Origin: Chryseobacterium joostei
GTDB lineage: Bacteria > Bacteroidota > Bacteroidia > Flavobacteriales > Weeksellaceae
Assembly: GCF_003815775.1 (NCBI RefSeq)
Contig: NZ_CP033926.1
Location: 1,116,001-1,180,000, forward strand
Direction of reading: 5' to 3'
DNA: 64,000 bases
Position 1 is the stretch's first letter. Each line of letters opens with the position of its first letter. The notes beneath the pieces were generated by a model. The model had not been told where the DNA came from and searched no databases. It saw only the letters and a list, made by a program, of their open reading frames with translations. This document shows positions 1 through 64,000 of the stretch, piece by piece. The position numbers were made by a program, and so were the translations under genes.

Positions 1-608
1 TTTTTCTTTACAGTCCTAGGCTGCACTTCCACTCCATTAAGCTCATCTATTAAAAGTACTACATCATCTATATATCTTCCATACATATAATAGATCCAGT
101 ATTTGATAATAAAGCATACAAGCAGCAATGTAATCAGAAAACTAATCCCGAAAATCGCCAGATTATATTCCATATCAAAATGAAAATTAATCTTGATCAG
201 GGATAATAGAAAAGCAAGTGGAATGTAGGAAATATAATAGGAAATGTAAATTTCTTTCGATATAAGCAATTGGGTTTTAAGGTTAAACAGATCATAATTT
301 GTATTAATGCTGTTTTTTTGAAGCAATTTATAAAGCTTAAGAAAGCGGGAATAAAAGTAAACTATAAAAACAATAGTCAGAGCCGTGACAAATATTGAAA
401 TAGTTGTAATATTAGAGTCTGTGGAAGCAAATGGAAAACCAGTAAGAAGCAAGGGCAATGTTACAACCATAAGCCAAAACTCGGTTTTCATATTTATTTT
501 CAACATCTGAATAGGAGAATGAATCTCACGTTGTTTTTCCAGGGAAATTTCAGGAGGATCCTGCCCTGTATCTTTATTCCAAAGTTCTTTAAAGTTGTCT
601 AACTCCAT
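1..608 (-). CDS. Membrane protein downstream of the ECF sigma factor (3' end beyond window)
   Basis: The frame opens with ATG at 608 and stays open to the left window edge, giving 202 visible residues. The first 40 residues are polar (MELDNFKELWNKDTGQDPPE). Four hydrophobic segments follow, near residues 42-60, 65-90, 115-135 and 145-175, then a polar tail. The gene starts 11 bases after the stop of the sigma factor gene on the same strand, so the two are very likely co-transcribed. Membrane proteins in this position often act as anti-sigma factors or partners; that role is inferred only from position. I see no zinc-binding HxxxCxxC motif. No family is recognised. Confidence 0.8.
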   Translation of the reverse strand, partial: MELDNFKELWNKDTGQDPPEISLEKQREIHSPIQMLKINMKTEFWLMVVTLPLLLTGFPFASTDSNITTISIFVTALTIVFIVYFYSRFLKLYKLLQKNSINTNYDLFNLKTQLLISKEIYISYYISYIPLAFLLSLIKINFHFDMEYNLAIFGISFLITLLLVCFIIKYWIYYMYGRYIDDVVLLIDELNGVEVQPRTVKK

Positions 609-619
609 AGTTTAATCTA

Positions 620-1129
620 TTAATTTGAACCCGTACCTTGCTTAGCAATGATCTCCTTTAGCCTTTCTTTCGCTCTTTTAAGCTTCACCCTTGCGTTCAC
701 TTCCGTAATTCCCAATTGGCAGGCAATTTCTCTTCCCGAAAAATCTTCTAAAAAGAAAAAAATCAAAGCTTTATCAATAGGGCTCAGCTGATGAATAGCC
801 TCATACATCAGCTTCATATTCTTATCATCCGTATCATTATAAGGTTCCTGCCTCGCATTGAGTCCATCAATGTCTTGATTCTGTATAAAACTACGTTTTT
901 TTTCACTTCGCAAAAATACAATTGCTGTGTTTAGCGCAGTTCTGTACAGCCATGTTGAGAAATCACTCCTCTTTTGAAAATCGCCATATGATTTCCAGGC
1001 TTGGTAAATAATCTCCTGATAGAGATCATTTTGGTCGTCCTTATTATCCATATACATTTTAGAGATCTTGAAAACAACACCTTTGTGCTTTTCAATTTTC
1101 TCTAAAAATTCTTTTTCGGGTGAAGACAT
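620..1129 (-). CDS. ECF-type RNA polymerase sigma factor
   Basis: A 169-residue sigma-70 family protein of the extracytoplasmic function class. Region 2 covers about residues 12-80, with the core-binding and -10-binding part around DDQNDLYQEIIYQAWKSYGD and FSTWLYRTALN. Region 4 covers about residues 108-160, with the helix-turn-helix FSGREIACQLGITEVNARVKLKRAKERL. Length and order are normal for the group. It directs RNA polymerase to a small regulon, probably in response to an envelope signal. It is followed at 11 bases by a four-helix membrane protein that may hold it inactive. The target promoters are not identifiable here. The ATG at 1129 is the only good start. Confidence 0.92.
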   Translation of the reverse strand: MSSPEKEFLEKIEKHKGVVFKISKMYMDNKDDQNDLYQEIIYQAWKSYGDFQKRSDFSTWLYRTALNTAIVFLRSEKKRSFIQNQDIDGLNARQEPYNDTDDKNMKLMYEAIHQLSPIDKALIFFFLEDFSGREIACQLGITEVNARVKLKRAKERLKEIIAKQGTGSN

Positions 1130-1208
1130 GATTTACACTAATCCTTGGGAAACGTTAAAAAACGTCACCTTATTATAACACAATACTCAAATTTCTGCCT
1201 TTAAGTTA

Positions 1209-1248
1209 AAAAATCCTTAAAAAACAAAAGCGTTTATTAAGGATTTTT
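1209..1248 (-). terminator. Hairpin terminator after the aldehyde dehydrogenase gene
   Basis: A perfect 12-base stem (aaaaatccttaa / ttaaggattttt) around a 16-base loop, with T-rich flanks on both strands. It lies 31 bases past the stop of the minus-strand gene at 1280 and could also insulate the sigma factor gene. Confidence 0.7.
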
Positions 1249-1279
1249 ATTTTATGTTAAATACAAATCAAGATACGAA

Positions 1280-2908
1280 CTAGAAAATATAGTCGGTACT
1301 TAAGAAGTTGGAATCATGTTCTCTCACAATGGTATTTAATAATGTTTTGTTGGATTCCGTCAGTTTTGCAGCCACCAAAGACCGGATTGAAAATGAACGA
1401 AGGGCATCAAAAACAGAAAGCGTTCCCTCTGCACTATCCTTTCTACCTGTAAACGGAAATACATCCGGACCACGCTGTGCCTGACAATTGATATTCACAC
1501 GGCTTACCAGATTTACAAAAGGATCAATGAGTTTCGCTACCTCATGTGGATCTTCGCTGAAAATGCTTACCTGCATTCCATGGGAAGCATTCACCTGATA
1601 ATCTATAGGTTCTTCGATATCCTCAAATGGCACAACAGGAATCACAGGACCGAACTGTTCTTCATGATACAGCTTCATATCACTGTTCACAGGATATACT
1701 ACTGCCGGAAATACAAAAGATTCTTCCGTATAGCCTCCGTCTTTATTCAAAACTGTGGCCCCTTTCGATAATGCATCATCAATACATTCTTTCAAATAAG
1801 GAGGTTTATTTACTTCCGGAAGTGGGGTAACCTTCACATCTTTTTCCCATGGCAATCCGGCTTTCAGCGCAGAAACAGCTTCGCTTAACTTTTTGGTAAA
1901 TTCTCCTGCAATCTCTTTCTGAACAAAGATCAACTTTAGGGCTGTACAACGTTGTCCGTTAAAAGAAAGTGCTCCCAGAATACATTCGCTCACTGCCACA
2001 TCAAGGTTTGCATTTTTAGTTACAATGGCTGCATTTTTAGCATCAAGACTTAAAATTGCTCTTAAACGGTTGACTTTTGGATGTAGTTTTTTCAGCCCGT
2101 TAGCCACTTTACTAGATCCGATAAATGCCAGTACATTGACCTTTCCGCTTTCCATAATTGGTGTGATAATTTCTGAACCTTTTCCATATAAAGTATTCAC
2201 TGTTCCTTTTGGGAAAGCTTCTTTAAAGGCATTCAACAAAGGATAATGAGCCAACACACCATGTTTTGGAAGTTTAAACAAAATTGTATTTCCCATGATC
2301 AACGCTGGAATCAATGTAGTAAAGATCTCATTTAACGGATAATTGAATGGACCCATACTCAAGACTACTCCAAGCGGTGCTCTTCTGATTTGAGCAATGG
2401 TCCCTTCAGCCTCCTGAAAACGGGAAGATTCTCTATCCAGATCCTTAAGCGCATCTATTGTCTGGTTGATGTAATCTGCGGTACGGTCAAACTCCTTGGT
2501 AGAATCTGCCAGCGTTTTTCCGATCTCCCACATTAATAATTTAATGACCAGATCTCGCTGCTGTATCATCAGGTATACAAACTTCTGCATGCACTTGATT
2601 CTTCCCTCCACAGACATCGTGGGCCACTCACCAAGGCCATTATCATAGGCTTTTACACAGGCTTCAAGAACTTCCATCGCCTCATCAGGACCGATATTCG
2701 GAATGCTTCCCAATAGCTTCCTCTCCAATCCGTTTTCTGTTGGTATACACACGGGGGAATAAATATTTTGGGTATCTCCTTTCCACTCTACCAATTCACC
2801 ATTGAGAAGATAAACTTTCTGATGGATTTCAGGAACCTTGAATTCTTCGGGAATTTCGGTTTCGCTTTTAAAAATATCTTGAAATGATGCACTGTTTACT
2901 GAACTCAT
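1280..2908 (-). CDS. gapN: NADP-dependent glyceraldehyde-3-phosphate dehydrogenase-like aldehyde dehydrogenase
   Basis: A 542-residue member of the aldehyde dehydrogenase superfamily, closest in layout to non-phosphorylating GapN, which oxidises glyceraldehyde 3-phosphate directly to 3-phosphoglycerate with NADP. Visible motifs are GPFNYP with the oxyanion Asn189, the cofactor Lys212 in LFKLPK, the GSS motif at 264-266 and the catalytic Cys321 in FNGQRCTALK. The segment that normally reads LELGGK, with the general-base Glu, reads LSLDAK here (Ser287), so the usual base is absent. The protein is about 60 residues longer than typical GapN. It is a single gene with its own terminator. The superfamily is certain; the exact substrate is less so. 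Confidence 0.8.
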   Translation of the reverse strand: MSSVNSASFQDIFKSETEIPEEFKVPEIHQKVYLLNGELVEWKGDTQNIYSPVCIPTENGLERKLLGSIPNIGPDEAMEVLEACVKAYDNGLGEWPTMSVEGRIKCMQKFVYLMIQQRDLVIKLLMWEIGKTLADSTKEFDRTADYINQTIDALKDLDRESSRFQEAEGTIAQIRRAPLGVVLSMGPFNYPLNEIFTTLIPALIMGNTILFKLPKHGVLAHYPLLNAFKEAFPKGTVNTLYGKGSEIITPIMESGKVNVLAFIGSSKVANGLKKLHPKVNRLRAILSLDAKNAAIVTKNANLDVAVSECILGALSFNGQRCTALKLIFVQKEIAGEFTKKLSEAVSALKAGLPWEKDVKVTPLPEVNKPPYLKECIDDALSKGATVLNKDGGYTEESFVFPAVVYPVNSDMKLYHEEQFGPVIPVVPFEDIEEPIDYQVNASHGMQVSIFSEDPHEVAKLIDPFVNLVSRVNINCQAQRGPDVFPFTGRKDSAEGTLSVFDALRSFSIRSLVAAKLTESNKTLLNTIVREHDSNFLSTDYIF

Positions 2909-3053
2909 ATTTTTAGTATTTAATAATTTGAATCTGAATTTTTGAAGAATAAAGGTAGATGTAAAAATTGATTTTAAGAATAATGATTCAATAGATTTGC
3001 TCTATTTAAAAGCTATTTGAATGAAAATTAACTCAGCTAACTAAAAAAAAGAA

Positions 3054-3061
3054 TAATTTTG
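3054..3061 (+). promoter_or_regulatory. Possible -7 promoter box for the thiol peroxidase gene
   Basis: TAATTTTG matches the Bacteroidota TAnnTTTG box exactly and ends 16 bases before the ATG at 3078. No clear -33 TTTG is present at the usual distance, so support is modest. Confidence 0.35.
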
Positions 3062-3077
3062 CTAAAAATAAATTTCA

Positions 3078-3650
3078 ATGTTTTCAAAAATAATTTTCAG
3101 TACATTATTTTTCTTATCAGCATGTGGTTTCGCTCAAAATACAAAAACAAGCAATACCGTTTTGATGAGAGGAACGCCTGTACGTACGTATTCTAAATTG
3201 CCAACAGTAAATAAACCGGCTCCGAAATTTACCCTTACAGACGTTGATATGAAGGAACAAACTTTAGATTCTTACAAAGGAAAATATGTGATTCTTAATA
3301 TTTTCCCAAGTGTAGACACAGGAGTTTGCTCAGCATCTGTTCATCATTTCAATGAGGATGCTGCTAACCTGCCTAACACAGTGGTTCTTTGTATTTCTAA
3401 GGATCTGCCATTTGCCCAAAAGAGATTTTGTGGAGCAGAAGGAATCAAAAACGTGGTTATGCTTTCTGACTTCCGTTCTGATTTCGGATGGAACTATGGG
3501 GTAGAAATGATAGACTCTCCCATGAAAGGTCTTCTCAGCAGAGCTGTAGTAGTGATTGACCCATCAGGAAACATTATTTACGAAGAGCAGGTATCGGATA
3601 TTTCCCAAGAACCTAATTATGAAGCGGCTATTAATGCTGTAAAGGGATAA
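3078..3650 (+). CDS. tpx: Exported thiol peroxidase (atypical 2-Cys peroxiredoxin), probable lipoprotein
   Basis: A 190-residue peroxiredoxin of the Tpx group, which reduces hydrogen peroxide and alkyl hydroperoxides using thioredoxin-type donors. The peroxidatic Cys84 sits in FPSVDTGVC and the resolving Cys118 in AQKRFCGAEG, the Tpx spacing. Unlike cytosolic Tpx of about 165 residues, it has an N-terminal signal (MFSKIIFSTLFFLSAC) with a fair lipobox, LSAC, at residues 13-16; cleavage after AFAQ is the alternative. It should therefore act in the periplasm or on a membrane surface. It is a single gene with its own terminator at 3670. Confidence 0.9.
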   Translation: MFSKIIFSTLFFLSACGFAQNTKTSNTVLMRGTPVRTYSKLPTVNKPAPKFTLTDVDMKEQTLDSYKGKYVILNIFPSVDTGVCSASVHHFNEDAANLPNTVVLCISKDLPFAQKRFCGAEGIKNVVMLSDFRSDFGWNYGVEMIDSPMKGLLSRAVVVIDPSGNIIYEEQVSDISQEPNYEAAINAVKG

Positions 3651-3669
3651 ATTTTTTTTTAAATAATTT

Positions 3670-3698
3670 AAAACCTCTGATAAAAGATCAGGGGTTTT
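3670..3698 (+). terminator. Rho-independent terminator of tpx
   Basis: Stem aaaacctctgat / atcaggggtttt with one G-U pair and a 5-base loop, followed by a T run, 20 bases after the tpx stop. Confidence 0.8.
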
Positions 3699-3772
3699 TG
3701 TTTTTATCTTATTTGTTATATAAAGTTGGAAATCGCAAGAGCGTAAAGTTTTTTTTAATCTTGAAACATCTT

Positions 3773-3950
3773 TTTAAGGCACAAGAAAATCATTGATTTT
3801 AGGCAAGCGGGACTATAATTTATTTGCTCGCAGATATAACAGATTCCGCGGATTTTTTCCATAAACATCTGTTTAATCTCCAAAATCTGCGTGAGGTTTT
3901 AAAAGATATACTATTCAATTTTATCACAGATAAAATCGTTGTGCCTTAAA
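3773..3950. repeat. Nested inverted repeat in a 500-base gene-free stretch
   Basis: The stretch 3699-4153 holds no gene. Inside it are two nested inverted repeats. The outer arms are perfect 12-mers, tttaaggcacaa at 3773-3784 and ttgtgccttaaa at 3939-3950. The inner arms are about 29 bases and imperfect: 3827-3856 begins ctcgcagat, and 3867-3895 ends aaaatctgcgtgag. The inner arms share the GCAGAT pattern found again at 37856-37884 and 51893-51921, so this looks like a dispersed, non-coding, palindromic repeat family. The upstream part (3721-3772) is also repeat-like (aatcgcaagagcgtaaag). From 3951 to 4153 I see only AT-rich sequence before the next gene. Confidence 0.6.
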
Positions 3951-4153
3951 GCAACCTCTTTTTGAATACAAACAGAGATTTTTTAAAGTTTTAGGATTTT
4001 TTTGTAATGAAACAAAGATACTTTGAGGATAATCTTTTTTGAACTACGGGAAACCGTATTATTAATAAATAGAGACCTTATAAATTTGAAATACTAAAGT
4101 CTTTTAATAGCTTTTGAATAAAATTCATGTATTTAGAAACAAAATTATAAACT

Positions 4154-4693
4154 ATGAGCTTAAAAATCAATGGTTTTCTTAACATTTCCTTTGGAGAAAA
4201 CAAACAAAATGTAATTGAAAAAATTAAAGAGAAAAATGGAATTCTTGATTCAGAGAATAGTAATGATGATTCTTTAATTTTTGATAATCTAAAATTTGCA
4301 GGACGGGATACTATATTTATAGCTTTCCATTTTGTTCAAGATAAATTTTGCAGAGCAATGGTTTTTGTAAAAGCAAATTTAGAGAGTCGAACGGTAACTT
4401 TATATAAACAAATTAAAGAGGAAGTAAACGAAAAATATTACAAAACGGTAGATGATTTTGAAAATTATGAATATCCTTATGAACAAAATGACGGACATAT
4501 TGAAACTGCAATCTCTTTAGGCAAAGCAAATTTTTCTAGCTATTGGGCTTTTAAAAATGATAAAAATAAAGAAAATGACTATATCTCTGCTAAAATTGAT
4601 GAAAACTTTAATATTATCATTATTTATGAAAATGGTCAATTAATGACAGAGTTTGAAAACTATAAAAAGCAAAAAAATTATGAAGATTATTAA
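4154..4693 (+). CDS. Hypothetical cytoplasmic protein
   Basis: A 179-residue protein with no signal peptide or membrane segment and no family I recognise. It is rich in Lys, Asn, Glu and Phe and the DNA is visibly richer in A and T than neighbouring genes, which hints at later acquisition. It looks like an alpha/beta protein with strands near residues 55-60 (DTIFIAFHFV) and 152-157 (FNIIIIYE). It stands alone on the plus strand between a repeat-rich gap and a strong hairpin, facing a minus-strand gene. The ATG at 4154 is the first in frame. Confidence 0.65.
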   Translation: MSLKINGFLNISFGENKQNVIEKIKEKNGILDSENSNDDSLIFDNLKFAGRDTIFIAFHFVQDKFCRAMVFVKANLESRTVTLYKQIKEEVNEKYYKTVDDFENYEYPYEQNDGHIETAISLGKANFSSYWAFKNDKNKENDYISAKIDENFNIIIIYENGQLMTEFENYKKQKNYEDY

Positions 4694-4736
4694 ACATAAA
4701 ACTTTGCTGTAATCGTAGAGCAAAGTTTTATGTTTA
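4691..4736. terminator. Perfect 18-base-pair hairpin between convergent genes
   Basis: Arms 4691-4708 and 4719-4736 are perfectly complementary over 18 bases (taaacataaaactttgct) around a 10-base loop. It starts at the stop codon of the plus-strand gene and lies 24 bases past the end of the minus-strand gene at 4760. It probably terminates both. Confidence 0.75.
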
Positions 4737-4759
4737 ATAATGCAATTTAAAAAATCATA

Positions 4760-5521
4760 TTAAACTTTTATCAATATTCCTCCATCTTTCAAAAGCAGAT
4801 ACTCCTGTCCCACTTCCTCCGAAACGTTTTTCAAATCATGACCATCAAATACCTGAGGGATATAAAATTTCTCATGCTCAAACAATCTATAGTGGATGGG
4901 AACCAGTTTTTTAGCATGTAATAAATGAGCTGCTGTAAAGGCTTCTTTCAGATTGAGGGAAGCGGGAACGGGACTATATTCCAATCCGATGACTTCAAAA
5001 TTAACAACGACTCCGTTCACCGGCATAAATGCATAATCTATGTTTGGGTTTTCTTTTCCAAGCTTCCAGAATTGGTTGTGCCAGATGGTATCTCCGCCAT
5101 GAAAGATTTTTGTAGTTGGGTCTTCCACAATCCATGAGGACTGAATTTCTCCCACTCCATCCATTGCAAATACGGGTTTAAAGGTAATATTTCCGTCTGT
5201 GAACGTTTCATCCAGATTTAATACAATCATTTGAACATCATCAATAAGTTTTCTTACAAAGGGCTCTAATCCCGAGTAGACAATCAATTTTCCATCCTTT
5301 TTTAAGCATTTTCTGATGACATTTTTGTCAAAATGGTCCAAATGTAAATGGGTAAACAGGATGTAATCTGCCTGTATATGATCTGAGAATTTCAGCAATT
5401 CTTCTACAGCATCTCCCAAGACGGGTTTATAGTAGGAAAAATCTTCTACGGCATCTATCAGGATAGTTTTGTTTTGGGAAACAAGCTTTATGCCTGCCCA
5501 GTTTAACTTTTGTATTTCCAT
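4760..5521 (-). CDS. Metallo-beta-lactamase-fold hydrolase (UlaG-like)
   Basis: A 253-residue protein of the metallo-beta-lactamase superfamily. The zinc motif HxHxDH is seen as THLHLDH at residues 57-63, and later ligands fit FHGGD near residue 140 and PIHYRL near 209. The N-terminus has the strand-turn pattern of the UlaG/COG2220 group (INWAGIKL-like opening, then ILIDA), which includes lactonases and phosphodiesterases of unknown substrate. It has no signal peptide. It lies 54 bases downstream of a Crp/Fnr-type gene on the same strand and may be its target or partner. The substrate cannot be told from the sequence. Confidence 0.8.
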   Translation of the reverse strand: MEIQKLNWAGIKLVSQNKTILIDAVEDFSYYKPVLGDAVEELLKFSDHIQADYILFTHLHLDHFDKNVIRKCLKKDGKLIVYSGLEPFVRKLIDDVQMIVLNLDETFTDGNITFKPVFAMDGVGEIQSSWIVEDPTTKIFHGGDTIWHNQFWKLGKENPNIDYAFMPVNGVVVNFEVIGLEYSPVPASLNLKEAFTAAHLLHAKKLVPIHYRLFEHEKFYIPQVFDGHDLKNVSEEVGQEYLLLKDGGILIKV

Positions 5522-5575
5522 ATTTCTTTTTTCACAAAGGAAAAGACTTACGGAAGGCTAAACAATAAACAAAAG

Positions 5576-6118
5576 TTAATTAATTCTCTTTCGGATCCTG
5601 CTTAATGAAATAGGAGTAATCCCAATGTAGGAAGCCAGATATTTTAATGGAATGTTTTGAATGTAGTGAGGTTTATTTTCCAGCAGATATTCGTAGAGAT
5701 TCTGTGGGGTGTTTTTCAGCAGGAGCATTTCCCGCTTCATGGCAGCATTCAGTTTTCTGCTCAGATAATAGTTTTGTACGAAGCGACATTGAGGATTAAT
5801 GATAAACATTTCTTTGACCTCATCCAGGGTAATTTCCCATGCCAGTCCTTTATTGATCGATTCATAAATAGCATCAGATCCTTTTTCTTCCACGGTAAAA
5901 ATATCGCCGGGAAAGTAAAACTCTGCACAAACTTCTGTATCTATTTCTGATGTGCTATTGATATAATATTTTCGGACAAGCCCATCTTCTACAAGATAGG
6001 CTTTGTTGTCCGAGAATTTATTTTTTCTTGAAAATTCAACTTCAGCAAATTTTTCCCAAACGGGATCACCATCCTCTACATTAAGGTGTGAAAACAGTGT
6101 TTTATTAATACTTGCCAA
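5576..6118 (-). CDS. Crp/Fnr-family transcriptional regulator with a TTG start
   Basis: A 180-residue regulator. The cyclic-nucleotide-binding-like domain fills about residues 1-115 (AYLVEDGLVRKYY, FYFPGDIF). The C-terminal helix-turn-helix is NIPLKYLASYIGITPISLSRIRKRIN, and the protein ends right after the recognition helix, as is common in this Bacteroidota subgroup. The first possible start codon is TTG at 6118; no in-frame ATG exists near the N-terminus. The codons just upstream (6119-6136) continue in the same frame to the urocanase stop at 6137-6139, so the two genes share a frame with only a stop and six codons between them. The regulator is probably translated from the urocanase mRNA. 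Confidence 0.82.
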   Translation of the reverse strand: MASINKTLFSHLNVEDGDPVWEKFAEVEFSRKNKFSDNKAYLVEDGLVRKYYINSTSEIDTEVCAEFYFPGDIFTVEEKGSDAIYESINKGLAWEITLDEVKEMFIINPQCRFVQNYYLSRKLNAAMKREMLLLKNTPQNLYEYLLENKPHYIQNIPLKYLASYIGITPISLSRIRKRIN

Positions 6119-6136
6119 TGCTGAATCAATTATAAT

Positions 6137-8122
6137 TTACAGTAAATTTTCATCTACAAGGTTCGGAAGGGTAACCTTTAGATTAGGTTCAACCTCCATT
6201 GCTCTTTTAATAGCGAAGATAGCCCCTTCATTTCTTGCCCAGCTTCTTCTGGAGATTCCGTTGTTCACGTCCCAGAAAAGCATAGACTTTAATCTTCTGT
6301 CTGCATCATCACTTCCGTCCAATAGCATTCCGAAGCCTCCGTTGATTACTTCTCCCCAACCGACTCCACCACCATTGTGAATCGAAACCCAGGTTGCCCC
6401 GCGAAAACTGTCACCAATAACATTGTGAATGGCCATATCTGCAGTAAATCTGGAACCGTCATAGATATTGGAAGTTTCTCTGTAAGGAGAATCTGTTCCT
6501 GAAACATCATGGTGATCTCTACCCAGTACTACAGGTCCTATTTCGCCATTTTTAATAGCCTTATTGAATGCTTCTGCAATCTTCATTCTTCCTTCTGCAT
6601 CTGCATAAAGGATTCTTGCCTGAGAGCCTACAACCAGTTTATTTTCCTGCGCTCCTTTGATCCACTGAATATTATCCTTCATTTGCTGTTGGATTTCTTC
6701 AGGGGAGTTTTTAATCATTTCCTCTAATACTGTACATGCAATATTATCCGTCTTTTGTAAGTCTTCAGGATTTCCACTTGCACATACCCAACGGAATGGT
6801 CCAAAACCATAATCAAAACACATAGGTCCCATGATATCCTGAACATAGCTAGGATATTTGAATTCTCTTCCTAATGTCGGGTTTTCTGACATTACATCTG
6901 CTCCTGCTCTGGAAGCCTCCAATAGGAAAGCATTTCCGTAATCGAAGAAGTATGTTCCTTTTTGGGTGTGTTTATTGATTGCAGCAGCGTGTCTTCTTAA
7001 TGTTTCCTGAACTTTTTCCTTGAATAATTCAGGGTTTTCGGCCATCATTGCATTAGATTCCTCGAAGCTTTGACCTGCCGGATAATATCCACCTGCCCAA
7101 GGGTTGTGAAGAGAGGTCTGATCTGAACCGATATCAATTCTTAAATCTTCCTGATCAAATTTCTCCCAAACTTCAACAATATTTCCAAGGTAGGCCAGGG
7201 AAACAGTTTCTTTATTTTGTTGCGCTTCTCTTACTCTTTTTACTAATTCATCAAGATTCTCATGGATTTCATTGACCCATTTCTGTTCGTGACGGATTTT
7301 CGTGATTTTCGGATTTACTTCCGCACATACGGTAACGCATCCTGCAATATTTCCTGCTTTAGGCTGAGCTCCACTCATTCCTCCAAGACCGGAAGTCACG
7401 AAAAGACCTCCTTTTGGTTCTTTATTGATCTTTCTGAACGCATTTAAAACCGTAATGGTAGTTCCATGAACAATTCCCTGAGGGCCTATATACATGTAAC
7501 TTCCCGCCGTCATTTGTCCATATTGAGTCACTCCAAGTGCATTGAATTTCTCCCAGTCATCCGGTTTTGAATAATTTGGAATCATCATCCCATTCGTTAC
7601 CACTACTCTTGGTGCATCTTTATGGGAAGGAAATAATCCCATCGGATGTCCGGAATACATTACCAATGTCTGTTCATTGGTCATTTCTGACAAATATTTC
7701 ATTGTCAACAGATACTGTGCCCAATTGGAGAATACAGCTCCATTTCCACCGTAAGTAATCAATTCGTGAGGGTGCTGAGCCACTGCGTAATCCAAATTAT
7801 TCTGGATCATCAGCATAATTGCTTTCGCCTGCTCAGATTTCCCAGGATAATCTGCAATAGATCTCGCTTTCATTTCATAATCCGGACGGAAACGATACAT
7901 ATAAATTCTTCCGTAGTCTTCTAGTTCCTGCTTAAACTCAGGAATTAGCTCTGCGTGAAATTTTGGATCGAAGTAACGTAAAGCATTCTTTAATGCCAGC
8001 TTTTTCTCCTCCTCTCCTAAGATTTCCTTACGCTTTGGAGCATGGTTTATATTCGTCTCGTATAGTTTTGTTTGTGGCAGCTGATTGGGTATCCCCTGCT
8101 GTATCTGTTCTTGGAATGTCAT
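6137..8122 (-). CDS. hutU: Urocanate hydratase
   Basis: A 661-residue urocanase, which converts urocanate to 4-imidazolone-5-propanoate in histidine breakdown with a tightly bound NAD. Key stretches are YGGNGAVF, the NAD-binding loop GLGGMSGAQPKAG and the active-site Cys region in AGCVTVC and later in IACTVLEEM; the C-terminal part has GRDHHDVSGTDSPYRET and HNGGGVGWGE. The length fits the longer Bacteroidota form. I chose the ATG at 8122 (MTFQEQI), because this is where the family starts; an ATG ten codons upstream at 8152 is possible. No hutH, hutI or hutG is nearby. A Crp/Fnr gene follows in the same frame. Confidence 0.95.
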   Translation of the reverse strand: MTFQEQIQQGIPNQLPQTKLYETNINHAPKRKEILGEEEKKLALKNALRYFDPKFHAELIPEFKQELEDYGRIYMYRFRPDYEMKARSIADYPGKSEQAKAIMLMIQNNLDYAVAQHPHELITYGGNGAVFSNWAQYLLTMKYLSEMTNEQTLVMYSGHPMGLFPSHKDAPRVVVTNGMMIPNYSKPDDWEKFNALGVTQYGQMTAGSYMYIGPQGIVHGTTITVLNAFRKINKEPKGGLFVTSGLGGMSGAQPKAGNIAGCVTVCAEVNPKITKIRHEQKWVNEIHENLDELVKRVREAQQNKETVSLAYLGNIVEVWEKFDQEDLRIDIGSDQTSLHNPWAGGYYPAGQSFEESNAMMAENPELFKEKVQETLRRHAAAINKHTQKGTYFFDYGNAFLLEASRAGADVMSENPTLGREFKYPSYVQDIMGPMCFDYGFGPFRWVCASGNPEDLQKTDNIACTVLEEMIKNSPEEIQQQMKDNIQWIKGAQENKLVVGSQARILYADAEGRMKIAEAFNKAIKNGEIGPVVLGRDHHDVSGTDSPYRETSNIYDGSRFTADMAIHNVIGDSFRGATWVSIHNGGGVGWGEVINGGFGMLLDGSDDADRRLKSMLFWDVNNGISRRSWARNEGAIFAIKRAMEVEPNLKVTLPNLVDENLL

Positions 8123-8266
8123 ATTGCTATTTAAAGTTCTATGTTTAAACAATGTTTGAAGTTTTAAAGATATTCAAATTATGAAATATAGGCAACTAAA
8201 CAAGGGAAAATGATTGATGATAAGGCCTTAGCAATACGGTTTGTTTACCATTTTTGAATTTAATAC

Positions 8267-8274
8267 TATATTTG
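8267..8274 (+). promoter_or_regulatory. Possible -7 promoter box just outside the DUF559 unit
   Basis: TATATTTG fits TAnnTTTG exactly, with TTTG at 8240-8243 upstream (23 bases apart, slightly long). Transcription would begin near 8281, almost exactly where the left inverted repeat begins. Confidence 0.35.
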
Positions 8275-8281
8275 AATAGAT

Positions 8282-8346
8282 GTACCTTAATTCCCTCTCT
8301 TGGAGGGGTAGATTTCAATGTGTAAGCTTTGAAAGACGGGGTGGTT
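8282..8346. repeat. Left inverted repeat of the DUF559 unit
   Basis: It begins gtac and contains two blocks, ggaggggtagatt (8302-8314) and gacggggtggt (8335-8345). Both recur inverted on the other side of the gene. Within it ccctc/gaggg and tttcaa/ttgaaa can form small hairpins. It ends 13 bases before the start codon. Confidence 0.8.
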
Positions 8347-8359
8347 AATAAACACAACG

Positions 8360-8806
8360 ATGAAAGAAATCCTCATCACCATCAACGGAATTCCAATCCG
8401 CAGGAATTTCGTAGAAAACCTCCCCTACAACTCCTATTTAAAAGTATTATTAAAAGAAAAGCGAAAAGCCAGAATTCTGGGTGAAGTTCTTTTCTGGAAA
8501 AAAGTTCGTGCAAAAAGCTTCCATGCTATTGATTTTGACAGGCAAAGAATCATTGGGAATTATATTGTTGATTTTTATGTAAAAGCATTAGGGCTTGTTA
8601 TTGAAATTGACGGTTCAAGCCATGATGAAAAACAAATTTATGATGGTATAAGAGAGGAATATTTAAAGTCTTTAGGGCTGTTTATTTTCAGAATTACAGA
8701 TTTTGATGTGAGGAATAATTTAAGTGTTGTGATGAAGGAGTTAGAGGATTTTATTGTGCTGCACTATGGAACTATCCCTACCACCCCGTCTTCAAAAATT
8801 AGTTAA
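8360..8806 (+). CDS. DUF559 (Vsr-like, PD-(D/E)XK fold) endonuclease domain protein
   Basis: A 148-residue protein. The DUF559 core spans about residues 25-120: the helix with Glu in ILGEVLFWKKVRAK, then a strand with Asp in IIGNYIVDFYV and the E-x-D strand in GLVIEIDGSSH, followed by DGIREEYLKSLGLFIFRITDFDV. This is the pattern of very-short-patch-repair-like nucleases. The C-terminal tail, about residues 140-148 (TIPTTPSSKIS region), is encoded by the right inverted repeat, and TAA at 8804-8806 lies at the edge of a hairpin loop. Such proteins are common in flavobacteria as solitary genes. It is on the plus strand among minus-strand genes, as expected of an inserted unit. Its biochemical role is unknown. 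Confidence 0.82.
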   Translation: MKEILITINGIPIRRNFVENLPYNSYLKVLLKEKRKARILGEVLFWKKVRAKSFHAIDFDRQRIIGNYIVDFYVKALGLVIEIDGSSHDEKQIYDGIREEYLKSLGLFIFRITDFDVRNNLSVVMKELEDFIVLHYGTIPTTPSSKIS

Positions 8807-8845
8807 TTTTTGAATCCACCCCTCCTTTGGGGGGGAATTTTGTAC
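8779..8845. repeat. Right inverted repeat of the DUF559 unit
   Basis: It contains accaccccgtc (8780-8790) and aatccacccctcc (8813-8825), inverted matches of the left blocks (the second with one mismatch), and ends gtac at 8842-8845. Between the blocks is a perfect 10-base hairpin with a 4-base loop (8791-8814). A second hairpin, cccctcc/ggggggg with one G-U pair, follows at 8819-8835. Confidence 0.8.
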
Positions 8846-8878
8846 TTACGAATAGGATCGTTATTCAACATAAAAAAA

Positions 8879-8899
8879 CCTCACTGAAGATCAGCAAGG
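8879..8899 (-). terminator. Weak hairpin after the acidic protein gene
   Basis: Arms cctcactga and tcagcaagg pair with two mismatches around aga, next to an A run that becomes a T run on the minus strand. It lies 24 bases past the stop at 8923. Confidence 0.45.
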
Positions 8900-8922
8900 C
8901 AGCTATTGTATGTATTTAGAAC

Positions 8923-9216
8923 TTAAGTTAAGACATCATCATTTTGCTCTTCATGGTCATCTTGGTTGTCGCTAAGGCTCCAATAATTATTTTCTTCATC
9001 TTCCTCTCCTATCTCTTCCATTTTATCATCTTCTTCTGCACCGGGAATATCCAGTCCTTTATCTATTTTATCCTCCTCAGCATATTCATCAAAAATAGGA
9101 TTTCCATCGCCGTCAAGCGAAATATGTTTTTCTTTTTTAAATATATCTTCGTTGGGATCATAATCCATACGTTCCAACCTTTCGTTCTGTTCGTTTATAT
9201 TGTTTTCCGGTACCAT
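8923..9216 (-). CDS. Small, strongly acidic hypothetical protein
   Basis: A 97-residue protein starting at ATG 9216 (MVPENNINEQ). A longer frame upstream runs back into the preceding dehydrogenase gene and looks unlike a real N-terminus, so I use the inner ATG. Asp and Glu make up a very large share of residues 45-97, with few hydrophobic residues, so it is probably largely disordered. One Asp-rich turn, SLDGDGNPIFDE near residues 33-44, could bind a metal ion. It has no signal peptide. Flavobacteria carry similar small acidic proteins of unknown role. It lies 53 bases downstream of the 2-hydroxyacid dehydrogenase gene. Confidence 0.65.
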   Translation of the reverse strand: MVPENNINEQNERLERMDYDPNEDIFKKEKHISLDGDGNPIFDEYAEEDKIDKGLDIPGAEEDDKMEEIGEEDEENNYWSLSDNQDDHEEQNDDVLT

Positions 9217-9269
9217 AATGTTTAGGTTTTTAAAGTTTATATATTCAGAACAAAAATAATTCCAAGTTG

Positions 9270-10253
9270 CTATGAATGATTGGAATAAACTTCCGGATTG
9301 GCGCAATGAGGCATTTTCTCTCCCTTTGAAAAGGCTATCAAATTCCCTGCAGCCAGCCTGGCCATTCCGTTTCGGGCTTCAATCGTAGCGGATCCAATAT
9401 GTGGAAGAATACATACACTTGACAGCTGCAGGATGGGATCCTCAGCTGACATTGGTTCAGGATTAGTCACATCAAATCCTGCTCCCCATATTTTTCCAGC
9501 CACCAAGGCGTTGTATAAGTCGTTCTGGTGATGAAACCCTCCTCTTGCCGTATTAATAAAAATAGAATTAGGCTTCATCTTTTCAAATACTGAATGATTA
9601 AACAGGTTGGTGTGTTCCGGTGTAAAATTGGCATGAATACTTAATACATCTGAATTTTTAACTAATTCATCAAATGAAACATAAATTGCTCCAAGTTCTC
9701 TTTCTGCTTGCTCATTATGACTCCTATTGTGATAAATAATGTTCATACCAAAGGCCTTTCTGGCTTTATCAGCCATTTCAAAACCTATTCTTCCCAGTCC
9801 GAAGATTCCAAGGGTTTTACCATAAAGTTCTTGTCCCAAAGCATGTAAAGGATCAAATGTATTCCAATTTCCATCCTTTATTTTCTGAAAATTATAACTT
9901 GTTCTTCTTGCCACCGACTGCATGAGTAGAAAAGCAACATCTGAAGTGGCCCTGCTCAACACATCGGGAGTATTTCCAATCGGAATATTTCTTTGGGAAG
10001 CTTCTTTGGTATCCACATGATCAAACCCTACGGAATACAATGCAATTGCCTTAACATTCGGGCAGGTGTCAAAAAATGTTTTATCATATTTAAAATCACC
10101 ACCGACATTTAAAATAGCATCTGTATTTTGGCAGTACTTTAACCATTCCTCATGAGAAAGGTTTTCATTTTCAGAAAATATGATTTGTATTCCTTCTTCT
10201 TTCAACATTTTGATTCCAATTTCAGGGATCATTTTATTTATAAAGACTTTCAT
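9270..10253 (-). CDS. D-isomer-specific 2-hydroxyacid dehydrogenase (glyoxylate/hydroxypyruvate reductase type)
   Basis: A 327-residue NAD(P)-dependent enzyme that interconverts 2-oxo acids and D-2-hydroxy acids. The cofactor motif GLGRIG is in KTLGIFGLGRIGFEMA, about residues 149-164. The catalytic triad is visible: Arg in FINTARGG, Glu in TNPEPM and His in LPHIGSAT. The usual acidic residue after NTARG is missing (GGFHHQNDL), a mild oddity. It has no signal peptide. D-glycerate, glyoxylate and hydroxypyruvate are the common substrates in this branch, but I cannot choose between them. The gene stands 242 bases downstream of pcm. Confidence 0.88.
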   Translation of the reverse strand: MKVFINKMIPEIGIKMLKEEGIQIIFSENENLSHEEWLKYCQNTDAILNVGGDFKYDKTFFDTCPNVKAIALYSVGFDHVDTKEASQRNIPIGNTPDVLSRATSDVAFLLMQSVARRTSYNFQKIKDGNWNTFDPLHALGQELYGKTLGIFGLGRIGFEMADKARKAFGMNIIYHNRSHNEQAERELGAIYVSFDELVKNSDVLSIHANFTPEHTNLFNHSVFEKMKPNSIFINTARGGFHHQNDLYNALVAGKIWGAGFDVTNPEPMSAEDPILQLSSVCILPHIGSATIEARNGMARLAAGNLIAFSKGEKMPHCANPEVYSNHS

Positions 10254-10283
10254 TGTTATTGATTAATAGATTTAAATAAAAAA

Positions 10284-10308
10284 AACCTCACTCGCAAAAA
10301 GTAAGGTT
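10284..10308 (-). terminator. Hairpin between pcm and the dehydrogenase gene
   Basis: Arms aacctcact and agtaaggtt pair with one mismatch around a 7-base loop, followed on the minus strand by a T run. It lies 187 bases past the pcm stop and 30 bases before the next gene start. Confidence 0.55.
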
Positions 10309-10495
10309 ATTCAACTTTAATATTAAAAAATTTATTTCTTTTCATCTGAATGATTTTAATCTCCTCCACATACTACGCAATATTTATTGAATCTATTCTC
10401 AAATACTGATGCATTATTTTAGGAGTTAAGGACTTAAGATCATCCAATTTTCATTCCGAAATGAGTTAAAAAAATTCTAAATGTTAACTTATTTT

Positions 10496-11149
10496 TTATT
10501 GATTGGTATTTCCCAGCATAGGAACAAATTTGTAGGCTCCAAATTCTTCTTTTTCAAATTCTGTAGGACCTACTTTTGTAAATCTAAATAAAACCTGTTC
10601 ATCTGTAGGACCTAATGGAATAACCATTTTTCCTCCTACTTTCAATTGTTTTAAAAGTTCTGTAGGTAAGGTTGAAGCTCCACAGGTTACAATAATTTTA
10701 TCAAAAGGGGCAAAAGTAGGAAGTCCGGCAAAACCATCTCCAAAGCTTTGAAATTTTGGGTATAAATGAAGTTCTCTAAGCTTATTTTTTGAGAAATCAA
10801 ATAAATCTTTCTGTCTTTCCACCGTATATACATGGGCTTTCATTGCCAATAAAACTGCGGTCTGGTAACCACATCCCGTTCCAATTTCCAGTACTTTTTC
10901 CCCGGCTGTTATTTGTAATAACTCAGACTGTTCCGCTACCGTTGAGGGATGGGAAATGGTTTGATGTGCCAGAATCGGGAAAGCTCTGTCTTCATAGGCA
11001 AAGTCTTCAAAAATACTTTCGATGAAAAGATGTCTCGGAACTTCATTCATTGCCGAAAGTACATTTTCATCCGAAATACCAATTCTGTATCTAAGATATT
11101 CTACTAAATTCTTTCTTTTTCCTTTATGTACAAACGAATCCTGCATCAT
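10496..11149 (-). CDS. pcm: Protein-L-isoaspartate O-methyltransferase
   Basis: A 217-residue S-adenosylmethionine-dependent methyltransferase that repairs isoaspartyl damage in proteins. The N-terminus has the family helix and VPRHLF motif (residues 37-42), and the substrate loop is AHQTISHPSTVAEQSELL. The SAM motif is VLEIGTGCGYQTAVL, followed by YTVERQ. The length is typical. Two ATGs lie side by side at 11149 and 11146 (MMQDSF). It is monocistronic as far as I can see, with no neighbour of related function. Confidence 0.93.
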   Translation of the reverse strand: MMQDSFVHKGKRKNLVEYLRYRIGISDENVLSAMNEVPRHLFIESIFEDFAYEDRAFPILAHQTISHPSTVAEQSELLQITAGEKVLEIGTGCGYQTAVLLAMKAHVYTVERQKDLFDFSKNKLRELHLYPKFQSFGDGFAGLPTFAPFDKIIVTCGASTLPTELLKQLKVGGKMVIPLGPTDEQVLFRFTKVGPTEFEKEEFGAYKFVPMLGNTNQ

Positions 11150-11259
11150 TATTTAAATAATAGTTATTACGGTTACCGCTATTAGTGTTACAAAAGTAAC
11201 AAAACAAACCTTACTAATCAACCTAGGCATAGTCCTTTTCTCCTATTATTTCCATAAAA

Positions 11260-11292
11260 AAATAAAGCAATCAAAAAATGACTGCTTTATTT
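11260..11292 (-). terminator. Terminator of the lipoprotein gene at 11300
   Basis: Arms aaataaagca and tgctttattt form a perfect 10-base stem around a 13-base loop, with a T run on the minus strand after it. Confidence 0.7.
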
Positions 11293-11299
11293 TTATTTC

Positions 11300-11947
11300 T
11301 TAATTCCATCTTATCGGATAAGGTCCATAAAAATCGCTGAAAGTATTATCAGCACATCTTTTTCTCACAAAAAAGTTATAGTTCACGGTCTTACTTAATC
11401 CTATATAAATAGCTTTTTGACCTGTCATAGCTAATTCTCCACTCGCTGGTGGTGCAGAACTAGTCGTTAAGACAGTCTCATATAGAGAGATCCCATCATT
11501 TTCCCAGGATACTGTAGCATCAAAAGTAGAAGAATATGTGGAAGAAGTCGTTTTTGAATAAGTTGCATATCCCGGTTTTACACAAGTTGTTGTATTGCTT
11601 GCCAAAACAGTAACAGGTCCCGCCCAGTTGCTTCGTCCATTGGCTGTTCCACAATTTTTCCTTACGTAAAGGTCATATTTATTATTCTTATACAATGGGA
11701 GGTTATAGAAATTACTATTCGTTATAACAGTAGTTCCATTGCCTAAAGAAAAGCCATGCTCTCCATACTGCACTTCATAATGTCCTTCGCCCGAGCTATT
11801 AATGTTCCAGGAAAACGAGTTATTTCCTTTTTCAAAATTCAAATTTGTTGGGGTTCCACATTTAGCCTGCGGATCATATGGACTATCTCCTATACATCCT
11901 GCAGTACATAATCCAAAGAAGAGTACAATCGAAATTAGTCTTTTCAT
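11300..11947 (-). CDS. Lipoprotein with two fibronectin type III-like domains
   Basis: A 215-residue predicted lipoprotein. The signal peptide ends in the lipobox CTAGC with the acylated Cys at residue 18. Two beta-sandwich repeats follow, about residues 28-115 and 120-214. Each opens with a Cys-containing segment (AKCGTPTNLNF, TTCVKPGYATY), has a Trp on an early strand, and closes with the pattern YxxYVRKNCG / YNFFVRKRCA then W-GP or YGP. This is the arrangement of FN3-like domains in Bacteroidota surface proteins. There is no enzyme motif. It probably sits on the periplasmic face or cell surface. The ligand is unknown. Confidence 0.75.
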   Translation of the reverse strand: MKRLISIVLFFGLCTAGCIGDSPYDPQAKCGTPTNLNFEKGNNSFSWNINSSGEGHYEVQYGEHGFSLGNGTTVITNSNFYNLPLYKNNKYDLYVRKNCGTANGRSNWAGPVTVLASNTTTCVKPGYATYSKTTSSTYSSTFDATVSWENDGISLYETVLTTSSAPPASGELAMTGQKAIYIGLSKTVNYNFFVRKRCADNTFSDFYGPYPIRWN

Positions 11948-12081
11948 AGTTATTTTTGAGACCGTGAATTTACTGTAATTTCTTTAATGCCTGAATATGT
12001 TCAAACTTAAATATCTTCAAGTGAAAAGTCATATATTTTATAATTGTACATTCACTATCTTTACAAAAATTTAATACAGCT

Positions 12082-13044
12082 ATGTTAAAAGCAGGTTTGG
12101 TAGGTGCCGGACACTTGGGAAAAATACATTTAAGACTTCTTAATCAATCAGATAGATATGAGTTTGTAGGTTTCCACGATAAAGATGTTGAAAACGGAAA
12201 AAAATTAGAAGCCGAATTCGGATATAAATATTTTGAAAATTTTGATGAATTGCTAGAGCAAATTGATATGCTGGACATTGTCACCCCGACAATTTACCAC
12301 TATGATTATGCTTTAAAGGCAATTGAAAAGGGACTTCATTTCTTTATTGAAAAACCGGTAACCCAAACTCTTGAACAGGCAGAGGAAATCCTGCGTTTAT
12401 GTCAGGAAAACGGCATTAAAGCACAGGTAGGACACGTTGAAAGATACAATCCCGCTTTTATTGCGACTAAGGAGTATATCAACAATCCGATGTTCATTGA
12501 AATTCACCGTTTGGCGGAGTTTAATCCTCGTGGAACTGATGTTTCTGTGGTATTGGACCTTATGATTCACGATTTGGACATTTTATTAAGCATGGCTAAA
12601 TCTAAGGTAAAAAACATCCATGCAAGCGGAGTTTGCGTAGTAAGCAAGACTCCGGATATTGCCAATGCAAGAATAGAGTTTGAAAACGGATGTGTTGCCA
12701 ATCTTACCACTTCCAGAATCTCTATGAAAGCGATGAGAAAGAGCAGATTTTTCCAAAAAGATGCTTACATTTCAGTGGATTTCCTTGAGAAAAAAGCAGA
12801 GGTAATCAGAATGAAGGATGCCCCTGAAACTCCTACTCCATTTGATATGATTATCGAAAATGCGGATGGAGAGAAAAACCAGATCTTATTTGAATATCCA
12901 AATATTCAGCCTAATAATGCAATTCTTGATGAATTGAACTCTTTTGCAGATGCCATTACAGGTGATAAAAATGTGGAGGTATCTCTTGAAGACGGAACTG
13001 AGGCATTAAAGATTGCCTTACAGATTATGAAATTGATTTCTTAA
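12082..13044 (+). CDS. Gfo/Idh/MocA-family oxidoreductase
   Basis: A 320-residue NAD(P)-dependent oxidoreductase. The Rossmann fold at residues 1-120 starts with AGLVGAGHLGKIH, and the family motif EKPVTQT (residues 94-100) carries the cofactor Lys. The C-terminal alpha/beta domain has the active-site segment VVLDLMIHDLDILL with the conserved His. The family acts on sugars, sugar nucleotides and related polyols; the substrate here is not evident. The gene is alone on the plus strand with a good terminator. A TATCTTTA box near 12055 could be its promoter. Confidence 0.88.
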   Translation: MLKAGLVGAGHLGKIHLRLLNQSDRYEFVGFHDKDVENGKKLEAEFGYKYFENFDELLEQIDMLDIVTPTIYHYDYALKAIEKGLHFFIEKPVTQTLEQAEEILRLCQENGIKAQVGHVERYNPAFIATKEYINNPMFIEIHRLAEFNPRGTDVSVVLDLMIHDLDILLSMAKSKVKNIHASGVCVVSKTPDIANARIEFENGCVANLTTSRISMKAMRKSRFFQKDAYISVDFLEKKAEVIRMKDAPETPTPFDMIIENADGEKNQILFEYPNIQPNNAILDELNSFADAITGDKNVEVSLEDGTEALKIALQIMKLIS

Positions 13045-13072
13045 TTATTAAGATTAAAAAAAATATATAAAA

Positions 13073-13093
13073 GGCTGTCTTTCTGAGACAGCC
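13073..13093 (+). terminator. Terminator after the Gfo/Idh/MocA gene
   Basis: A perfect 8-base stem, ggctgtct/agacagcc, with a 5-base loop and a T-rich tail, 28 bases past the stop. Confidence 0.75.
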
Positions 13094-13278
13094 ATTTTCT
13101 TTGCAATTTATTGCAATAATTAAATTTTCCCATTCTAAAAATGATATTTCCAACCGCTTGTAATCCCTTATGACAAAAGGAAATATTAATTTAAATTATT
13201 TGAAATAGAATCACAATAATTATCTTAAATTGCAATTCCATTTTTAACCTTTAAAAAGAGGACCTTACGTTTAGCCTT

Positions 13279-13482
13279 ATGAAAAAAATAGCATTTCTTT
13301 TTCTTTTAATTTTGGCATTTGTATCATCACAGACCTCTGAATTGGAACAGAAAATAAGCGCTATTACAAAAGGTAAGTATGGTATTGCTGTATTTGTAAG
13401 TAATTCTAAGGAATCTGAGACTGTAAACTGCGGGATCATTTCTGATATTTCCAAAGCGGTTGGGGACAATTTTAATAAGTAA
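13279..13482 (+). CDS. Small secreted hypothetical protein
   Basis: A 67-residue product with a clear signal peptide (MKKIAFLFLLILAFVSSQ, cleavage near residues 17-18) and a mature part of about 50 residues with one Cys in ETVNCGIIS. It matches no family I know. It is followed at 56 bases by another small exported protein on the same strand, so the two may be co-transcribed. Gene status rests on the signal peptide and the open frame; the size makes it less certain. Confidence 0.55.
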   Translation: MKKIAFLFLLILAFVSSQTSELEQKISAITKGKYGIAVFVSNSKESETVNCGIISDISKAVGDNFNK

Positions 13483-13538
13483 AATAATAAGCTTAATTTT
13501 AGAGCAGAGAATTACATCAATTCTTTGAATTCATCAGT

Positions 13539-13949
13539 ATGAAAAAAATAATATTAGCGGCGGCTTTATTTTGTTTTGCATTCACCTTTTCACAGAAGAA
13601 TCAAAACTATTTAGAGATCAGCTATGGAAGTGTTTGCTGCGGTCCTCTTTCTGAAAAACCGGTCATCAGTTTCTTAAAAGAGTTTAAGAAAAAAAATCAA
13701 ATAAGAAGTCTGGAAATTCTTATGCAGAAAGGAATGGGAAGAGAGGGAGAGTTTAGTCTGTACGTGGGTACCGATTTTCTTACGACCAATCAAAGAAGTC
13801 GTCTTGTGAGAGGCATTACGGCAGCTGTTTCTAATCAAAACAACAACAGAAAAAGTGAAAACAATGGCACAGTAAATTTTGATCCGGCAACCATTGTACA
13901 TCAACAGGATCTTATAAAAGGAAAAAATTTAACTATCTATAAAAAATAA
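13539..13949 (+). CDS. Secreted hypothetical protein
   Basis: A 136-residue protein with a signal peptide (MKKIILAAALFCFAFTFSQ, cleavage near residue 18) and a mature domain holding two adjacent Cys in YGSVCCGPL. The middle is basic and helical (SFLKEFKKKNQIRSLEIL), and an Asn-rich linker (NQNNNRKSENNG) precedes the tail. I do not recognise a family. It ends six bases before the 3-hydroxyacyl-CoA dehydrogenase gene, which suggests a shared transcript, although a functional link is not obvious. Confidence 0.7.
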   Translation: MKKIILAAALFCFAFTFSQKNQNYLEISYGSVCCGPLSEKPVISFLKEFKKKNQIRSLEILMQKGMGREGEFSLYVGTDFLTTNQRSRLVRGITAAVSNQNNNRKSENNGTVNFDPATIVHQQDLIKGKNLTIYKK

Positions 13950-13955
13950 AGGAAA

Positions 13956-14849
13956 ATGATCAAAAACATTGTAGTTATCGGAGCTGGAACCATGGGAAAT
14001 GGTATTGCACACACTTTCGCACAAAGCGGTTTTAAGGTAAATCTTGTAGATGTATCTCAGGATGCCTTAGACAAAGGGTTGAAAACCATTACTACGAACC
14101 TTGACAGAATAATTGCAAAGGGAAACCTTACAGAAGAACAAAAAGCGGAAACACTAGGAAACATTACTACTTTCACAGCACTTAATGATGCTGTTGGAGC
14201 TGCTGATCTTATTGTAGAAGCGGCTACAGAAAATATGGATCTTAAACTAAAGATCTTCGGTCAAATGGACGAATTGGCTCCTGCCGGTTGTATCCTTGCA
14301 ACGAATACTTCTTCTATTTCCATTACTAAAATTGCAGCAGCTACAAAAAGAGCTGATAAAGTAATCGGAATGCACTTTATGAATCCTGTGCCTATCATGA
14401 AGCTTGTAGAGATCATTAAAGGATACTCCACTTCCAAGGAGACCTTCGATGCGATCTATGAAATGAGCAAAACTTTAGGTAAAGTTCCGGTAGAAGTGAA
14501 TGATTATCCAGGTTTTGTAGCCAACAGAATTCTTATGCCAATGATTAATGAATCTATCGAAACACTTTACAACGGTGTTGCGGGAGTTGAAGAAATTGAT
14601 ACGGTAATGAAATTAGGTATGGCTCATCCAATGGGACCTCTTCAATTAGCAGACTTCATTGGTCTTGATGTATGTCTTGCGATCCTTAATGTGATGTATG
14701 ACGGTTTCAAGAATCCTAAATATGCTCCGAATCCATTGCTTGTAAACATGGTAACTGCAGGAAAACTGGGTGTAAAATCGGGTGAAGGCTTCTACGATTA
14801 TTCTGAAAGCAAAAAAGCTGAAAAAGTTTCAAAAATGTTTTTGAAATAA
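13956..14849 (+). CDS. 3-hydroxybutyryl-CoA / 3-hydroxyacyl-CoA dehydrogenase
   Basis: A 297-residue single-domain enzyme that oxidises 3-hydroxyacyl-CoA with NAD in fatty acid or butanoate metabolism. The N-terminal NAD motif is VIGAGTMGNGIAH (residues 6-18). The catalytic His is in IGMHFMNPVPIMKLVE, with partner Glu in the same segment, and Asn lies in YPGFVANRILMP. The C-terminal domain has HPMGPLQLADFIGLD. It is the short form of about 290 residues without a crotonase fusion. It starts six bases after the preceding small secreted protein gene. Confidence 0.93.
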   Translation: MIKNIVVIGAGTMGNGIAHTFAQSGFKVNLVDVSQDALDKGLKTITTNLDRIIAKGNLTEEQKAETLGNITTFTALNDAVGAADLIVEAATENMDLKLKIFGQMDELAPAGCILATNTSSISITKIAAATKRADKVIGMHFMNPVPIMKLVEIIKGYSTSKETFDAIYEMSKTLGKVPVEVNDYPGFVANRILMPMINESIETLYNGVAGVEEIDTVMKLGMAHPMGPLQLADFIGLDVCLAILNVMYDGFKNPKYAPNPLLVNMVTAGKLGVKSGEGFYDYSESKKAEKVSKMFLK

Positions 14850-14870
14850 TTTTAAGTCAATAATTTTATT

Positions 14871-14878
14871 TATCTTTG
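14871..14878 (+). promoter_or_regulatory. Possible -7 promoter box for the small acidic protein gene
   Basis: TATCTTTG matches TAnnTTTG exactly, 22 bases before the ATG at 14901. No -33 TTTG lies at the usual distance. Confidence 0.4.
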
Positions 14879-14900
14879 AGAAAGTTAAAACATTAAAAAA

Positions 14901-15140
14901 ATGAAATTACCAAAGTTTTTATTGGCAGATAATTCGGAATTTCCAGAAGATCTATTCGTAGTCCACACAGAATATCCAAGATTTATCCTAAACGTTGAGG
15001 AAGAGGAAGTTGAGTGGTTAGATGATCTAGAGGGAGATGATGAAGAGACTATGGCAGACGAAGCTACGAAAGTAGTAGAAGCAGCATTCAAATGGTGTGA
15101 TGAAGAGTTGGCTAAGTACGACGAAGAAGAGGAAGATTAA
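14901..15140 (+). CDS. Conserved-type small acidic protein
   Basis: A 79-residue cytoplasmic protein with a short folded-looking N-terminus (MKLPKFLLADNSEFPEDLFVV, then YPRFILNV) and a very acidic C-terminal half that ends in a run of Glu and Asp. Small acidic proteins of this layout are common next to housekeeping genes in flavobacteria, but no function is known to me. It has its own promoter-like box and a strong bidirectional terminator, which argues for independent, possibly high, expression. Confidence 0.75.
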   Translation: MKLPKFLLADNSEFPEDLFVVHTEYPRFILNVEEEEVEWLDDLEGDDEETMADEATKVVEAAFKWCDEELAKYDEEEED

Positions 15141-15162
15141 TTACATAACACTCTAAACATAA

Positions 15163-15189
15163 AAAAGGAACTCAAATTGAGTTCCTTTT
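15163..15189. terminator. Bidirectional terminator between convergent genes
   Basis: Perfect 13-base arms, aaaaggaactcaa and ttgagttcctttt, with a 1-base centre (the practical loop is larger). It ends the plus-strand gene at 15140 and the minus-strand gene at 15193. Confidence 0.85.
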
Positions 15190-15192
15190 GTT

Positions 15193-15603
15193 TTATTCTG
15201 ATTTATTAAATTTCAATAATAAAAGATTGTCTTTATAAAGCTCTAGGGTATTTCCGGAAATTACATACTTGTTTGCTTTTCCCATCATATCCATAAAGTT
15301 CTGTTCTACTCCGATGTTATTACACATCATTTTTGTAGATCCCATCTGACCGGCAGAGAAGCTTCCTGAAGCAGGATCTATTTGTGCAGTTCCAAAATAG
15401 TTATTACAACCTGCATTTCCTGTGATCTTTTCTCCCTCAATATTCAATGTTGGAATTTTACCTTTTACATTGTCAGCCAAAGTCCATTTTGTATTGGCAA
15501 GAGCTGCCTGAGCTTTTCCTACTTTAGAGGCAGATGCACTGGTCATAGTTCCACATGAAGCTAATACCGCTGCTGTACATATACTTAAAAAAAGATTTTT
15601 CAT
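15193..15603 (-). CDS. META-domain lipoprotein (HslJ-like)
   Basis: A 136-residue predicted lipoprotein with signal and lipobox VLASC (Cys17), then a single META domain from about residue 38 to the end. The family landmarks are TKWTLADN at its start, GNAGCNNYFGTAQ in the middle and the SxxQMGSTKMMCNN segment. META domains occur in HslJ, a heat-inducible outer membrane protein of E. coli linked to novobiocin resistance, and in many secreted bacterial proteins without known function. It probably sits in the outer membrane or periplasm. It is a single gene that shares a terminator with its convergent neighbour. Confidence 0.88.
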   Translation of the reverse strand: MKNLFLSICTAAVLASCGTMTSASASKVGKAQAALANTKWTLADNVKGKIPTLNIEGEKITGNAGCNNYFGTAQIDPASGSFSAGQMGSTKMMCNNIGVEQNFMDMMGKANKYVISGNTLELYKDNLLLLKFNKSE

Positions 15604-15775
15604 TTTTTTCTTTTTGAATTAATCCAAATTTACGGATTTTATATTATTTAAACGGTTTCTGTAGAATTTTATTGTTCTTTAACAATGGGTATTTCGTCTT
15701 TATTTTAAGTATGAATATCAAGAATAGCTTCATCAATCACATTGTTTTATTATTGACTTCAGCCCAAACATCACA

Positions 15776-15805
15776 AAAAAACGGGCTTAAAAAAGCCCGT
15801 TTTTA
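15776..15805 (-). terminator. Strong terminator of pheT
   Basis: An aaaaacgggctt / aagcccgttttt stem with a 4-base loop, GC-rich at its core, with a T run on either strand. It lies 22 bases past the pheT stop. Confidence 0.88.
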
Positions 15806-15826
15806 TATATCTGTTATCTCTTACAA

Positions 15827-18229
15827 TTAAGATCTCAATTCTGCATTGAATTCTTTCTGGAAAGACTTAATCAAGGAATCCATTACTTCTGAGATTTCCT
15901 TTTCTTCCAGTGTTTTTTCTTCGTTTAGTAACTCGAAGCTCATTGCATAAGATTTCTTGCCTTCAGGAAGATTTTTACCCTCGTATACATCAAATAGGTT
16001 GATGCTCTTAATGAAAGGAGACTTGTTTTTCTTTGCAGTCTGGTATAATTCCTGATAGTTTACATTCTTATCAATTAGTAAAGCAAGGTCTCTTCTGATC
16101 TTGTTGAACTTAGGAATGTCCTTAAACTTTAGTTCATTTTTAGAACGTAATTCCTGTGCAAACTCAAGTTCAATTTCTGCATAGAAACAATCCTGATCAA
16201 TATCAAAATCCTTTAAAAGAGCCGGAGCTACTTTTCCGATTCTTACCAATGCTTTTCCATCTGCTTCATAAGTAAGGGCATCAGAGAATCTGTCATCAGA
16301 TAAAGCTACTTCTTTGTAGCTGATCCCTAATCTTTCTAATAAAACTTTAACATAAGCTTTCAGATTGTAGAAGCTTACTGCTGACTTAGGTTGTAACCAG
16401 TTCTCTGCAACATCTCTTCCGGAAACAATAATTGCAAGCTGTTTTCTTTCTTCGTATTTATCTTTTTTGTGATAGATTTTTCCGAATTCAAAGAACTTAA
16501 TATCCTGATTCTTTCTGTTGATGTTATATACTGCATTCTGAAGAAGTCCCTCCAATAAGGATTTTCTCATGAATGCAAGGTCACCACTTAAAGGGTTTAA
16601 TAGTTTTACAGCATCCGTTTCGTCTTTCACAGAAGTTAATGAGTTGTTCATTACTTCATTGAAACCAAGGCTTTGTAAAGTTCTTGCCCAGCTGTTTTCC
16701 AATTCATCCTGATCGTTAGCACTTAGCTTAACAGGGGTAAATGAAATCTTTTGTGGGGCGTCAATTTTATTGTAACCGTAGATTCTTAAAATCTCTTCAA
16801 TTACATCAATTTCTCTTGTTACATCTGCTCTGTAGGCAGGAACAGAGATTTCAAAACCGTTAGGAATTTCATTTAAAACCTGAATTTCCAATGCCTTTAA
16901 AATTTCCTTTACTTTTTCTCTGTGAATTTTTGTTCCTAAAATCTGCTCAATTTTAGAGAATCTAAGGATCACATAGCTATCCTCAATTTTCTTAGGATAT
17001 TCTTCCAACAGCTCTCCCGCTAGTTTCCCTTCTGCTATCTCCTGAATCATTTTAATAGCGTGAGTAATTGCTGTTCTTGTAATATTTGGATCTACACCTC
17101 TCTCAAATCTGAAAGACGCATCTGTATTCAAACTGTGAAGTTTTGCTCCTTTTCTTACTGCAATTGGATTGAAGTAAGCACTTTCAAGGAATATTGTTTT
17201 TGTAACTTCAGATACTCCTGAAGTTTCTCCTCCGAAAACACCTGCAATACACATTGGATTGTCTTTACCGTCCTTGATCATGATCTCAGAACCGTTCAAT
17301 GTTCTTTCAACACCATCCAGGGTAGTAAATTTCGTTCCTGCTTTTACTACACCCACTTTCACTTTTTTGTCTGCGATTTTGTCTGCATCGAATGCGTGAA
17401 GCGGTTGTCCGTACCCATGAAGAATATAGTTGGTAATATCTACTACGTTATTGATTGGGCTTAACCCGATTGCTTTTAGTCTATCTTTTAACCAAGACGG
17501 AGATTCTGCAACTTTTACGTTCTCAATAACGGCTCCGATGTATCTTGGACATAGCTCTGCGTTTTCAATTTCCAGTTTGAAATCGTGAGTTCCTTCGCCA
17601 TTTAAAACTTCTGAAGCTACTTTATTAAACTTCGACTTCAATTGATTTGTAGAAAGATAGGCATTAAGATCTCTTGCAACACCGTAGTGAGACATGGCAT
17701 CTGTTCTGTTTGGTGTTAAACCAATTTCAAAAACCTCGTCATTCGTCAATTCAAAATAGTCTGCAAAGTTCTTTCCTACTTCATATTTGGTTTCATCCAA
17801 TACCATGATTCCGCCATGATCTTCGCTAAGGCCAAGCTCATCCTCTGCGCAGATCATTCCCTGAGAAACCTCACCTCTGATTTTTGCTTCCTTAATTTCA
17901 AAAAAGTTTCCTGTTTTGTCATAGATTTTTGTTCCAACAACTGCTACGGGAACTGTTTGTCCTGCATCTACGTTAGGAGCTCCGCAAACGATATTCAATA
18001 CCTTTCCGTTTCCTACGTCTACTGTTGTCTTCTTCAGTTTATCAGCATTCGGATGTTTTTCGCAGGTTAAAACCCTACCTACAACAATCCCTTCCAAACT
18101 ACCTCTTACACTTTCAAATTTATCTATCCCTTCAACCTCAAGACCTATATCTGTAAGGAATTCACCGATTCTTTCAGTTTTCAATTCCGTTGTCACAAAG
18201 TCTTTCAGCCAGTTGTTTGATATTTTCAT
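15827..18229 (-). CDS. pheT: Phenylalanine-tRNA ligase beta subunit
   Basis: An 800-residue beta subunit that pairs with PheS to charge tRNA-Phe. Domain order is normal: an EMAP/tRNA-binding domain at residues 40-155 (GIVVGRVLTCEKHPNADKLKKT), the B3/B4 editing domain around 205-375, the B5 domain around 400-475, the core synthetase-like domain, and the ferredoxin-fold anticodon-binding domain from about 705 to the end (KFNKIRRDLALLID). pheS is not in the window, so the two genes are unlinked here, as often in Bacteroidota. It has its own terminator. Confidence 0.97.
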   Translation of the reverse strand: MKISNNWLKDFVTTELKTERIGEFLTDIGLEVEGIDKFESVRGSLEGIVVGRVLTCEKHPNADKLKKTTVDVGNGKVLNIVCGAPNVDAGQTVPVAVVGTKIYDKTGNFFEIKEAKIRGEVSQGMICAEDELGLSEDHGGIMVLDETKYEVGKNFADYFELTNDEVFEIGLTPNRTDAMSHYGVARDLNAYLSTNQLKSKFNKVASEVLNGEGTHDFKLEIENAELCPRYIGAVIENVKVAESPSWLKDRLKAIGLSPINNVVDITNYILHGYGQPLHAFDADKIADKKVKVGVVKAGTKFTTLDGVERTLNGSEIMIKDGKDNPMCIAGVFGGETSGVSEVTKTIFLESAYFNPIAVRKGAKLHSLNTDASFRFERGVDPNITRTAITHAIKMIQEIAEGKLAGELLEEYPKKIEDSYVILRFSKIEQILGTKIHREKVKEILKALEIQVLNEIPNGFEISVPAYRADVTREIDVIEEILRIYGYNKIDAPQKISFTPVKLSANDQDELENSWARTLQSLGFNEVMNNSLTSVKDETDAVKLLNPLSGDLAFMRKSLLEGLLQNAVYNINRKNQDIKFFEFGKIYHKKDKYEERKQLAIIVSGRDVAENWLQPKSAVSFYNLKAYVKVLLERLGISYKEVALSDDRFSDALTYEADGKALVRIGKVAPALLKDFDIDQDCFYAEIELEFAQELRSKNELKFKDIPKFNKIRRDLALLIDKNVNYQELYQTAKKNKSPFIKSINLFDVYEGKNLPEGKKSYAMSFELLNEEKTLEEKEISEVMDSLIKSFQKEFNAELRS

Positions 18230-18468
18230 TTGTTTATCTATCTACTTTTTTTATTGGTCAGATGAAACCGAAAGGCTCGCCTGCTTTATTTTGAAACTTT
18301 TATTTGAAACATCACGCAATTATTTTACGTAATTTTTCGAGGTACAAATGTCGTGTTTTTTTGAGAAATACAGAAATTTAGAAACAACTTTAAGACAAAT
18401 AATTTTGATTCATTTCTCTTCGAAAGATTGAATAAATCTCGATCTTATTTGCTACATCTTAAAAATTC

Positions 18469-19086
18469 TTAGCTGGCAGATGGTTTAAGAACTTTCTTTA
18501 CACTATCGGAAAACAATATAAGCCCTCCCGCCATCATGATAATATCTTTCAATACAAGACGTCCTGCTCCGGACAAATAGGGAAACCCATATTGAGGAGT
18601 AAGATAATCTCCGCCAAGATTAGGGACATATACTTCAGGTGTTGTGACAAGAAATGACAGTGTAACCAATGACATTAAAAATGTTAAAGCACCTCCCACA
18701 GCTCCTATTTTAGGAAACCAAATTCCTAATAGAACCAAAGCTCCTATAATTAGAATCATTGTACCTAATCCATATGAAAATACATACGTTCCATTTTCCG
18801 TGTGCCAGTCAATGTTTTTCTTTACCATTTTTCCTTCCGGATTTTTGTATAATGTATACTCCGAAACCAGCTTTTGATCTTCATTCAGGACTTTATTTCC
18901 TACATTTTTATAAAAGAAACTCATCATTGGGCTGTTGGCAACAAAGGGAACAATTCCGTCTGCCTCATATTGAAAAGCTTTAAGTCCACCAATCCAGGCC
19001 ATAACAATGAATATTGAGATTCTCAGAAAGTTGAAGAAATAGGTATCCAGCCTTAATAAACGGTTGTATAGTCTGCTGTTTTGCAT
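18469..19086 (-). CDS. DUF417 / YkgB-family membrane protein (RclC-like)
   Basis: A 205-residue inner membrane protein starting at ATG 19086; an upstream in-frame TTG at 19107 is less likely. It has four membrane segments, near residues 20-38, 105-128, 132-150 and 180-198. The segment IVPFVANSPMMSFFYKN closely follows the motif of E. coli RclC (YkgB), a membrane protein of the reactive-chlorine resistance operon. A loop of about 40 residues between helices 1 and 2 is polar. It lies 65 bases downstream of an AraC-type regulator on the same strand. In E. coli the rclABC genes are also under an AraC-type regulator, RclR, so the pairing is suggestive. Confidence 0.85.
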   Translation of the reverse strand: MQNSRLYNRLLRLDTYFFNFLRISIFIVMAWIGGLKAFQYEADGIVPFVANSPMMSFFYKNVGNKVLNEDQKLVSEYTLYKNPEGKMVKKNIDWHTENGTYVFSYGLGTMILIIGALVLLGIWFPKIGAVGGALTFLMSLVTLSFLVTTPEVYVPNLGGDYLTPQYGFPYLSGAGRLVLKDIIMMAGGLILFSDSVKKVLKPSAS

Positions 19087-19151
19087 ATGATTTACTTTTT
19101 CTAACAAAGGTATTCACACGCACAGTGTCTTAACATAGATATTTCAGGACA

Positions 19152-19982
19152 TTACATGGACATTTTTGCCACCACAGAAATTCCCACTTTTTCTCTATAT
19201 TTTTTGGGAGAACAACCTACAGATTTTTTGAAATATCTGCTGAAGTAAAACTCATCACTGAATCCCAGCTCCGAGGCAATTTCCTTTATGGATCGATAGG
19301 TTAAATGAAGTAATTTTTTGGCTTCCAGAATAATTCTTTCATTAATAAGCTGGCTCGGGGTTTTGGAAAATTCTTTTTTAACAGCTTTACTTAAAGTATT
19401 GTTTGTAATACTAAGCTTGTCACTGTAAAATGACAGTTCCTTTTCATCCTTGAAATGAAGTTCCAGCAGTTTCTGGAATTCAACAGCATTTTTATTGGGT
19501 AACTTTTCATTGAAAGCAGAGCTATGCTCAACACTCTTTTTTTGTTTGCTGCATAAAGCAAGAATCAACTGAATATAGGTCTTGATAATGGATTGGGAAA
19601 ACAGATGATCTTCAGATTCTTCTTTTTTGATATAATTAAAAAGCTCCAAAATATAATCAAAACTGTCTTTTGTAAGCTCTATCCCCGGATTCATGTAAAT
19701 ATTATTGAAAAGAAGTCCGTTGCAGGCTACTTCTTCCTTATGATATTCAATGCAGTAATAATCGCCATGGAAGAAAAGAATATGAATATTTTCCTCAGAT
19801 TTTGAAATTAATTTCAACTTTTGATAAGGCGACAGAAATAGAATGTTATATCCGTTATAGGAATAATTGATGTCATCTACAGAAAAAACTCCCGAACCCT
19901 TCCACAAAACAACACTATAGTTTTCAGTGGTAAGACCTGAAAGAAAATCTGAGGGATGGTAAGAATGTATTCTAGCTTCCAT
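19152..19982 (-). CDS. AraC-family transcriptional regulator
   Basis: A 276-residue regulator with an N-terminal cupin-like sensing domain (about residues 1-150) and a C-terminal AraC/XylS domain with two helix-turn-helix motifs (about 180-268). The second carries the signature RSIKEIASELGFSDEFYFSRYFKKSVGCSPKKYR. It has no membrane segment. It lies upstream of the RclC-like gene on the same strand and may control it and itself. In E. coli RclR senses oxidants through Cys residues; this protein has several Cys, including two close together in the N-terminal half (YYCIEYHKEEVACNG), but whether they act in sensing is unknown. Confidence 0.88.
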   Translation of the reverse strand: MEARIHSYHPSDFLSGLTTENYSVVLWKGSGVFSVDDINYSYNGYNILFLSPYQKLKLISKSEENIHILFFHGDYYCIEYHKEEVACNGLLFNNIYMNPGIELTKDSFDYILELFNYIKKEESEDHLFSQSIIKTYIQLILALCSKQKKSVEHSSAFNEKLPNKNAVEFQKLLELHFKDEKELSFYSDKLSITNNTLSKAVKKEFSKTPSQLINERIILEAKKLLHLTYRSIKEIASELGFSDEFYFSRYFKKSVGCSPKKYREKVGISVVAKMSM

Positions 19983-20016
19983 GATTTAAGATCAATTTCT
20001 TATTGGGCGTAAAAAA

Positions 20017-20046
20017 TAAAAGCCGGAAATTTAATTCCAGCTTTTA
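20017..20046 (-). terminator. Terminator of dnaN
   Basis: Arms taaaagccggaa and ttccagctttta pair with a single mismatch around a 6-base loop, 18 bases past the dnaN stop. Confidence 0.7.
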
Positions 20047-20064
20047 TCTATTTGTTATTTAATA

Positions 20065-21195
20065 TTACAACCCGATTACCGGCATTGACAACATTAAGAT
20101 ATTTTCGTTTTCTTCAAGACCGTCAAGAGGCTCAATGATCCCCGGTCTGTTTGGTTGAGACATTTTCATTGTAATATCGTCAGAACCTAAAATCGTTAAC
20201 ATTTCAGTTAAGAATTTAGAGCTGAATCCGATATTAATATCTTCTCCGTTGTAGTCACAAGGAATTTGCATATCTGCCTTGTTCGCATATTCAGTATCTT
20301 CTGCATGTAAGTGAAGAATGTTTCCTGAAAGCTTAAATCTTACCTGATTGGTAGACTTGTTAGACATGATAGATGCTCTTTTGATTGCTCCCAACAATAG
20401 GTTTCTGTTGATGGTCAATACATTTGGATTTTCCTTAGGAATTACCGCTGTATAGTTTGGATATTTACCATCAATCAGTCTACAGATCCAGATATGCTTA
20501 TCAAAAGTAAATTTAGCCATATTCTCATTGAAGTCGATTTTAACATCTTCGTTGGAACTTGCCAGAATATTCTTAAAAATATTCAAAGGTTTTTTAGGCA
20601 TGATAAACTCCATTGGTTCAGCATTCATCAGGTCTGTTCTTTTGTAAACAACCAATCTGTGAGAATCTGTAGAAACAAAATTGGTTTCATTTTCTCCAAA
20701 CTGGAACAGAACTCCTGTCATTACCGGACGAAGAGAGTCGTTACTTGTAGCAAATAATGTATTGGTTAAAGCTTCAGACAAAACACCTGCCGGCATTGTC
20801 ACACTTTGTGATGCATCAAATTCTGGTAGCTCAGGGTAGTCATCAGCGTTATCTAATGCTACTGCGAAATTATCTTTTTCATCTAAAATCTCAAGCTGGC
20901 TTCCAGTTCCCTCCGCATTGTCCTTTACAACAAATGTTAAAGGCTGTTCCCCATATGTCTTGATAAAATCCTGAAAAATTTTAGCAGGAACGGCAAATTT
21001 ACCTGAATCATCAGACTTCACTTCCAAAGAAGTTACAAGAGTCGTCTCGCCGTCAGATGCTGTAATGGTAACATTATTTCCGTCTAATTCAAAAAGATAG
21101 TTTTCTAAAATCGGTCTCGATTGAGAGCTTGATATTACGCCACTTACAGTTTGCAAAGCCTTCTGCAGTTCACCACTTGAAATAATAAATTTCAT
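20065..21195 (-). CDS. dnaN: DNA polymerase III sliding clamp, beta subunit
   Basis: A 376-residue processivity clamp with three clamp domains of about 120 residues each, beginning MKFIISSGELQKALQTVSGVI. Typical segments are SQSRPILENYLFEL, DSLRPVMTGVLFQ, STDSHRLVVYKR in domain 2 and ENPNVLTINRNLLLGAIKRASIMSN in domain 3. The C-terminus ends NILMLSMPVIGL, the hydrophobic end of the client-binding pocket. No dnaA or recF is adjacent, so the classical dnaA-dnaN order is broken, as usual in this phylum. Confidence 0.97.
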   Translation of the reverse strand: MKFIISSGELQKALQTVSGVISSSQSRPILENYLFELDGNNVTITASDGETTLVTSLEVKSDDSGKFAVPAKIFQDFIKTYGEQPLTFVVKDNAEGTGSQLEILDEKDNFAVALDNADDYPELPEFDASQSVTMPAGVLSEALTNTLFATSNDSLRPVMTGVLFQFGENETNFVSTDSHRLVVYKRTDLMNAEPMEFIMPKKPLNIFKNILASSNEDVKIDFNENMAKFTFDKHIWICRLIDGKYPNYTAVIPKENPNVLTINRNLLLGAIKRASIMSNKSTNQVRFKLSGNILHLHAEDTEYANKADMQIPCDYNGEDINIGFSSKFLTEMLTILGSDDITMKMSQPNRPGIIEPLDGLEENENILMLSMPVIGL

Positions 21196-21431
21196 AGATT
21201 TATAAAATAAGTTTCTACAAATATAATAAATACATACAACAAAGAAAAAAATAATATGGAGGAGTTTTGAACAAACATCGTTAATCTGTTTTATGACCTG
21301 ATATTATGTTCGCATTTCCAAGGGCTTCCACTTTTTTATTAAAAATATGGCTTTTGAAATCACTCCCACTGATTTTTCAATCCTGTATTCCAAATATAGC
21401 AGATTAAATTCAACAATCAAAGTACAAAACC

Positions 21432-21439
21432 TATCTTTG
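21432..21439 (+). promoter_or_regulatory. Possible -7 promoter box for dgkA
   Basis: TATCTTTG, an exact TAnnTTTG match, 20 bases before the ATG at 21460. No convincing -33 element. Confidence 0.4.
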
Positions 21440-21459
21440 TTGAAAAAAGTAAAAAGACT

Positions 21460-21813
21460 ATGCAAAAACCACCCCTCCATAAAAGTTTTCTCAATGCTTT
21501 CCGCGGTGTTTTTGCAATGATAAAGACGGAAAGAAATTTCCAGATCGAGTTTCTGGCTTTTCTTATCAATTTGTTTTTAATTTTTTATTTAAAGCTTTCC
21601 AATCTTGATGCAGCCATTATTCTCCTTGCCTCAGTTGGTGTTTTAAGTGCTGAAATTTTCAATACCGCCATTGAAAAGATCTGTGATATCATTCAGCCTA
21701 ATTTCGATAAAAGAATAGGCTTTATTAAGGATATTTCAGCAGGGGCTGTGGTATTAGGGGCTGCAGTTTCTGTAGTAATCGGCGTTCTGGTTTACGGAAA
21801 ATATATTTTTTAA
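21460..21813 (+). CDS. dgkA: Diacylglycerol/undecaprenol kinase
   Basis: A 117-residue DagK-family integral membrane kinase. Three membrane segments lie at about residues 30-45, 49-66 and 90-112. The catalytic helix AEIFNTAIEKICD carries the conserved Glu, Asn and second Glu of the family (E-x-x-N-T-A-I-E). An N-terminal amphipathic stretch (FLNAFRGVFAMIKTERNFQIE) has the usual RG and E-N residues. In Gram-positive bacteria this family phosphorylates undecaprenol; in Gram-negatives it recycles diacylglycerol. Which applies here is open. Single gene on the plus strand. Confidence 0.9.
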   Translation: MQKPPLHKSFLNAFRGVFAMIKTERNFQIEFLAFLINLFLIFYLKLSNLDAAIILLASVGVLSAEIFNTAIEKICDIIQPNFDKRIGFIKDISAGAVVLGAAVSVVIGVLVYGKYIF

Positions 21814-21900
21814 GGGGCTCGTACCATCAAATTTTCATAAAAATCATATAAAGTTCCATTCATTTAATAATTTTTATTAAGTTCGCCAAAAATTCATTTT

Positions 21901-22359
21901 ATGAAAAAGATAATAGCTGGAATTTTAGTATTGGGAACTCTTTCATCATGCAGCCTTGGTGATGATACTCCAACAGGAAATAATAACAACAATATTTATG
22001 ATACTAATATTGTTGGGGTTTGGAAAATACAAACTGAATATCAAATTTCAGGTTCTGATAAGGCAACGGTCATCCATGAAAACGTTCCTGATGATTGCAA
22101 GAAAAAGGGTACTTATGAATTCCGAAATGATGGAAAATATTATATGAATGATTATAATACAGTAAGTTCTGTTTGCCAAAAGACTGAATCTACTCTTCCC
22201 TATTTTTATGATTCAACCCAAATGAAACTTACCATTAACAATAATAATGCTGAAGTTTTGGATCTTTCCACCGGTAAGCTTATCATTTTAACTCCTGCTA
22301 ACTATGATTATAATGGTGATAATACTAATGACTATATAAAAACTGTTTTTTATAAATAA
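21901..22359 (+). CDS. Lipocalin-like lipoprotein
   Basis: A 152-residue predicted lipoprotein with a signal peptide ending in the lipobox LSSC (Cys17) and an Asn-rich spacer after it. The mature part begins IVGVWKIQTEYQISG, has two Cys near the middle (DDCKKKGTYEF, SVCQKTES) and ends with short beta strands. This is the layout of Bacteroidota lipocalin-like proteins, which adopt an eight-stranded barrel. The GT-YEF-NDGKYY strand fits that fold. Ligand and role are unknown. A strong terminator follows 20 bases later. Confidence 0.72.
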   Translation: MKKIIAGILVLGTLSSCSLGDDTPTGNNNNNIYDTNIVGVWKIQTEYQISGSDKATVIHENVPDDCKKKGTYEFRNDGKYYMNDYNTVSSVCQKTESTLPYFYDSTQMKLTINNNNAEVLDLSTGKLIILTPANYDYNGDNTNDYIKTVFYK

Positions 22360-22379
22360 CCTGTATAATAAAAATACTG

Positions 22380-22414
22380 AAGCCTCCTGACTATTTTTCA
22401 ATGTCAGGAGGCTT
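22380..22414 (+). terminator. Strong rho-independent terminator
   Basis: A perfect 12-base stem, aagcctcctgac/gtcaggaggctt, with an 11-base loop and a T run. Confidence 0.9.
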
Positions 22415-22452
22415 TTTTATGATTGTATGGATAATGAAATATTTCTATTTGC

Positions 22453-22911
22453 TTATTGTACTGCAATTAAAATATCTACTTCTGCATCTGCAGGATTCAT
22501 TGCTTTTTCTCCATATATTTCAAAGTCGGCTGTAAATGTTCTGCCAAGGTCCATGTTCCAGATTTTGATCCACTCGTTGATAACGAGATTTTCTGCTAAA
22601 TTTCCTTTAGTTGTAAACTTCACATAGTCTCCGCCATCAAAGGATTTACCCACCATTCCGTCGGGAATATGATCCAGACTTGCGACTTTGCATCCAAGGA
22701 TCGTGGTATAGGGTTTTGTGTGATCCTTTTCATAATCTGTGTAGATGGAATAAACAGCATTATCGATCTTATTGGGAATATTTTCCACAATGTTTTCTTT
22801 CATTAATTTCTCCCATAACACCGGAATATCCTTTGCTGCCTGATTATTTTCATTGGTAGTTCTTACCGCAATTCCTATTACCTTAAAAGGCTCGACTTTC
22901 ACGTTATTCAT
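22453..22911 (-). CDS. GyrI-like / AraC effector-binding domain protein
   Basis: A 152-residue stand-alone effector-binding domain of the GyrI/SOUL-like superfamily, usually found at the end of AraC- or MerR-type regulators. Family features are VKVEPFKVIGIAVRTTNEN at the start, AVYSIYTDYEKDHTKPYTTILGCKV in the middle, and GGDYVKFTTKGNL, then FEIYGE and DAEVDILIAV at the end. It has no DNA-binding domain, so it probably binds a small molecule or acts as a hydrolase-like protein. A promoter box and a 16-base palindrome lie upstream, so it may be controlled by a dimeric repressor. Confidence 0.85.
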   Translation of the reverse strand: MNNVKVEPFKVIGIAVRTTNENNQAAKDIPVLWEKLMKENIVENIPNKIDNAVYSIYTDYEKDHTKPYTTILGCKVASLDHIPDGMVGKSFDGGDYVKFTTKGNLAENLVINEWIKIWNMDLGRTFTADFEIYGEKAMNPADAEVDILIAVQ

Positions 22912-22936
22912 GTTTTAATTTTTCTTTTGTCTTTAC

Positions 22937-22944
22937 CAAAGATA
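22937..22944 (-). promoter_or_regulatory. Possible -7 promoter box for the GyrI-like gene
   Basis: On the minus strand the bases read TATCTTTG, an exact TAnnTTTG match, 25 bases before the start codon at 22911. Confidence 0.45.
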
Positions 22945-22955
22945 GGAATGAATTG

Positions 22956-22971
22956 TGACAACTGTTTGTCA
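22956..22971. promoter_or_regulatory. Possible operator palindrome
   Basis: tgacaactgtttgtca is a perfect 6-base inverted repeat with a 4-base spacer. It lies 11 bases upstream of the -7 box, where a repressor would cover the -33 region. The pattern is like operators of TetR-type regulators, but no such regulator gene is adjacent. Confidence 0.4.
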
Positions 22972-23064
22972 GTAGGATTTCTGATAGCATTCAAATAAAC
23001 AGTACGGAAAGCTCATGCAAATTTAAAGTTTTGGCTAAAGCTATGGATTGGTGGTTTAAAAATA

Positions 23065-23084
23065 AAACGGGCTAAAGCCCGTTT
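23065..23084 (-). terminator. Terminator of the SGNH hydrolase-cyclotransferase pair, embedded in a repeat-like sequence
   Basis: Arms aaacgggct and agcccgttt are perfect with a 2-base centre, followed by a T-rich tail on the minus strand, 53 bases past the stop at 23138. The part gctaaagcccgtttctattga (23071-23091) recurs with one change at 37827-37847, so the hairpin belongs to a dispersed repeat. Confidence 0.7.
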
Positions 23085-23137
23085 CTATTGATATGATATT
23101 GTAATGTTTACAATTCTATGTTTTATCTTATAAAAAA

Positions 23138-23470
23138 TTATACACCTACATAGATAAATCCTTTTTCTCCGGATTTAAAAATGGTTTCGATTCTTTTGTA
23201 ATCATCTACTTCATATTCGTCTGCCTGAAGAATTTCAGCTTCTGTGACTTCGAAAAGTACTCCTTCTACCTCATCCTGCTCATTTCCTGAGAACTCCAGA
23301 ACGGGATGATATTTCTGACCACTTTTCCGTAATACCTCAGGGTCGGTAATTTCAAGCATCCTTAGTTTATATCCTGATAAAGCATCTTTCTTTCCTTGTA
23401 AAATTCGTCCAAAGGTTTCAAGTTGAACCTGCTCTTTCTGCAGTGTTCCGTAAGAAAATAAATGTGGCAT
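23138..23470 (-). CDS. Gamma-glutamylcyclotransferase-like (AIG2/GGCT) protein
   Basis: A 110-residue member of the GGCT/AIG2-like family. The opening MPHLFSYGTLQKEQ carries the YGTL substrate-binding motif (Tyr7-Leu10) and Glu85 in LQADEYEVDDYKR fits the catalytic acid position. It ends KGFIYVGV, the usual closing strand. Family members form 5-oxoproline from gamma-glutamyl amines or act on related peptides. Its start overlaps the upstream SGNH hydrolase stop by one base (TAATG), so translation is probably coupled. Confidence 0.87.
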   Translation of the reverse strand: MPHLFSYGTLQKEQVQLETFGRILQGKKDALSGYKLRMLEITDPEVLRKSGQKYHPVLEFSGNEQDEVEGVLFEVTEAEILQADEYEVDDYKRIETIFKSGEKGFIYVGV

Positions 23471-24099
23471 TATAAGTATTTTTCAATGATTGGGATTGCA
23501 ATTTCGGCCATCATTCCATAGCCTTTTTCATTAGGATGTACCCCATCTGCGGAAAGCAAACTTTCTTTATCCTCTAAGATTGCTGCATAAAAATCTATGT
23601 ACATTAAAGAGTGATCTACGGCAATATCCTTAAGAATCTGGTTGTAGGCAACAACTTCCTCGTTGGTTCTTAACTTCCCTGAGCTCACTACTACTCCATC
23701 TATTTTTTTTGAAACCGGAAGAATGCTTACCAGATAAATATCTTTTGAGAATTGTTTTGCATGCTGAACAGCTTTTATAATATTACTTTTAAATGTTTCA
23801 GGTTTTACCACTTGAATTCCCTCTTTTATAGCAAGATCATTGGCTCCGTAGCCTATAAAAACAAGATTTCCGTCTGCAGAATTTCTAGCGCCTAACTCAG
23901 TAGGCATTCTCTTTAATAATCCCTCTGTAGTTTCCCCACCAATTCCCAGATTAAATAAAATTAATTCATCACCGTTTCCTTCATGGAATTTTTGCAAAGC
24001 ATATCTCTTCAAAATATCTACCCAGCCTCCAAAAACGCCATCATATTCTCCATACGTAATACTGTCTCCAAAGAACAGTCCATATACGATTTTCTTCAT
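23470..24099 (-). CDS. SGNH/GDSL-family hydrolase
   Basis: A 209-residue esterase-type hydrolase without a signal peptide. All four SGNH blocks are visible: GDSITYG with nucleophile Ser13, LGIGGETT with Gly, GYGAND with Asn87, and SADGVHPNEKG with Asp185 and His188. The length fits the lysophospholipase/acyl-esterase branch (TesA- or isoamyl acetate hydrolase-like). It is followed by a gamma-glutamylcyclotransferase-like gene with a 1-base overlap. The substrate is unknown. Confidence 0.92.
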   Translation of the reverse strand: MKKIVYGLFFGDSITYGEYDGVFGGWVDILKRYALQKFHEGNGDELILFNLGIGGETTEGLLKRMPTELGARNSADGNLVFIGYGANDLAIKEGIQVVKPETFKSNIIKAVQHAKQFSKDIYLVSILPVSKKIDGVVVSSGKLRTNEEVVAYNQILKDIAVDHSLMYIDFYAAILEDKESLLSADGVHPNEKGYGMMAEIAIPIIEKYL

Positions 24100-24298
24100 T
24101 CAATTCATTCTTTTGTTTGTTATTGTAACCTGCTATAATAGTTCAGGTAAAAAGCATTTAAAATATTTTTCAAAGTAAAATAAAATCTTCTGAATACACT
24201 TAATCTAAGAGCATTTTTTAATCCATATTTTCACTAACAATGAACGATTAAGACATCGTAAGCAATAAAGAATAATTAAATTCCCGAATCATTACTTA

Positions 24299-24715
24299 TC
24301 AGTTTAAAATGAGGGTAATATTAGAATGAGACTGAATAATTTCGATTAGGATATCAAACAGCGTTTGCCCTTTTCCTGCCATCAAGTCATCCAGTTTTTG
24401 CTGAATCAGTTCTCTATTAAAAGGCTTTCCCTGTCTGATTTTATTCTCATAGAATTCTTGAGTAGTCTTAAACCCCAGATCTTCTTCTGACTTTTTAGAT
24501 TCTTTCCAGATGATTTCAATTTCTTCTTTATTTTCAAAGACTCCAAACCCTCCGTAAAGGATATCGTCAAAGCCATCCAAGGTACCTACTTTCCAATCTG
24601 TATCTTTCATTAAGACATCGGAAGCTTCTTCATAGAATCCTGCTAAAGACGAAAAATGACCGCCATTGATGACGATCATTTTTCTTGTATTGTTATTTGA
24701 AGTATTTAAGTCCAT
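24299..24715 (-). CDS. Barstar-family ribonuclease inhibitor-like protein
   Basis: A 138-residue protein that resembles barstar, the intracellular inhibitor of barnase. It shares the opening strand (MIVINGGHFSSLAGFYEE against barstar's VINGEQ...), the key loop LDGFDDILYGG with Asp47 and Asp51 at the positions of barstar Asp35 and Asp39, which block the nuclease active site, and the closing strand NITLILN. It is longer than barstar by about 45 residues because of an insert near 62-100. An inner ATG at 24679 would match barstar's own start better. No barnase-type nuclease gene is nearby. Confidence 0.8.
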   Translation of the reverse strand: MDLNTSNNNTRKMIVINGGHFSSLAGFYEEASDVLMKDTDWKVGTLDGFDDILYGGFGVFENKEEIEIIWKESKKSEEDLGFKTTQEFYENKIRQGKPFNRELIQQKLDDLMAGKGQTLFDILIEIIQSHSNITLILN

Positions 24716-24762
24716 TTGTAATTATTTGTGATGGTTCCTAACATTACTTTTTAAAATATATT

Positions 24763-25464
24763 TCACTTAAAAAGATGGATCAAATATGCCAGTAAAATCA
24801 AACTGTATTTGTAGGTAATAATCCCTAAAAACAGACAAATTAAACTCTTGACATAATTGAAAAGATTCTTTTCTCCAAAAAACTGGCCAATTGCTCCCAC
24901 AAAATAAACTTGAAGTAACAGCACCCCTATCTGAGTTATCATTAACAAGCCTGTTAGCTTTGAAAGCAACAGAAAAAATAAAAGTGCAATAAAAAACACT
25001 CCGAAAACATAGGATAGCAATACAAATATTTCAAATATATTATACCCTTTCTTGTAAAAGAATATCTTGGTCCAAATAGCCATAAAAAAACCAATGATCA
25101 GTGCAGAATATCCGAGGTGAGAATCTATCCATTTATTGATCACTTCAGTATCTAGGTTATGCTCCCATTGCTGTGTTCCACCAAATCCTTTTATATTAAA
25201 AATGAGGACTTCAATATGAAACAAATGAATAATAAAAGTATAAATAACTGCGGCGAAAACCAAAAACACAATTGGTTTTACATATTTTTCACGATTTTCT
25301 CTGAGATATTCTCTTACTGCTTTCCCCGGACGAAGCAAAACTTCTTTAAAGGTAAAAGGAAAGCCTTTGTCAAAGTGTAAAAGGTGTTGTATTTCGTGCG
25401 AAATGTAACTTGCATCTATTCTTTTGATTTCTTTCTTGGTCTCAGAAGAATTTTCTTGGTTCAT
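24763..25464 (-). CDS. DUF3667 membrane protein
   Basis: A 233-residue inner membrane protein. Residues 20-62 carry the DUF3667 pattern (SHEIQHLLHFDKGFPFTFKEVLLRPGKAVREYLRENREKYVKPI). Five hydrophobic segments follow, near residues 64-85, 118-135, 144-168, 172-195 and 208-230. Such proteins are common in Bacteroidota and have no assigned function. The gene lies 47 bases upstream of the barstar-like gene on the same strand, so they may share a transcript. Confidence 0.82.
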   Translation of the reverse strand: MNQENSSETKKEIKRIDASYISHEIQHLLHFDKGFPFTFKEVLLRPGKAVREYLRENREKYVKPIVFLVFAAVIYTFIIHLFHIEVLIFNIKGFGGTQQWEHNLDTEVINKWIDSHLGYSALIIGFFMAIWTKIFFYKKGYNIFEIFVLLSYVFGVFFIALLFFLLLSKLTGLLMITQIGVLLLQVYFVGAIGQFFGEKNLFNYVKSLICLFLGIITYKYSLILLAYLIHLFK

Positions 25465-25534
25465 TGGTTAAAGTTTTGTTTTTTCTAAATGTAATGATGC
25501 AAAAATATGAACTTATTGATTACATATTAAAAAA

Positions 25535-25565
25535 AACCTCACAGAGATTGAAAGTCTGTGAGGTT
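25535..25565 (-). terminator. Terminator of purL
   Basis: A perfect 11-base stem, aacctcacaga/tctgtgaggtt, with a 9-base loop and a T run on the minus strand, 7 bases past the stop. Confidence 0.9.
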
Positions 25566-25572
25566 AATTTTT

Positions 25573-28500
25573 TTATTTGAAGTATTCGACTCCGTTTTTG
25601 AATATGTTGTGATAATTCGCGGTTGGTATATTCTTCATAAGACCCTCTGCAAAGCGCTCCGGGTGTCCCATTCTTCCGTAGATCTTTCCACATGGGCTTG
25701 TGATTCCTTCAATTCCGAATAATGAATTATTAGGGTTGAATGGCATTCCGTGGGCAATGTTTCCATCAAGATCAATGTATTGAGTTGCAATCTGTCCGTT
25801 TTCATATAACTTCTTGATTTCCTCTTCTGAAGCCATGAAACGCCCTTCACCGTGAGAAATAGGAATAGTGAACGTTTGACCTTTCATTCCTTTTAACCAA
25901 GGGCTTTCGTCATTTACAACCCGTACCGTTACCATCTGAGAAATATGTCTTCTGATGGCATTGTGAGCCAAGGTTGGTGAGTTTTCATCCAGATCCTTGA
26001 TTCTTCCATAAGGCAGTAATCCTGATTTAACAAGCGCCTGGAACCCGTTACAGATCCCGATGATCATCCCGTCTCTGTCCAATAATTCATGAACTGCATT
26101 TCTCATTTTTTCGTTTTTCAAAACGTTTACAATGAACTTTGCAGAACCATCTGGCTCATCACCTGCTGAGAAACCTCCTGAGAATGCTAAAATTTGTGAT
26201 GCTCTGATCTCCTCCACCCAAGCATCAATGCTTTCATCCAGCAATTGGTGATTGATATTGATTAAAGGCAGGCTGCTTACAACAGCTCCTTCTTTTTGGA
26301 ATGCATTCAGCGTGTCATATTCACAGTTTGTACCCGGGAATACAGGAGCAAAAACTTTTGGCTGTGCTATTCCGTGTTTTTTAATGATGATATTTCTTGG
26401 ATGGATTGAGTTTGACTTTTCGTCAATTTCCACCGTAATTTTTTCTTTTTCTATTGTTGGGAAAAGGTTTTCGAATGTATTTGTGTAAGCAGATACAAGA
26501 TCCAAAATACTAGATTCAAGACTGTTGATTTTCAAAATTCCTGAATCTTTTACTTCTCCGATCAACTGAAGAACTGTTGAGCTTAATTCTTCTTTTGATT
26601 CAATGATTAAGCTACCGATATTTTTAGCTAATAAAACAGTTTCATCAGCATTGATCTCAGCACCCAATCTGTTTCCGAAACTCATTTTAGCTGCTGCTAC
26701 TGCAACTCCACCCTCTTTCACTATTTTTACAGAAACAATCTTTCCTGACTTGATGTTTTCAAAGATGAATTCATATACTTCTTTTAATGCATCATAATTC
26801 GGAAGACCACTTTCCTGAGCGATATGATTGAAGAAGTATAACTTGTTCCCCGCCGCTTTAAATTCAGGTGAAATGATATTTTGTTTGTCTCCGTTGGCAC
26901 ATGCAAAAGAGATCAAAGTTGGAGGAACATTCAGATCCTGATAGGTTCCACTCATGGAATCTTTACCTCCGATAGCTGCAAGACCAAGGTTGATTTGCGC
27001 ATCATAAGCTCCTAAAAGCGAAGCCAAAGGTTTACCCCATTTTTCAGGAGCCTGACCTAATTTTTCGAAATATTCCTGGAAGCTTAATCTGATATTTTTA
27101 TAATCGCCACCCATAGCAACAATCTTAGCAACACTTTCTACAACAGCATAAGATGCTCCTAATAGCGAGTTTTGCTTTGAAATTTCAGCGTCGAATCCCC
27201 AGCTTGCCAAGGAAACGGTTTTAATATCTTTTGCTCCTAAAATTGGTAGTGTCTGCACACTTCCCTCCATTAAGGTCTGTTGATATTTCCCTCCTAAAGG
27301 CATGGCAACAGTTGTCCCTCCTACTGAAGAGTCGAACATTTCCAATAATCCTTTTTGGGAAGCTACATTTTTATCTTTTAAAATGTTGATGAAGTTTTCT
27401 GCTGTGAATGCTTTCGTTTCTGCTTTTACTTCTCCAAGGTGGTTAATTTTTACTTCCTGAGATTTTGAACATCCGTTGGTATCCAGGAATTCTCTCGAAA
27501 GATCTACAATTTTATCTCCTTTCCAGAACATCTGCATTCTTCCAGAATCTGTTACTTTTGCCACTTCTACAGCAACAATGTTTTCAGCTTCACAGAACTT
27601 AATGAACTTTTCTTTATCTTTTGGATCTACTACAACAGCCATTCTTTCCTGAGATTCGGAAATAGCTAATTCTGTTCCGTTTAATCCTTCATATTTTAAT
27701 GGTAATACATCAAGATTTACTTCCAGAGAGTCTGCAATCTCACCAATTGCTACAGAAACACCACCGGCACCAAAGTCATTTGATTTTTTGATTAATCTTG
27801 TTACTTCAGGGTTTCTGAAAAGTCTTTGGATCTTACGTTCTTCTACTGCATTTCCTTTCTGAACTTCCGAACTCATGGTATGAATAGAAGTCTCGTCCTG
27901 TTCTTTTGAACTTCCGCTTGCACCTCCCACACCATCTCTACCTGTAGCACCACCTAAAATGATGATTGAATCTCCATTTTCAGGTTTTTCACGTCTTACC
28001 CAATCAATAGGAACAGCTCCGGTAACGAAACCTACTTCCATTCTCTTTGCTTTATAGCCTTCGTCATAGATTTCGGAAACCATTGTTGTGGCTAATCCGA
28101 TCTGGTTACCATAAGATGAGTATCCGTTAGCAGCTTGTTTTGTAATTGTTTTTTGAGGTAACTTACCCGGTAACGTTTTATCAACTGATTCTAAAACGTC
28201 TGCAGCACCCGTTAATCTCATCGCCTGGAACACGAAAGATCTTCCGGACAAAGGATCTCTGATTGCTCCTCCCAAACATGTTGATGCTCCTCCGAAAGGT
28301 TCAATTTCTGTCGGGTGATTGTGGGTTTCGTTTTTGAACAATAAATACCAAGGTTCTTTTTTACCATCGTATTCGGCTTCAATCTGGATGGTACATGCAT
28401 TGATCTCATCAGAAATCACAAGGTTATCCAGATTTCCTGTTTTATGGAAGTATTTACCGCATACTGTTGCCAGATCCATTAAAGAGATTGGCTTCAGCTC

Positions 28501-29268
28501 ACGGCCTAAGAATTTTCTTTTTTCGATATAATCATTGAAAATAGTTTCCAATGTATGCTTGAAGTCTCCCTCAAACTGAATGTCTGACAATTCTGTTTCG
28601 AAAGTCGTGTGACGACAGTGATCGCTCCAGTAGGTATCTAATACTTTAAGTTCAGTTTCTGTAGGGTTTCTCTGCTCAGTTTTAAAATAATCCTGAATAA
28701 ACTTCAGATCATCTAAACCTAATGCAAAGCCATGATTGTTATAGAAATTTTCAAGCTCAGCCTCGTTGAAATTGATGAAATTTTCGTGGATCAAAACTTT
28801 TGAAGGGATTTCGTCTGCAGGGATATCCAAAATGGAAAGGTCTTTTTCCTGAGATTCTACTTTGTTGATCAAAAGGTCCTTGATTTTAACAAGATCAGCT
28901 TCAGATACTCCTTCAAATTCGATCAGTTTACCGCTTCTTACTTTTGACTTTTCATTTTCTGTCAGCAAAGCAATACACTGTTGTGCAGAGTCTGCTCTCT
29001 GATCATACTGACCAGGCAAGAATTCCATACTGAAATGGATATTTTTTGCAGGGTTTTCTGTGTGTAAAATATCAGTAACAGGGTCTACGAAGGTGTTGTT
29101 TACCACTTTTTCAAATTCTCCATCATTCAAATTGAAGATGTCATACACATTGTAGACTTTTACCGTTTGAATTGCCGGAACAACCGCTTTTACTTCATCA
29201 AAAATTTTTGGACTTTCAACATCGAAAATTCCTCTTTTTTCTACGAAAATTCTTTTGTTATTAGACAT
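25573..29268 (-). CDS. purL: Phosphoribosylformylglycinamidine synthase, large single-chain form
   Basis: A 1231-residue PurL that makes formylglycinamidine ribonucleotide from FGAR, ATP and glutamine in purine synthesis. Domain order is as in E. coli PurL: an N-terminal PurS-like domain, a linker (LDDLKFIQDYF near 185), two AIR synthase-like halves (KNETHNHPTEIEPFGGASTCLGG near 312-334; GGKDSMSGTYQ in the second half), and a C-terminal glutamine amidotransferase domain from about residue 985. The catalytic Cys1073 is in GICNGFQALV, and the His-Glu pair in GHPERFAEG near the end. No other pur gene is adjacent apart from purB 2.6 kb upstream. Confidence 0.97.
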   Translation of the reverse strand: MSNNKRIFVEKRGIFDVESPKIFDEVKAVVPAIQTVKVYNVYDIFNLNDGEFEKVVNNTFVDPVTDILHTENPAKNIHFSMEFLPGQYDQRADSAQQCIALLTENEKSKVRSGKLIEFEGVSEADLVKIKDLLINKVESQEKDLSILDIPADEIPSKVLIHENFINFNEAELENFYNNHGFALGLDDLKFIQDYFKTEQRNPTETELKVLDTYWSDHCRHTTFETELSDIQFEGDFKHTLETIFNDYIEKRKFLGRELKPISLMDLATVCGKYFHKTGNLDNLVISDEINACTIQIEAEYDGKKEPWYLLFKNETHNHPTEIEPFGGASTCLGGAIRDPLSGRSFVFQAMRLTGAADVLESVDKTLPGKLPQKTITKQAANGYSSYGNQIGLATTMVSEIYDEGYKAKRMEVGFVTGAVPIDWVRREKPENGDSIIILGGATGRDGVGGASGSSKEQDETSIHTMSSEVQKGNAVEERKIQRLFRNPEVTRLIKKSNDFGAGGVSVAIGEIADSLEVNLDVLPLKYEGLNGTELAISESQERMAVVVDPKDKEKFIKFCEAENIVAVEVAKVTDSGRMQMFWKGDKIVDLSREFLDTNGCSKSQEVKINHLGEVKAETKAFTAENFINILKDKNVASQKGLLEMFDSSVGGTTVAMPLGGKYQQTLMEGSVQTLPILGAKDIKTVSLASWGFDAEISKQNSLLGASYAVVESVAKIVAMGGDYKNIRLSFQEYFEKLGQAPEKWGKPLASLLGAYDAQINLGLAAIGGKDSMSGTYQDLNVPPTLISFACANGDKQNIISPEFKAAGNKLYFFNHIAQESGLPNYDALKEVYEFIFENIKSGKIVSVKIVKEGGVAVAAAKMSFGNRLGAEINADETVLLAKNIGSLIIESKEELSSTVLQLIGEVKDSGILKINSLESSILDLVSAYTNTFENLFPTIEKEKITVEIDEKSNSIHPRNIIIKKHGIAQPKVFAPVFPGTNCEYDTLNAFQKEGAVVSSLPLININHQLLDESIDAWVEEIRASQILAFSGGFSAGDEPDGSAKFIVNVLKNEKMRNAVHELLDRDGMIIGICNGFQALVKSGLLPYGRIKDLDENSPTLAHNAIRRHISQMVTVRVVNDESPWLKGMKGQTFTIPISHGEGRFMASEEEIKKLYENGQIATQYIDLDGNIAHGMPFNPNNSLFGIEGITSPCGKIYGRMGHPERFAEGLMKNIPTANYHNIFKNGVEYFK

Positions 29269-29318
29269 TAGATGTCAGATTTTAATATTAGATTTATTTT
29301 TCTTTTTACTTTCTGATT

Positions 29319-29444
29319 TCAGAGCATGCATATCAGATTCCTGTCTACGTTGGTCGCTCTTTTGGGTGTTATCATCCACCCTATAATATTGATTACAAAT
29401 TTAATCTTTTTACTTTCTTTAACCTCAATCTTTTTCCTATAGTT
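29319..29444 (-). pseudogene. Untranslated relic copy of the C-terminus of the preceding serine hydrolase
   Basis: The 41 codons after the stop of the serine hydrolase gene stay in frame to the next TGA at 29319-29321. They resemble the last codons of that gene: KFVINIIGWMITPK against KFVFNKEGWMTTPK, then ATNVD against ASNTD, and NLICML against NLIMTL just before the stop. The repeat period is 138 bases, exactly 46 codons. This looks like an old tandem duplication of the 3' end that became untranslated because the first copy kept its stop. Nothing else fills this gap before purL. Confidence 0.7.
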
Positions 29445-30875
29445 TTACAGGGTCATGATTAAATTATTATTTTCGGTTCCGTCTGTATTGGATGCACTTT
29501 TAGGAGTTGTCATCCATCCTTCTTTATTGAATACAAATTTAAAAGAATAGGTCTTTCCTTTTTCAAATCTGGAGACCGGAACTACCAGTTCAAAGCGGTT
29601 GTTATCTTTTTTGGTCATTTGATATTCTTTATTTTCAGGGTTCCAGTCATTGAAGCTTCCCGCTACAGCCATCGTATTGATAAGACCTGCGTCCAGATTC
29701 TTTGGATGAGTGTAAGAAAAAACAACGTTATTTCCTTTAACTGTATATCCGTATACTTCTTTTTTATTTTTATCTGAGGTGGAAATAAGATCTCCAACTA
29801 GATCCGCCGAAGTATTATAAAGTGCATTAAAGGTTTCAGGTCCATTAATGTTTACAATCATACAAACACCTATATTCAGCTCAGGATATATAGCAAACCA
29901 GGTATTTGTTCCATAAGACCCACCATGCTTAAATCCTACTTTTCCTTTTTCATTAATAAAATTTTGGTCCCAGAAATATCCATACCATGCTTCTTTACTG
30001 TTGCTAATATTTCTTTGTGACTCTTGTGCTACTTTATTTTTTACATCCAGTTCTTCTTTCAAAAATTTCACCATATCTCCTATTGTGGATTTGGTCTTTG
30101 AACCTCCTGAGCCCCATAGATTGCTTTTTGAAACAGGCATCAGACGATAATTGATATGATATCCATTGGCCTGAACCTCATTTTTATCAAGTCCCAGCTT
30201 GGTATGATCCATTCCCAATTTTGAAAATATATTTTCTTTTAAAAGGTTTTCATAGCTTTTTCCGTAGATATTTTCCAGTATCAGGCCTGACATTTCCAGA
30301 CTTAAATTACTGTATTTATATTCTTTACCTGGCTCCATGCTTAATTTGACAGTGGCCAGATCTTTTTTAAAGTCTTCTTTTGTGTATCCTTCGTTAAGCT
30401 TTTCATAAAGAAAAGGGGTCTCATCTGTCATATTTTTCCTTAATTTGTCATCATTAGGAAGATTTCTTGGAAGTGCTGTTTCGTAAGAAATTAAATTTCT
30501 TATTTTTATCGGAACACCATTATATTCTAGGTTAGGGTAAGATCCTTTCAGATATTTTCTAACATCATCATCAAGACTTATTTTACCCTCCAACACTGCC
30601 TGTGCCAATAACTGACCTGTAAAAAGCTTGGTAACAGAGGCTATTTCAAAATAAGTATTATCGTCTGCCTTATTTCCTTTTCCTTTATCGATTTCCCCAT
30701 AATGTCTGGTATAAACTTTACCTTCTTTTAAAATACCGATAGATACAGAATAGGCTCCTGATTTTTGGGCAAGATTTTTAGCATTATCATCTATAGCTGC
30801 ATAAACAGTCTGATCGCTTTGTGCGCTATGTTTTACAAATGCTAAGGCAAATACAAATAATAAAATATTTTTCAT
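29445..30875 (-). CDS. Secreted class C beta-lactamase-family serine hydrolase with a C-terminal glycogen-binding-like domain
   Basis: A 476-residue exported protein with a signal peptide (MKNILLFVFALAFVKHSAQ). The serine hydrolase domain, residues 22-365, has the SxxK motif SVTK at 80-83, YSN at 188-190 and KHG at 316-318, the class C beta-lactamase/DD-peptidase triad. Residues 376-476 form a second domain (NTMAVAGSFNDWNPENKEYQM, then YSFKFVFNKEGWMTTP) that matches the AMPK/CBM48-type glycogen-binding early-set fold. This mix suggests an esterase or peptidase held near a glycan; the substrate is unknown. It lies 14 bases downstream of the WG-repeat protein gene. Confidence 0.85.
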   Translation of the reverse strand: MKNILLFVFALAFVKHSAQSDQTVYAAIDDNAKNLAQKSGAYSVSIGILKEGKVYTRHYGEIDKGKGNKADDNTYFEIASVTKLFTGQLLAQAVLEGKISLDDDVRKYLKGSYPNLEYNGVPIKIRNLISYETALPRNLPNDDKLRKNMTDETPFLYEKLNEGYTKEDFKKDLATVKLSMEPGKEYKYSNLSLEMSGLILENIYGKSYENLLKENIFSKLGMDHTKLGLDKNEVQANGYHINYRLMPVSKSNLWGSGGSKTKSTIGDMVKFLKEELDVKNKVAQESQRNISNSKEAWYGYFWDQNFINEKGKVGFKHGGSYGTNTWFAIYPELNIGVCMIVNINGPETFNALYNTSADLVGDLISTSDKNKKEVYGYTVKGNNVVFSYTHPKNLDAGLINTMAVAGSFNDWNPENKEYQMTKKDNNRFELVVPVSRFEKGKTYSFKFVFNKEGWMTTPKSASNTDGTENNNLIMTL

Positions 30876-30889
30876 GGTATGGGTTGTTA

Positions 30890-31855
30890 TTAGTTGACAA
30901 ATTTATTCGGATTATCCGGATGTTCTTTTTGAAATTGCTTGGCTTCTTTCGCTTCATTTTTCAACCATTCTTTAAAAGGAGTTTTTTTATCCTCTCCATC
31001 CAATGAATAGTATGTTTTGCCATCTTCTGAAACCAAAAACTTGTACTGGTAGGATAATGTTATATCTATTTTTCTATAATCATAGGTATTCACCTGATAA
31101 TAGGGAAAATTCTCCTTTGGTTTTTCTACAATCTCAAAAAACAGTTTTTTCTGATCTTCAGACAGCTTATTGTAAAGATTGACATAATAAAGGTCTGAAA
31201 GCATTTTATTTTGTTTTTCAAAGAACTGCAGAATATCCTTTTCTTTTTGGTTGTATTGAAATGGATATGGGTAAAACTCCCCATTAATTTCTAAATCTTT
31301 TCCTGAGTGTCTTGCAAGAGGCTGAACTGTTTCTCCTTTGGCATTCATCACTCCCCATTTACCTCCTACCACTTCCTTATAGCCATCCTCTCCTTTTTTC
31401 CATTGGCATCCATCACAGAAAGAAGCATACCCAAAAATGAAGAATGTAGCAAAGTCATGATTGGGTTCAATAACGATTTTTCCATTTCTATCTGCAAAGC
31501 CTATCTTTCCGTTTTTTACAAATCGTCTAACGCCTTCAGAAAAATAGTCCGGACCATTGTCATATAAAAATGGGGTATAGAGAAAGTTTCCTTTTCTGTC
31601 ATAGACATATCCCCAAGTATTTTCAACCCATTTTTCGTCTTTTTTCACTCCATCAAAAAGAATGGTTTCTCCTTGTACGGGATCTCCATCTTTAAGGTCT
31701 GAATAAATTTTAAATTGTGCCGGAATAATAATTTCTCCGGACTGTTTTTTTACTCCAACCAAGGAATCTTTGGATTTGAAATATACTAAGCCCTCCTTTT
31801 CCTGAGAAAAAGAAATCATCGGAATGAATAAAATGGTAATTAGCAGATATTTCAT
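30890..31855 (-). CDS. Secreted WG-repeat protein
   Basis: A 321-residue exported protein starting at ATG 31855 (MKYLLITILFIPMISFSQ, a good signal peptide). A longer frame would begin with TTG inside the purB terminator hairpin, so I reject it. The mature part has WG-type beta repeats: SLVGVKKQSGEIIIPAQF, TWGYVYDRKGNFLYTP, KIGFADRNGKIVIEP and KWGVMNAKGETVQP, about residues 30-185. A Lys/Glu-rich helical region follows. WG repeats are usually taken as binding modules. It is 14 bases upstream of the serine hydrolase gene, so the two are probably one operon. Confidence 0.8.
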   Translation of the reverse strand: MKYLLITILFIPMISFSQEKEGLVYFKSKDSLVGVKKQSGEIIIPAQFKIYSDLKDGDPVQGETILFDGVKKDEKWVENTWGYVYDRKGNFLYTPFLYDNGPDYFSEGVRRFVKNGKIGFADRNGKIVIEPNHDFATFFIFGYASFCDGCQWKKGEDGYKEVVGGKWGVMNAKGETVQPLARHSGKDLEINGEFYPYPFQYNQKEKDILQFFEKQNKMLSDLYYVNLYNKLSEDQKKLFFEIVEKPKENFPYYQVNTYDYRKIDITLSYQYKFLVSEDGKTYYSLDGEDKKTPFKEWLKNEAKEAKQFQKEHPDNPNKFVN

Positions 31856-31875
31856 AAGAATTGAGGTGAAAAAAA

Positions 31876-31900
31876 ATATGCAGCCCAAAAGACTGCATAT
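31876..31900 (-). terminator. Terminator of purB
   Basis: A perfect 8-base stem, atatgcag/ctgcatat, with a 9-base loop and a T run on the minus strand, beginning 6 bases past the purB stop. Confidence 0.85.
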
Positions 31901-31905
31901 CGTTT

Positions 31906-33333
31906 TTATACTTTAAGATCAGCTTCCAATCCTATTAAATCTTTATTCTGGTCCAGAATCGGCTGTACTTCATTTTTGATGAACTCTTCCGTCTGAATCG
32001 GTGCGAAACCGATAAAGTTTTTCGGATCTAAAACTTCTTTTAATTTTGATTTATCTAATTTTAAAGAATCATCGTTTAAGATTCTTTCGATAAGGTCGTT
32101 TTCTTTTCCTTCTTCCTTTACTTTCTTGGAAGCTTCCATAGAATGAACTCTGATCACTTCGTGAATTTCCTGACGGTCACCACCAGCCTTCACTTCTTCC
32201 ATGATAATATATTCTGTTGCCATGAAAGGAAGTTCTTCTTCAATGTGCTTGTTGATTCTGTTTGGATATACTACAATTCCGTTCATAATATTGTTCCAGA
32301 TCAATAAGATGGCATCCACTGCCAGAAACGCCTGTGGAATGGTTAATCTCTTGTTTGCAGAGTCATCCAGTGTTCTTTCAAACCACTGTGTAGAAGCTAC
32401 CATTGCTGAACTTGTCGTTAAAGACATTACATATTTTGCCAATGCTCCAATTCTTTCACTTCTCATTGGGTTACGCTTGTATGCCATGGCAGATGAACCG
32501 ATCTGGTTTTTCTCGAACGGTTCTTCAATTTCCTTAAGATTTTGAAGTAAACGTAAATCGTTTGTGAATTTGTGAGCAGACTGAGCAATGTTTCCTAATA
32601 AGGCAACAACCTTAGCATCAATTTTTCTGTCGTAGGTTTGTCCGGAAACTCCGAAAACTTTTTCAAAACCGAATCTTTTTGAAAGTTCTTTATCTAAGTG
32701 TTTTACTTTAGAATAATCACCATTGAAAAGCTCAAGGAAACTTGCAGCCGTTCCTGTAGTTCCTTTCACTCCTCTGAAACGAAGAGTTTCAAGGAAGAAA
32801 TCAAGCTCTTCGATGTCAAGAACCAAACTCTGTAACCAAAGCGTAGCTCTCTTCCCCACCGTTGTTAACTGAGCTGGCTGAAAGTGAGTGAATCCTAAAG
32901 TTGGAAGATCTTTATATTGAATGGCAAAATCTGCCAAGTTCTTCATTACGTTAACTAACTTTTTCTTTAGAATTAAAAGTCCGTCACGAATTTGAATTAA
33001 ATCTGTATTGTCTCCTACAAAAGCTGAAGTAGCTCCTAAGTGTATAATTCCCTTTGCTGATGGTGCCACATCTCCATAAGTATGAACGTGAGCCATTACA
33101 TCATGACGGAATTTCTTTTCGTATTCTGCTGCTTTATCAAAATCGATATTTTCAGCATTAGCCTTTAATTCAGCGATTTGCTCGTCTGTAATTTCAAGAC
33201 CCAGGTCTTTTTCGATCTCTGCTAAAGCGATCCAAAGCTTTCTCCAGGTACGGAATTTGTTATTATGTGAGAAATTAAACAACATTTCTTCACTGGAATA
33301 GCGCTCTTCCAATGGATTTTTGTAGGAATTCAT
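31906..33333 (-). CDS. purB: Adenylosuccinate lyase
   Basis: A 475-residue lyase that releases fumarate from SAICAR and adenylosuccinate in purine synthesis. The fumarase/aspartase-superfamily signature is GSSAMAYKRNPMRSERIG (near 285-302), with the catalytic Ser in the flexible loop. Other landmarks are the AHVHTYG and GATSAFVGDNTDL segments, which hold the active-site His and substrate-binding residues, and LGFTHFQPAQLTTVGKRA. The length fits the Bacteroidota/eukaryote-like form. The gene stands alone with its own terminator. Confidence 0.97.
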   Translation of the reverse strand: MNSYKNPLEERYSSEEMLFNFSHNNKFRTWRKLWIALAEIEKDLGLEITDEQIAELKANAENIDFDKAAEYEKKFRHDVMAHVHTYGDVAPSAKGIIHLGATSAFVGDNTDLIQIRDGLLILKKKLVNVMKNLADFAIQYKDLPTLGFTHFQPAQLTTVGKRATLWLQSLVLDIEELDFFLETLRFRGVKGTTGTAASFLELFNGDYSKVKHLDKELSKRFGFEKVFGVSGQTYDRKIDAKVVALLGNIAQSAHKFTNDLRLLQNLKEIEEPFEKNQIGSSAMAYKRNPMRSERIGALAKYVMSLTTSSAMVASTQWFERTLDDSANKRLTIPQAFLAVDAILLIWNNIMNGIVVYPNRINKHIEEELPFMATEYIIMEEVKAGGDRQEIHEVIRVHSMEASKKVKEEGKENDLIERILNDDSLKLDKSKLKEVLDPKNFIGFAPIQTEEFIKNEVQPILDQNKDLIGLEADLKV

Positions 33334-33529
33334 TCTTTCTTTTACTTTTTAGATGTACAAAAATACGGTTTTTCAGTGAGAGATGAAAATCTTGCTTTTA
33401 TGATTTTTGTAGTCTTTATTTTCTTTAGAGCCTATGAAAGCTTTCCTATTTTGAAGAGTTTATTAATCTCTATATTAAAAACGTTATATGCCCCTAAATA
33501 TTTACAAATTCTAAAAAATATAAAAAATA

Positions 33530-33550
33530 AAGCCTGACCAATTCAGGCTT
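33530..33550. terminator. Terminator-like hairpin past the secreted protein gene at 33624
   Basis: A perfect 8-base stem, aagcctga/tcaggctt, with a 5-base loop and T-rich flanks on both strands. A weaker hairpin (cattc/gaatg) lies closer to the gene near 33588-33601. Confidence 0.65.
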
Positions 33551-33623
33551 TTTTATGATTACTCACTGCTAAAAAACAAAAAAAAACATTCGTCTGAATG
33601 GCTTTTATATTTTAAGTTATGAT

Positions 33624-34037
33624 TTACTGATAAATCACAACATCATCTTTTTTAATCTGGTAACCTGTTTTTTTATAAGGGACCAAAACATATGTTTCCT
33701 TAATATAGCTTCCACTTTTCCACATTTTGCTTTTCCCTTCTTTGCCCAGAATAATGCTTTTTGCATTTCCTTCCGGGATAAAAATTTCAGCCCTTTTCAT
33801 ATCCTTACTAAAAATAACAGCTGTCATTGAAGTAGAACTTTTATCCGAGTCCACTTCCTTTAATTTGATTTTCTGTTCAAAAACCTTTACACAAACATTC
33901 TTGATTTGTGAATACGTAAAACCTGCTGAAGCTCTGCACCCATGAACATCTACGTCACCTCCTACAATTGGAGATCTTTGCTGGGTAAAGGCTAAAGAAC
34001 TAAGGAACACTGCTCCCAATAAAATAGTTTTTCTCAT
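33624..34037 (-). CDS. Secreted protein with an HGC-SAGY Cys motif, paralog 1
   Basis: A 137-residue protein with a signal peptide (MRKTILLGAVFLSSLAFTQQ). The mature part opens GGDVDVHGCRASAGFTYSQIKNVCVKVFEQ, a Cys-containing motif also found near the N-terminus of other secreted bacterial proteins (pattern G-x-D-x-x-H-G-C-x-x-S-A-G-Y); the two Cys may form a disulfide. A beta-rich domain follows and ends YVLVPYKKTGYQIKKDDVVIYQ. It is clearly paralogous to the next gene (34263-34658), with the same tail VPYKKxGYQxKKDxVVIYQ. Function is unknown; a secreted inhibitor or binding protein is possible. Confidence 0.8.
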   Translation of the reverse strand: MRKTILLGAVFLSSLAFTQQRSPIVGGDVDVHGCRASAGFTYSQIKNVCVKVFEQKIKLKEVDSDKSSTSMTAVIFSKDMKRAEIFIPEGNAKSIILGKEGKSKMWKSGSYIKETYVLVPYKKTGYQIKKDDVVIYQ

Positions 34038-34110
34038 ATTGAAATATTAATAGTTTGAGTTTTGAAAAATAACAACAGTAATAAGGCATTAGTTAAACCC
34101 AAGATACAAA

Positions 34111-34133
34111 AAACCTCTCATTTTGAGAGGTTT
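34111..34133 (-). terminator. Hairpin between the two paralogs
   Basis: A perfect 10-base stem, aaacctctca/tgagaggttt, with a 3-base loop. It lies 130 bases past the upstream paralog's stop. Confidence 0.65.
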
Positions 34134-34214
34134 ATAAATATATTTTTTAGTCCGGGAAATTTTCAGCGTGTTATATCCTCAAAATTGAGACTGCTTAACC
34201 CGTTAAAAACAAAG

Positions 34215-34236
34215 AGACCGCCTTAGCAGACGGTCT
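34215..34236 (-). terminator. Terminator close to the end of paralog 2
   Basis: Stem agaccg/cggtct with a 10-base loop, 27 bases past the stop at 34263, with a T-containing tail on the minus strand. Confidence 0.6.
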
Positions 34237-34262
34237 TCTATTGTATTTTATAAAATCTGGAT

Positions 34263-34658
34263 TTACTGATAAATCACAACATTATCTTTCTTAAGCTGGT
34301 ATCCGCTTTTTTTGTAAGGAACCAGTACATATCCATCTTTTTTCCAAGCTTTTGCTTTCCCTTTTCCTGCTCTGGTAAGAATTATACTTCTTTCCTCTGC
34401 ATCCTTAACGAAAACCTCAGCTTTGTTCTTGTCTTTACTGAAAATAACGGCAGCAATATAATTTCCATTTGAAGCTACTTCTTTTAACTTTATTTTTTCT
34501 TCAAAAGTTCTTATACAGTCCTTTTTGATTTGAGAATAAGTATATCCTGCTGACCCAATACATCCGTGAGCATCTTTATCGCCACCTAATACATGTGTTT
34601 CTTGAGCGAATATTAAAGTACCAAGGAACATTGTGCTAAGTAAAATTGTTTTTTTCAT
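34263..34658 (-). CDS. Secreted protein with an HGC-SAGY Cys motif, paralog 2
   Basis: A 131-residue protein starting at ATG 34658, the natural start of the signal peptide (MKKTILLSTMFLGTLIFAQ); another ATG lies four codons upstream at 34670. The mature part opens GGDKDAHGCIGSAGYTYSQIKKDC, then EEKIKLKEV, AAVIFSKDKNKAEVFV, and closes VPYKKSGYQLKKDNVVIYQ. It matches paralog 1 along its whole length, so the pair arose by tandem duplication. Each gene has its own terminator-like hairpin, which points to separate expression. It lies 97 bases downstream of the bglX stop. Confidence 0.8.
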   Translation of the reverse strand: MKKTILLSTMFLGTLIFAQETHVLGGDKDAHGCIGSAGYTYSQIKKDCIRTFEEKIKLKEVASNGNYIAAVIFSKDKNKAEVFVKDAEERSIILTRAGKGKAKAWKKDGYVLVPYKKSGYQLKKDNVVIYQ

Positions 34659-34754
34659 GTTGTTTTCCATTATTATGATAACTACGCTGGGTATTATTAA
34701 AAATCATGCCAAAGAAAACATAAAACACATTTCTGTGAATAACTTTTCACCTAT

Positions 34755-37082
34755 TTATTTTGTCCAGTTTATTTTTGAATGCTTTACATCATCAGAGCTA
34801 GTTCCAATCATAAGGTCAAAGTCTCCTGATTCCCAGTCATATTTCAATTCTCCGTTATAAAACTTCAAGTTTTCCGGAGTAATATCAAAGGTTACTTTCT
34901 TGGATTCTCCTTTTTTCAAAAATATTTTCTGGAAACCTTTTAATTCTTTTACCGGTCTTGTAATACTCCCAACCATATCTCTGATATACAGCTGAACCAC
35001 TTCTGCTCCATCATAGTTTCCGGTATTGGTAACAGTAACAGATGCCTGAATAGCCTGATCTCCTTTTGGATTGGCATTGGAAACACTGATATCTGAGTAA
35101 TTAAATTTGGTATAGCTTAATCCGTATCCGAATGAATATAGTGGCGTATTACATTCATCCATATAGTTTGAACGGAATCTTTGGTACTCACATTTATCAG
35201 TAAGTTTCTGATCTAGTGGACGGCCTGTATTTTTAGCATTATAATAGATAGGAACTTGTCCTAAGCTTCTTGGGAACGTCATTGGAAGCTTTCCTGAAGG
35301 GTTTACTTTTCCAAAAAGAACATCTGCCATAGCATTTCCTGCTTCTGAACCCGGGAACCATGCATTTAGAATGGCATCAGGAGTATCCTTCACATTGGTT
35401 AAAGCTAATGGACGTCCTGTGAAAAGAATCATCGCAATTGGCTTTCCTGTCTTTTTCAGCTCGTTTAGAAGATCTACCTGAGACTGAGGAATAGTGATTT
35501 CTGATCTTGATGAAGACTCTCCACTCATTTCAGCTGATTCTCCGATAGCTAAAACAATAACGTCTGCTTTATTAGCGATATCAACAGCTTCTTTTAATAA
35601 TTCTTCTTTTGAACGGTTGTCTCTGTCTGTTTTTTTCCCGTGGGCCGCATAGATTTCTTCTAATTTTGCATTATAATCTATGTTTGCTCCTTTAGCAGAA
35701 AGGAATTTCACTTCTTTACCATAGTTAGCCTGAAGTCCCTGCATTAAGTTAACAGAAACGTTGTGCTTGGTAGCCACACTCCATGTTCCTGACATATTTA
35801 TGGAATTATTAACCAATGGACCAATTACGGCTACTGTTCCTGATTTCTTCAATGGTAATACCTGATTTTCATTTTTCAGTAAAACCATTGACTGAGCGGC
35901 AACATTTCTTGCAATATTTCGGTTTTCCATACTGTACACTTCTTTCGCTGCTAATTTTGCATCACCGTGCTTGTATGGGTTATCAAATAATCCCAGGTCG
36001 TATTTTGCTTCAAGAACTCTCCTGGCTGCAGTGTCTATCTCAGCCTGTGTAACTTTTCCTTCGGATAAAGATTTTTTTAATGTTGTTAAAAATCCCTCAC
36101 CCACCATATCCATATCCACACCTGCTTTCAAGGCTAAGGCAGAAACTTGCTGAAGATCTCCCATTCCGTGGTCAACCATTTCATTGATACCGGTATAATC
36201 GGTCACTACAAATCCTTTAAATTTCCATTGATTTCTCAATACTTCGGTCTGAAGCCATCTGTTTCCTGTTGCAGGAACTCCATCAACTTCATTGAAAGAA
36301 GCCATTACTGAAGCTACACCTGCATCAACAGCTGCTTTATAAGGTGGGAAATATTCGTTGAACATTCTCACATGGCTCATATCCACTGTATTATAATCTC
36401 TTCCTGATTCACCAGCTCCGTATAATGCAAAATGCTTTACGCAGGCTAATATATTTGTACCATTCGCAAGGTCTTTTCCTTGGTAACCATACACCATGTT
36501 TTTTGAGATTTCACTTCCAAGGTACGGATCTTCACCAGAACCCTCAGAAACTCTTCCCCATCGTGGTTCACGTGAGATATCAACCATTGGAGAAAACGTC
36601 CAGTTGATTCCGTCAGAAGCAGCTTCTTTTGCGGCAACTCTTGCTGACTGCTGTACCAGATTCATATCCCATGATGCAGCTAATCCTAAAGGAATTGGGA
36701 ACGTAGTTTCATACCCATGGATAACGTCCATTCCAAAGATCATAGGAATTTTCAAACGGCTTTTCTCTATCGCCACTTTCTGAACAGCTTTGATTTTATC
36801 TGCTCCTTTTATATTGAATAGTCCTCCTACTAATCCTTGCTCTACCTTTTTGCCAATATCTGAACTTTGAGCCATTCCGGTTGTAAAATCTCCGGAAGTC
36901 GGAAGATTCAGCTGACCGATTTTTTCATCCAAGGTCATTTTAGATAAAAGATTATCTACAAAGGCTTTCTTTTTTGCCTGATATTGCGCAGTCTGATACG
37001 ACTGTACGGGCTTGTCTACCATTTCCTGAGCGGAAAACACTGGCGAAAGTGCTATGGCTGCAAGTATAATTAACTTTTTCAT
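34755..37082 (-). CDS. bglX: Periplasmic beta-glucosidase, glycoside hydrolase family 3
   Basis: A 775-residue GH3 enzyme with a signal peptide (MKKLIILAAIALSPVFSAQ). The N-terminal TIM-barrel domain ends with the nucleophile Asp295 in KGFVVTDYTG. The C-terminal sandwich domain has AEMSGESSSRSEI with the likely acid/base Glu, and a fibronectin type III-like domain closes the protein (GAEVVQLYIRDMVGSITRPVKELKGFQK). It removes terminal beta-linked glucose from short glucans. It is the last gene of the SusC/SusD locus, 25 bases after the esterase gene. Next to a GH144 enzyme the expected substrate is sophorose and beta-1,2-glucooligosaccharides. Confidence 0.95.
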   Translation of the reverse strand: MKKLIILAAIALSPVFSAQEMVDKPVQSYQTAQYQAKKKAFVDNLLSKMTLDEKIGQLNLPTSGDFTTGMAQSSDIGKKVEQGLVGGLFNIKGADKIKAVQKVAIEKSRLKIPMIFGMDVIHGYETTFPIPLGLAASWDMNLVQQSARVAAKEAASDGINWTFSPMVDISREPRWGRVSEGSGEDPYLGSEISKNMVYGYQGKDLANGTNILACVKHFALYGAGESGRDYNTVDMSHVRMFNEYFPPYKAAVDAGVASVMASFNEVDGVPATGNRWLQTEVLRNQWKFKGFVVTDYTGINEMVDHGMGDLQQVSALALKAGVDMDMVGEGFLTTLKKSLSEGKVTQAEIDTAARRVLEAKYDLGLFDNPYKHGDAKLAAKEVYSMENRNIARNVAAQSMVLLKNENQVLPLKKSGTVAVIGPLVNNSINMSGTWSVATKHNVSVNLMQGLQANYGKEVKFLSAKGANIDYNAKLEEIYAAHGKKTDRDNRSKEELLKEAVDIANKADVIVLAIGESAEMSGESSSRSEITIPQSQVDLLNELKKTGKPIAMILFTGRPLALTNVKDTPDAILNAWFPGSEAGNAMADVLFGKVNPSGKLPMTFPRSLGQVPIYYNAKNTGRPLDQKLTDKCEYQRFRSNYMDECNTPLYSFGYGLSYTKFNYSDISVSNANPKGDQAIQASVTVTNTGNYDGAEVVQLYIRDMVGSITRPVKELKGFQKIFLKKGESKKVTFDITPENLKFYNGELKYDWESGDFDLMIGTSSDDVKHSKINWTK

Positions 37083-37107
37083 AAATCTATCTTCTTAAAT
37101 TATTGTT

Positions 37108-37809
37108 TTATTTTTCTTTCTTTTTCGACAACATCCATTCGTATAATTTAGGGTCCGAATAGGCTGAGTCCCATGAGTTATGATTATCATTCGGGAAAAC
37201 TATCAATTCAGCCGTTGGATTTACGGGATGAAGTTTTTGATAAAATTTGAAAGCATTCTCCGGAAGAACAACATCATCCATCCCACCGTGAAATATTTTC
37301 ATATTCAAATTCTTAAATTGATCAATATTAGCAGTCATAACCTGATCTGTTGGTGCACAAACTGAAGCTACAGCAGCAAACATTTCAGGATGTTCCATTG
37401 CCAGTTTCAATGTTCCCCATCCTCCCATTGAAAGTCCTGTGAGATAAATTCTGGAGACATCAATTTTATATTTTTTCTGAATTTCTTTAATCAAATTATA
37501 GATAGTTACTGTGTCCCACCAGCTACCTGCCGGACATTGAGGCGCCAAAATAGCCACCGGTTCCTTAATCAGGTTTTTATATGTGAAGGGGCTATGGGCT
37601 TTTACAGCTTCAAGATCATTCCCTCTCTCTCCTGAACCATGAAGAAAAACGATCAAAGGAACATTCCCTTTTGTTTTTTGTGGATAATCCAGAATATAGG
37701 AGATCTTTTCGGTTCTTTTAATTTCTTTGTTCAGCTCTGCTTTGATTTCCTGGGCATTCAGCGGTAAGGAAAAGAGAAGAAGTAAAAAGGGAATGTGCTT
37801 TAATTTCAT
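37108..37809 (-). CDS. Secreted alpha/beta-hydrolase (carboxylesterase/PHB depolymerase type)
   Basis: A 233-residue exported hydrolase with a signal peptide (MKLKHIPFLLLLFSLPLNAQ). The nucleophile Ser127 sits in GLSMGGWG, the oxyanion region is VFLHGSGERG, Asp178 is in FHGGMDDVV and His210 is in PNDNHNSWD. This arrangement fits COG4099-type predicted peptidases/esterases. In the glucan locus it may remove acyl or other ester substituents from the glucan; bacterial cyclic beta-1,2-glucans can carry such groups. It lies 25 bases before bglX, but 157 bases with repeat fragments separate it from the GH144 gene. Confidence 0.85.
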   Translation of the reverse strand: MKLKHIPFLLLLFSLPLNAQEIKAELNKEIKRTEKISYILDYPQKTKGNVPLIVFLHGSGERGNDLEAVKAHSPFTYKNLIKEPVAILAPQCPAGSWWDTVTIYNLIKEIQKKYKIDVSRIYLTGLSMGGWGTLKLAMEHPEMFAAVASVCAPTDQVMTANIDQFKNLNMKIFHGGMDDVVLPENAFKFYQKLHPVNPTAELIVFPNDNHNSWDSAYSDPKLYEWMLSKKKEK

Positions 37810-37826
37810 ATTGCTATTAGGTTTTA

Positions 37827-37884
37827 GCTAAAGTCCGTTTCTATTGAGTTTTATTCTCTCGCAGATTTTACAGATTAGGCAGAT
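37827..37884. repeat. Two adjoining dispersed repeat fragments inside the PUL
   Basis: The fragment gctaaagtccgtttctattga (37827-37847) matches 23071-23091 with one change. Next to it, 37858-37884 reads ctcgcagattttacagatt then aggcagat, the GCAGAT repeat also seen at 3827 and 51893. Both lie in the 157-base gap between the esterase and GH144 genes, the only long gap in the locus. Confidence 0.6.
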
Positions 37885-37966
37885 CATTGTTTGAACAAGA
37901 ATCTACATCTTCAGTTATATCAGAGAGCTTTAATTATATTTTGAATTGTTACTATACGCAGAACAA

Positions 37967-39358
37967 TTACTTTATTCCATATTTGGAGGATTGAAAGCTT
38001 AATTTCTTTAATCCTTGTTGAATTTCCGGAGCATTCATGAATAACTTCCAAAGAAATCCGGTTCTGTAGTTTTCAACCATTGGAGCTATTGTTCCCTGAT
38101 CGATAGCCAGATATCTTGGAGTAAACCAATTATTGTAATTGATGGAAGTTGCATCATAAGGTCCTGCCGAACCAATGAATTCTGGCTTTTGAGTGTACAT
38201 AAATCTTAGGAAATCCATGGATTCTTTTGGGGTATATGGGAAGCTGCTCAAGGCTGCTGTAGGAGTTATTACTCCATTATCATTTCCAGGCATGTGAGCC
38301 GTATAGCCTGTGCTTCCGTCTTCATTTCTGGTATATCCTGCTGTTAGTCCCCAATAGTTAGGTCCATAACCTTTCCATTGTTTTGGATTTTCAACACAGT
38401 ATTTATAGTCAATAAGGGTTTGATTTTTATTGATATCAAAGTAATTTTTCACTAATTTATCTGATAATCCTGTCGGATCAAGACCAATATAGGAGTATTG
38501 TGCCCAGAACAATGGGCCGCCATATTCTTCGGCATAATTATGTTTTACATACAGAGGTAGTCCGTATTTTGTTTTGTCTGTAAGGTAGGTTCCGTTTCTG
38601 GTCCAACCTTTATAATAGGTTTCAGCATCTATAGAATGAGTAGGTGAAGATGCTGCCAGAATATAAGTGATTAAGCATTCATTATATCCTTCAAGAGGAA
38701 AGTTCATTTCCCATTGATATTCCGGTGACCAGTGCCAGTAAAGGACTTTTTCACCGCCTTTTGTGTACCAGTTCCATTGAATTCCTTTCCAAAGTTCATC
38801 ACATTTTCCGGCTAAAGCTTTTTCTTCTGCGTTTCCGTTTTTAAAATATTCACGGACCATCAGTATTCCTGAGGTAAGAAATGCGGTTTCTACAAGGTCC
38901 CCACCGTTATCTTTTTTTCCGAAAGGAACTGTTTTTCCAGTTTCTCCGTTGATCCAATGCGGCCAAGCTCCTTTGTGACGATCTGCCTTTGCAAGAAAAT
39001 CCATAATATGGGTAAGCCTCTTCACGGCTTCTTTTCTTGGAACAAATCCTCTTTCTACCCCAACCAGTATGGTTGCCAGTCCAAATCCTGAGCCTCCTGT
39101 TGTAACAACATGCTTGTCATTATCCGGATAGATATTATCTTCATGATAACGCTCTCTTCCCAGCATTGAGTTTGGTTCAGCATAATCCCAGAAATATTTT
39201 AGTGCATCTTTCTGTACTTTGTCCATCATCTGTTCATCGGTAATATTACTTTTAACAGTTTTATTTTGGGTAGTTTCCGGTTTATAAACCTGAGCATTTT
39301 TACAGGAATAGGTAAAAAATAAAGAGGTTACGGCAATTGAAAGTACGGTCCTTTTCAT
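37967..39358 (-). CDS. GH144-type glucanase (glucoamylase-family) lipoprotein
   Basis: A 463-residue predicted lipoprotein starting at ATG 39358 (MKRTVLSIAV...FFTYSC, Cys19); an ATG three codons upstream is also possible. It is an (alpha/alpha)6-barrel type enzyme with the segments DALKYFWDYAEPNSMLGRER, VVTTGGSGFGLATI, DNGGDLVETAFL, WNWYTKGGEKVLYWHWSP, LEGYNECLITYIL, GYGPNYWGLTAGY and FPYTPKESMDFLR. These belong to the glucoamylase-like family that founds GH144, known for endo-beta-1,2-glucanase activity in Chitinophaga. Its place between susD and bglX agrees with cutting beta-1,2-glucan. The precise activity is inferred. Confidence 0.85.
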   Translation of the reverse strand: MKRTVLSIAVTSLFFTYSCKNAQVYKPETTQNKTVKSNITDEQMMDKVQKDALKYFWDYAEPNSMLGRERYHEDNIYPDNDKHVVTTGGSGFGLATILVGVERGFVPRKEAVKRLTHIMDFLAKADRHKGAWPHWINGETGKTVPFGKKDNGGDLVETAFLTSGILMVREYFKNGNAEEKALAGKCDELWKGIQWNWYTKGGEKVLYWHWSPEYQWEMNFPLEGYNECLITYILAASSPTHSIDAETYYKGWTRNGTYLTDKTKYGLPLYVKHNYAEEYGGPLFWAQYSYIGLDPTGLSDKLVKNYFDINKNQTLIDYKYCVENPKQWKGYGPNYWGLTAGYTRNEDGSTGYTAHMPGNDNGVITPTAALSSFPYTPKESMDFLRFMYTQKPEFIGSAGPYDATSINYNNWFTPRYLAIDQGTIAPMVENYRTGFLWKLFMNAPEIQQGLKKLSFQSSKYGIK

Positions 39359-39432
39359 TAGTATCATTGGTTTACTGGTTAATAAAGTTAGAGGAGAATT
39401 TTCACTCTCCTCTAAGCTTATGATAAGTTATT

Positions 39433-40851
39433 TTAGTATCCAGGGTTTTGTGTAAATACACCGGCACTTTCAGTTATTGCATCAAAAGGAATTGGGAACA
39501 ATTCGTTTTTCCCGACTTTGAATCCATAAGGAGCAAGTACCGTAGCAGCCTGTCCTGTTCTTACTAAGTCTACAAAACGATCACCTTCCATAGCAAGCTC
39601 TACTCTACGTTCATTCCAAATTGCTGTTCTCAGAGCACCTTGCGTTGAAGCTGTAGTTCCTGCCAACTTTGCTCTGGTTCTAACTCTATCAAGATTCGTA
39701 ATAGCTGCAGCGGTATTACCTAATTCATTAGCTGCTTCTGCATTAATCAGAAGAATCTCTGCAAATCTTAATATTCTGATATTCTGAATAGATCCATAAC
39801 CGCAAGCACTCTTATTCAAAGCTTTTGGTACATATACTTTTTGGTTATAAGTAGTCACAGATTGTGCATCACCCATCGCAATTAAATCACCTTCAGGAGT
39901 AGTTTCCCCGTTTCTAAGTATAGTAAGTTCTTTTCTGATATCACCAGGTTCAAACGCACTTTCAAGAGCACTTGATGGTGTAAAGAAGCCCCAGCCAAAC
40001 TGATCTCTTACTCCCTGTACTTCAGCATACTGACTTCCCTTGAATGGAGGTATACAGTCACAGTTTACTTCAAAAACGGATTCTTTTCCAAATTCTCCTG
40101 CCGGTCTGAATACATGATTAAAATCCGGATCTAGATCATACCCCATACTCATTACCTGATTAGAAGTATCATATGCTTTTTTCCAATCTTTTTTATAGAG
40201 ATATACTTTTGAAAGTAAACCTAATGCAGCTCCTTTCGTTACTCTACCCAACTCTGAAGCAGGATAAGTCTGAGGTAGAATTTCTGCTGCACTGGTAAGA
40301 TCAGAAATAATAAAATTATAAACTTCTTCTACTGAATTTCTAGGAATTTTATAGTTGGACTGAAGTCCATCAAAAATAGGAACTCCACCATATATTCTTA
40401 CTAGATTAAAATAAATGTAAGCCCTCAGCATTTTTGCTTCTGCAACCAGTCTTGTTCTTAATGCAGAATCCATATCAATTTTTGGAACATTCGTAATCAC
40501 CTGATTACAACTGTTTACAGCCTGCCACTGCCCAATCCAGTATCCTCTTACTCCCTCATCACTAACGGTGTAGGTAAAGTTATCATATACATTAATAAAA
40601 GAAGCATCTCCTGGGTTAGACCCTTTAACAACGTCATCTGCCGGTACTCCAAATACAAACTGGTATGGGAAAGCAGAGTTATCCCAACTTCTCAGAAAGC
40701 TATAGATAGCATTGGTTGCCTGCATAGCATCCTCCTGGGTTTTGAAAAATGCTGAAGCCTCCGTATATCCTTCTTGCTTTATATCTAAATAATCATCTTT
40801 ACAGCTTGCTGCCAATGAAAATAATGCGATTGATAAAATTATCTTTTTCAT
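39433..40851 (-). CDS. susD: SusD/RagB-family nutrient-binding outer membrane lipoprotein
   Basis: A 472-residue surface lipoprotein with signal and lipobox LAASC (Cys17), followed by KDDYLDIKQEGYTEASAFFKTQEDAMQATNAIYSFL, the typical SusD opening. It has TPR-like helices (LVAEAKMLRAYIYFNLVRIYGGVPI) and the conserved C-terminal IRILRFAEILLINAEAANELG, LDRVRTRAKL and ERRVELAMEGDRFVDLVRTG segments. It caps the SusC porin and helps bind the glycan. The gene starts 12 bases after susC and is followed by the GH144 gene. No SusE/F-like binding protein follows. Confidence 0.95.
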   Translation of the reverse strand: MKKIILSIALFSLAASCKDDYLDIKQEGYTEASAFFKTQEDAMQATNAIYSFLRSWDNSAFPYQFVFGVPADDVVKGSNPGDASFINVYDNFTYTVSDEGVRGYWIGQWQAVNSCNQVITNVPKIDMDSALRTRLVAEAKMLRAYIYFNLVRIYGGVPIFDGLQSNYKIPRNSVEEVYNFIISDLTSAAEILPQTYPASELGRVTKGAALGLLSKVYLYKKDWKKAYDTSNQVMSMGYDLDPDFNHVFRPAGEFGKESVFEVNCDCIPPFKGSQYAEVQGVRDQFGWGFFTPSSALESAFEPGDIRKELTILRNGETTPEGDLIAMGDAQSVTTYNQKVYVPKALNKSACGYGSIQNIRILRFAEILLINAEAANELGNTAAAITNLDRVRTRAKLAGTTASTQGALRTAIWNERRVELAMEGDRFVDLVRTGQAATVLAPYGFKVGKNELFPIPFDAITESAGVFTQNPGY

Positions 40852-40863
40852 AACTGTTTCTTA

Positions 40864-43686
40864 TTAAAATGTTAAGTTCATACCAACAGTATAAATTGCT
40901 GAAATTGGATAAATGTTATTATCCACACCCATTTGTACTCTGTCTGTATTCATGATTTCTGGTGAAAATCCTTTGTATTTAAAACTTGTCCAAGGATTCT
41001 GAGCACTTACATATAATCTTAGTTTTGTAATAGACATAGATTTTGCAAATGACTGAGGTAAATTATATCCTACCTGAATATTTCTGATTCTGATATAACT
41101 TCCATCTTCTACGTAAAAACTATTGGGTGCAATGATAGCTTGATTGTTGGTTGCCATCGGATAAGTATTAGATGTTCCCTCACCATGCCATCTGTTATTA
41201 TAGAAATCTAAATCCCAGCTTTCATTTCCATAACGCTGCTCTCTGTTGAAATTATAAATTTTGTTCCCAAAAACACCTTGAAAATCAATAGCAAAATCAA
41301 AGTCATATACATTCAAATTAACACCAAACCCATAAGTTCCTTTGGGAATAGGACTTCCCAAAAATGTTTTATCTCTAACATCAATCACACCATTTCCGTC
41401 AAGATCTGCAAATTTAAACCCTCCGGCTTGTGCCCCATTCTGAACTGCCCACGCATCTACTTCTGCCTGATTCTGGAAAATCCCCTCTACCTGATATCCA
41501 TAATATGAACCAACGGCCTGACCTTCTTGTAGTCTTATGATTGAATTACCATATAAGCTGGCTCCTGCATTCAAATAAGATCCGTTGAAAACAGAAGTAA
41601 TCTTATTCTTCAAAGTGGTCATATTTCCATAAATCCCAATTTTCACATGATCACTGATATTAGTATCATAACTAACAGAAAACTCTAATCCTTTATTATT
41701 AAAAGAGTATGCATTGGTAATATAGTTGTTCCAGTTAGCAGCACCGGAAACCATTCCCTGAACGATACCATATACTACATCCTTAGTATCTTTATCAAAA
41801 TAAGTAGCATCAACTTTCAACTTGTTATTGAACAGTGCCATTTCTAATCCAAAATCTTTTCCTATTGTTGTTTCCCAACCAATGTTTGGATCAATAACAT
41901 AATCGATGGTCTGAGCAGGATATCCGGTATTTCCGTAATATGCTCCGGCTTCAATAATACTTGTATTTAAGGTATATGCTCTCTGAACATCTGGATTTCC
42001 AAGTTTACCCCAGCTCGCTCTTAATTTTAAAAGATTAAAAACATTCTGCTCACTCATGAAGTTTTCTTTGGAAACAACCCATCCTGCACTAACAGCCGGG
42101 AATACACGGTATCTGTCATTCGCTGAATACTTAGAAGTACCATCTCTACGAATAGATGCATTTACTAAATATTTTCCACCATAATCATAATTAAGTCTTC
42201 CGAAAAAGGATTCTATTCTATCCTGATATGGTATAACATTTCTTTCTTTTGTATCAAAACCAGTCCTGTAGATATCAGTTCCATTAGAAATATCCAGAGA
42301 AGTATTGTTACCATTATAGTTAACATTCAAAGCTTCTGCATAGGCCTGGGAATAAGAGTTTCTTGTTCTGGAAAAACCTGCCATCAATTCTAGGTTATGT
42401 TTTCCAAAATCTTTTTTCCAGCTTAATGTATTATCCCAAATATAATTTCTGGTTCTGGAATCTCTTGTTATTAATTTACTTGGCTTTTGATCAGCAACAG
42501 GAACATAACCAAATGTTGGAGTATACTCGTATTTATTCGAATTAATATTATCAGAGCTATAGCTTACTCTTAAAGTAAAATCTTTTAAGAATTTATATTC
42601 CCCCCAAATGTTATTCAACAATCTCTGTTCTCTAGTCTGAGATCTGAACAAATCCATTTTTGCTCTGGAATTAGGAACTTTAGCCAATGTAAAATATTGG
42701 TAATCTCCTGTAGCAGGGTTAATTGGTGCATAAACAGGAGGAGATGAGTAAGCATCCAATAATGTATTATTTACATGATCTGTACGCATCTTTGAAAAAG
42801 TGAAATTATTCCCGATTGTGACATTATCGGTTATCTTATAACTAAGATTTACCTTAGTTGTAAACCTGTTAAAGCCACTACCTGAATTAATCCCCTGTCC
42901 TGCAGCTAAATTCCCTTCGTCCTGAAGATTTCCTGCACTTACATAATAATTTAATTTTCCAAGATTTCCTGAAGCAGAAATATCATTAGAATTAATGATA
43001 CTTGTTCTTAAAATCTCCTTGAACCAATCCGTATCTGCAGGAAAAGAAGCTCTGCTTAAAAACACAGGATCTTTTGCTTTATCATTGATTAGTTTCTCAT
43101 TATATAATTGTAGATACTGATCTGAATTAACCATTTTAGGAACATTAGTTACCGTCTTAATCCCTAAATAGGAGTTAAAATTGAAAACCGGCTTTTTGCC
43201 TCTTCCTGTTTTGGTTTTAATAATCACCGCACCATTCGATGCTCTTGCACCATAAATTGCCAAACTCGATGGATCTTTCAGAACACTCATGGATTCAATA
43301 TCCTGAGGGCTTAAGAAAGAGATATCATCTGTAATCATACCATCAACAATAAAAACAGTTTTACCTGTTAAAGAACTGATCCCCCTGATATCCACCCTAG
43401 GTGAAGCACCCGGTGCTCCGGAATTTAGTACCTGGACTCCAGATAGTCTTCCTTGGATAGAGCTAATGGGGTTGGCATTAGGTTTATTTGCTAAATCTTT
43501 AGCAGAAACGATCCCGATACTTCCGGTCACGTTTTCTTTTTTCTGAGACCCATATCCAATCAAAACTACTTCTTCGATTTTCTGCTCTTTTGCAGCAGTA
43601 TCTTTAGGAGTAGTCTGGGCATTGACATTCATACCAAAGTATAGAACGGCAATGAGACATGAGTACTTTAAATTACTTTGTTTCAT
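40864..43686 (-). CDS. susC: SusC/RagA-family TonB-dependent outer membrane transporter
   Basis: A 940-residue TonB-linked porin. A signal peptide (to about residue 23) is followed almost at once by IEEVVLIGYGSQKKENVTGSI, the SusC plug signature. The usual N-terminal carboxypeptidase-regulatory-like domain of about 80 residues is missing, so the protein is of the short type. The plug domain has ISSIQGRLSGVQVLNSG, RVDIRGISSLTG and SLAIYGARASNGAVIIKTKTG. The beta-barrel ends with YPISAIYTVGMNLTF, with a terminal Phe. It would import glucooligosaccharides cut at the surface. It is the first gene of the locus; no ECF sigma or hybrid sensor gene is adjacent. Confidence 0.95.
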   Translation of the reverse strand: MKQSNLKYSCLIAVLYFGMNVNAQTTPKDTAAKEQKIEEVVLIGYGSQKKENVTGSIGIVSAKDLANKPNANPISSIQGRLSGVQVLNSGAPGASPRVDIRGISSLTGKTVFIVDGMITDDISFLSPQDIESMSVLKDPSSLAIYGARASNGAVIIKTKTGRGKKPVFNFNSYLGIKTVTNVPKMVNSDQYLQLYNEKLINDKAKDPVFLSRASFPADTDWFKEILRTSIINSNDISASGNLGKLNYYVSAGNLQDEGNLAAGQGINSGSGFNRFTTKVNLSYKITDNVTIGNNFTFSKMRTDHVNNTLLDAYSSPPVYAPINPATGDYQYFTLAKVPNSRAKMDLFRSQTREQRLLNNIWGEYKFLKDFTLRVSYSSDNINSNKYEYTPTFGYVPVADQKPSKLITRDSRTRNYIWDNTLSWKKDFGKHNLELMAGFSRTRNSYSQAYAEALNVNYNGNNTSLDISNGTDIYRTGFDTKERNVIPYQDRIESFFGRLNYDYGGKYLVNASIRRDGTSKYSANDRYRVFPAVSAGWVVSKENFMSEQNVFNLLKLRASWGKLGNPDVQRAYTLNTSIIEAGAYYGNTGYPAQTIDYVIDPNIGWETTIGKDFGLEMALFNNKLKVDATYFDKDTKDVVYGIVQGMVSGAANWNNYITNAYSFNNKGLEFSVSYDTNISDHVKIGIYGNMTTLKNKITSVFNGSYLNAGASLYGNSIIRLQEGQAVGSYYGYQVEGIFQNQAEVDAWAVQNGAQAGGFKFADLDGNGVIDVRDKTFLGSPIPKGTYGFGVNLNVYDFDFAIDFQGVFGNKIYNFNREQRYGNESWDLDFYNNRWHGEGTSNTYPMATNNQAIIAPNSFYVEDGSYIRIRNIQVGYNLPQSFAKSMSITKLRLYVSAQNPWTSFKYKGFSPEIMNTDRVQMGVDNNIYPISAIYTVGMNLTF

Positions 43687-44034
43687 ATAGTTTCAATTTT
43701 ATTCGTACAATCAATTTATATTAATGTTTCATTTTGAAGCAATTTATTTTCTCAAAAGAAGACATTAGCCAAAAATATAAAAAAAACTGTATCATGTTAA
43801 AATATCTTAAAAATTTAAAAACAACTATATTTTATTACACAAAAACACACAATAAATCATTATAAACAAATAATAATGTAAAATAATTATCAATTCACAA
43901 ACATATCTCTAATAAAGAAATAAGATTTTTAACCAAAAAAATCACCAAATGACACTCCAACATTTAATATTTTGTTAAATAGATAATAGTATTTACCTTT
44001 GGTGCAGTTTTTGAAAAAAGCAATAAAAAGATCA
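43687..44034. other. AT-rich divergent intergenic region upstream of susC
   Basis: A 348-base stretch between the divergent susC and DUF4197 genes. It is very AT-rich, with runs such as aaaaatataaaaaaaactg and few G or C. It must hold the PUL promoter. On the minus strand tatatttttggc near 43768-43779 is a near miss to a -7 box. I see no clear operator, no gene and no repeat of the families noted elsewhere. Confidence 0.5.
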
Positions 44035-44706
44035 ATGAAAAAATATATCGTTGCAGCCGCTCTTATTATAGGAACCGGTGCTGTTATTACCACTACGGTA
44101 CAATCCTGTACAACTCTGGCTACTTCAGATATGGGACTTTCCATTATCAAAAAAATGCTGCTTAATGGCATTGATAAAGGAATGGGAGTATACACCAACA
44201 AGGAAGCCTTTTTACAGAACAATATGGTAGATAAGGCCCTTCCAAAACAACTTAGAGAAATCAACTCTATGCTGGAAAAAATTGCTCCGTCATTGGTAGC
44301 CAAGGAAAGAGATTATATTGCACAGGCGGCAGCTTATACTGTAAACACTTCAAGACCTATATTACAAGGTGCCGTAAACAGTTTAAATGCTCAGGATGTA
44401 ACCCGAATCATTCAGGGAACTACAGCAACACAAATTCTGAAAGAGAAAACGTCTCAACAGCTTATTGCAGCCATTGCTCCAAAAGTGGATGAGAAGCTAA
44501 ATGAATACGGAATTGTGAAAACAATTAATACAGCCTTATCCGGAAGTAATTTTCTGGGAAGTCTCCTGGGGGGAAATCAAAATACTGTGAATGCAGGCGG
44601 ACTAAGCCAGCTTGCTTCTGAACAACTGGTAAGTGGACTCTTCAATATTATAGAAGATTATGAACACGAGAACTCCAAATCCCTATTAGGACCATTTGGG
44701 AAATAA
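44035..44706 (+). CDS. DUF4197 lipoprotein
   Basis: A 223-residue predicted lipoprotein starting at ATG 44035 (MKKYIVAAALIIGTGAVITTTVQSC, lipobox with Cys near residue 25). A frame extended upstream begins with TTG and lacks signal-peptide form. The mature part is largely helical, with ALPKQLREINSMLEKIAPSLVAKERDYIAQAAAYTV and ILKEKTSQQLIAAIAPKVDEKLNEYG, the layout of DUF4197. Flavobacterial and proteobacterial homologues have no assigned function. The gene is divergent from susC and followed at 40 bases by the DUF493 gene. Confidence 0.85.
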   Translation: MKKYIVAAALIIGTGAVITTTVQSCTTLATSDMGLSIIKKMLLNGIDKGMGVYTNKEAFLQNNMVDKALPKQLREINSMLEKIAPSLVAKERDYIAQAAAYTVNTSRPILQGAVNSLNAQDVTRIIQGTTATQILKEKTSQQLIAAIAPKVDEKLNEYGIVKTINTALSGSNFLGSLLGGNQNTVNAGGLSQLASEQLVSGLFNIIEDYEHENSKSLLGPFGK

Positions 44707-44746
44707 AAAAAATTTCGTTATATTTATATTATATTAATAATTGCAG

Positions 44747-45052
44747 ATGGATATATTACAAGGAAATCAACACGCCAGTCCTGAAGATTTCTATAAATCT
44801 TTAAAGGAAAAATTGGAAGATCATCATGATTTTCCAGAGGATTATTTATTCAAATTTATTATCCCTACAGACCAGGCAAAACTTACTGAAATTTATGGGG
44901 TTTTTGATGGCATCAAATTTACATTGGGAAATCGCGAAAGCAAAAATGGAAAATATACAGCCTGTAACATCAATGCATTTGTATTGGATGCTAATCAGGT
45001 AGTGAGTATTTATAAAGAAGTAGCAAAAATAGAAGGCGTTATTCTATTGTAG
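44747..45052 (+). CDS. DUF493 (YbeD-like) family protein
   Basis: A 101-residue cytoplasmic protein starting at ATG 44747 (MDILQGNQHASPEDFYKSLKEKLED). The family features are the ferredoxin-like fold with YLFKFIIPTDQAKLTEIYGVFDG and the strand SKNGKYTACNINAFVLDANQVVSIYKEVAKIEGVILL. E. coli YbeD lies between dacA and lipB and is linked to lipoate metabolism by context only. It may be regulatory, since the fold resembles ACT domains. It follows the DUF4197 gene closely and ends with a good terminator. Confidence 0.88.
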   Translation: MDILQGNQHASPEDFYKSLKEKLEDHHDFPEDYLFKFIIPTDQAKLTEIYGVFDGIKFTLGNRESKNGKYTACNINAFVLDANQVVSIYKEVAKIEGVILL

Positions 45053-45059
45053 AAAGCCA

Positions 45060-45087
45060 AAAGACTGTCAATGATATGACAGTCTTT
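45060..45087 (+). terminator. Terminator of the DUF493 gene
   Basis: A perfect 11-base stem, aaagactgtca/tgacagtcttt, with a 6-base loop and a T run, 8 bases past the stop. Confidence 0.9.
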
Positions 45088-45143
45088 TTTATTCTCAGCT
45101 TCTGAAGTTTAATGGAAATAGACTTTACAATATTATTTCTAAT

Positions 45144-45180
45144 AAAAATGGCCGTCTCAAATATTGAAACGGCCATTTTT
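45144..45180. terminator. Strong hairpin before the ArsC-like gene
   Basis: Perfect 12-base arms, aaaaatggccgt and acggccattttt, with tcaa/ttga pairing inside the loop. It lies 18 bases past the minus-strand stop at 45198 and serves as its terminator. Confidence 0.85.
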
Positions 45181-45197
45181 ATTTTTATGTGACTTTA

Positions 45198-45548
45198 TTA
45201 TTTCTCAACAAAGAATTTTACATTTTCAATAGGTCTTCCCAGCATTGCAACTGATCCTTTCACTATAATAGGTCTTTGAATCAGTGATGGATTTTCAGAT
45301 AAAATTTTAATCCATTCTTCTTCAGAATAATTTTTATCTGCATAGTTCTCAATATACAGTTTATCAGTCTTACGAATGATATGAAAAACACTTTGATTAA
45401 GCTTTTTCAATACCGTTTTGATCTCCAAAACACTCAATGGGTCTTCAATGATATTAATGATCTCAAAAGACACTCCGTTTTCATCAAGATACTCTAATAC
45501 AGCATTTGATTTTGAACAGCTTCCGTTATGTAAAACCTTAACTAACAT
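45198..45548 (-). CDS. ArsC/Spx-family reductase-like protein
   Basis: A 116-residue thioredoxin-fold protein of the arsenate reductase (ArsC)/YffB family. The catalytic-type Cys11 is in HNGSCSKSNAVLEYL, matching the ArsC CxxS-like start, and Arg92 in LIQRPIIVKG matches the Arg that stabilises the arsenate adduct in E. coli ArsC. The strand and helix order is normal (FEIINIIEDPLSVLEIKTVLKKL). No arsB or arsR is adjacent, so a role in arsenic resistance is uncertain; many such proteins act on other thiol substrates. Single gene. Confidence 0.85.
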   Translation of the reverse strand: MLVKVLHNGSCSKSNAVLEYLDENGVSFEIINIIEDPLSVLEIKTVLKKLNQSVFHIIRKTDKLYIENYADKNYSEEEWIKILSENPSLIQRPIIVKGSVAMLGRPIENVKFFVEK

Positions 45549-45636
45549 TTCTAATTATTTTTAAAAATTAAACTTGCCTTGAACAAATTTAATAAGAATT
45601 AAAAGGATGCTCTCTTAATATTTTGATAAATGTTTG

Positions 45637-46251
45637 TTAAAACAAACCGTGCAGCTCCGTTTCTATCTTTTCAAGAATCAACCCAAAATCTTCAGGTTTT
45701 TCTACGAAGTCAAGATCATCAACTTCAATGATTAGAAGCTTTCCTTCTGTATAGTTGGAAATCCATTTTTCATATTTCTGGTTCAGTTTTGAAAGGTACT
45801 CAATACTAATTGATGCTTCGTATTCACGTCCTCTTTTGTAAATTTTCTTTACCAGATTCGGCACATCTGATTTTAGATAGATCAAAAGATCAGGTGCTGA
45901 AACAAAGGTCTTCATTAAGTCGAAAACTGACGAATAATTATTGAAATCCCTATCGGAAAGAAGGTTCATGTCATTTAAGTTTTCTGCAAAAATATGTGCA
46001 TCTTCATAAATGGTACGGTCCTGAATGATATTTTTACCGCTTTCTCTGATCTCTTTTACCTGACGGAATCTGCTTCCCAAGAAATATACCTGCAGTGCAA
46101 AACTCCACTTACTCATATCTGAATAAAAATCCTCCAAATAAGGATTATGGTCTACATCTTCAAATTGTGCATCCCATCCGTAATGCTTAGAAAGCATCGT
46201 GGTTAAAGTTGTTTTTCCTGCTCCAATGTTTCCTGTAACTGCAATGTGCAT
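45637..46251 (-). CDS. Deoxynucleoside kinase
   Basis: A 204-residue deoxynucleoside kinase-family enzyme that phosphorylates deoxynucleosides for nucleotide salvage. The P-loop is GNIGAGKTT (residues 7-15), the substrate-site Glu and Trp-region is EDVDHNPYLEDFYSDMSKWSFALQ, the ERS/DRT motif is QDRTIYED (near 78), and the lid region is KRGREYEASISIEYLSKLNQKYE. The length fits the dGK/dAK group. It lies 24 bases downstream of the exported hypothetical gene on the same strand, an association I cannot explain functionally. Confidence 0.92.
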   Translation of the reverse strand: MHIAVTGNIGAGKTTLTTMLSKHYGWDAQFEDVDHNPYLEDFYSDMSKWSFALQVYFLGSRFRQVKEIRESGKNIIQDRTIYEDAHIFAENLNDMNLLSDRDFNNYSSVFDLMKTFVSAPDLLIYLKSDVPNLVKKIYKRGREYEASISIEYLSKLNQKYEKWISNYTEGKLLIIEVDDLDFVEKPEDFGLILEKIETELHGLF

Positions 46252-46275
46252 ATTCTTTTTCCTTGTATTTACTGA

Positions 46276-47241
46276 TTAATTGATAAGTTTTTCCACGCCT
46301 TCTGTCTGAACTTCGGATACATCCTGAATCAACTTTTCCAACGTATTGTCGGAGGTTTTCCTTTCTGCATTTTCCTCATTTGGCTTTTCATCCTTATTTT
46401 CTACAGGTTTTTCTGTAGATTGTGGAGGGGTTTCCGGCTGAGGCTCCTGTTGTTTCTGCTGGCTGGTTGCCTTTACTTTTTCAAGACTGTAAAGATAGAG
46501 TTTGTTCCCATTGATTTCAAAATAAGAAAGGATGTTTTTATCCACAATTTGCGCTTCAGGATCTTCAAAAATGGTCACCATACCCTTTTCCGGAATATAT
46601 TTTAAAATGGAATTATTGGCAATAACCAAAATATTGTCATTTTCTCTTCTAAAACGTTTTCCATTATCCACCGGGGCCTCAAAAAGCTTTTCAAACTTAA
46701 GGCTATAGATTCTGATATGCTTTTTTGTTAGAATGTAAACTTTGGTTTCGTAAACCAGCAGATCCATCAAATCTTCAAAGCTGGCATCAAAAGGGAATGA
46801 ATTGATCGTGGTTTCATTTCTGAAATTATACTGTATCAAACGTTTTGTACTATCATCCAACAGCCAAAGCTGCTGAAGATCTTCAGCATAGGCCATTCTG
46901 ATGAAACCAAATTTTTGCTTAAAATCAATCCGCTGAATTTCATTCATATTTTGATCTACAAATTTCATTTCCTGAGCATTTTCAGAAAATAAAGGGACAT
47001 TCAGAGGGTTCTGTACACTTTGAACTTTATAAGGAACCGTGAGCATCATTTTACCAATCTGCTTCCCAAGAGAGTCATATTTGGTAAAACTAAAGTCCTT
47101 ATTTCTGTAGATATATAGGTTTCCGTAGTCATCGGCAAGCATATCCTTTGCTTCCTTCAGTTTTAAGGTATCTAAAGGAAGAACTTTCTGCGCCGCAGAT
47201 GAGCAGAAAATAAAAATGCATATCAGATAGAGTAATCTCAA
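46276..47241 (-). CDS. Exported hypothetical protein, beta-propeller-like, TTG start
   Basis: A 321-residue protein that starts with TTG at 47241 (leader MRLLYLICIFIFCSSAAQ). No in-frame ATG occurs before residue 33, and the signal peptide supports the TTG start. Residues 20-255 show repeating short strands like a beta-propeller (LADDYGNLYIYRNKDFSFTKYD, QQLWLLDDSTKRLIQYN, VYILTKKHIRIYSL, NGNKLYLYSLEKV). A low-complexity Gln/Pro/Glu-rich tract follows at about 262-300. I recognise no precise family. It probably sits in the periplasm and precedes the deoxynucleoside kinase gene. Confidence 0.75.
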   Translation of the reverse strand: MRLLYLICIFIFCSSAAQKVLPLDTLKLKEAKDMLADDYGNLYIYRNKDFSFTKYDSLGKQIGKMMLTVPYKVQSVQNPLNVPLFSENAQEMKFVDQNMNEIQRIDFKQKFGFIRMAYAEDLQQLWLLDDSTKRLIQYNFRNETTINSFPFDASFEDLMDLLVYETKVYILTKKHIRIYSLKFEKLFEAPVDNGKRFRRENDNILVIANNSILKYIPEKGMVTIFEDPEAQIVDKNILSYFEINGNKLYLYSLEKVKATSQQKQQEPQPETPPQSTEKPVENKDEKPNEENAERKTSDNTLEKLIQDVSEVQTEGVEKLIN

Positions 47242-47331
47242 AATTCTTTTTACTAAGATAGCGCTCCTTATGGAACGCTACCAATTTACATACTTTATTT
47301 TATTCGGATAGAAATTGTTATAAAACTTTTC

Positions 47332-48354
47332 TTATTTAATAGCAACTTCATAAATCTTTGGCCAGTTCTTACCTGTTACCAGCATATTTTCTCCTTTAAA
47401 GGCAATTCCGTTGAGTACATCATCACTTCCCTTGGTATTTTGCTTCGCAATTTCCGTAAAGTCAAAAGTACCTACAACTTCTCCGTTAGCTGGATTAATT
47501 TTTAGGATGATTGGCTTTTGCCATACGTTGGCATAAAGAAATCCGTTGTGATATTCCAATTCGTTTAACTGATCATAGGCCTGAGCACTTCCTGCAACAG
47601 CAATGTATTTAACTAGTTTTGAAGGATCACTTGGATCAAGGAAATATAAAAGCTTACTTCCGTCCGATGCAATCAGGTTTTTTCCGTCGTACGTTAGCCC
47701 CCAACCTTCACCCAATACATTTGGATAAGCGAATTCTGAAAGGAGTTTTAATGAGCTTTTATCATAAATATATCCTTTCTTACTCTGCCATGTCAACTGA
47801 TATACTTTATCTCCTACAATGGTACTTCCCTCAGAGAAATCCTCAGCAGCCTGCTTTGTAGAAGCAAGCGGAGTTGTTGTACCCAATGTATATTTTAAGA
47901 TCTGTGAAGAACCGTTTTGTCCGTCACTTTCATAGATCGTATTTCCCTCAGCCTGAAAGCCCTGTACAAAGTTCTTCGGATCATGAGGATATTCTGCTAC
48001 AATCTGATAAGAAATATTTTTCTCAGGATTCTTTGCAAATACATTGATTGTCGCATCCTGGTTCAATACTTCTCCTCCTTTTGTTTTGATATTAAAAGTA
48101 ACCGCGTTATCACCTAGCGTAAAAAACTTCGGATCAATGGTTAAATCTGTTGTTTCCTTATCTCCAAAGCTGATGGTTACACTTTCTGCATTTTCTGTCA
48201 CTTCTTTAGGAAGCTGTAGTTTATCACCAAAGTGATATCCTTTTGTTTCCATTGAATTATTATAGTTATTCAATGTATTAAGAATCTCCTTATCCTTATT
48301 ACAAGAAGCCAGTAATAAAATCGCTGCGAAACCTGCTATTATATTTTTTTTCAT
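47332..48354 (-). CDS. Glutaminyl-peptide cyclotransferase (bacterial/plant beta-propeller type), lipoprotein
   Basis: A 340-residue predicted lipoprotein with lipobox LASC (Cys18). Residues 115-340 match the five-bladed glutamine cyclotransferase family: YPHDPKNFVQGFQAEGNTIYESDGQNGSSQILKYTLG, EDFSEGSTIVGDKVYQLTWQSKKGYIYD, GEGWGLTYDGKNLIASDGS, LNELEYHNGFLYANVWQKPIILKI and DVLNGIAFKGENMLVTGKNWPKIYEV. It forms N-terminal pyroglutamate on exported proteins. An N-terminal domain of about 90 residues is extra compared with plant enzymes. In Bacteroidota, proteins that start with Gln after signal cleavage are common targets. Confidence 0.92.
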   Translation of the reverse strand: MKKNIIAGFAAILLLASCNKDKEILNTLNNYNNSMETKGYHFGDKLQLPKEVTENAESVTISFGDKETTDLTIDPKFFTLGDNAVTFNIKTKGGEVLNQDATINVFAKNPEKNISYQIVAEYPHDPKNFVQGFQAEGNTIYESDGQNGSSQILKYTLGTTTPLASTKQAAEDFSEGSTIVGDKVYQLTWQSKKGYIYDKSSLKLLSEFAYPNVLGEGWGLTYDGKNLIASDGSKLLYFLDPSDPSKLVKYIAVAGSAQAYDQLNELEYHNGFLYANVWQKPIILKINPANGEVVGTFDFTEIAKQNTKGSDDVLNGIAFKGENMLVTGKNWPKIYEVAIK

Positions 48355-48389
48355 TGATATTCTAAATATTTCCCCAAAAATAGCAAATT

Positions 48390-48584
48390 TTATTCCGTAT
48401 TGCCAATATTATCCGTCGGTTCACCAAATTGTAGGATATATCTGTTATTATCATATATAGCAAACTCCCTCATTCCCCATTCAAAAGTTTCAATTTCATA
48501 ACAGATTTTAGCTTTTGTTTTAATATCTTCCCATAATTTGCCCACTTTGTTTACATTGAAGTAAAATGATTCAGTTCTTGTAAT
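48390..48584 (-). pseudogene. Truncated glyoxalase/bleomycin-resistance (VOC) gene relic
   Basis: An open frame of 64 codons with no start. It reads ESFYFNVNKVGKLWEDIK, then FEWGMREFAIYDNNRYILQFGEP, and ends with TAA at 48390-48392. WGMREF and YILQFGEP are hallmarks of the second half of VOC-family domains. The first half of the domain is missing. The relic overlaps the last codons of the GNAT gene in another frame, so the GNAT C-terminus (about its last eight residues) is read from VOC DNA. Probably a deletion joined the two genes. Confidence 0.75.
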
Positions 48585-49078
48585 TCAAAGGCACTTTTAT
48601 GAATCTTCATATTAATAGAAACCCAGATTTCACCGTCAATTTGAACCTCATTTTTAATATCCGGATCAATGGTAAAGCCAACTTTTTTGTAACATTCAAT
48701 AGCACCGGTATTCCAATCGTATACATTCAGTTCAGCCAGATCCCTATTGAAATGACCGAATCCGTATTTCAAGAGTTCCTGCATCACTTTTTTTCCGTAT
48801 CCTTTTCCCCGATTGTTTTCATCCCAGATCAGGATTCTTCCCAAAAGAAATGTTTTTTCCTTTAAAAATATCTGAGCATGACCGATCGTATTATGATTTG
48901 CAAGATCAATTATTTTAAACAATGTCCTGTTTTCGTCGGACAAATCCCCCAAAAGCTGATCTTCTGTAAAAGGAAAATGATATTTAGGTCCTGCAAACTG
49001 AAGAAGCATTTTTTCATCCTTGATTTTTGAAATCAATGTATGGGCATCATCTATGGTAAAAGACTGTAATTCTATCAT
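48551..49078 (-). CDS. GNAT-family N-acetyltransferase
   Basis: A 175-residue acetyltransferase starting at ATG 49078 (MIELQSFTIDDAHTLI); an upstream TTG inside the previous gene is rejected. The acetyl-CoA-binding motif is ILIWDENNRGKGYGKKVMQELLKYGF (R/Q-x-x-G-x-G/A type), and the C-terminal strand pattern is LAELNVYDWNTGAIECYKKVGFTID. It acetylates an amine on an unknown small molecule or protein. The final residues (LQELNHFTSM) are encoded inside a relic VOC gene, so the native C-terminus may have been replaced. It is five bases or less from the upstream SRPBCC gene. Confidence 0.88.
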   Translation of the reverse strand: MIELQSFTIDDAHTLISKIKDEKMLLQFAGPKYHFPFTEDQLLGDLSDENRTLFKIIDLANHNTIGHAQIFLKEKTFLLGRILIWDENNRGKGYGKKVMQELLKYGFGHFNRDLAELNVYDWNTGAIECYKKVGFTIDPDIKNEVQIDGEIWVSINMKIHKSAFELQELNHFTSM

Positions 49079-49082
49079 CTTA

Positions 49083-49508
49083 CTATTTTTCAAGATATTG
49101 CTTTAGGCTTTGCCCTAAAATAGACCTCCAGCCTCCTGTAAAGTTTTCTCTTGAAAAGCCATCTCCCAGATTCTTGAAGTTTTCAATATCTTCATGGGTT
49201 AGTTTTACTAAAGTTCCGTCATCTTCTGGCTGTAGTTCCCAGGTAACTGTTGTTTTCAGATCCGAAAAATCAGGATAAGCCCAAGTGTGCTTCAGTTTTT
49301 TGTTGGGAATAATTTCAAGGATCTCACATTGATGATGGTATTTATTCTCACCTCCGGGTTCATAGAAATTAAATTTATTTCCTACTTTCAATTCAAAATC
49401 TTGGATATCAAAATACCAGGATTTCATTTCGTCTTGATCAGTCAATGCATTCCAAACCTTTTCAGCGGGAGCATTTATTGTGTACTGAACAATAATGGGT
49501 GTGCTCAT
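49083..49508 (-). CDS. SRPBCC (AHSA1-like) domain protein
   Basis: A 141-residue single-domain protein of the START/Bet v1-like superfamily, AHSA1 branch. The signature parts are YTINAPAEKVWNALTDQDEMKSWYFD at the start, LKHTWAYPDFSDLKTTVTWEL in the middle, and VKLTHEDIENF with WRSILGQSLKQYL at the end. Such proteins bind hydrophobic ligands or act as stress-related chaperone cofactors. It has no signal peptide. It precedes the GNAT gene by four bases on the same strand, so the two are almost certainly co-transcribed. Confidence 0.9.
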   Translation of the reverse strand: MSTPIIVQYTINAPAEKVWNALTDQDEMKSWYFDIQDFELKVGNKFNFYEPGGENKYHHQCEILEIIPNKKLKHTWAYPDFSDLKTTVTWELQPEDDGTLVKLTHEDIENFKNLGDGFSRENFTGGWRSILGQSLKQYLEK

Positions 49509-49528
49509 ATTTTTTTATTTTAAAAAGT

Positions 49529-50149
49529 TCAAATACTTTCTTTAAGCTTTTTCAAAACGTCATTGTTATTCATTTTCCATAGAGCTGACAATTCAGTCAC
49601 AAGTTCTTCTGAAAATATAATTTCGTGAGGAGTCTTTCCTCCAAAACGTTCTTCATTCTCTTTAAAACTGACTAAAGCTTCTTCTAATGTTACGTCACGT
49701 TTAACTTCAACCAGACAATCTTTTATTTTTAAAAATTTATCGGCAAATTCTGCAACTGCACTTTCTATAGTTTGAATACCAATACCCTCATCAGAATGCC
49801 AAATATCTATAAAACACGGTTTTATTCCTTCTTCATTTCTGGGAGCTTCATAAGGAACCTCAAAAAAATGTTCATCTTCCTTTTTATTATAATAGAACCA
49901 ATAATGGCATTTATTGTCTGTAAGATAGCTTTGAAGAGCCTCATAAAAATCTTTCTCATCAGGTTTATTTTCTAAACTGACTAAAGAAGATCTTAAATAA
50001 CTTTTTGCATTTAAACATACATATCCCACCCTCTCTCCTGATTCATAAAAAAGCTCAATATCCTCCCATCCTGTTTTCTCAGTAAGACCATAAACTCCCC
50101 ACCAAAGATTTGAAGATTCGGTTTTTACAATTATTTTTTGTTGATTCAT
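49529..50149 (-). CDS. Hypothetical cytoplasmic protein
   Basis: A 206-residue protein without signal or membrane segments. It is rich in aromatic residues near the N-terminus (NLWWGVYGL, HYWFYYNKKEDEHFFEVP) and acidic and helical at the end (DVTLEEALVSFKENEERFGG, SEELVTELSALWKMNNNDVLKKL). I do not recognise a family. It lies 20 bases upstream of the SRPBCC gene and 15 bases downstream of the antiporter gene on the same strand, so the four genes from 51778 to 48551 could form one unit. Confidence 0.7.
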   Translation of the reverse strand: MNQQKIIVKTESSNLWWGVYGLTEKTGWEDIELFYESGERVGYVCLNAKSYLRSSLVSLENKPDEKDFYEALQSYLTDNKCHYWFYYNKKEDEHFFEVPYEAPRNEEGIKPCFIDIWHSDEGIGIQTIESAVAEFADKFLKIKDCLVEVKRDVTLEEALVSFKENEERFGGKTPHEIIFSEELVTELSALWKMNNNDVLKKLKESI

Positions 50150-50164
50150 TGATCAATATTTTAA

Positions 50165-51778
50165 TTATCCATGTGAAAAACCAGTGATCTTCGCTTCATC
50201 AAAATCCAACTGCATTTCAATGGTTCTCATCACATGATCATCAAATATTTTCTCTCTTTTCATCCTGTGCAGTTCGTTTCTCTGAGCCTGAATGATCTGA
50301 CGTAAAACATCTTTATTTTGATTAATAGCTGTAACATAATCTCCAGTGGAAGCCATACATTGAGCTTTATCTGCCATTAGCATCATTTCATTTTCGAGCT
50401 TATGCTTTTGATGGCGTACAAGGCTATTAGACACAGCCAGCTCAGAAAAATCATTATCTAATTTATGCAAAGCTGTTTCCTTTAATTTACGCATCAGGAT
50501 CACTTCCTGTTTTTCCTCCGGCAATTCACTTCCCGCATCTTGTATATTCAATAACTTCAAAATCGGGCTAAGCAATAATCCCTGCCCAACCAGTGTAATC
50601 AATATGATAACGAAAGTTACAAATAAAATGATATTTCGGTGCGGAAATGCGTCTCCATTGGGTAAGAAAGCAGGAATTGACAGTGCCGCCGCCAGTGAAA
50701 CCACTCCTCTCATCGCTGCAAAGCTGATGATAAAAGGTTCTCGCCAGTCCGGTTTGGGAACTTTTAACCTCAGTTCCTTGGAACAAAGCCTCGGAAAATA
50801 CATCAGTGCATAACTGTATATTATTCTTGTTCCGATAATGGCTCCACCAATAACAACGCTATAGAAAATCCCTTCTGAGATGGTATAATCTGTAAGTCCC
50901 TCAACTACGATTGGCAATTCAAGACCGATCAGAATAAAGATGATGGTATTCATCAGGAATATCAGTACGCTCCATACGTTTCCGGACTGTATCCTTGAGG
51001 TATGGCTCAGATAACAATGTGAATTGTAGGACATCAATAACCCTCCTGCAACTACGGCCAATACTCCTGAAAAATGGAAATGTTCAGCACCAACATACAT
51101 GATGTAGGGAACGATAAGTGTAATAACGGTATCAATATTAGAGTTGGTAGGAATAATTCTCAGCAATGCTCCAAATGAAAACCCTACTGCTACTCCAATG
51201 GCAATTCCTCCAATGGCCATGGTAAAGAAGTCCTGAACAGCATCTCTCCAGATAAATTGTCCTGAAATAACTGCTGCAAGAGCAAATTTAAATACAATTA
51301 AACTGGATGCATCATTAATCAGACTTTCTCCTTCAAGAATATTAGTGATCTTTTTAGGAATCTTCATGTGCTTCAGGACTGAAGTAGCCGCTACAGCATC
51401 TGGCGGAGAATTTACTCCCCCCAACAGAAATCCCATTGCTAACGTGAGCCCCGGAATAATAGAAGATGAAAGGTAAGCAACTACGATTGACGTTAAGAAT
51501 ACCAGTCCAAACGCCATGGAAAAGATTTGCTTTCTCCATTTATGAAAGTCCTGCCATGAAGTAAACCATGCTGCTTCAAACAAAATAGGAGGCAGAAAAA
51601 TAAGGAATACAAGATCCGGCTCTATCTCTACACGCGGCATTCCCGGAACAAAGCTTATTAATAGCCCTGCAATCACAAGAAAGATTGGATAAGCTACCTT
51701 AAGTTTTTGTCCAATCATTACCAATATCATTACAGACAGTAATACTACAATGGATATTATAACATAGCTGTGAATCAT
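50165..51778 (-). CDS. Na+/H+ antiporter, CPA1 (NhaP/YjcE-like) family
   Basis: A 537-residue antiporter with about twelve membrane segments across residues 5-410 and a cytoplasmic tail of about 120 residues. The family core is seen in LGGVNSPPDAVAATSVLKHMKIPKK and ILEGESLINDASSLIVFKFAL, with the essential Asp pair region (ND) in the discontinuous helices. Also visible are FLPPILFEAAW near residue 60 and FIISFAAMRGVVSLAAALSIP with the conserved Arg near 355. It exchanges Na+ or K+ for H+ for pH and salt balance. It is the first gene of a possible run with the following hypothetical gene. Confidence 0.93.
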   Translation of the reverse strand: MIHSYVIISIVVLLSVMILVMIGQKLKVAYPIFLVIAGLLISFVPGMPRVEIEPDLVFLIFLPPILFEAAWFTSWQDFHKWRKQIFSMAFGLVFLTSIVVAYLSSSIIPGLTLAMGFLLGGVNSPPDAVAATSVLKHMKIPKKITNILEGESLINDASSLIVFKFALAAVISGQFIWRDAVQDFFTMAIGGIAIGVAVGFSFGALLRIIPTNSNIDTVITLIVPYIMYVGAEHFHFSGVLAVVAGGLLMSYNSHCYLSHTSRIQSGNVWSVLIFLMNTIIFILIGLELPIVVEGLTDYTISEGIFYSVVIGGAIIGTRIIYSYALMYFPRLCSKELRLKVPKPDWREPFIISFAAMRGVVSLAAALSIPAFLPNGDAFPHRNIILFVTFVIILITLVGQGLLLSPILKLLNIQDAGSELPEEKQEVILMRKLKETALHKLDNDFSELAVSNSLVRHQKHKLENEMMLMADKAQCMASTGDYVTAINQNKDVLRQIIQAQRNELHRMKREKIFDDHVMRTIEMQLDFDEAKITGFSHG

Positions 51779-51892
51779 TTTGATTTAGTTTTTTTAAGTA
51801 TTATTTTTTTATTGTTAGGACTAAAAATTTCGAAAAAAAATTGGCCAAGGCAAAAACTTTTTTAATTTAAACCTTATAGGCTTCTTTTTTAT

Positions 51893-51921
51893 CTCACGCA
51901 GATTTTGCAGATAACGCAGAT
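51893..51921. repeat. GCAGAT dispersed repeat copy
   Basis: It reads ctcacgcagattttgcagat then aacgcagat: three GCAGAT units spaced nine bases apart. The same pattern occurs at 3827-3856, inverted at 3867-3895, and at 37858-37884. It lies in the 180-base gap between the antiporter and bestrophin genes. Confidence 0.6.
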
Positions 51922-51958
51922 TTACGTTAGACAATTCTTATTTTTTTATCTTTTAATT

Positions 51959-52963
51959 TTAAAGTACAATATTGTTTTTTGGAGTAATGGCTGGCGGAAG
52001 ATCTGTTTCATCCAGCATATCTCTCATATCAATCTCTATGGTACGACTGATTTGGGTAATGGGAACATCGTTTGGACTTCCCTCAAAAGGGTTTACCGAC
52101 GCCTCCCCTACACTATCTAAGGTATGAAAGCACCATGTTACCAGTAATGAAAATGGAATATTAAACCAAAGTGTCCATCCCTCTACCATGGTTCCCTCTC
52201 CTAGTTTGTCAAATTCTTTTAATAATCCAAAAGGCACAAAAACAATGAACAATAACAAAAGATAGGTTGTGATGGAAGAAAAGTTTCTTGGATAAGGAAA
52301 ATTCTTGATTCTTTCGGCTTTTCCCTGGCTATCGGTGAATTTCACCAATTGCTGATTGATCTGCGTCCATTGAAAGTCATTGATTTCTCCTTTTTCATAA
52401 GCCTCAGACAATTCTTTGCTTTGACGCGCCATCAATTGTGTTGCTCTGTTCTTTTTGCTTAAGATATATTGAAGTTCTGGCTCAGAAAGGTATTTTTTCA
52501 ACTCATCATCGAGCTTTGAAAGTCTTTCCGGAATGTCATATTTTCTTGCATATTCATCAAACTGAGATGTTCCTGTATTCTCCCAAACCCTTGATTCTCT
52601 AAGCTGAAATCTAAGGGCAGTAAGCCATGCATAATGACGGAGAAACATTGTTTTTACTTTATTTGAATCTTTGTCAGCAAGAGAATCTCTCAGAATATAT
52701 CCAAAGCTACGGCTATCATTGATAATGGCTCCATAAATTTGTCTGGCTTCCCAAAGTCTGCTGTAGCTGGCATTGTTTTTAAATCCTACAATAAAGGCCA
52801 CCGCAGTTCCCATGATTGCAATGGGCTGCCAAGGCACAGAAACGAATTTCAGTCCTAAAAAGTACAGAACTGTAGGAATGGCCGCCAATACAATTAAGGC
52901 ATAAATACTTCGCCTTGTCCAGCTGATAAACTCGCGCGCTCCAAATCTTTTTCCTGAATGCAT
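51959..52963 (-). CDS. Bestrophin-family ion channel protein
   Basis: A 334-residue bestrophin/UPF0187 protein. Membrane segments lie near residues 18-38, 44-62, 228-250 and 258-280. Family segments are RSIYALIVLAAIPTVLYFLGL, IMGTAVAFIVGFKNNASYSRLWEARQIYGAIINDSRSFG, and the C-terminal PFGLLKEF, TLDSVGEASVNPFEGSPNDVPI and MRDMLDE. Bacterial members form pentameric cation channels; animal members are chloride channels. It lies 180 bases upstream of the antiporter gene on the same strand, a plausible ion-balance neighbourhood. Confidence 0.92.
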   Translation of the reverse strand: MHSGKRFGAREFISWTRRSIYALIVLAAIPTVLYFLGLKFVSVPWQPIAIMGTAVAFIVGFKNNASYSRLWEARQIYGAIINDSRSFGYILRDSLADKDSNKVKTMFLRHYAWLTALRFQLRESRVWENTGTSQFDEYARKYDIPERLSKLDDELKKYLSEPELQYILSKKNRATQLMARQSKELSEAYEKGEINDFQWTQINQQLVKFTDSQGKAERIKNFPYPRNFSSITTYLLLLFIVFVPFGLLKEFDKLGEGTMVEGWTLWFNIPFSLLVTWCFHTLDSVGEASVNPFEGSPNDVPITQISRTIEIDMRDMLDETDLPPAITPKNNIVL

Positions 52964-53047
52964 ATGTGTTGTTTTTTTGTGTTAATTATATAGTGAAGTT
53001 ATTCGAATAATGGTTTTCATCAGGGCATTCAGCAGAAACAGTAAGGA

Positions 53048-53725
53048 TTAGTTTTTAGTAAACGGAATATTGTTGTAAAAACCAATCTGGATCTGTCCTC
53101 TATTCCTGTTTTCCTGAATCTGATTCATATATCCTGCTTCAATTCTCATGTTTTTATTAATGACGTATCCCAGCGCTCCATATACTCTATTCCTGTCAAA
53201 AACAGGGCTGTCGAAATGCAGGAAAATTTCATTGTATACCGATGCATAAAGTGTTTTCGGCAGCATTTCTTTTTGAGTAATCGGAATATTCAGTCCTAAC
53301 ATGTAGCGGAATCTCATTCTGAAATCATCTTCCAGAAAACGTTCTTCCAAACGATAGCGATGTTGAATATTAAAACGCCCAAACTTCTGCTTTGTGATAT
53401 ACTGCTGGAAGATTCTGTGCTCTATATTCTCTCTTTTTTCACCGTTGGCGTAAGGCTGGCTCAGAATAAACCCGTATCCTAGTAATACATTATTATTATT
53501 TTCAGTAAGATCGTATCCAATCCCTGTACGGATTAAAAGTTGTTCAAGATCTCCAATACCATCAAAATTTCTATACTGAACTTCATTGTGCCAGTTGAGC
53601 TTTTTACTGATCTTATTATTTCCAAAATACATGTACCAAGCACCCAGATCACTTTTTTGTGCAAATGTAAAAACGGATCCCAGCCCCAACACTGTAAATG
53701 CCAACTTAGTAAAAACCTTTCTCAT
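53048..53725 (-). CDS. DUF2490 outer membrane beta-barrel-like protein
   Basis: A 225-residue exported protein starting at ATG 53725 (MRKVFTKLAFTVLGLGSVFTFAQ, signal peptide); the TTG three codons upstream is rejected. The mature part is a series of amphipathic beta strands rich in Tyr, Phe and Arg (LNWHNEVQYRNFDG, LLIRTGIGYDLTENNNNVLLGYGFI, FNIQHRYRLEERFLEDDFRMRFRYML), typical of DUF2490, thought to be a small outer membrane barrel. The last strand ends QIQIGFYNNIPFTKN. It lies 84 bases upstream of the bestrophin gene. Confidence 0.85.
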   Translation of the reverse strand: MRKVFTKLAFTVLGLGSVFTFAQKSDLGAWYMYFGNNKISKKLNWHNEVQYRNFDGIGDLEQLLIRTGIGYDLTENNNNVLLGYGFILSQPYANGEKRENIEHRIFQQYITKQKFGRFNIQHRYRLEERFLEDDFRMRFRYMLGLNIPITQKEMLPKTLYASVYNEIFLHFDSPVFDRNRVYGALGYVINKNMRIEAGYMNQIQENRNRGQIQIGFYNNIPFTKN

Positions 53726-53878
53726 GTTTATCAATTACTATTATCTATCGTTTTAAACAAAATTAATATTTTAAATCAATAATAGCAAGTGATATTTTAG
53801 GATTGGGTAGATAGAGGTTTTATATTAAGCCACTTTAAATCTGAGACTTCAAGCCATATCAACCGGGAATCTGCTCTA

Positions 53879-54250
53879 TCAGGATATCATTTCTTTCTTT
53901 GTCAAAATAAGACAAGTCATTACATCCAGATTCATTACCCATCCTTCAACTCCATTTTCTGCACAGTCATTGCAAAATGTCATATAATCTGTTCCTCCTT
54001 GCTGATGGAGTTTTAATCTTCTTTTAAAATTGTCAAGATTTACCTTTTCGGAAATACCAAGAGTATCATACTTACCTCCTGTTTGGGCAGATTGATTATC
54101 AGCATCAAAGTACTCAGTATTTCCATCATTAACATAGGTGGTGTAGTGAGAGACTCCCAGTCCTTTTATTTCTTTGATGTACTGAGGAAAGTCTGCACCG
54201 CTCTTTACCTTTTGGTGTGCTGCTTTAATATCGTTAATTGTAAATTTCAT
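53879..54250 (-). CDS. DUF1398 family protein
   Basis: A 123-residue cytoplasmic protein of the DUF1398 family, to which the E. coli phage-region protein YbcV belongs. The landmarks are FTINDIKAAHQKVKSGADFPQYIKEIKGLGVSHYTTYVNDGNTEYF, then FKRRLKLHQQGGTDYMTFCNDCAENGVEGWVMNLDVMTCLI. A CxxC pair (FCNDCAE) could bind metal. Function is unknown. Monocistronic. Confidence 0.88.
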   Translation of the reverse strand: MKFTINDIKAAHQKVKSGADFPQYIKEIKGLGVSHYTTYVNDGNTEYFDADNQSAQTGGKYDTLGISEKVNLDNFKRRLKLHQQGGTDYMTFCNDCAENGVEGWVMNLDVMTCLILTKKEMIS

Positions 54251-54379
54251 CTTTATATTTTTTTAAAATTGCTTGTTTTTTATTTCATGAGAGTCTAAGT
54301 GTTTTAGAACTATAAATTACTCTTTTCCTTAACTCAAATTTAATTTTTTTTGGAATGCAAATGTATATCAAATAAAAAA

Positions 54380-54399
54380 CCGGCAGTATAACCGCCGGT
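54380..54399 (-). terminator. Terminator of the PhnB-like gene
   Basis: Stem accggc/gccggt with an 8-base loop next to an A run, which becomes a T run on the minus strand. It lies 36 bases past the stop. Confidence 0.7.
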
Positions 54400-54435
54400 A
54401 AATTGTAACTATATATTACATACAAAATATTAATC

Positions 54436-54885
54436 TTATGGATGCTGCTGCATTTTAGCAGGATCGTCATAGTTTACCATCCAGTTAATCCCGAATTTAT
54501 CCGTAAACATTCCAAAATAAGCTCCCCAGAAAGTATCTGCCATTGGCATTGTCACCTTTCCACCTTCTGAAAGTCCATTGAATATTGTTCCGGCTTCTTC
54601 CTTGGATTCTGCATTTACAGAAATTGAAAAATTGTTTCCAGCCTGAAAATTAGATGCCCATTCTCCGCCTGTATCACTTCCCATTAATATAGTTTCCTTG
54701 GAAATTGGAAGACTTACATGCATAATTCTGTCCTTATCCTCTTCAGAAGTTTCTTTTCCTTCCATTGGAGGCATTTCTCCAAAAGTTCCGATATAAGGAT
54801 ATTCTCCTCCAAAAACTGACTTATAGAAGTCGAATGCTTCTCTACAGTTTCCATTGAATGTTAAATAAACGTTTACTGATGCCAT
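54436..54885 (-). CDS. VOC-family protein, PhnB/3-demethylubiquinone methyltransferase-like
   Basis: A 149-residue single VOC domain of the PhnB-like branch (YcjR/YjdN-type). The hallmarks are VNVYLTFNGNCREAFDFYKSVFGGEYPYIGTFGEMP, DRIMHVSLPISKETILMGSDTGG, and the C-terminal FWGAYFGMFTDKFGINWMVNYDDP. This branch was once annotated as 3-demethylubiquinone-9 methyltransferase but lacks a SAM site; actual function is unknown. It lies 50 bases downstream of another VOC gene on the same strand. Confidence 0.88.
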   Translation of the reverse strand: MASVNVYLTFNGNCREAFDFYKSVFGGEYPYIGTFGEMPPMEGKETSEEDKDRIMHVSLPISKETILMGSDTGGEWASNFQAGNNFSISVNAESKEEAGTIFNGLSEGGKVTMPMADTFWGAYFGMFTDKFGINWMVNYDDPAKMQQHP

Positions 54886-54935
54886 GATTGTTTTTTATGA
54901 GTTAAGTTTTAATGAGTTGTATTGTTAGCAGGCCT

Positions 54936-55307
54936 TTATCTGTGTTGGTCTATTAGGATCATGTTTCCATCGGGATCTTTCAGGTAGATATGTTCCGGTC
55001 CTGAAGTGGTTTCATCAGCTTCTTTATCAATTTCGATTCCATCTTTCTTTAAACGCTTCTGAATATCACGTACATCATCAAAGGATTCAAGATTCTGTGC
55101 ATTTTCATCCCAGCCCGGATTGAAGGTAAGCATGTTTCCGTCAAACATTGCCTGAAACAGACCTATTAACGTAGATCCATTTTTCATGATCAGGTAGTTT
55201 TGCTCTGTACTTCCAGCCATTGTTGTAAAGCCCAGTTTTTCATAAAAATCCTTAGACTTTTGAAGATCTTTTACACTTAAGCTGATTGAAAATGCTCCTA
55301 GTTTCAT
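54936..55307 (-). CDS. VOC-family (glyoxalase-like) protein
   Basis: A 123-residue single-domain glyoxalase/bleomycin-resistance-type protein. It opens LGAFSISLSVKDLQKSKDFYEKLGFTT and ends TSGPEHIYLKDPDGNMILIDQHR, with the paired beta-alpha-beta-beta-beta units of the fold. Metal-ligand positions seem only partly kept, so enzyme activity is uncertain. It is in tandem with the PhnB-like gene. Confidence 0.88.
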   Translation of the reverse strand: MKLGAFSISLSVKDLQKSKDFYEKLGFTTMAGSTEQNYLIMKNGSTLIGLFQAMFDGNMLTFNPGWDENAQNLESFDDVRDIQKRLKKDGIEIDKEADETTSGPEHIYLKDPDGNMILIDQHR

Positions 55308-55438
55308 ATGTATTATTTAAAGTTGAGGTTAATGTTAAGTCTAAAAAGGCTAGATCCTTTTTAGTAATTATTGTTTTTAGGGGTAAGATTATTTGATAGG
55401 ATAATAGGATTAATGATACTGGTTTACTTTTATTCTGA

Positions 55439-55909
55439 TTACTGATTCTTCAAATGAGTCTTGAATTCCAGGGTTCTATCATAGCTTTTCCAGTCGCCTA
55501 TAAGTTCTATATATTGGCCTTCTATTTTCTCTGTTTTTTTATTCCACTTGAAATTATAAACAAATCGCCCTTTAAAGACTCCTGAATGTTTTCCTTTATT
55601 CTCTTCAGCCAATTCATATTCTCCAAACACGGTTCCCTGTCTCTTGGAATCCTTATATTTTGAAATGGTAATTTTTCCTTCAAATTTTGCATAATTGGTA
55701 TCCACGAGAGAATATCCCGAAACAAAATACTCCTGATCATTCTTTTTATTCTGTTCAGAAATATTGATTTTAAGTTTCAGTTCCTGTCCCTTATTCCCAA
55801 TCGTTCCGATATAGGGTTTACTGTTGTTCAGCCACGTATTTGAAATATCCGGCATCTGCGCCAAAACAAAATTGGCAGCCAGTAGGAAGAGCAATAAAAA
55901 TTTTTTCAT
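55439..55909 (-). CDS. Secreted hypothetical protein
   Basis: A 156-residue protein with a signal peptide (MKKFLLLFLLAANFVLAQ). The mature part is beta-rich and polar (GNKGQELKLKINISEQN, EYFVSGYSLVDTNYAKFEGKITISKYKDSKRQGTVFGEYEL, HSGVFKGRFVYNFKWNKKTEKIEGQYIELIGDW), which suggests a small beta-barrel or lipocalin-like fold. I recognise no family. It starts nine bases after the DUF1569 gene on the same strand, so the pair is co-transcribed. Confidence 0.75.
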   Translation of the reverse strand: MKKFLLLFLLAANFVLAQMPDISNTWLNNSKPYIGTIGNKGQELKLKINISEQNKKNDQEYFVSGYSLVDTNYAKFEGKITISKYKDSKRQGTVFGEYELAEENKGKHSGVFKGRFVYNFKWNKKTEKIEGQYIELIGDWKSYDRTLEFKTHLKNQ

Positions 55910-55918
55910 ACAGTGTTT

Positions 55919-56374
55919 TTAAACTCCAAATTGTGCCAAGTGATGGTTAAGATGCTTTGCAAACATATTATTCCATTCCTGAGCTTTTAATTTACCGAAG
56001 GAGAAAGATTCTTTCCCATCAAAAGCCTCCGCTCCTAACTGCTGAGTCTTCTGAATAAAACCAATCAGTCTTACTTTTTCTTCTTCAAAGTTCTTTCTTC
56101 CTGTTATTAAAAACTGAGGTGCAGTTGGGGAATCTCTTGGGTATGCTTTTTCACCTACCACCTTTGGCTTCACAAAGGTTTTTAGAATAAATTTTGCAAT
56201 GGATCCCGGTTTTTTATGCTTCTCCGGTTCGTATATCATTTCATAGGTTACAGAACAGTGAGCTAACATCTGGTCCACTGTCATTTTCCCCCATAATCCA
56301 TGCGTGTCTTCTATAAGTCTGTTTATTCTATCAATATAGTTTTGAGCATCTTTTGCGTCAAATACATTTTCCAT
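55919..56374 (-). CDS. DUF1569 (DinB-like) family protein
   Basis: A 151-residue four-helix protein of the DinB/YfiT-like superfamily, DUF1569 branch. Landmarks are LWGKMTVDQMLAHCSVTYEMI with His and Cys, GRKNFEEEKVRLIGFIQKTQQLG, and FGKLKAQEWNNMFAKHLNHHLAQFGV with the His cluster that would bind a divalent metal. Members may act as thiol-dependent transferases or metal-binding proteins; the function is not known. The downstream secreted-protein gene follows after nine bases. Confidence 0.88.
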   Translation of the reverse strand: MENVFDAKDAQNYIDRINRLIEDTHGLWGKMTVDQMLAHCSVTYEMIYEPEKHKKPGSIAKFILKTFVKPKVVGEKAYPRDSPTAPQFLITGRKNFEEEKVRLIGFIQKTQQLGAEAFDGKESFSFGKLKAQEWNNMFAKHLNHHLAQFGV

Positions 56375-56517
56375 ATACGTTCTAATTAACTATAGACAAA
56401 TATATCAGTTTTTTCGTTTGATTTTATAGTGAGATGAATATTTCGTTACAAGGTTTTAGGTTCGTGTTTGAAAATTCGAGAATAAGAGGGCTTGAGAAAT
56501 GTAGTACACCAAAATAA

Positions 56518-56562
56518 ATGAGAATGGAATCTATAATGATTAGTCATAGTTTCCATTCTCAT
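56518..56562. terminator. Hairpin in the 317-base gap before the ABC permease gene
   Basis: Perfect 12-base arms, atgagaatggaa and ttccattctcat, with further ctat/atag pairing inside. It lies 130 bases past the stop at 56692 and might end the efflux transcript, although no T run follows. The rest of 56375-56691 shows no gene. Confidence 0.45.
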
Positions 56563-56691
56563 CTTATTTTCTACAAAAGAAACCGTTCGAAATGTGATAT
56601 TTCCATCTTTAGGAAAGAGTGACAAATCGAGGATTTGATAATTTCTTTAAAGGATTGATATATTCTTGCTTCAATACATTGTACAAACAAA

Positions 56692-57894
56692 TTATTCCTC
56701 CTCAGAAGTCCCCTCCATTGCTATTTCTTGAGGAGCTGCTTTTTTGAAGATAAACCAAAGTTTGATCTTTAAAGCAATCCATCCTATAATGGCATACACT
56801 ACCAGAAGAATGCTTAAGTGTTCCAAATATGGGAAAGTAAGCTCTACAGATCCTTTTTGAATCAATAAGATTTTAAAGGCCTGTAAAAATGGAGTTAACG
56901 GAATGATATTGGCGATAAATTGAACAAATGCAGGCATCGCGCTTAAAGGCCATGTAAAGCCACTGATGATAAATGCAGGAGATGCTATTACCATAAGAAT
57001 CTGTGTTGCCTTCAAAGCATCCGGAATCAATATACTGATGAATACGCCAAGGAAAGATGCTGAACCTACAAAAACGGCTGTGAGAAGAATAAAGTTAAGT
57101 ATTCCCTCCGGCATCGGAACCCTGAAAATCATATGCATGAAGTAATAGATCCCTACAATCAGAATGGAAGATATCCAGATCGGAATTACCTTGATAAGCA
57201 TGGTTGGGAATGCCCATTTTTTCATTTTCCTGTATTCCTTTACAAAAGATCCTCTTTCAAATTCAGCGGCAAAGCTTACTGCCATTGCCAGCAAAATAAC
57301 CTGTTGCAGTACCACAGCCAGCATCGCAGGCCACATAAAGATAAGGTAGTTTCCGGTGGTATTGAAAAGAGTAATATAATTGGCCTTGAAAGGTTCATAT
57401 TGTGTAGCAGCCTTTGCTGCAGGCATTCCTGCTTTTTGCAATGCCTTTATAGATGCTCCGGCAGAAAATGTTCCTATGGTAAGCTGTAATGCCTTGGAAG
57501 CAAAGTTAGCCGTTAGCACATTTCCTGTATTGATATAGACATTCAGTTCAGGATATTTTTTCTGAAGCATATCTCCTTCAAATCGGGATGGGATAATCAC
57601 AACAGCTGCTGCTTCATGCTTAATCACTTCATCTTTTATGCTCAATGGCTCCTGAATATACTTAATGATGCTAATGCTTTTATTATCATCCAGCATTTCA
57701 GTTAATTGGTTTGACAATGGTGTATTATCTCTGTCAATAACCAATACGGGTGTATTTTCAACTTTTCCGCTTTTGTAGACAAACCCCAGCAAGGTTGCAT
57801 AAAAAACCGGTGCCAAAAAGAACACGGTTCTTAAGGTAGAATTGCCGATAAAAAGCTTGAACTCACGTTTTAAAAGACGGAAAAATTCTTTCAT
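56692..57894 (-). CDS. ABC-2 type transporter permease
   Basis: A 400-residue permease of the ABC-2 (YhbR/YhiH/DrrB-like) group. One membrane helix lies near residue 20-40, followed by a large external domain of about 150 residues (VLVIDRDNTPLSNQLTEMLDDNKSI, VVIIPSRFEGDMLQK), then five helices between about 180 and 385. It works with the TolC and HlyD genes just upstream to expel a drug or other compound. No ATP-binding subunit is encoded here, as either a fused or a separate gene. The gene begins 89 bases after the HlyD gene. Confidence 0.9.
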   Translation of the reverse strand: MKEFFRLLKREFKLFIGNSTLRTVFFLAPVFYATLLGFVYKSGKVENTPVLVIDRDNTPLSNQLTEMLDDNKSISIIKYIQEPLSIKDEVIKHEAAAVVIIPSRFEGDMLQKKYPELNVYINTGNVLTANFASKALQLTIGTFSAGASIKALQKAGMPAAKAATQYEPFKANYITLFNTTGNYLIFMWPAMLAVVLQQVILLAMAVSFAAEFERGSFVKEYRKMKKWAFPTMLIKVIPIWISSILIVGIYYFMHMIFRVPMPEGILNFILLTAVFVGSASFLGVFISILIPDALKATQILMVIASPAFIISGFTWPLSAMPAFVQFIANIIPLTPFLQAFKILLIQKGSVELTFPYLEHLSILLVVYAIIGWIALKIKLWFIFKKAAPQEIAMEGTSEEE

Positions 57895-57983
57895 CTCTAT
57901 ATTTTAATATTTTAAATAACCAGATGGAGCTTCATACATTCAATATTTCTATGAAAGAAATGTCCATCATGTTTCTTTTCAGA

Positions 57984-58943
57984 TTATTTCAGGATAACAT
58001 TAGCATTCACCAAAAGGTTTTTTGCTTTATTCATATCCTTAGGTTTTACCTTAATTTCATAGATAGCATCCTGCAACTGATAGTCAGGATAAGCAGTGGT
58101 AATATCCGCATATCTTGTCAACTGCTTGATATAAACAATGCTTCCCTCCAGATTTTCTTTGTTATAAACCACCTGCATATTAACATTCTGCCCTTTTTTA
58201 TATTTTGAAATAGCACTTTCAGGAACAGTAAACCTGAAATAAGTACTTTCAGGAATATATCCGTTGAAAAGCGCAAAACCAGCTGTTGCCAGTTCTCCGG
58301 TATTCAAGCTTATGGTTTCTATATCCATGTCATTGGTTGCAATGATGTATCTTTCAGAATATGCTACATTAGCTTCCTGTAAAGCTCCCTTAGCCTGGGA
58401 AGCCTGCCCAGCCGCCATTTCTACCTTTTCGAAACGGGTTCCTCTGTTCACATCATCCAATTCTGCTACCACGGCATCATACTGAGCCTTTGCCCCTTGA
58501 AGTTTTGCATACACCTCATCGTGTGCCTGCGGAGACATTAAACTGTCACGAAACATGTTGTTAGCTCTTCTGTAGGATTTTTGCGCAAAGTCATACTGCT
58601 CCTTCAATCCTTTATATTTTGCCTGAAGCTGTCTCAACTGATCGGGTGTTGCTCCATTTTTAGCCATTTGTTCCTGGGCTGTAGCAGCATTTACGGCACC
58701 TTGTGCCTGTGCTATTTTAGCTGAAACCTCCGGAACATCAAGCTGTGCCAGCGTATCTCCTTTTTTTACAGTTTGTCCTTCAGAAACGTATATTTTTAAA
58801 ATTCTTCCCGTAACCTTTGGTGCAAAAGAGATCACATCTTTTTTGGTCTTTCCTTCCGGTTCCTTTATTTTTTCATTTTTTTTGTCGCAGCTTCCCAATA
58901 AAAACAGAGAAGCAATGAGTACAGCTATATTTTTATGCATCAT
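57984..58943 (-). CDS. HlyD-family membrane fusion protein, lipoprotein
   Basis: A 319-residue periplasmic adaptor with lipobox LLGSC (Cys19). The lipoyl-type hairpin halves are FAPKVTGRILKIYVSEGQTVKKGDTLAQLDVPEV and, near the end, NTGELATAGFALFNGYIPESTYFRFTVPES. A long coiled coil lies between them (about residues 75-190). It joins the inner-membrane permease to the TolC-type channel. Adjacent ATGs at 58943 and 58940 are both possible. It starts 8 bases after the TolC gene. Confidence 0.93.
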   Translation of the reverse strand: MMHKNIAVLIASLFLLGSCDKKNEKIKEPEGKTKKDVISFAPKVTGRILKIYVSEGQTVKKGDTLAQLDVPEVSAKIAQAQGAVNAATAQEQMAKNGATPDQLRQLQAKYKGLKEQYDFAQKSYRRANNMFRDSLMSPQAHDEVYAKLQGAKAQYDAVVAELDDVNRGTRFEKVEMAAGQASQAKGALQEANVAYSERYIIATNDMDIETISLNTGELATAGFALFNGYIPESTYFRFTVPESAISKYKKGQNVNMQVVYNKENLEGSIVYIKQLTRYADITTAYPDYQLQDAIYEIKVKPKDMNKAKNLLVNANVILK

Positions 58944-58951
58944 TTTAATTT

Positions 58952-60370
58952 TTAAGGGATTAAATAAAATTTGGTGATATCCAGCTCCTGAGTAGATCTC
59001 ATCAGCTCTATTCCTGCTCTTCTCTGGTTGAAAATTGCGTTCTGGTAATCCAGTTCTGCTGCTTCGAGATCATTTTCTGCATCAATAAGCTGTGATGATT
59101 TACTCATTCCGTATCTAAATTCTTTTTCAGCCTGCACCAATGCACTTTTTGCTAATTCTTTTTGTTTAGCCTTTAATGTAATCTGTGCGGTAGCAATATC
59201 ATAATTGGTTTGATTGTTTGCCAAATTCAGGCTTAACTTTTTCAATGCATCTTCTTTCTGATTCTGCAATACTTCTTTTCCAACCTTTGCTGTTTCTTCG
59301 GCATGCTTCCCTTCTTTTCCGTCAAAAATCTCCCATTTGAATCCAATTCCTGCTGTAATTAGTGGGAAAACATTAATGTTATTAGGACTCCAATCCAGCT
59401 TTTTACCTTCATATCCAAGTACCGGAACTGCCGGAACTACATTTTCAGAGCTTTTAATTCGGTTTCCGTAAAGCCCGATATAGTATGCAGAAGCCATCAG
59501 TTGCACCTTTGGGATCATCCATGTTTTTTCTGCCTTTATTTTATAATTTGCGGCATTAATCCCATGTTCCAAAGCACGGATTTCAGCTCTTTGCTCTATT
59601 CCTTTTTCTGCGGCAAGCAATTCTACAGGAGACAATGTAGGATCTATCATTCTCAAACGATCTCTATTAATTCCTGTTAAAATATAAAGCTGGGTAAGAA
59701 GCAATTCTTTTTTGCCTTCATATTCTACCACCTTTGCATCTAAAGTTGCCTGGGCCAGTTCTATTTTTTTATGATCGTAAGGAGTGATTAAGCCGTAACC
59801 TAATGCCTTATCTGCTGTCTTTTTATTAATATCAAGTCTTTTTTTACTTTCGTCAAGAACCCTTTTAGACTGATGAATCAATGCCAGCTGATCGTAGGCT
59901 TTAGAAATAGTAGCCATAACCTCATCTCTGGTTTTTTCCAAGAGAATATCCTCAGATTTTTTCTTTTCTTCAACTGCTTTTTTAAGGTACTTCACCTTTC
60001 CTCCGGAATACAGAAGCATTTTGGCATCTGCCTTGGCAACACCTGAAAATCCGGATACATTGAAGTTATTGTTGAAAGTTCCCTCGGGGATATTAATAAA
60101 GGGAGCCAGATTAATTTCTGGTGACGTCAGTCTTGCTGTTCCGTTAAGATAGCCTGCCTTACCGCTTAGTTCCAGGGTAGGAAGAAAGATATCTTTTAGT
60201 TTATGCTCGTCGAGATCGGTAAGTTTATTTTGGGTAATCTGCATTTTAAGGTTCGAGTCCCGAACCATAGCACTATCCAGAAGTTCTTTAAAATCCGGCG
60301 CAGACTGTGCCCAGCCAAAAGCAGGAAAAGCAAAAAAACTAAACGTAAAAATCAATAAATTGTTTTTCAT
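58952..60370 (-). CDS. TolC-family outer membrane efflux protein
   Basis: A 472-residue outer membrane factor with a signal peptide (MKNNLLIFTFSFFAFPAFGWAQ). It has two repeated helical halves typical of TolC: DFKELLDSAMVRDSNLKMQITQNKLTDLDEHKLKDIFLPTLEL and AEKGIEQRAEIRALEHGINAANYKIKAEKTWMIPKVQLMASAYYIG, each followed by a long coiled coil. The C-terminal end has YGMSKSSQLIDAENDLEAAELDYQNAIFNQRRAGIELMRSTQEL. It forms the exit duct of the export system. First gene of the operon. Confidence 0.93.
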   Translation of the reverse strand: MKNNLLIFTFSFFAFPAFGWAQSAPDFKELLDSAMVRDSNLKMQITQNKLTDLDEHKLKDIFLPTLELSGKAGYLNGTARLTSPEINLAPFINIPEGTFNNNFNVSGFSGVAKADAKMLLYSGGKVKYLKKAVEEKKKSEDILLEKTRDEVMATISKAYDQLALIHQSKRVLDESKKRLDINKKTADKALGYGLITPYDHKKIELAQATLDAKVVEYEGKKELLLTQLYILTGINRDRLRMIDPTLSPVELLAAEKGIEQRAEIRALEHGINAANYKIKAEKTWMIPKVQLMASAYYIGLYGNRIKSSENVVPAVPVLGYEGKKLDWSPNNINVFPLITAGIGFKWEIFDGKEGKHAEETAKVGKEVLQNQKEDALKKLSLNLANNQTNYDIATAQITLKAKQKELAKSALVQAEKEFRYGMSKSSQLIDAENDLEAAELDYQNAIFNQRRAGIELMRSTQELDITKFYLIP

Positions 60371-60385
60371 GGTTTATGTTTATAA

Positions 60386-60393
60386 CAAATATA
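60386..60393 (-). promoter_or_regulatory. Possible -7 promoter box for the efflux operon
   Basis: On the minus strand the bases read TATATTTG, an exact TAnnTTTG match, 15 bases before the TolC start codon. No good -33 match at the usual spacing. Confidence 0.35.
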
Positions 60394-60647
60394 ATGCAAA
60401 AATTGTTAAAATGCTCACAGATTGTCAAATATAAACATGTATTTACAACAAGTTTAAAATACGTTTAAGTATAAAGCTCTTTAAAATAAAGCCTTATCAA
60501 AACCGTTTAAATCTTAATTAAAAACAAAAAAACTTGAAAAAAAATTTAACTCCACTTTTACTCATTCCTTTTTTTACTATCTCAGCCTAATAAGGAGAGG
60601 CATTATCGTATAATATTAAATAAAAACCTGATTGTTCATCGAAAATG
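60394..60647. other. Gene-free AT-rich stretch between the ecotin and TolC genes
   Basis: The whole gap 60371-60701 holds no gene. It contains the efflux promoter box at its left and the ecotin terminator at its right. Between them are A- and T-rich runs, and I see no operator-like palindrome and no repeat of the dispersed families. Confidence 0.5.
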
Positions 60648-60677
60648 AAAACTCCCCACATCACTGTGAGGAGTTTT
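60648..60677 (-). terminator. Terminator of the macroglobulin-ecotin operon
   Basis: Arms aaaactccccaca and tgtgaggagtttt pair with one mismatch around a 4-base loop, with T-rich sequence after it on the minus strand. It lies 24 bases past the ecotin stop. Confidence 0.8.
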
Positions 60678-60701
60678 CTATATAATTATAATAAGCTGAT
60701 T

Positions 60702-61190
60702 TTACTTTTGAACTGCTTTTTTCATTGCAGCATCGGGACGTAAAACTCTGTAACGTACTTCTATATCTTTTGGAACATAGAATACCAATGGTAATTTACT
60801 GTTGTATCTTATGATTTCCGGTTTAAGGGTAACGAACTTTTTAGTTAGTTTTTTATCCAGACAAGCCATTAATGTTCCTCCGGTTTCACCTTTAGATTCT
60901 ACTTCATAATAGTTATATCCCCATCCCTGAAGATCCTGAGTTTTCATCTCTCCCATCAGGAAGTAGTTGTTACAATCCAACATTTTCTCAGCACCTACAA
61001 AAACTTCAACTTTTAAATCATTTTCATTTTTCGCTACGGGTAACTGAATATATACTTGCTTGTATCCTTCTTTAGCTTTTGGGAACATTTCAATTTGCAG
61101 TTTTTCAAACTTTTGAGCTTTCGTTTGTCCGAAAGCACTTACTCCTGCCATCAATACCAATCCTGTAATTAAAGTTTTTGAAAATTTCAT
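60702..61190 (-). CDS. eco: Ecotin, broad-range serine protease inhibitor
   Basis: A 162-residue exported protein with a signal peptide (MKFSKTLITGLVLMAGVSAFGQ). It follows ecotin closely: QIEMFPKAKEGYKQVYIQLPVAKNENDLKVEVFVG, two Cys at 73 and 110 that form the loop disulfide, WGYNYYEVESKGETGGTLMACLDKK with the reactive loop, and KLPLVFYVPKDIEVRYRVLRPDAA at the end. By alignment with E. coli Met84, the P1 residue is Leu107. Ecotin is a periplasmic dimer that blocks trypsin-, chymotrypsin- and elastase-type proteases. The gene lies 43 bases downstream of the macroglobulin gene and is probably co-transcribed with it. Confidence 0.95.
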   Translation of the reverse strand: MKFSKTLITGLVLMAGVSAFGQTKAQKFEKLQIEMFPKAKEGYKQVYIQLPVAKNENDLKVEVFVGAEKMLDCNNYFLMGEMKTQDLQGWGYNYYEVESKGETGGTLMACLDKKLTKKFVTLKPEIIRYNSKLPLVFYVPKDIEVRYRVLRPDAAMKKAVQK

Positions 61191-61233
61191 TTTATTTGGT
61201 TTTAAATTTCACTTACCTCCCTATAGCCAAAAA

Positions 61234-64000
61234 TCATTCCAAAATCTGAACACCTGTTCCTTTTGTATGTGCATTCATTTGCGGCGCATAGTAATTTTGC
61301 ATCGTTGTAATTCCGTTTGAGAATTTACCTGATGCATTGGCCACTACATCGTACTCAAATACATATTTTCCTTTTGGCATGTATTGGATATAGAAGTTTG
61401 TAGAAGCATCTTTCGTAGACTGATAATACCCCAGATTATTTTTCCATTGATATCCGGACAATGCTTCTAATGGTTCGAATCCTGCAGCACGCATGTCTTT
61501 AATGTGAATAAATTCCATGGCACGATCTGTATTCAATATCATTCTTACCGTTACCTTATCTCCTACTTTCAGTGGTGTTTCCGGTGAAATCTTCTGAAGT
61601 TCTTCCCCGTTTACGGTTTTCACTTTTTTATAAAGTTCCTTGGTTACGGAAATATAATTTTCGGATGATTTTATTTTATCCAGATCTTCGTAATACTGCC
61701 AGAATAATCCTCCCTGAACAATTCCAGGACCTGGTTTTGTAACCGTTACTGTTGCCAGATTTTTGTCTACAGTTTCTGTTTTCACAGCTGATTTCACATA
61801 ACCTGTTGCCTGAGTTTGAGGAGCAAGCTCTTTTCCGCCCCAAATGATTGTTGCTTTATCACTTTCTGCGCCTGTCCAAGATTTCCCTGAGTTTAGGATC
61901 GTAAAGATCACTTCTGAAGTTCCTCTTGAGCTTCCCCATGAATTTACTTCTTTCTGGGTTATCAGCCAGATCTTCATCTCCTCAATAAAGTTCTGATCAT
62001 TAGAATTCAGCTTATTGAAAGCTTCCAAGGCTCCTGCATGGTTGACAACTTTTGAACCGAACCAACCCCAATCATTGAGATTCTGTTTCCAGTAAACACC
62101 TTGTGTTTTGGTATCTGTAGAGGTTTCTTTAAGGTAAGTCATCAGTTTATCCGATACCTCTTTCATTCCGTAGTCATTCATTAATAAAGCAGCACGGTGA
62201 AGTCCGAAGAATGTAAAATCAGTGATCTTAGCCGTTTTTGCTTGTTGCTTCACGAGAGATTTCAAGGTGGCACCTTTTCCTTTTAAAGGATATTGCTTTT
62301 CCCAGTAGTTTCGGGTATCAAGATACTCAAGAACCCAATTGCTCCATACATTTACTTTTTTAGTATCTGAATATTTACTGATTTCAGTATCCACATACTG
62401 AGTTAATTTCGATACCAGTTCTTTTTGTTCCGAACCTTGATAATCCTCTACATTATCTTTTAACCAGGAATTGATCTTTCCAAGGCTTTTAAGGATGTAC
62501 AATGATGTTCCGTAAGAACTTGGATATCCCGGATACCATGAGAATCCACCATCTGGATTTTGTAATTTTTTAAACTCATCCCAATCCTGATTGATAGAGT
62601 TTTTCATTGTATTGGTATCAAACAAGAGCGCCAGTTTCTGCATTTGTTCATTCTCATTCTTACTGTCCAATACCCAAGGTGTTTCTTCCAGTAGCAGTTG
62701 TTTCAGTTCCTGATTTTTTTCAAGGTTTGAATTTAATAATCCTTTGCTTTGATATTCTTCGAAAATGGTTTTCATTTTCGGATTGGCCTTAAATATTTCT
62801 GAAGCCAGTACATCTGCAAACCATTTGTTGAAGATAACATCTGCAGAACTATTTTGGTCACTCTTCAAGCTAGGAAGAGCGAACATAATTTCCCAGATTG
62901 GATTGGTAGTCAATTCCAATGTATTGGAGACATTTGAAATTGTTGTTGAAGTAGCATCTTTAAGGTTATCCAACACAAATGTTTTGGTTTCCCCTTCTTT
63001 TACAAAAACAGGAACAGCATCGGTAACCAGCATTCTGTTCGGTAACACGGCAACTGCCTGTTGTTCTCCATCAGAATAAGCTCCTGCTTTGGCAACTACT
63101 TTTAAAATAATCGAAGAAACATTGTTTGGAACCTTTAGCTTCCAGGTTAATGCTCCGTTTCCGTTTTCGGCCAAATCAAAATTTTGAACTCCTGAAGCTG
63201 CACCAAATTTTGAAGAGATATTTTCGTTTGTGAATGCATCCAGAATTTGTAATTCTGCAGAGCCACTCAGCTTTTTATCGGTAAGGTTTGACAATTTTGA
63301 CTGTAAGTTCAATTCATCCCCTTCTCTTAAGAATCTAGGATAGTTTGGCGTTACAGAGAATTCTTTCTGTGTTACCACTTCTTTTTCTAGAGTAGCAGAT
63401 CTGGCATCCTTGGTATGAGCAAGGAACATCAGCTTCCATTTTGTAAGAGCTTCCGGTGATGTGAACTCAAAGCTTACATTTCCTTCTGCATCTGTTTTTA
63501 GATTCGGGTAGAAGAATGCTGTTTCATTTAGGTTTTGGCGTACAGGCACTTTATCTAAAGATTCTTTTTGTTGGGACTGTTCTACAGCTGCATCTGCAGC
63601 AACACTAATTCCCGCCACTGAGCCAGCAAATGATTCCTTTTTTTGTACACCAAGTGCCATTACAACAACCTCCTCAATATCTCTAGTAGTAACAGTATCT
63701 TTAGATCTGACAGAAAGTGCCGGAGGAACAGCTCCACGTTTTCTTGGGCTTCTTACAGCATTTTCACCTAGATTATAGTATAGGCTGCCATCAAACCAGT
63801 TAAAATTAGGAACGTCAACATATATACCATTATAGTATTCCTGTCTTTTCTGATATCTTTTCTGCAACAGATAATCCTGCATAGTATAAGATGAAATCAT
63901 AGTAAATGGTGTGTATAACTTCTCCCAGTTATAATCATTTTTAGCAAACTGATCCAGAGACATATCATACATATTGGCCAATACCTCTGCATTTACTTTT
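61234..64000 (-). CDS. Alpha-2-macroglobulin-family protein (5' end beyond window)
   Basis: About 922 C-terminal residues of a bacterial alpha-2-macroglobulin; the frame is open to the right window edge. It shows MG domains (FYPNLKTDAEGNVSFEFTSPEALTKWKLMFLAHTKD near 157-191), the thioester-containing helical domain (from about 365, through INQDWDEFKKLQNPDGGFSWYPGYPSSYGTSLYIL) and the C-terminal receptor-like domain. Where relatives have a CxEQ thioester the sequence reads SSADV (62836-62850), so the thioester appears lost. An internal stretch, IEEVVVMALGVQKKESFAG (63622-63678), is like the N-terminus of SusC plugs. It would trap attacking proteases. Ecotin follows on the same strand. Confidence 0.9.
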   Translation of the reverse strand, partial: KVNAEVLANMYDMSLDQFAKNDYNWEKLYTPFTMISSYTMQDYLLQKRYQKRQEYYNGIYVDVPNFNWFDGSLYYNLGENAVRSPRKRGAVPPALSVRSKDTVTTRDIEEVVVMALGVQKKESFAGSVAGISVAADAAVEQSQQKESLDKVPVRQNLNETAFFYPNLKTDAEGNVSFEFTSPEALTKWKLMFLAHTKDARSATLEKEVVTQKEFSVTPNYPRFLREGDELNLQSKLSNLTDKKLSGSAELQILDAFTNENISSKFGAASGVQNFDLAENGNGALTWKLKVPNNVSSIILKVVAKAGAYSDGEQQAVAVLPNRMLVTDAVPVFVKEGETKTFVLDNLKDATSTTISNVSNTLELTTNPIWEIMFALPSLKSDQNSSADVIFNKWFADVLASEIFKANPKMKTIFEEYQSKGLLNSNLEKNQELKQLLLEETPWVLDSKNENEQMQKLALLFDTNTMKNSINQDWDEFKKLQNPDGGFSWYPGYPSSYGTSLYILKSLGKINSWLKDNVEDYQGSEQKELVSKLTQYVDTEISKYSDTKKVNVWSNWVLEYLDTRNYWEKQYPLKGKGATLKSLVKQQAKTAKITDFTFFGLHRAALLMNDYGMKEVSDKLMTYLKETSTDTKTQGVYWKQNLNDWGWFGSKVVNHAGALEAFNKLNSNDQNFIEEMKIWLITQKEVNSWGSSRGTSEVIFTILNSGKSWTGAESDKATIIWGGKELAPQTQATGYVKSAVKTETVDKNLATVTVTKPGPGIVQGGLFWQYYEDLDKIKSSENYISVTKELYKKVKTVNGEELQKISPETPLKVGDKVTVRMILNTDRAMEFIHIKDMRAAGFEPLEALSGYQWKNNLGYYQSTKDASTNFYIQYMPKGKYVFEYDVVANASGKFSNGITTMQNYYAPQMNAHTKGTGVQILE

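Follow-up and report, generated by a model that had tools for sequence, protein, structure and literature searches.

Inverted palindromic repeats around a DUF559 nuclease gene of Chryseobacterium recur across phyla and suggest a largely overlooked type of mobile DNA

The locus examined here raises the question of what holds a small nuclease gene and the two inverted repeats around it together. In the window, the 64-kb stretch of Chryseobacterium joostei DNA that was analysed as a whole, a forward-strand gene at 8360..8806 encodes a DUF559 (PF04480) Vsr-like nuclease of 148 aa (Pfam E=3e-22), with a forward-strand repeat to its left (8290..8346) and an inverted, reverse-strand repeat overlapping its right end (8779..8839). 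The left repeat is composed of an outer palindrome (8290-8308), an inner hairpin (8313-8334), the tetramer GACG (8335-8338), which is the complement of the tag CGTC, and a third-strand block GGGGTGG (8338-8344); the right repeat is composed of CCACCCC (8781-8787), CGTC (8787-8790), an inner hairpin (8791-8814) and an outer palindrome (8819-8839). The whole unit, gene and both repeats, spans 8290..8839 of the forward strand. We conclude that this is probably a self-contained mobile unit of ~0.45-0.6 kb, in which inverted copies of a palindromic repeat enclose one DUF559 nuclease gene. Gene and repeats are found together in many phyla, the block stands in unrelated contexts, active-site residues are kept and carrier genomes are richer in repeats. 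Judged by sequence and structural modelling, the unit appears REPtron-like, with an enzyme that resembles a homing endonuclease and not a tyrosine transposase.

The initial annotation had described inverted repeats of about 65 bases around a single gene, and these indeed stand there, with inverted pairs at 8328-8345/8780-8797 (18 nt, 89%) and 8302-8314/8813-8825 (13 nt, 92%). Allowing at most one mismatch, GACGGGGTGGTT occurs at 2 sites in the 64-kb window, both at the unit ends, where 0.06 would be expected, and no second repeat half was found in the window beyond the unit; a lone stray GGAGGGGTGGTTT lies at 21466-21478 (1 mismatch). Read toward the gene, each repeat follows the order outer palindrome CCCCTCC-n-GGAGGGG, TRG, inner hairpin, GAC and GGGGTGG, the outer palindromes of the window repeats being slightly degraded from this form. 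The opposite strand of each reads CCCCGTC-stem-CCA-CCCC, with CGTC at the foot of the hairpin. The last residues of the protein, TIPTTPSSKIS, are encoded within the right repeat, where the TAA stop codon (8804-8806) adjoins the hairpin loop, as had been proposed; RNA folding likewise agrees with the suggested end-to-end pairing of the mRNA, with 38 of the 52 paired bases of 8275-8349 pairing with the right repeat. Across the 4.9 Mb of the window genome, the strict repeat pattern is found twice, both times at this unit, and the loose pattern five times.

Across the genus, the loose repeat pattern is present in 125 of 148 genomes, copy numbers over the whole set being 0 to 35, and the reversed control pattern has 3 matches in the same 148 genomes. 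PF04480 matches were detected in 98/148 genomes; since the control signal was seen only in Caulobacter and Corynebacterium, though the controls include E. coli and K-12 ycjD is annotated as DUF559, this search seems to miss true members and the tallies are lower bounds. We examined 91 DUF559 loci of the genus, with rows weaker than ~2e-16 and the loci G059:C1:1566449 and G121:C53:7397 excluded, and they comprise 81 of the window's subfamily, 8 of a second subfamily and two long proteins. When framing was defined as inverted repeats on both sides, matching the pattern with at most three and at most two substitutions in its halves, 72/81 loci of the window's subfamily were framed on both sides, 6 on one side and 3 on neither. 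Framing was absent from the second DUF559 subfamily (0/8), Y1-transposase loci (0/30) and pseudo-sites (0/80), a single repeat being present at 5/80 pseudo-sites. The same layout is shared by 66 left and 74 right repeats of the genus; their inner stems differ freely, with 49 distinct cores on the left and 50 on the right, and their G-rich blocks are kept.

Upon partitioning the 89 single-domain loci by synteny, we obtained groups of 39, 27, 8, 6, 5, 3 and 1, so the 81 loci of the framed subfamily do not each stand for a separate insertion. The 27 loci of one group occupy the same place as that of the window, and the 39 of another are next to the same urocanase gene (identified by Pfam) with DUF559 reversed; together, 66/89 loci adjoin this urocanase gene. 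The nuclease gene is mostly single-copy per genome in the genus, and with 66/89 loci at one place, movement within the genus is therefore rare or old. Both flanks agree with those of the window's locus in ~13/39 loci of the reversed group. The two orientations beside urocanase (27 and 39) resemble an inversion of the unit, but in the cases compared the outer flanks are unmatched, which makes separate insertion or flank turnover equally possible. In one urocanase gap (L133), a REPIN-like repeat pair with a short spacer lies beside a complete unit.

We inspected 11 genomes without the full gene at the urocanase place and located both flanks in 10 of them. Some unit-free relatives retain a single ATTCCCCTCC-n-GGAGGGGAAT palindrome at the unit's place, such as G031 (L186), which has a perfect-arm palindrome ATTCCCCTCC-AGA-GGAGGGGAAT where the unit would sit, and G145 (L174), which has a degenerate palindrome between flanks that are 91-95% identical. 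The palindrome is recognisable by eye in 6/10 unit-free sites and either half lost or wholly absent in the other 4. A short DUF559-coding stretch is retained at the site in G133, and some of the absence is therefore loss. This comparison places gaatag-like hexamers and GTAC-like tetramers outside the unit. In the window, TATATTTG occupies 8267-8274, gaatag is found at both 8274-8279 and 8850-8855, and the initial annotation had noted the hexamer and a terminal GTAC at both ends; both motifs are present, but neither stands as a unit end or target duplication. The close genome G145, which has no unit, retains gaatag and gaataa, and GCAC and GTAC, on its two flanks; at the filled site L070, gaatag stands on one side, the left, and GTAC is missing. 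A TAnnTTTG box, from which the transcript had been proposed to begin at the left repeat, is also present but lies outside the unit and is not the unit's own promoter; it is kept in the gene-free L180, L186 and L198 and altered in G145.

Next, we compared repeat numbers between the 77 genomes that carry the window's subfamily (intact or decayed) and the 66 that do not, leaving 5 partial cases of the 148 out. With two repeats subtracted for carriers, the median number of dispersed repeats is 9 in carriers and 1.5 in non-carriers (Mann-Whitney p=4e-8, kinship ignored), and at least three dispersed repeats are found in 64/77 carriers versus 28/66 non-carriers (Fisher p=6e-7, kinship likewise ignored). 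Zero repeats are observed in 5/77 carriers (beyond the two) and in 21/66 non-carriers, and 26 genomes outside the carrier count, 3 of them undecided, have at least 5 repeats. One dispersed repeat that we followed (L303-L332) is orthologous and old rather than newly inserted, and one genome is without it. Its entire stem differs between genomes (CAAATCTTCGATTTG, CAAAAATTCTTTGAATTTTTG, CAAAAATTCAAAGAATTTTTG) and the tag and G-rich blocks are mostly kept, an exchange that suggests conversion or hairpin inversion. Two apparent local duplications were also seen. In G108, for which no PF04480 match is listed, three repeats (C1:2187382, 2187646 and 2187910) follow one another in exact 264-base steps and one orientation, like a tandem amplification, and at L031 the repeats at 1500 and 2023, 523 bases apart, have ~identical 45-base flanks, indicating that the repeat was duplicated as part of a longer segment.

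In the wider class Bacteroidia, matches were found in 54/99 genomes, and the free-standing loci examined have inverted repeats in 14/22 cases versus 0/22 far pairs, 3 of these 14 pairs (L348, L350, L354) not being of the G-rich type. By hand count, 35 of the 135 Bacteroidia matches listed lie in open frames of at least 700 aa. We examined 28 such long-frame loci, 26 of the 35 and two from the genus search, and in 25/28 the DUF559 domain lies inside the host protein; L351, L363 and L375 were excluded, the match in the chosen frame being partial or terminal. The hosts of the 25 in-frame copies are LeuS (11), MetH (6), Acs (3), HsdR (2), RecG (1), MutS (1) and a SpoIIE-type regulator (1), named by Pfam in 16 cases and by a match to the window genome's LeuS in 9. 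At the two ends of the inserts, inverted-repeat scores of at least 15 were obtained for 14/25 copies versus 0/21 controls, with 11/25 below 15. No splicing domain was found in the 16 interrupted proteins scanned.

The inserts recur at particular places. Those in MetH lie before the B12-binding domain (3) or inside the activation domain (3), and those in LeuS at two places (6 and 5): all 6 at the first site come after residue 295 of the reference LeuS, and the five at the second site lie in its 534-553 loop. The LeuS of the window genome itself is uninterrupted. The LeuS insert L054 (G044, of the window's genus) has ~six extra loop differences from the reference, and the ends are therefore inexact. 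No second LeuS-grade match was found in any of the 11/11 genomes with interrupted LeuS, and two other genomes examined have an uninterrupted LeuS. The interrupted genes of G152 and G160 run to contig ends, and in G232 the last part lies in another frame, with a stop. In a tree of the nucleases, built on ~105 residues and with uneven supports, several near zero, the in-frame copies stand mostly apart from the free-standing ones, with L335 and L353 as exceptions. Over 24 in-frame tips, a count that L353 is outside of, host-site labels require 16 changes (shuffled mean 16.3) and host-gene labels 11 (shuffled mean 12.3). The shared LeuS site, together with a tree that is unsorted by site, is the clearest indication of movement and fits what a mobile unit would produce.

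To cover other phyla, we scanned GTDB with a protein pattern and took the best 80 of 583 loci, chosen by protein alone. They are mostly from Proteobacteria, with Chloroflexi, Methylomirabilota, Portnoybacteria, Bipolaricaulota and others also represented. Among these best 80 loci, a triplex motif is found within 250 nt on either side in 63/74 and on both sides in 37/74, compared to 1/64 for windows 1 kb further out and 1.1% for shuffles. Inverted local-alignment scores of at least 18 between the flanks were obtained for 52/75 loci versus 3/72 far pairs, five of the best 80 having been dropped for short flanks, and for 51/74 versus 1/65 when only N-free flank pairs were used; mismatched flank pairs from different genomes also score 18 or more in 15%, owing to the similarity among the repeats themselves. 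A typical cross-phylum repeat reads CCCTCTCCC-n-GGGAGAGGG-TTGGGGTGAGGG and contains the motif of Holder et al. In the 15 of 42 DUF559 records of a plasmid collection that were read, which include Alphaproteobacteria, Neisseria, Photobacterium and Deinococcus, the strict triplex motif lies within 250 nt in 12/15 and on both sides in 6/15, the far-window control covering the GTDB loci and not these 15. The strict pattern found nothing at L213, L214, L217 and K-12 ycjD, where palindromes are seen by eye or by a looser search. Third strands point toward the gene in most units and outward in the LeuS insert L054. Among 332 asymmetric hairpins, the tail fits only a mirror image in 29 and only a direct copy in 6, most fitting both, a weak comparison because most purine arms are near-symmetric.

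Further evidence comes from the protein itself. The window protein scores 78.9 bits against PF04480 (curated cut-off 20.6); it has no match to TIGR00632, the Vsr mismatch endonuclease family, for which two relatives reach 17.5 and 13.9 bits with a cut-off of 97.85. A profile built from 13 relatives and searched against the PDB matches 3HRL (E=1e-35) and the homing endonuclease 3R3P (E=6e-7). In the AlphaFold2 model (pLDDT 84.7, pTM 0.80; residues 141-148 below 50), Foldseek ranks 3HRL (N. gonorrhoeae NGO0050) first and 3R3P (I-Bth0305I) second, and its match to Vsr (1VSR) is weak (E=0.22). The predicted fold is thus of the PD-(D/E)XK type of I-Bth0305I and more distantly of Vsr; YcjD was treated as a PD-(D/E)XK member already in 2005, according to the available part of PMC1189080. 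Residues E42, Q62, D71, E82, D84, H88 and D95 are unchanged in 25/25 in-frame copies. Foldseek ranks 3-9 are mitochondrial ribosome proteins from Toxoplasma and Tetrahymena that match the nuclease fold, and among the best 120 protein matches the named relatives are almost all from Chryseobacterium. An anti-phage system was also considered and rejected, the PADLOC matches among four proteins being weak (best E 7e-8).

From these observations, we infer that the protein cuts or copies its own repeats. A repeat could fold on one strand during replication, as a hairpin or a hairpin with a third strand; the nuclease would cut the folded structure, or a target resembling its own palindrome, and host repair would fill the break with a copy of the unit or of one repeat, much as happens in homing. 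Such homing-like copying is the most likely route because the nuclease has a homing relative, sites are used recurrently and the unit holds no other gene; single-strand excision, as in IS200/IS605 elements, is an alternative. Single repeats and inverted pairs would then be non-autonomous progeny of the unit; REPs and REPINs are the non-autonomous progeny of RAYTs. Loss of a unit could proceed by recombination between its two outer palindromes, leaving one palindrome behind. The initial annotation had envisaged a REP/RAYT-like unit with a Vsr-like nuclease, and this idea is supported in part: further repeat copies exist in genus genomes both with and without a DUF559 gene, DUF559 homologues elsewhere have similar flanking repeats across phyla, the in-frame copies within housekeeping genes indicate movement, and unit-free sites exist, although they did not confirm GTAC or gaatag as ends or duplication. 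The unit may also be autonomous, as it had been called.

We regard it as unlikely, yet worth weighing, that the repeats move or arise otherwise, by replication slippage or host enzymes, and that a homing-type DUF559 gene merely invades repeat pairs. Such an invasion would fit repeats that are more numerous than genes and also occur gene-free, a nuclease close to a homing endonuclease (3R3P), and the intragenic CGTC REPs that the accessible part of PMC3733652 describes without a nuclease gene; however, the unit-free sites seen retain at most one palindrome and no repeat pair, and nuclease and repeats occur together in many phyla even where the repeats differ greatly in sequence. A role in host repair or genome maintenance, in which DUF559 would resolve hairpin or triplex DNA and the repeats would regulate or police their own gene, seems distinctly improbable. 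The 3' repeat does overlap the stop codon in the window, and it has been reported that Caulobacter VsrA (DUF559) causes an SOS response when the methylase ScmA is absent (PMC12907096) and that triplex loci are unstable in E. coli (PMC4666352), but regulation predicts neither two-sided repeats nor in-frame copies in LeuS, MetH, Acs, RecG and MutS, and the subfamily is patchily present, in 77/148 genus genomes. That the repeats belong to RAYT (Y1) transposases, with an incidental link to DUF559, is very improbable: Y1 genes occur in 129/148 genus genomes, yet repeats flank 0/30 of the Y1 loci examined, the window genome has repeats without a Y1 match, and Di Nocera et al. (PMC3733652) likewise report that CGTC units flank no gene for a tyrosine transposase. 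Chance or ordinary terminator hairpins, common as intergenic hairpins are, can practically be dismissed given the far windows (1/64 for the best 80 of 583 GTDB loci), shuffles (1.1%), pseudo-sites (0/80) and second subfamily (0/8).

The preferred reading, a mobile unit of one nuclease gene and two repeats, can be compared to several known systems. As far as the available text of PMC8266576 and PMC3733652 goes, REPtrons (RAYT/TnpAREP with REPs) likewise have a mostly single-copy gene between inverted palindromic repeats, with related repeats dispersed, some as inverted pairs, and gene presence tracking repeat number; they differ in having an HUH tyrosine transposase in place of the Vsr-like PD-(D/E)XK-type nuclease and the tag GTAG in place of CGTC, and the units described here have in-frame housekeeping copies. 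CGTC REPs, in the account given by the accessible part of Di Nocera et al. 2013 (PMC3733652), occur in five phyla including Bacteroidetes, apparently without a dedicated transposase, and share with our repeats the CGTC stem foot, the CCA tail, inverted pairs and in-frame intragenic copies; the main text of that paper contains no mention of DUF559. The window and dispersed repeats show these features as CCCCGTC-stem-CCA, in some stems with a last C that can pair. The stems of CGTC REPs are 8-9 bp with a 4-5 nt loop; a simple rule gives uninterrupted stems of 2-11 bp here. The intrastrand triplex motifs TM and TMECO, in the available text of PMC4666352, likewise combine a pyrimidine arm, a purine arm and a mirror-image third strand, and triplex formation by TMECO in solution was demonstrated there; that text reports no mobility gene near TMECO, whereas the motif here frames DUF559 genes and has a copy just downstream of K-12 ycjD. 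I-Bth0305I (PDB 3R3P) is alike in sequence, fold and the recurrent use of the same sites, in contrast to which the DUF559 genes here are palindrome-bracketed, with no intron or intein seen around them. Rickettsia RPE-4 and RPE-6 are also palindromic repeats in frame within protein genes, described in the accessible part of PMC3733652 as repeats alone, whereas in the present units two repeats enclose a nuclease gene. Within the literature covered, to which subscription journals and preprints do not belong, so that an earlier report is possible, none of the 14 papers that mention DUF559 deals with such repeats, judging by titles and the opening lines of abstracts, and words beginning with 'palindrom' are absent from the text of PMC12907096.

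We hold it to be an even prospect that two orphan repeat superfamilies, CGTC REPs and intrastrand-triplex motifs, have their missing dedicated enzymes in the DUF559 nucleases. These nucleases would then define a minimal class of mobile elements across bacteria, consisting of one Vsr-like nuclease and two structure-forming repeats, with splicing-free, in-frame entry into single-copy housekeeping genes and with solo and paired repeats as progeny; ycjD would be a domesticated member, accounting for TMECO instability. This would join two published open questions, CGTC REPs without an enzyme and triplex motifs without a source of mobility, into one testable hypothesis. DUF559 is widespread, Pfam still lists it as a family of unknown function, and K-12 ycjD and the structure 3HRL make testing easier. 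The in-frame copies in LeuS, MetH, Acs, RecG and MutS show how proteins can acquire large inserts that they apparently tolerate and, if the nuclease copies its own repeats, the unit would be a second kind of REPtron with a different chemistry.

Finally, we examined ycjD in E. coli, where at least 80% of a 900-base query region around the gene is present in 3362/5426 genomes. In K-12, the gap between ycjD and fabI contains one triplex motif, and a similar hairpin covers part of the gene's 3' end; the strict triplex pattern misses both of these and finds nothing upstream. In Sphingomonas parapaucimobilis (L208), the annotation places a palindrome-flanked DUF559 gene between sufB and sufC.
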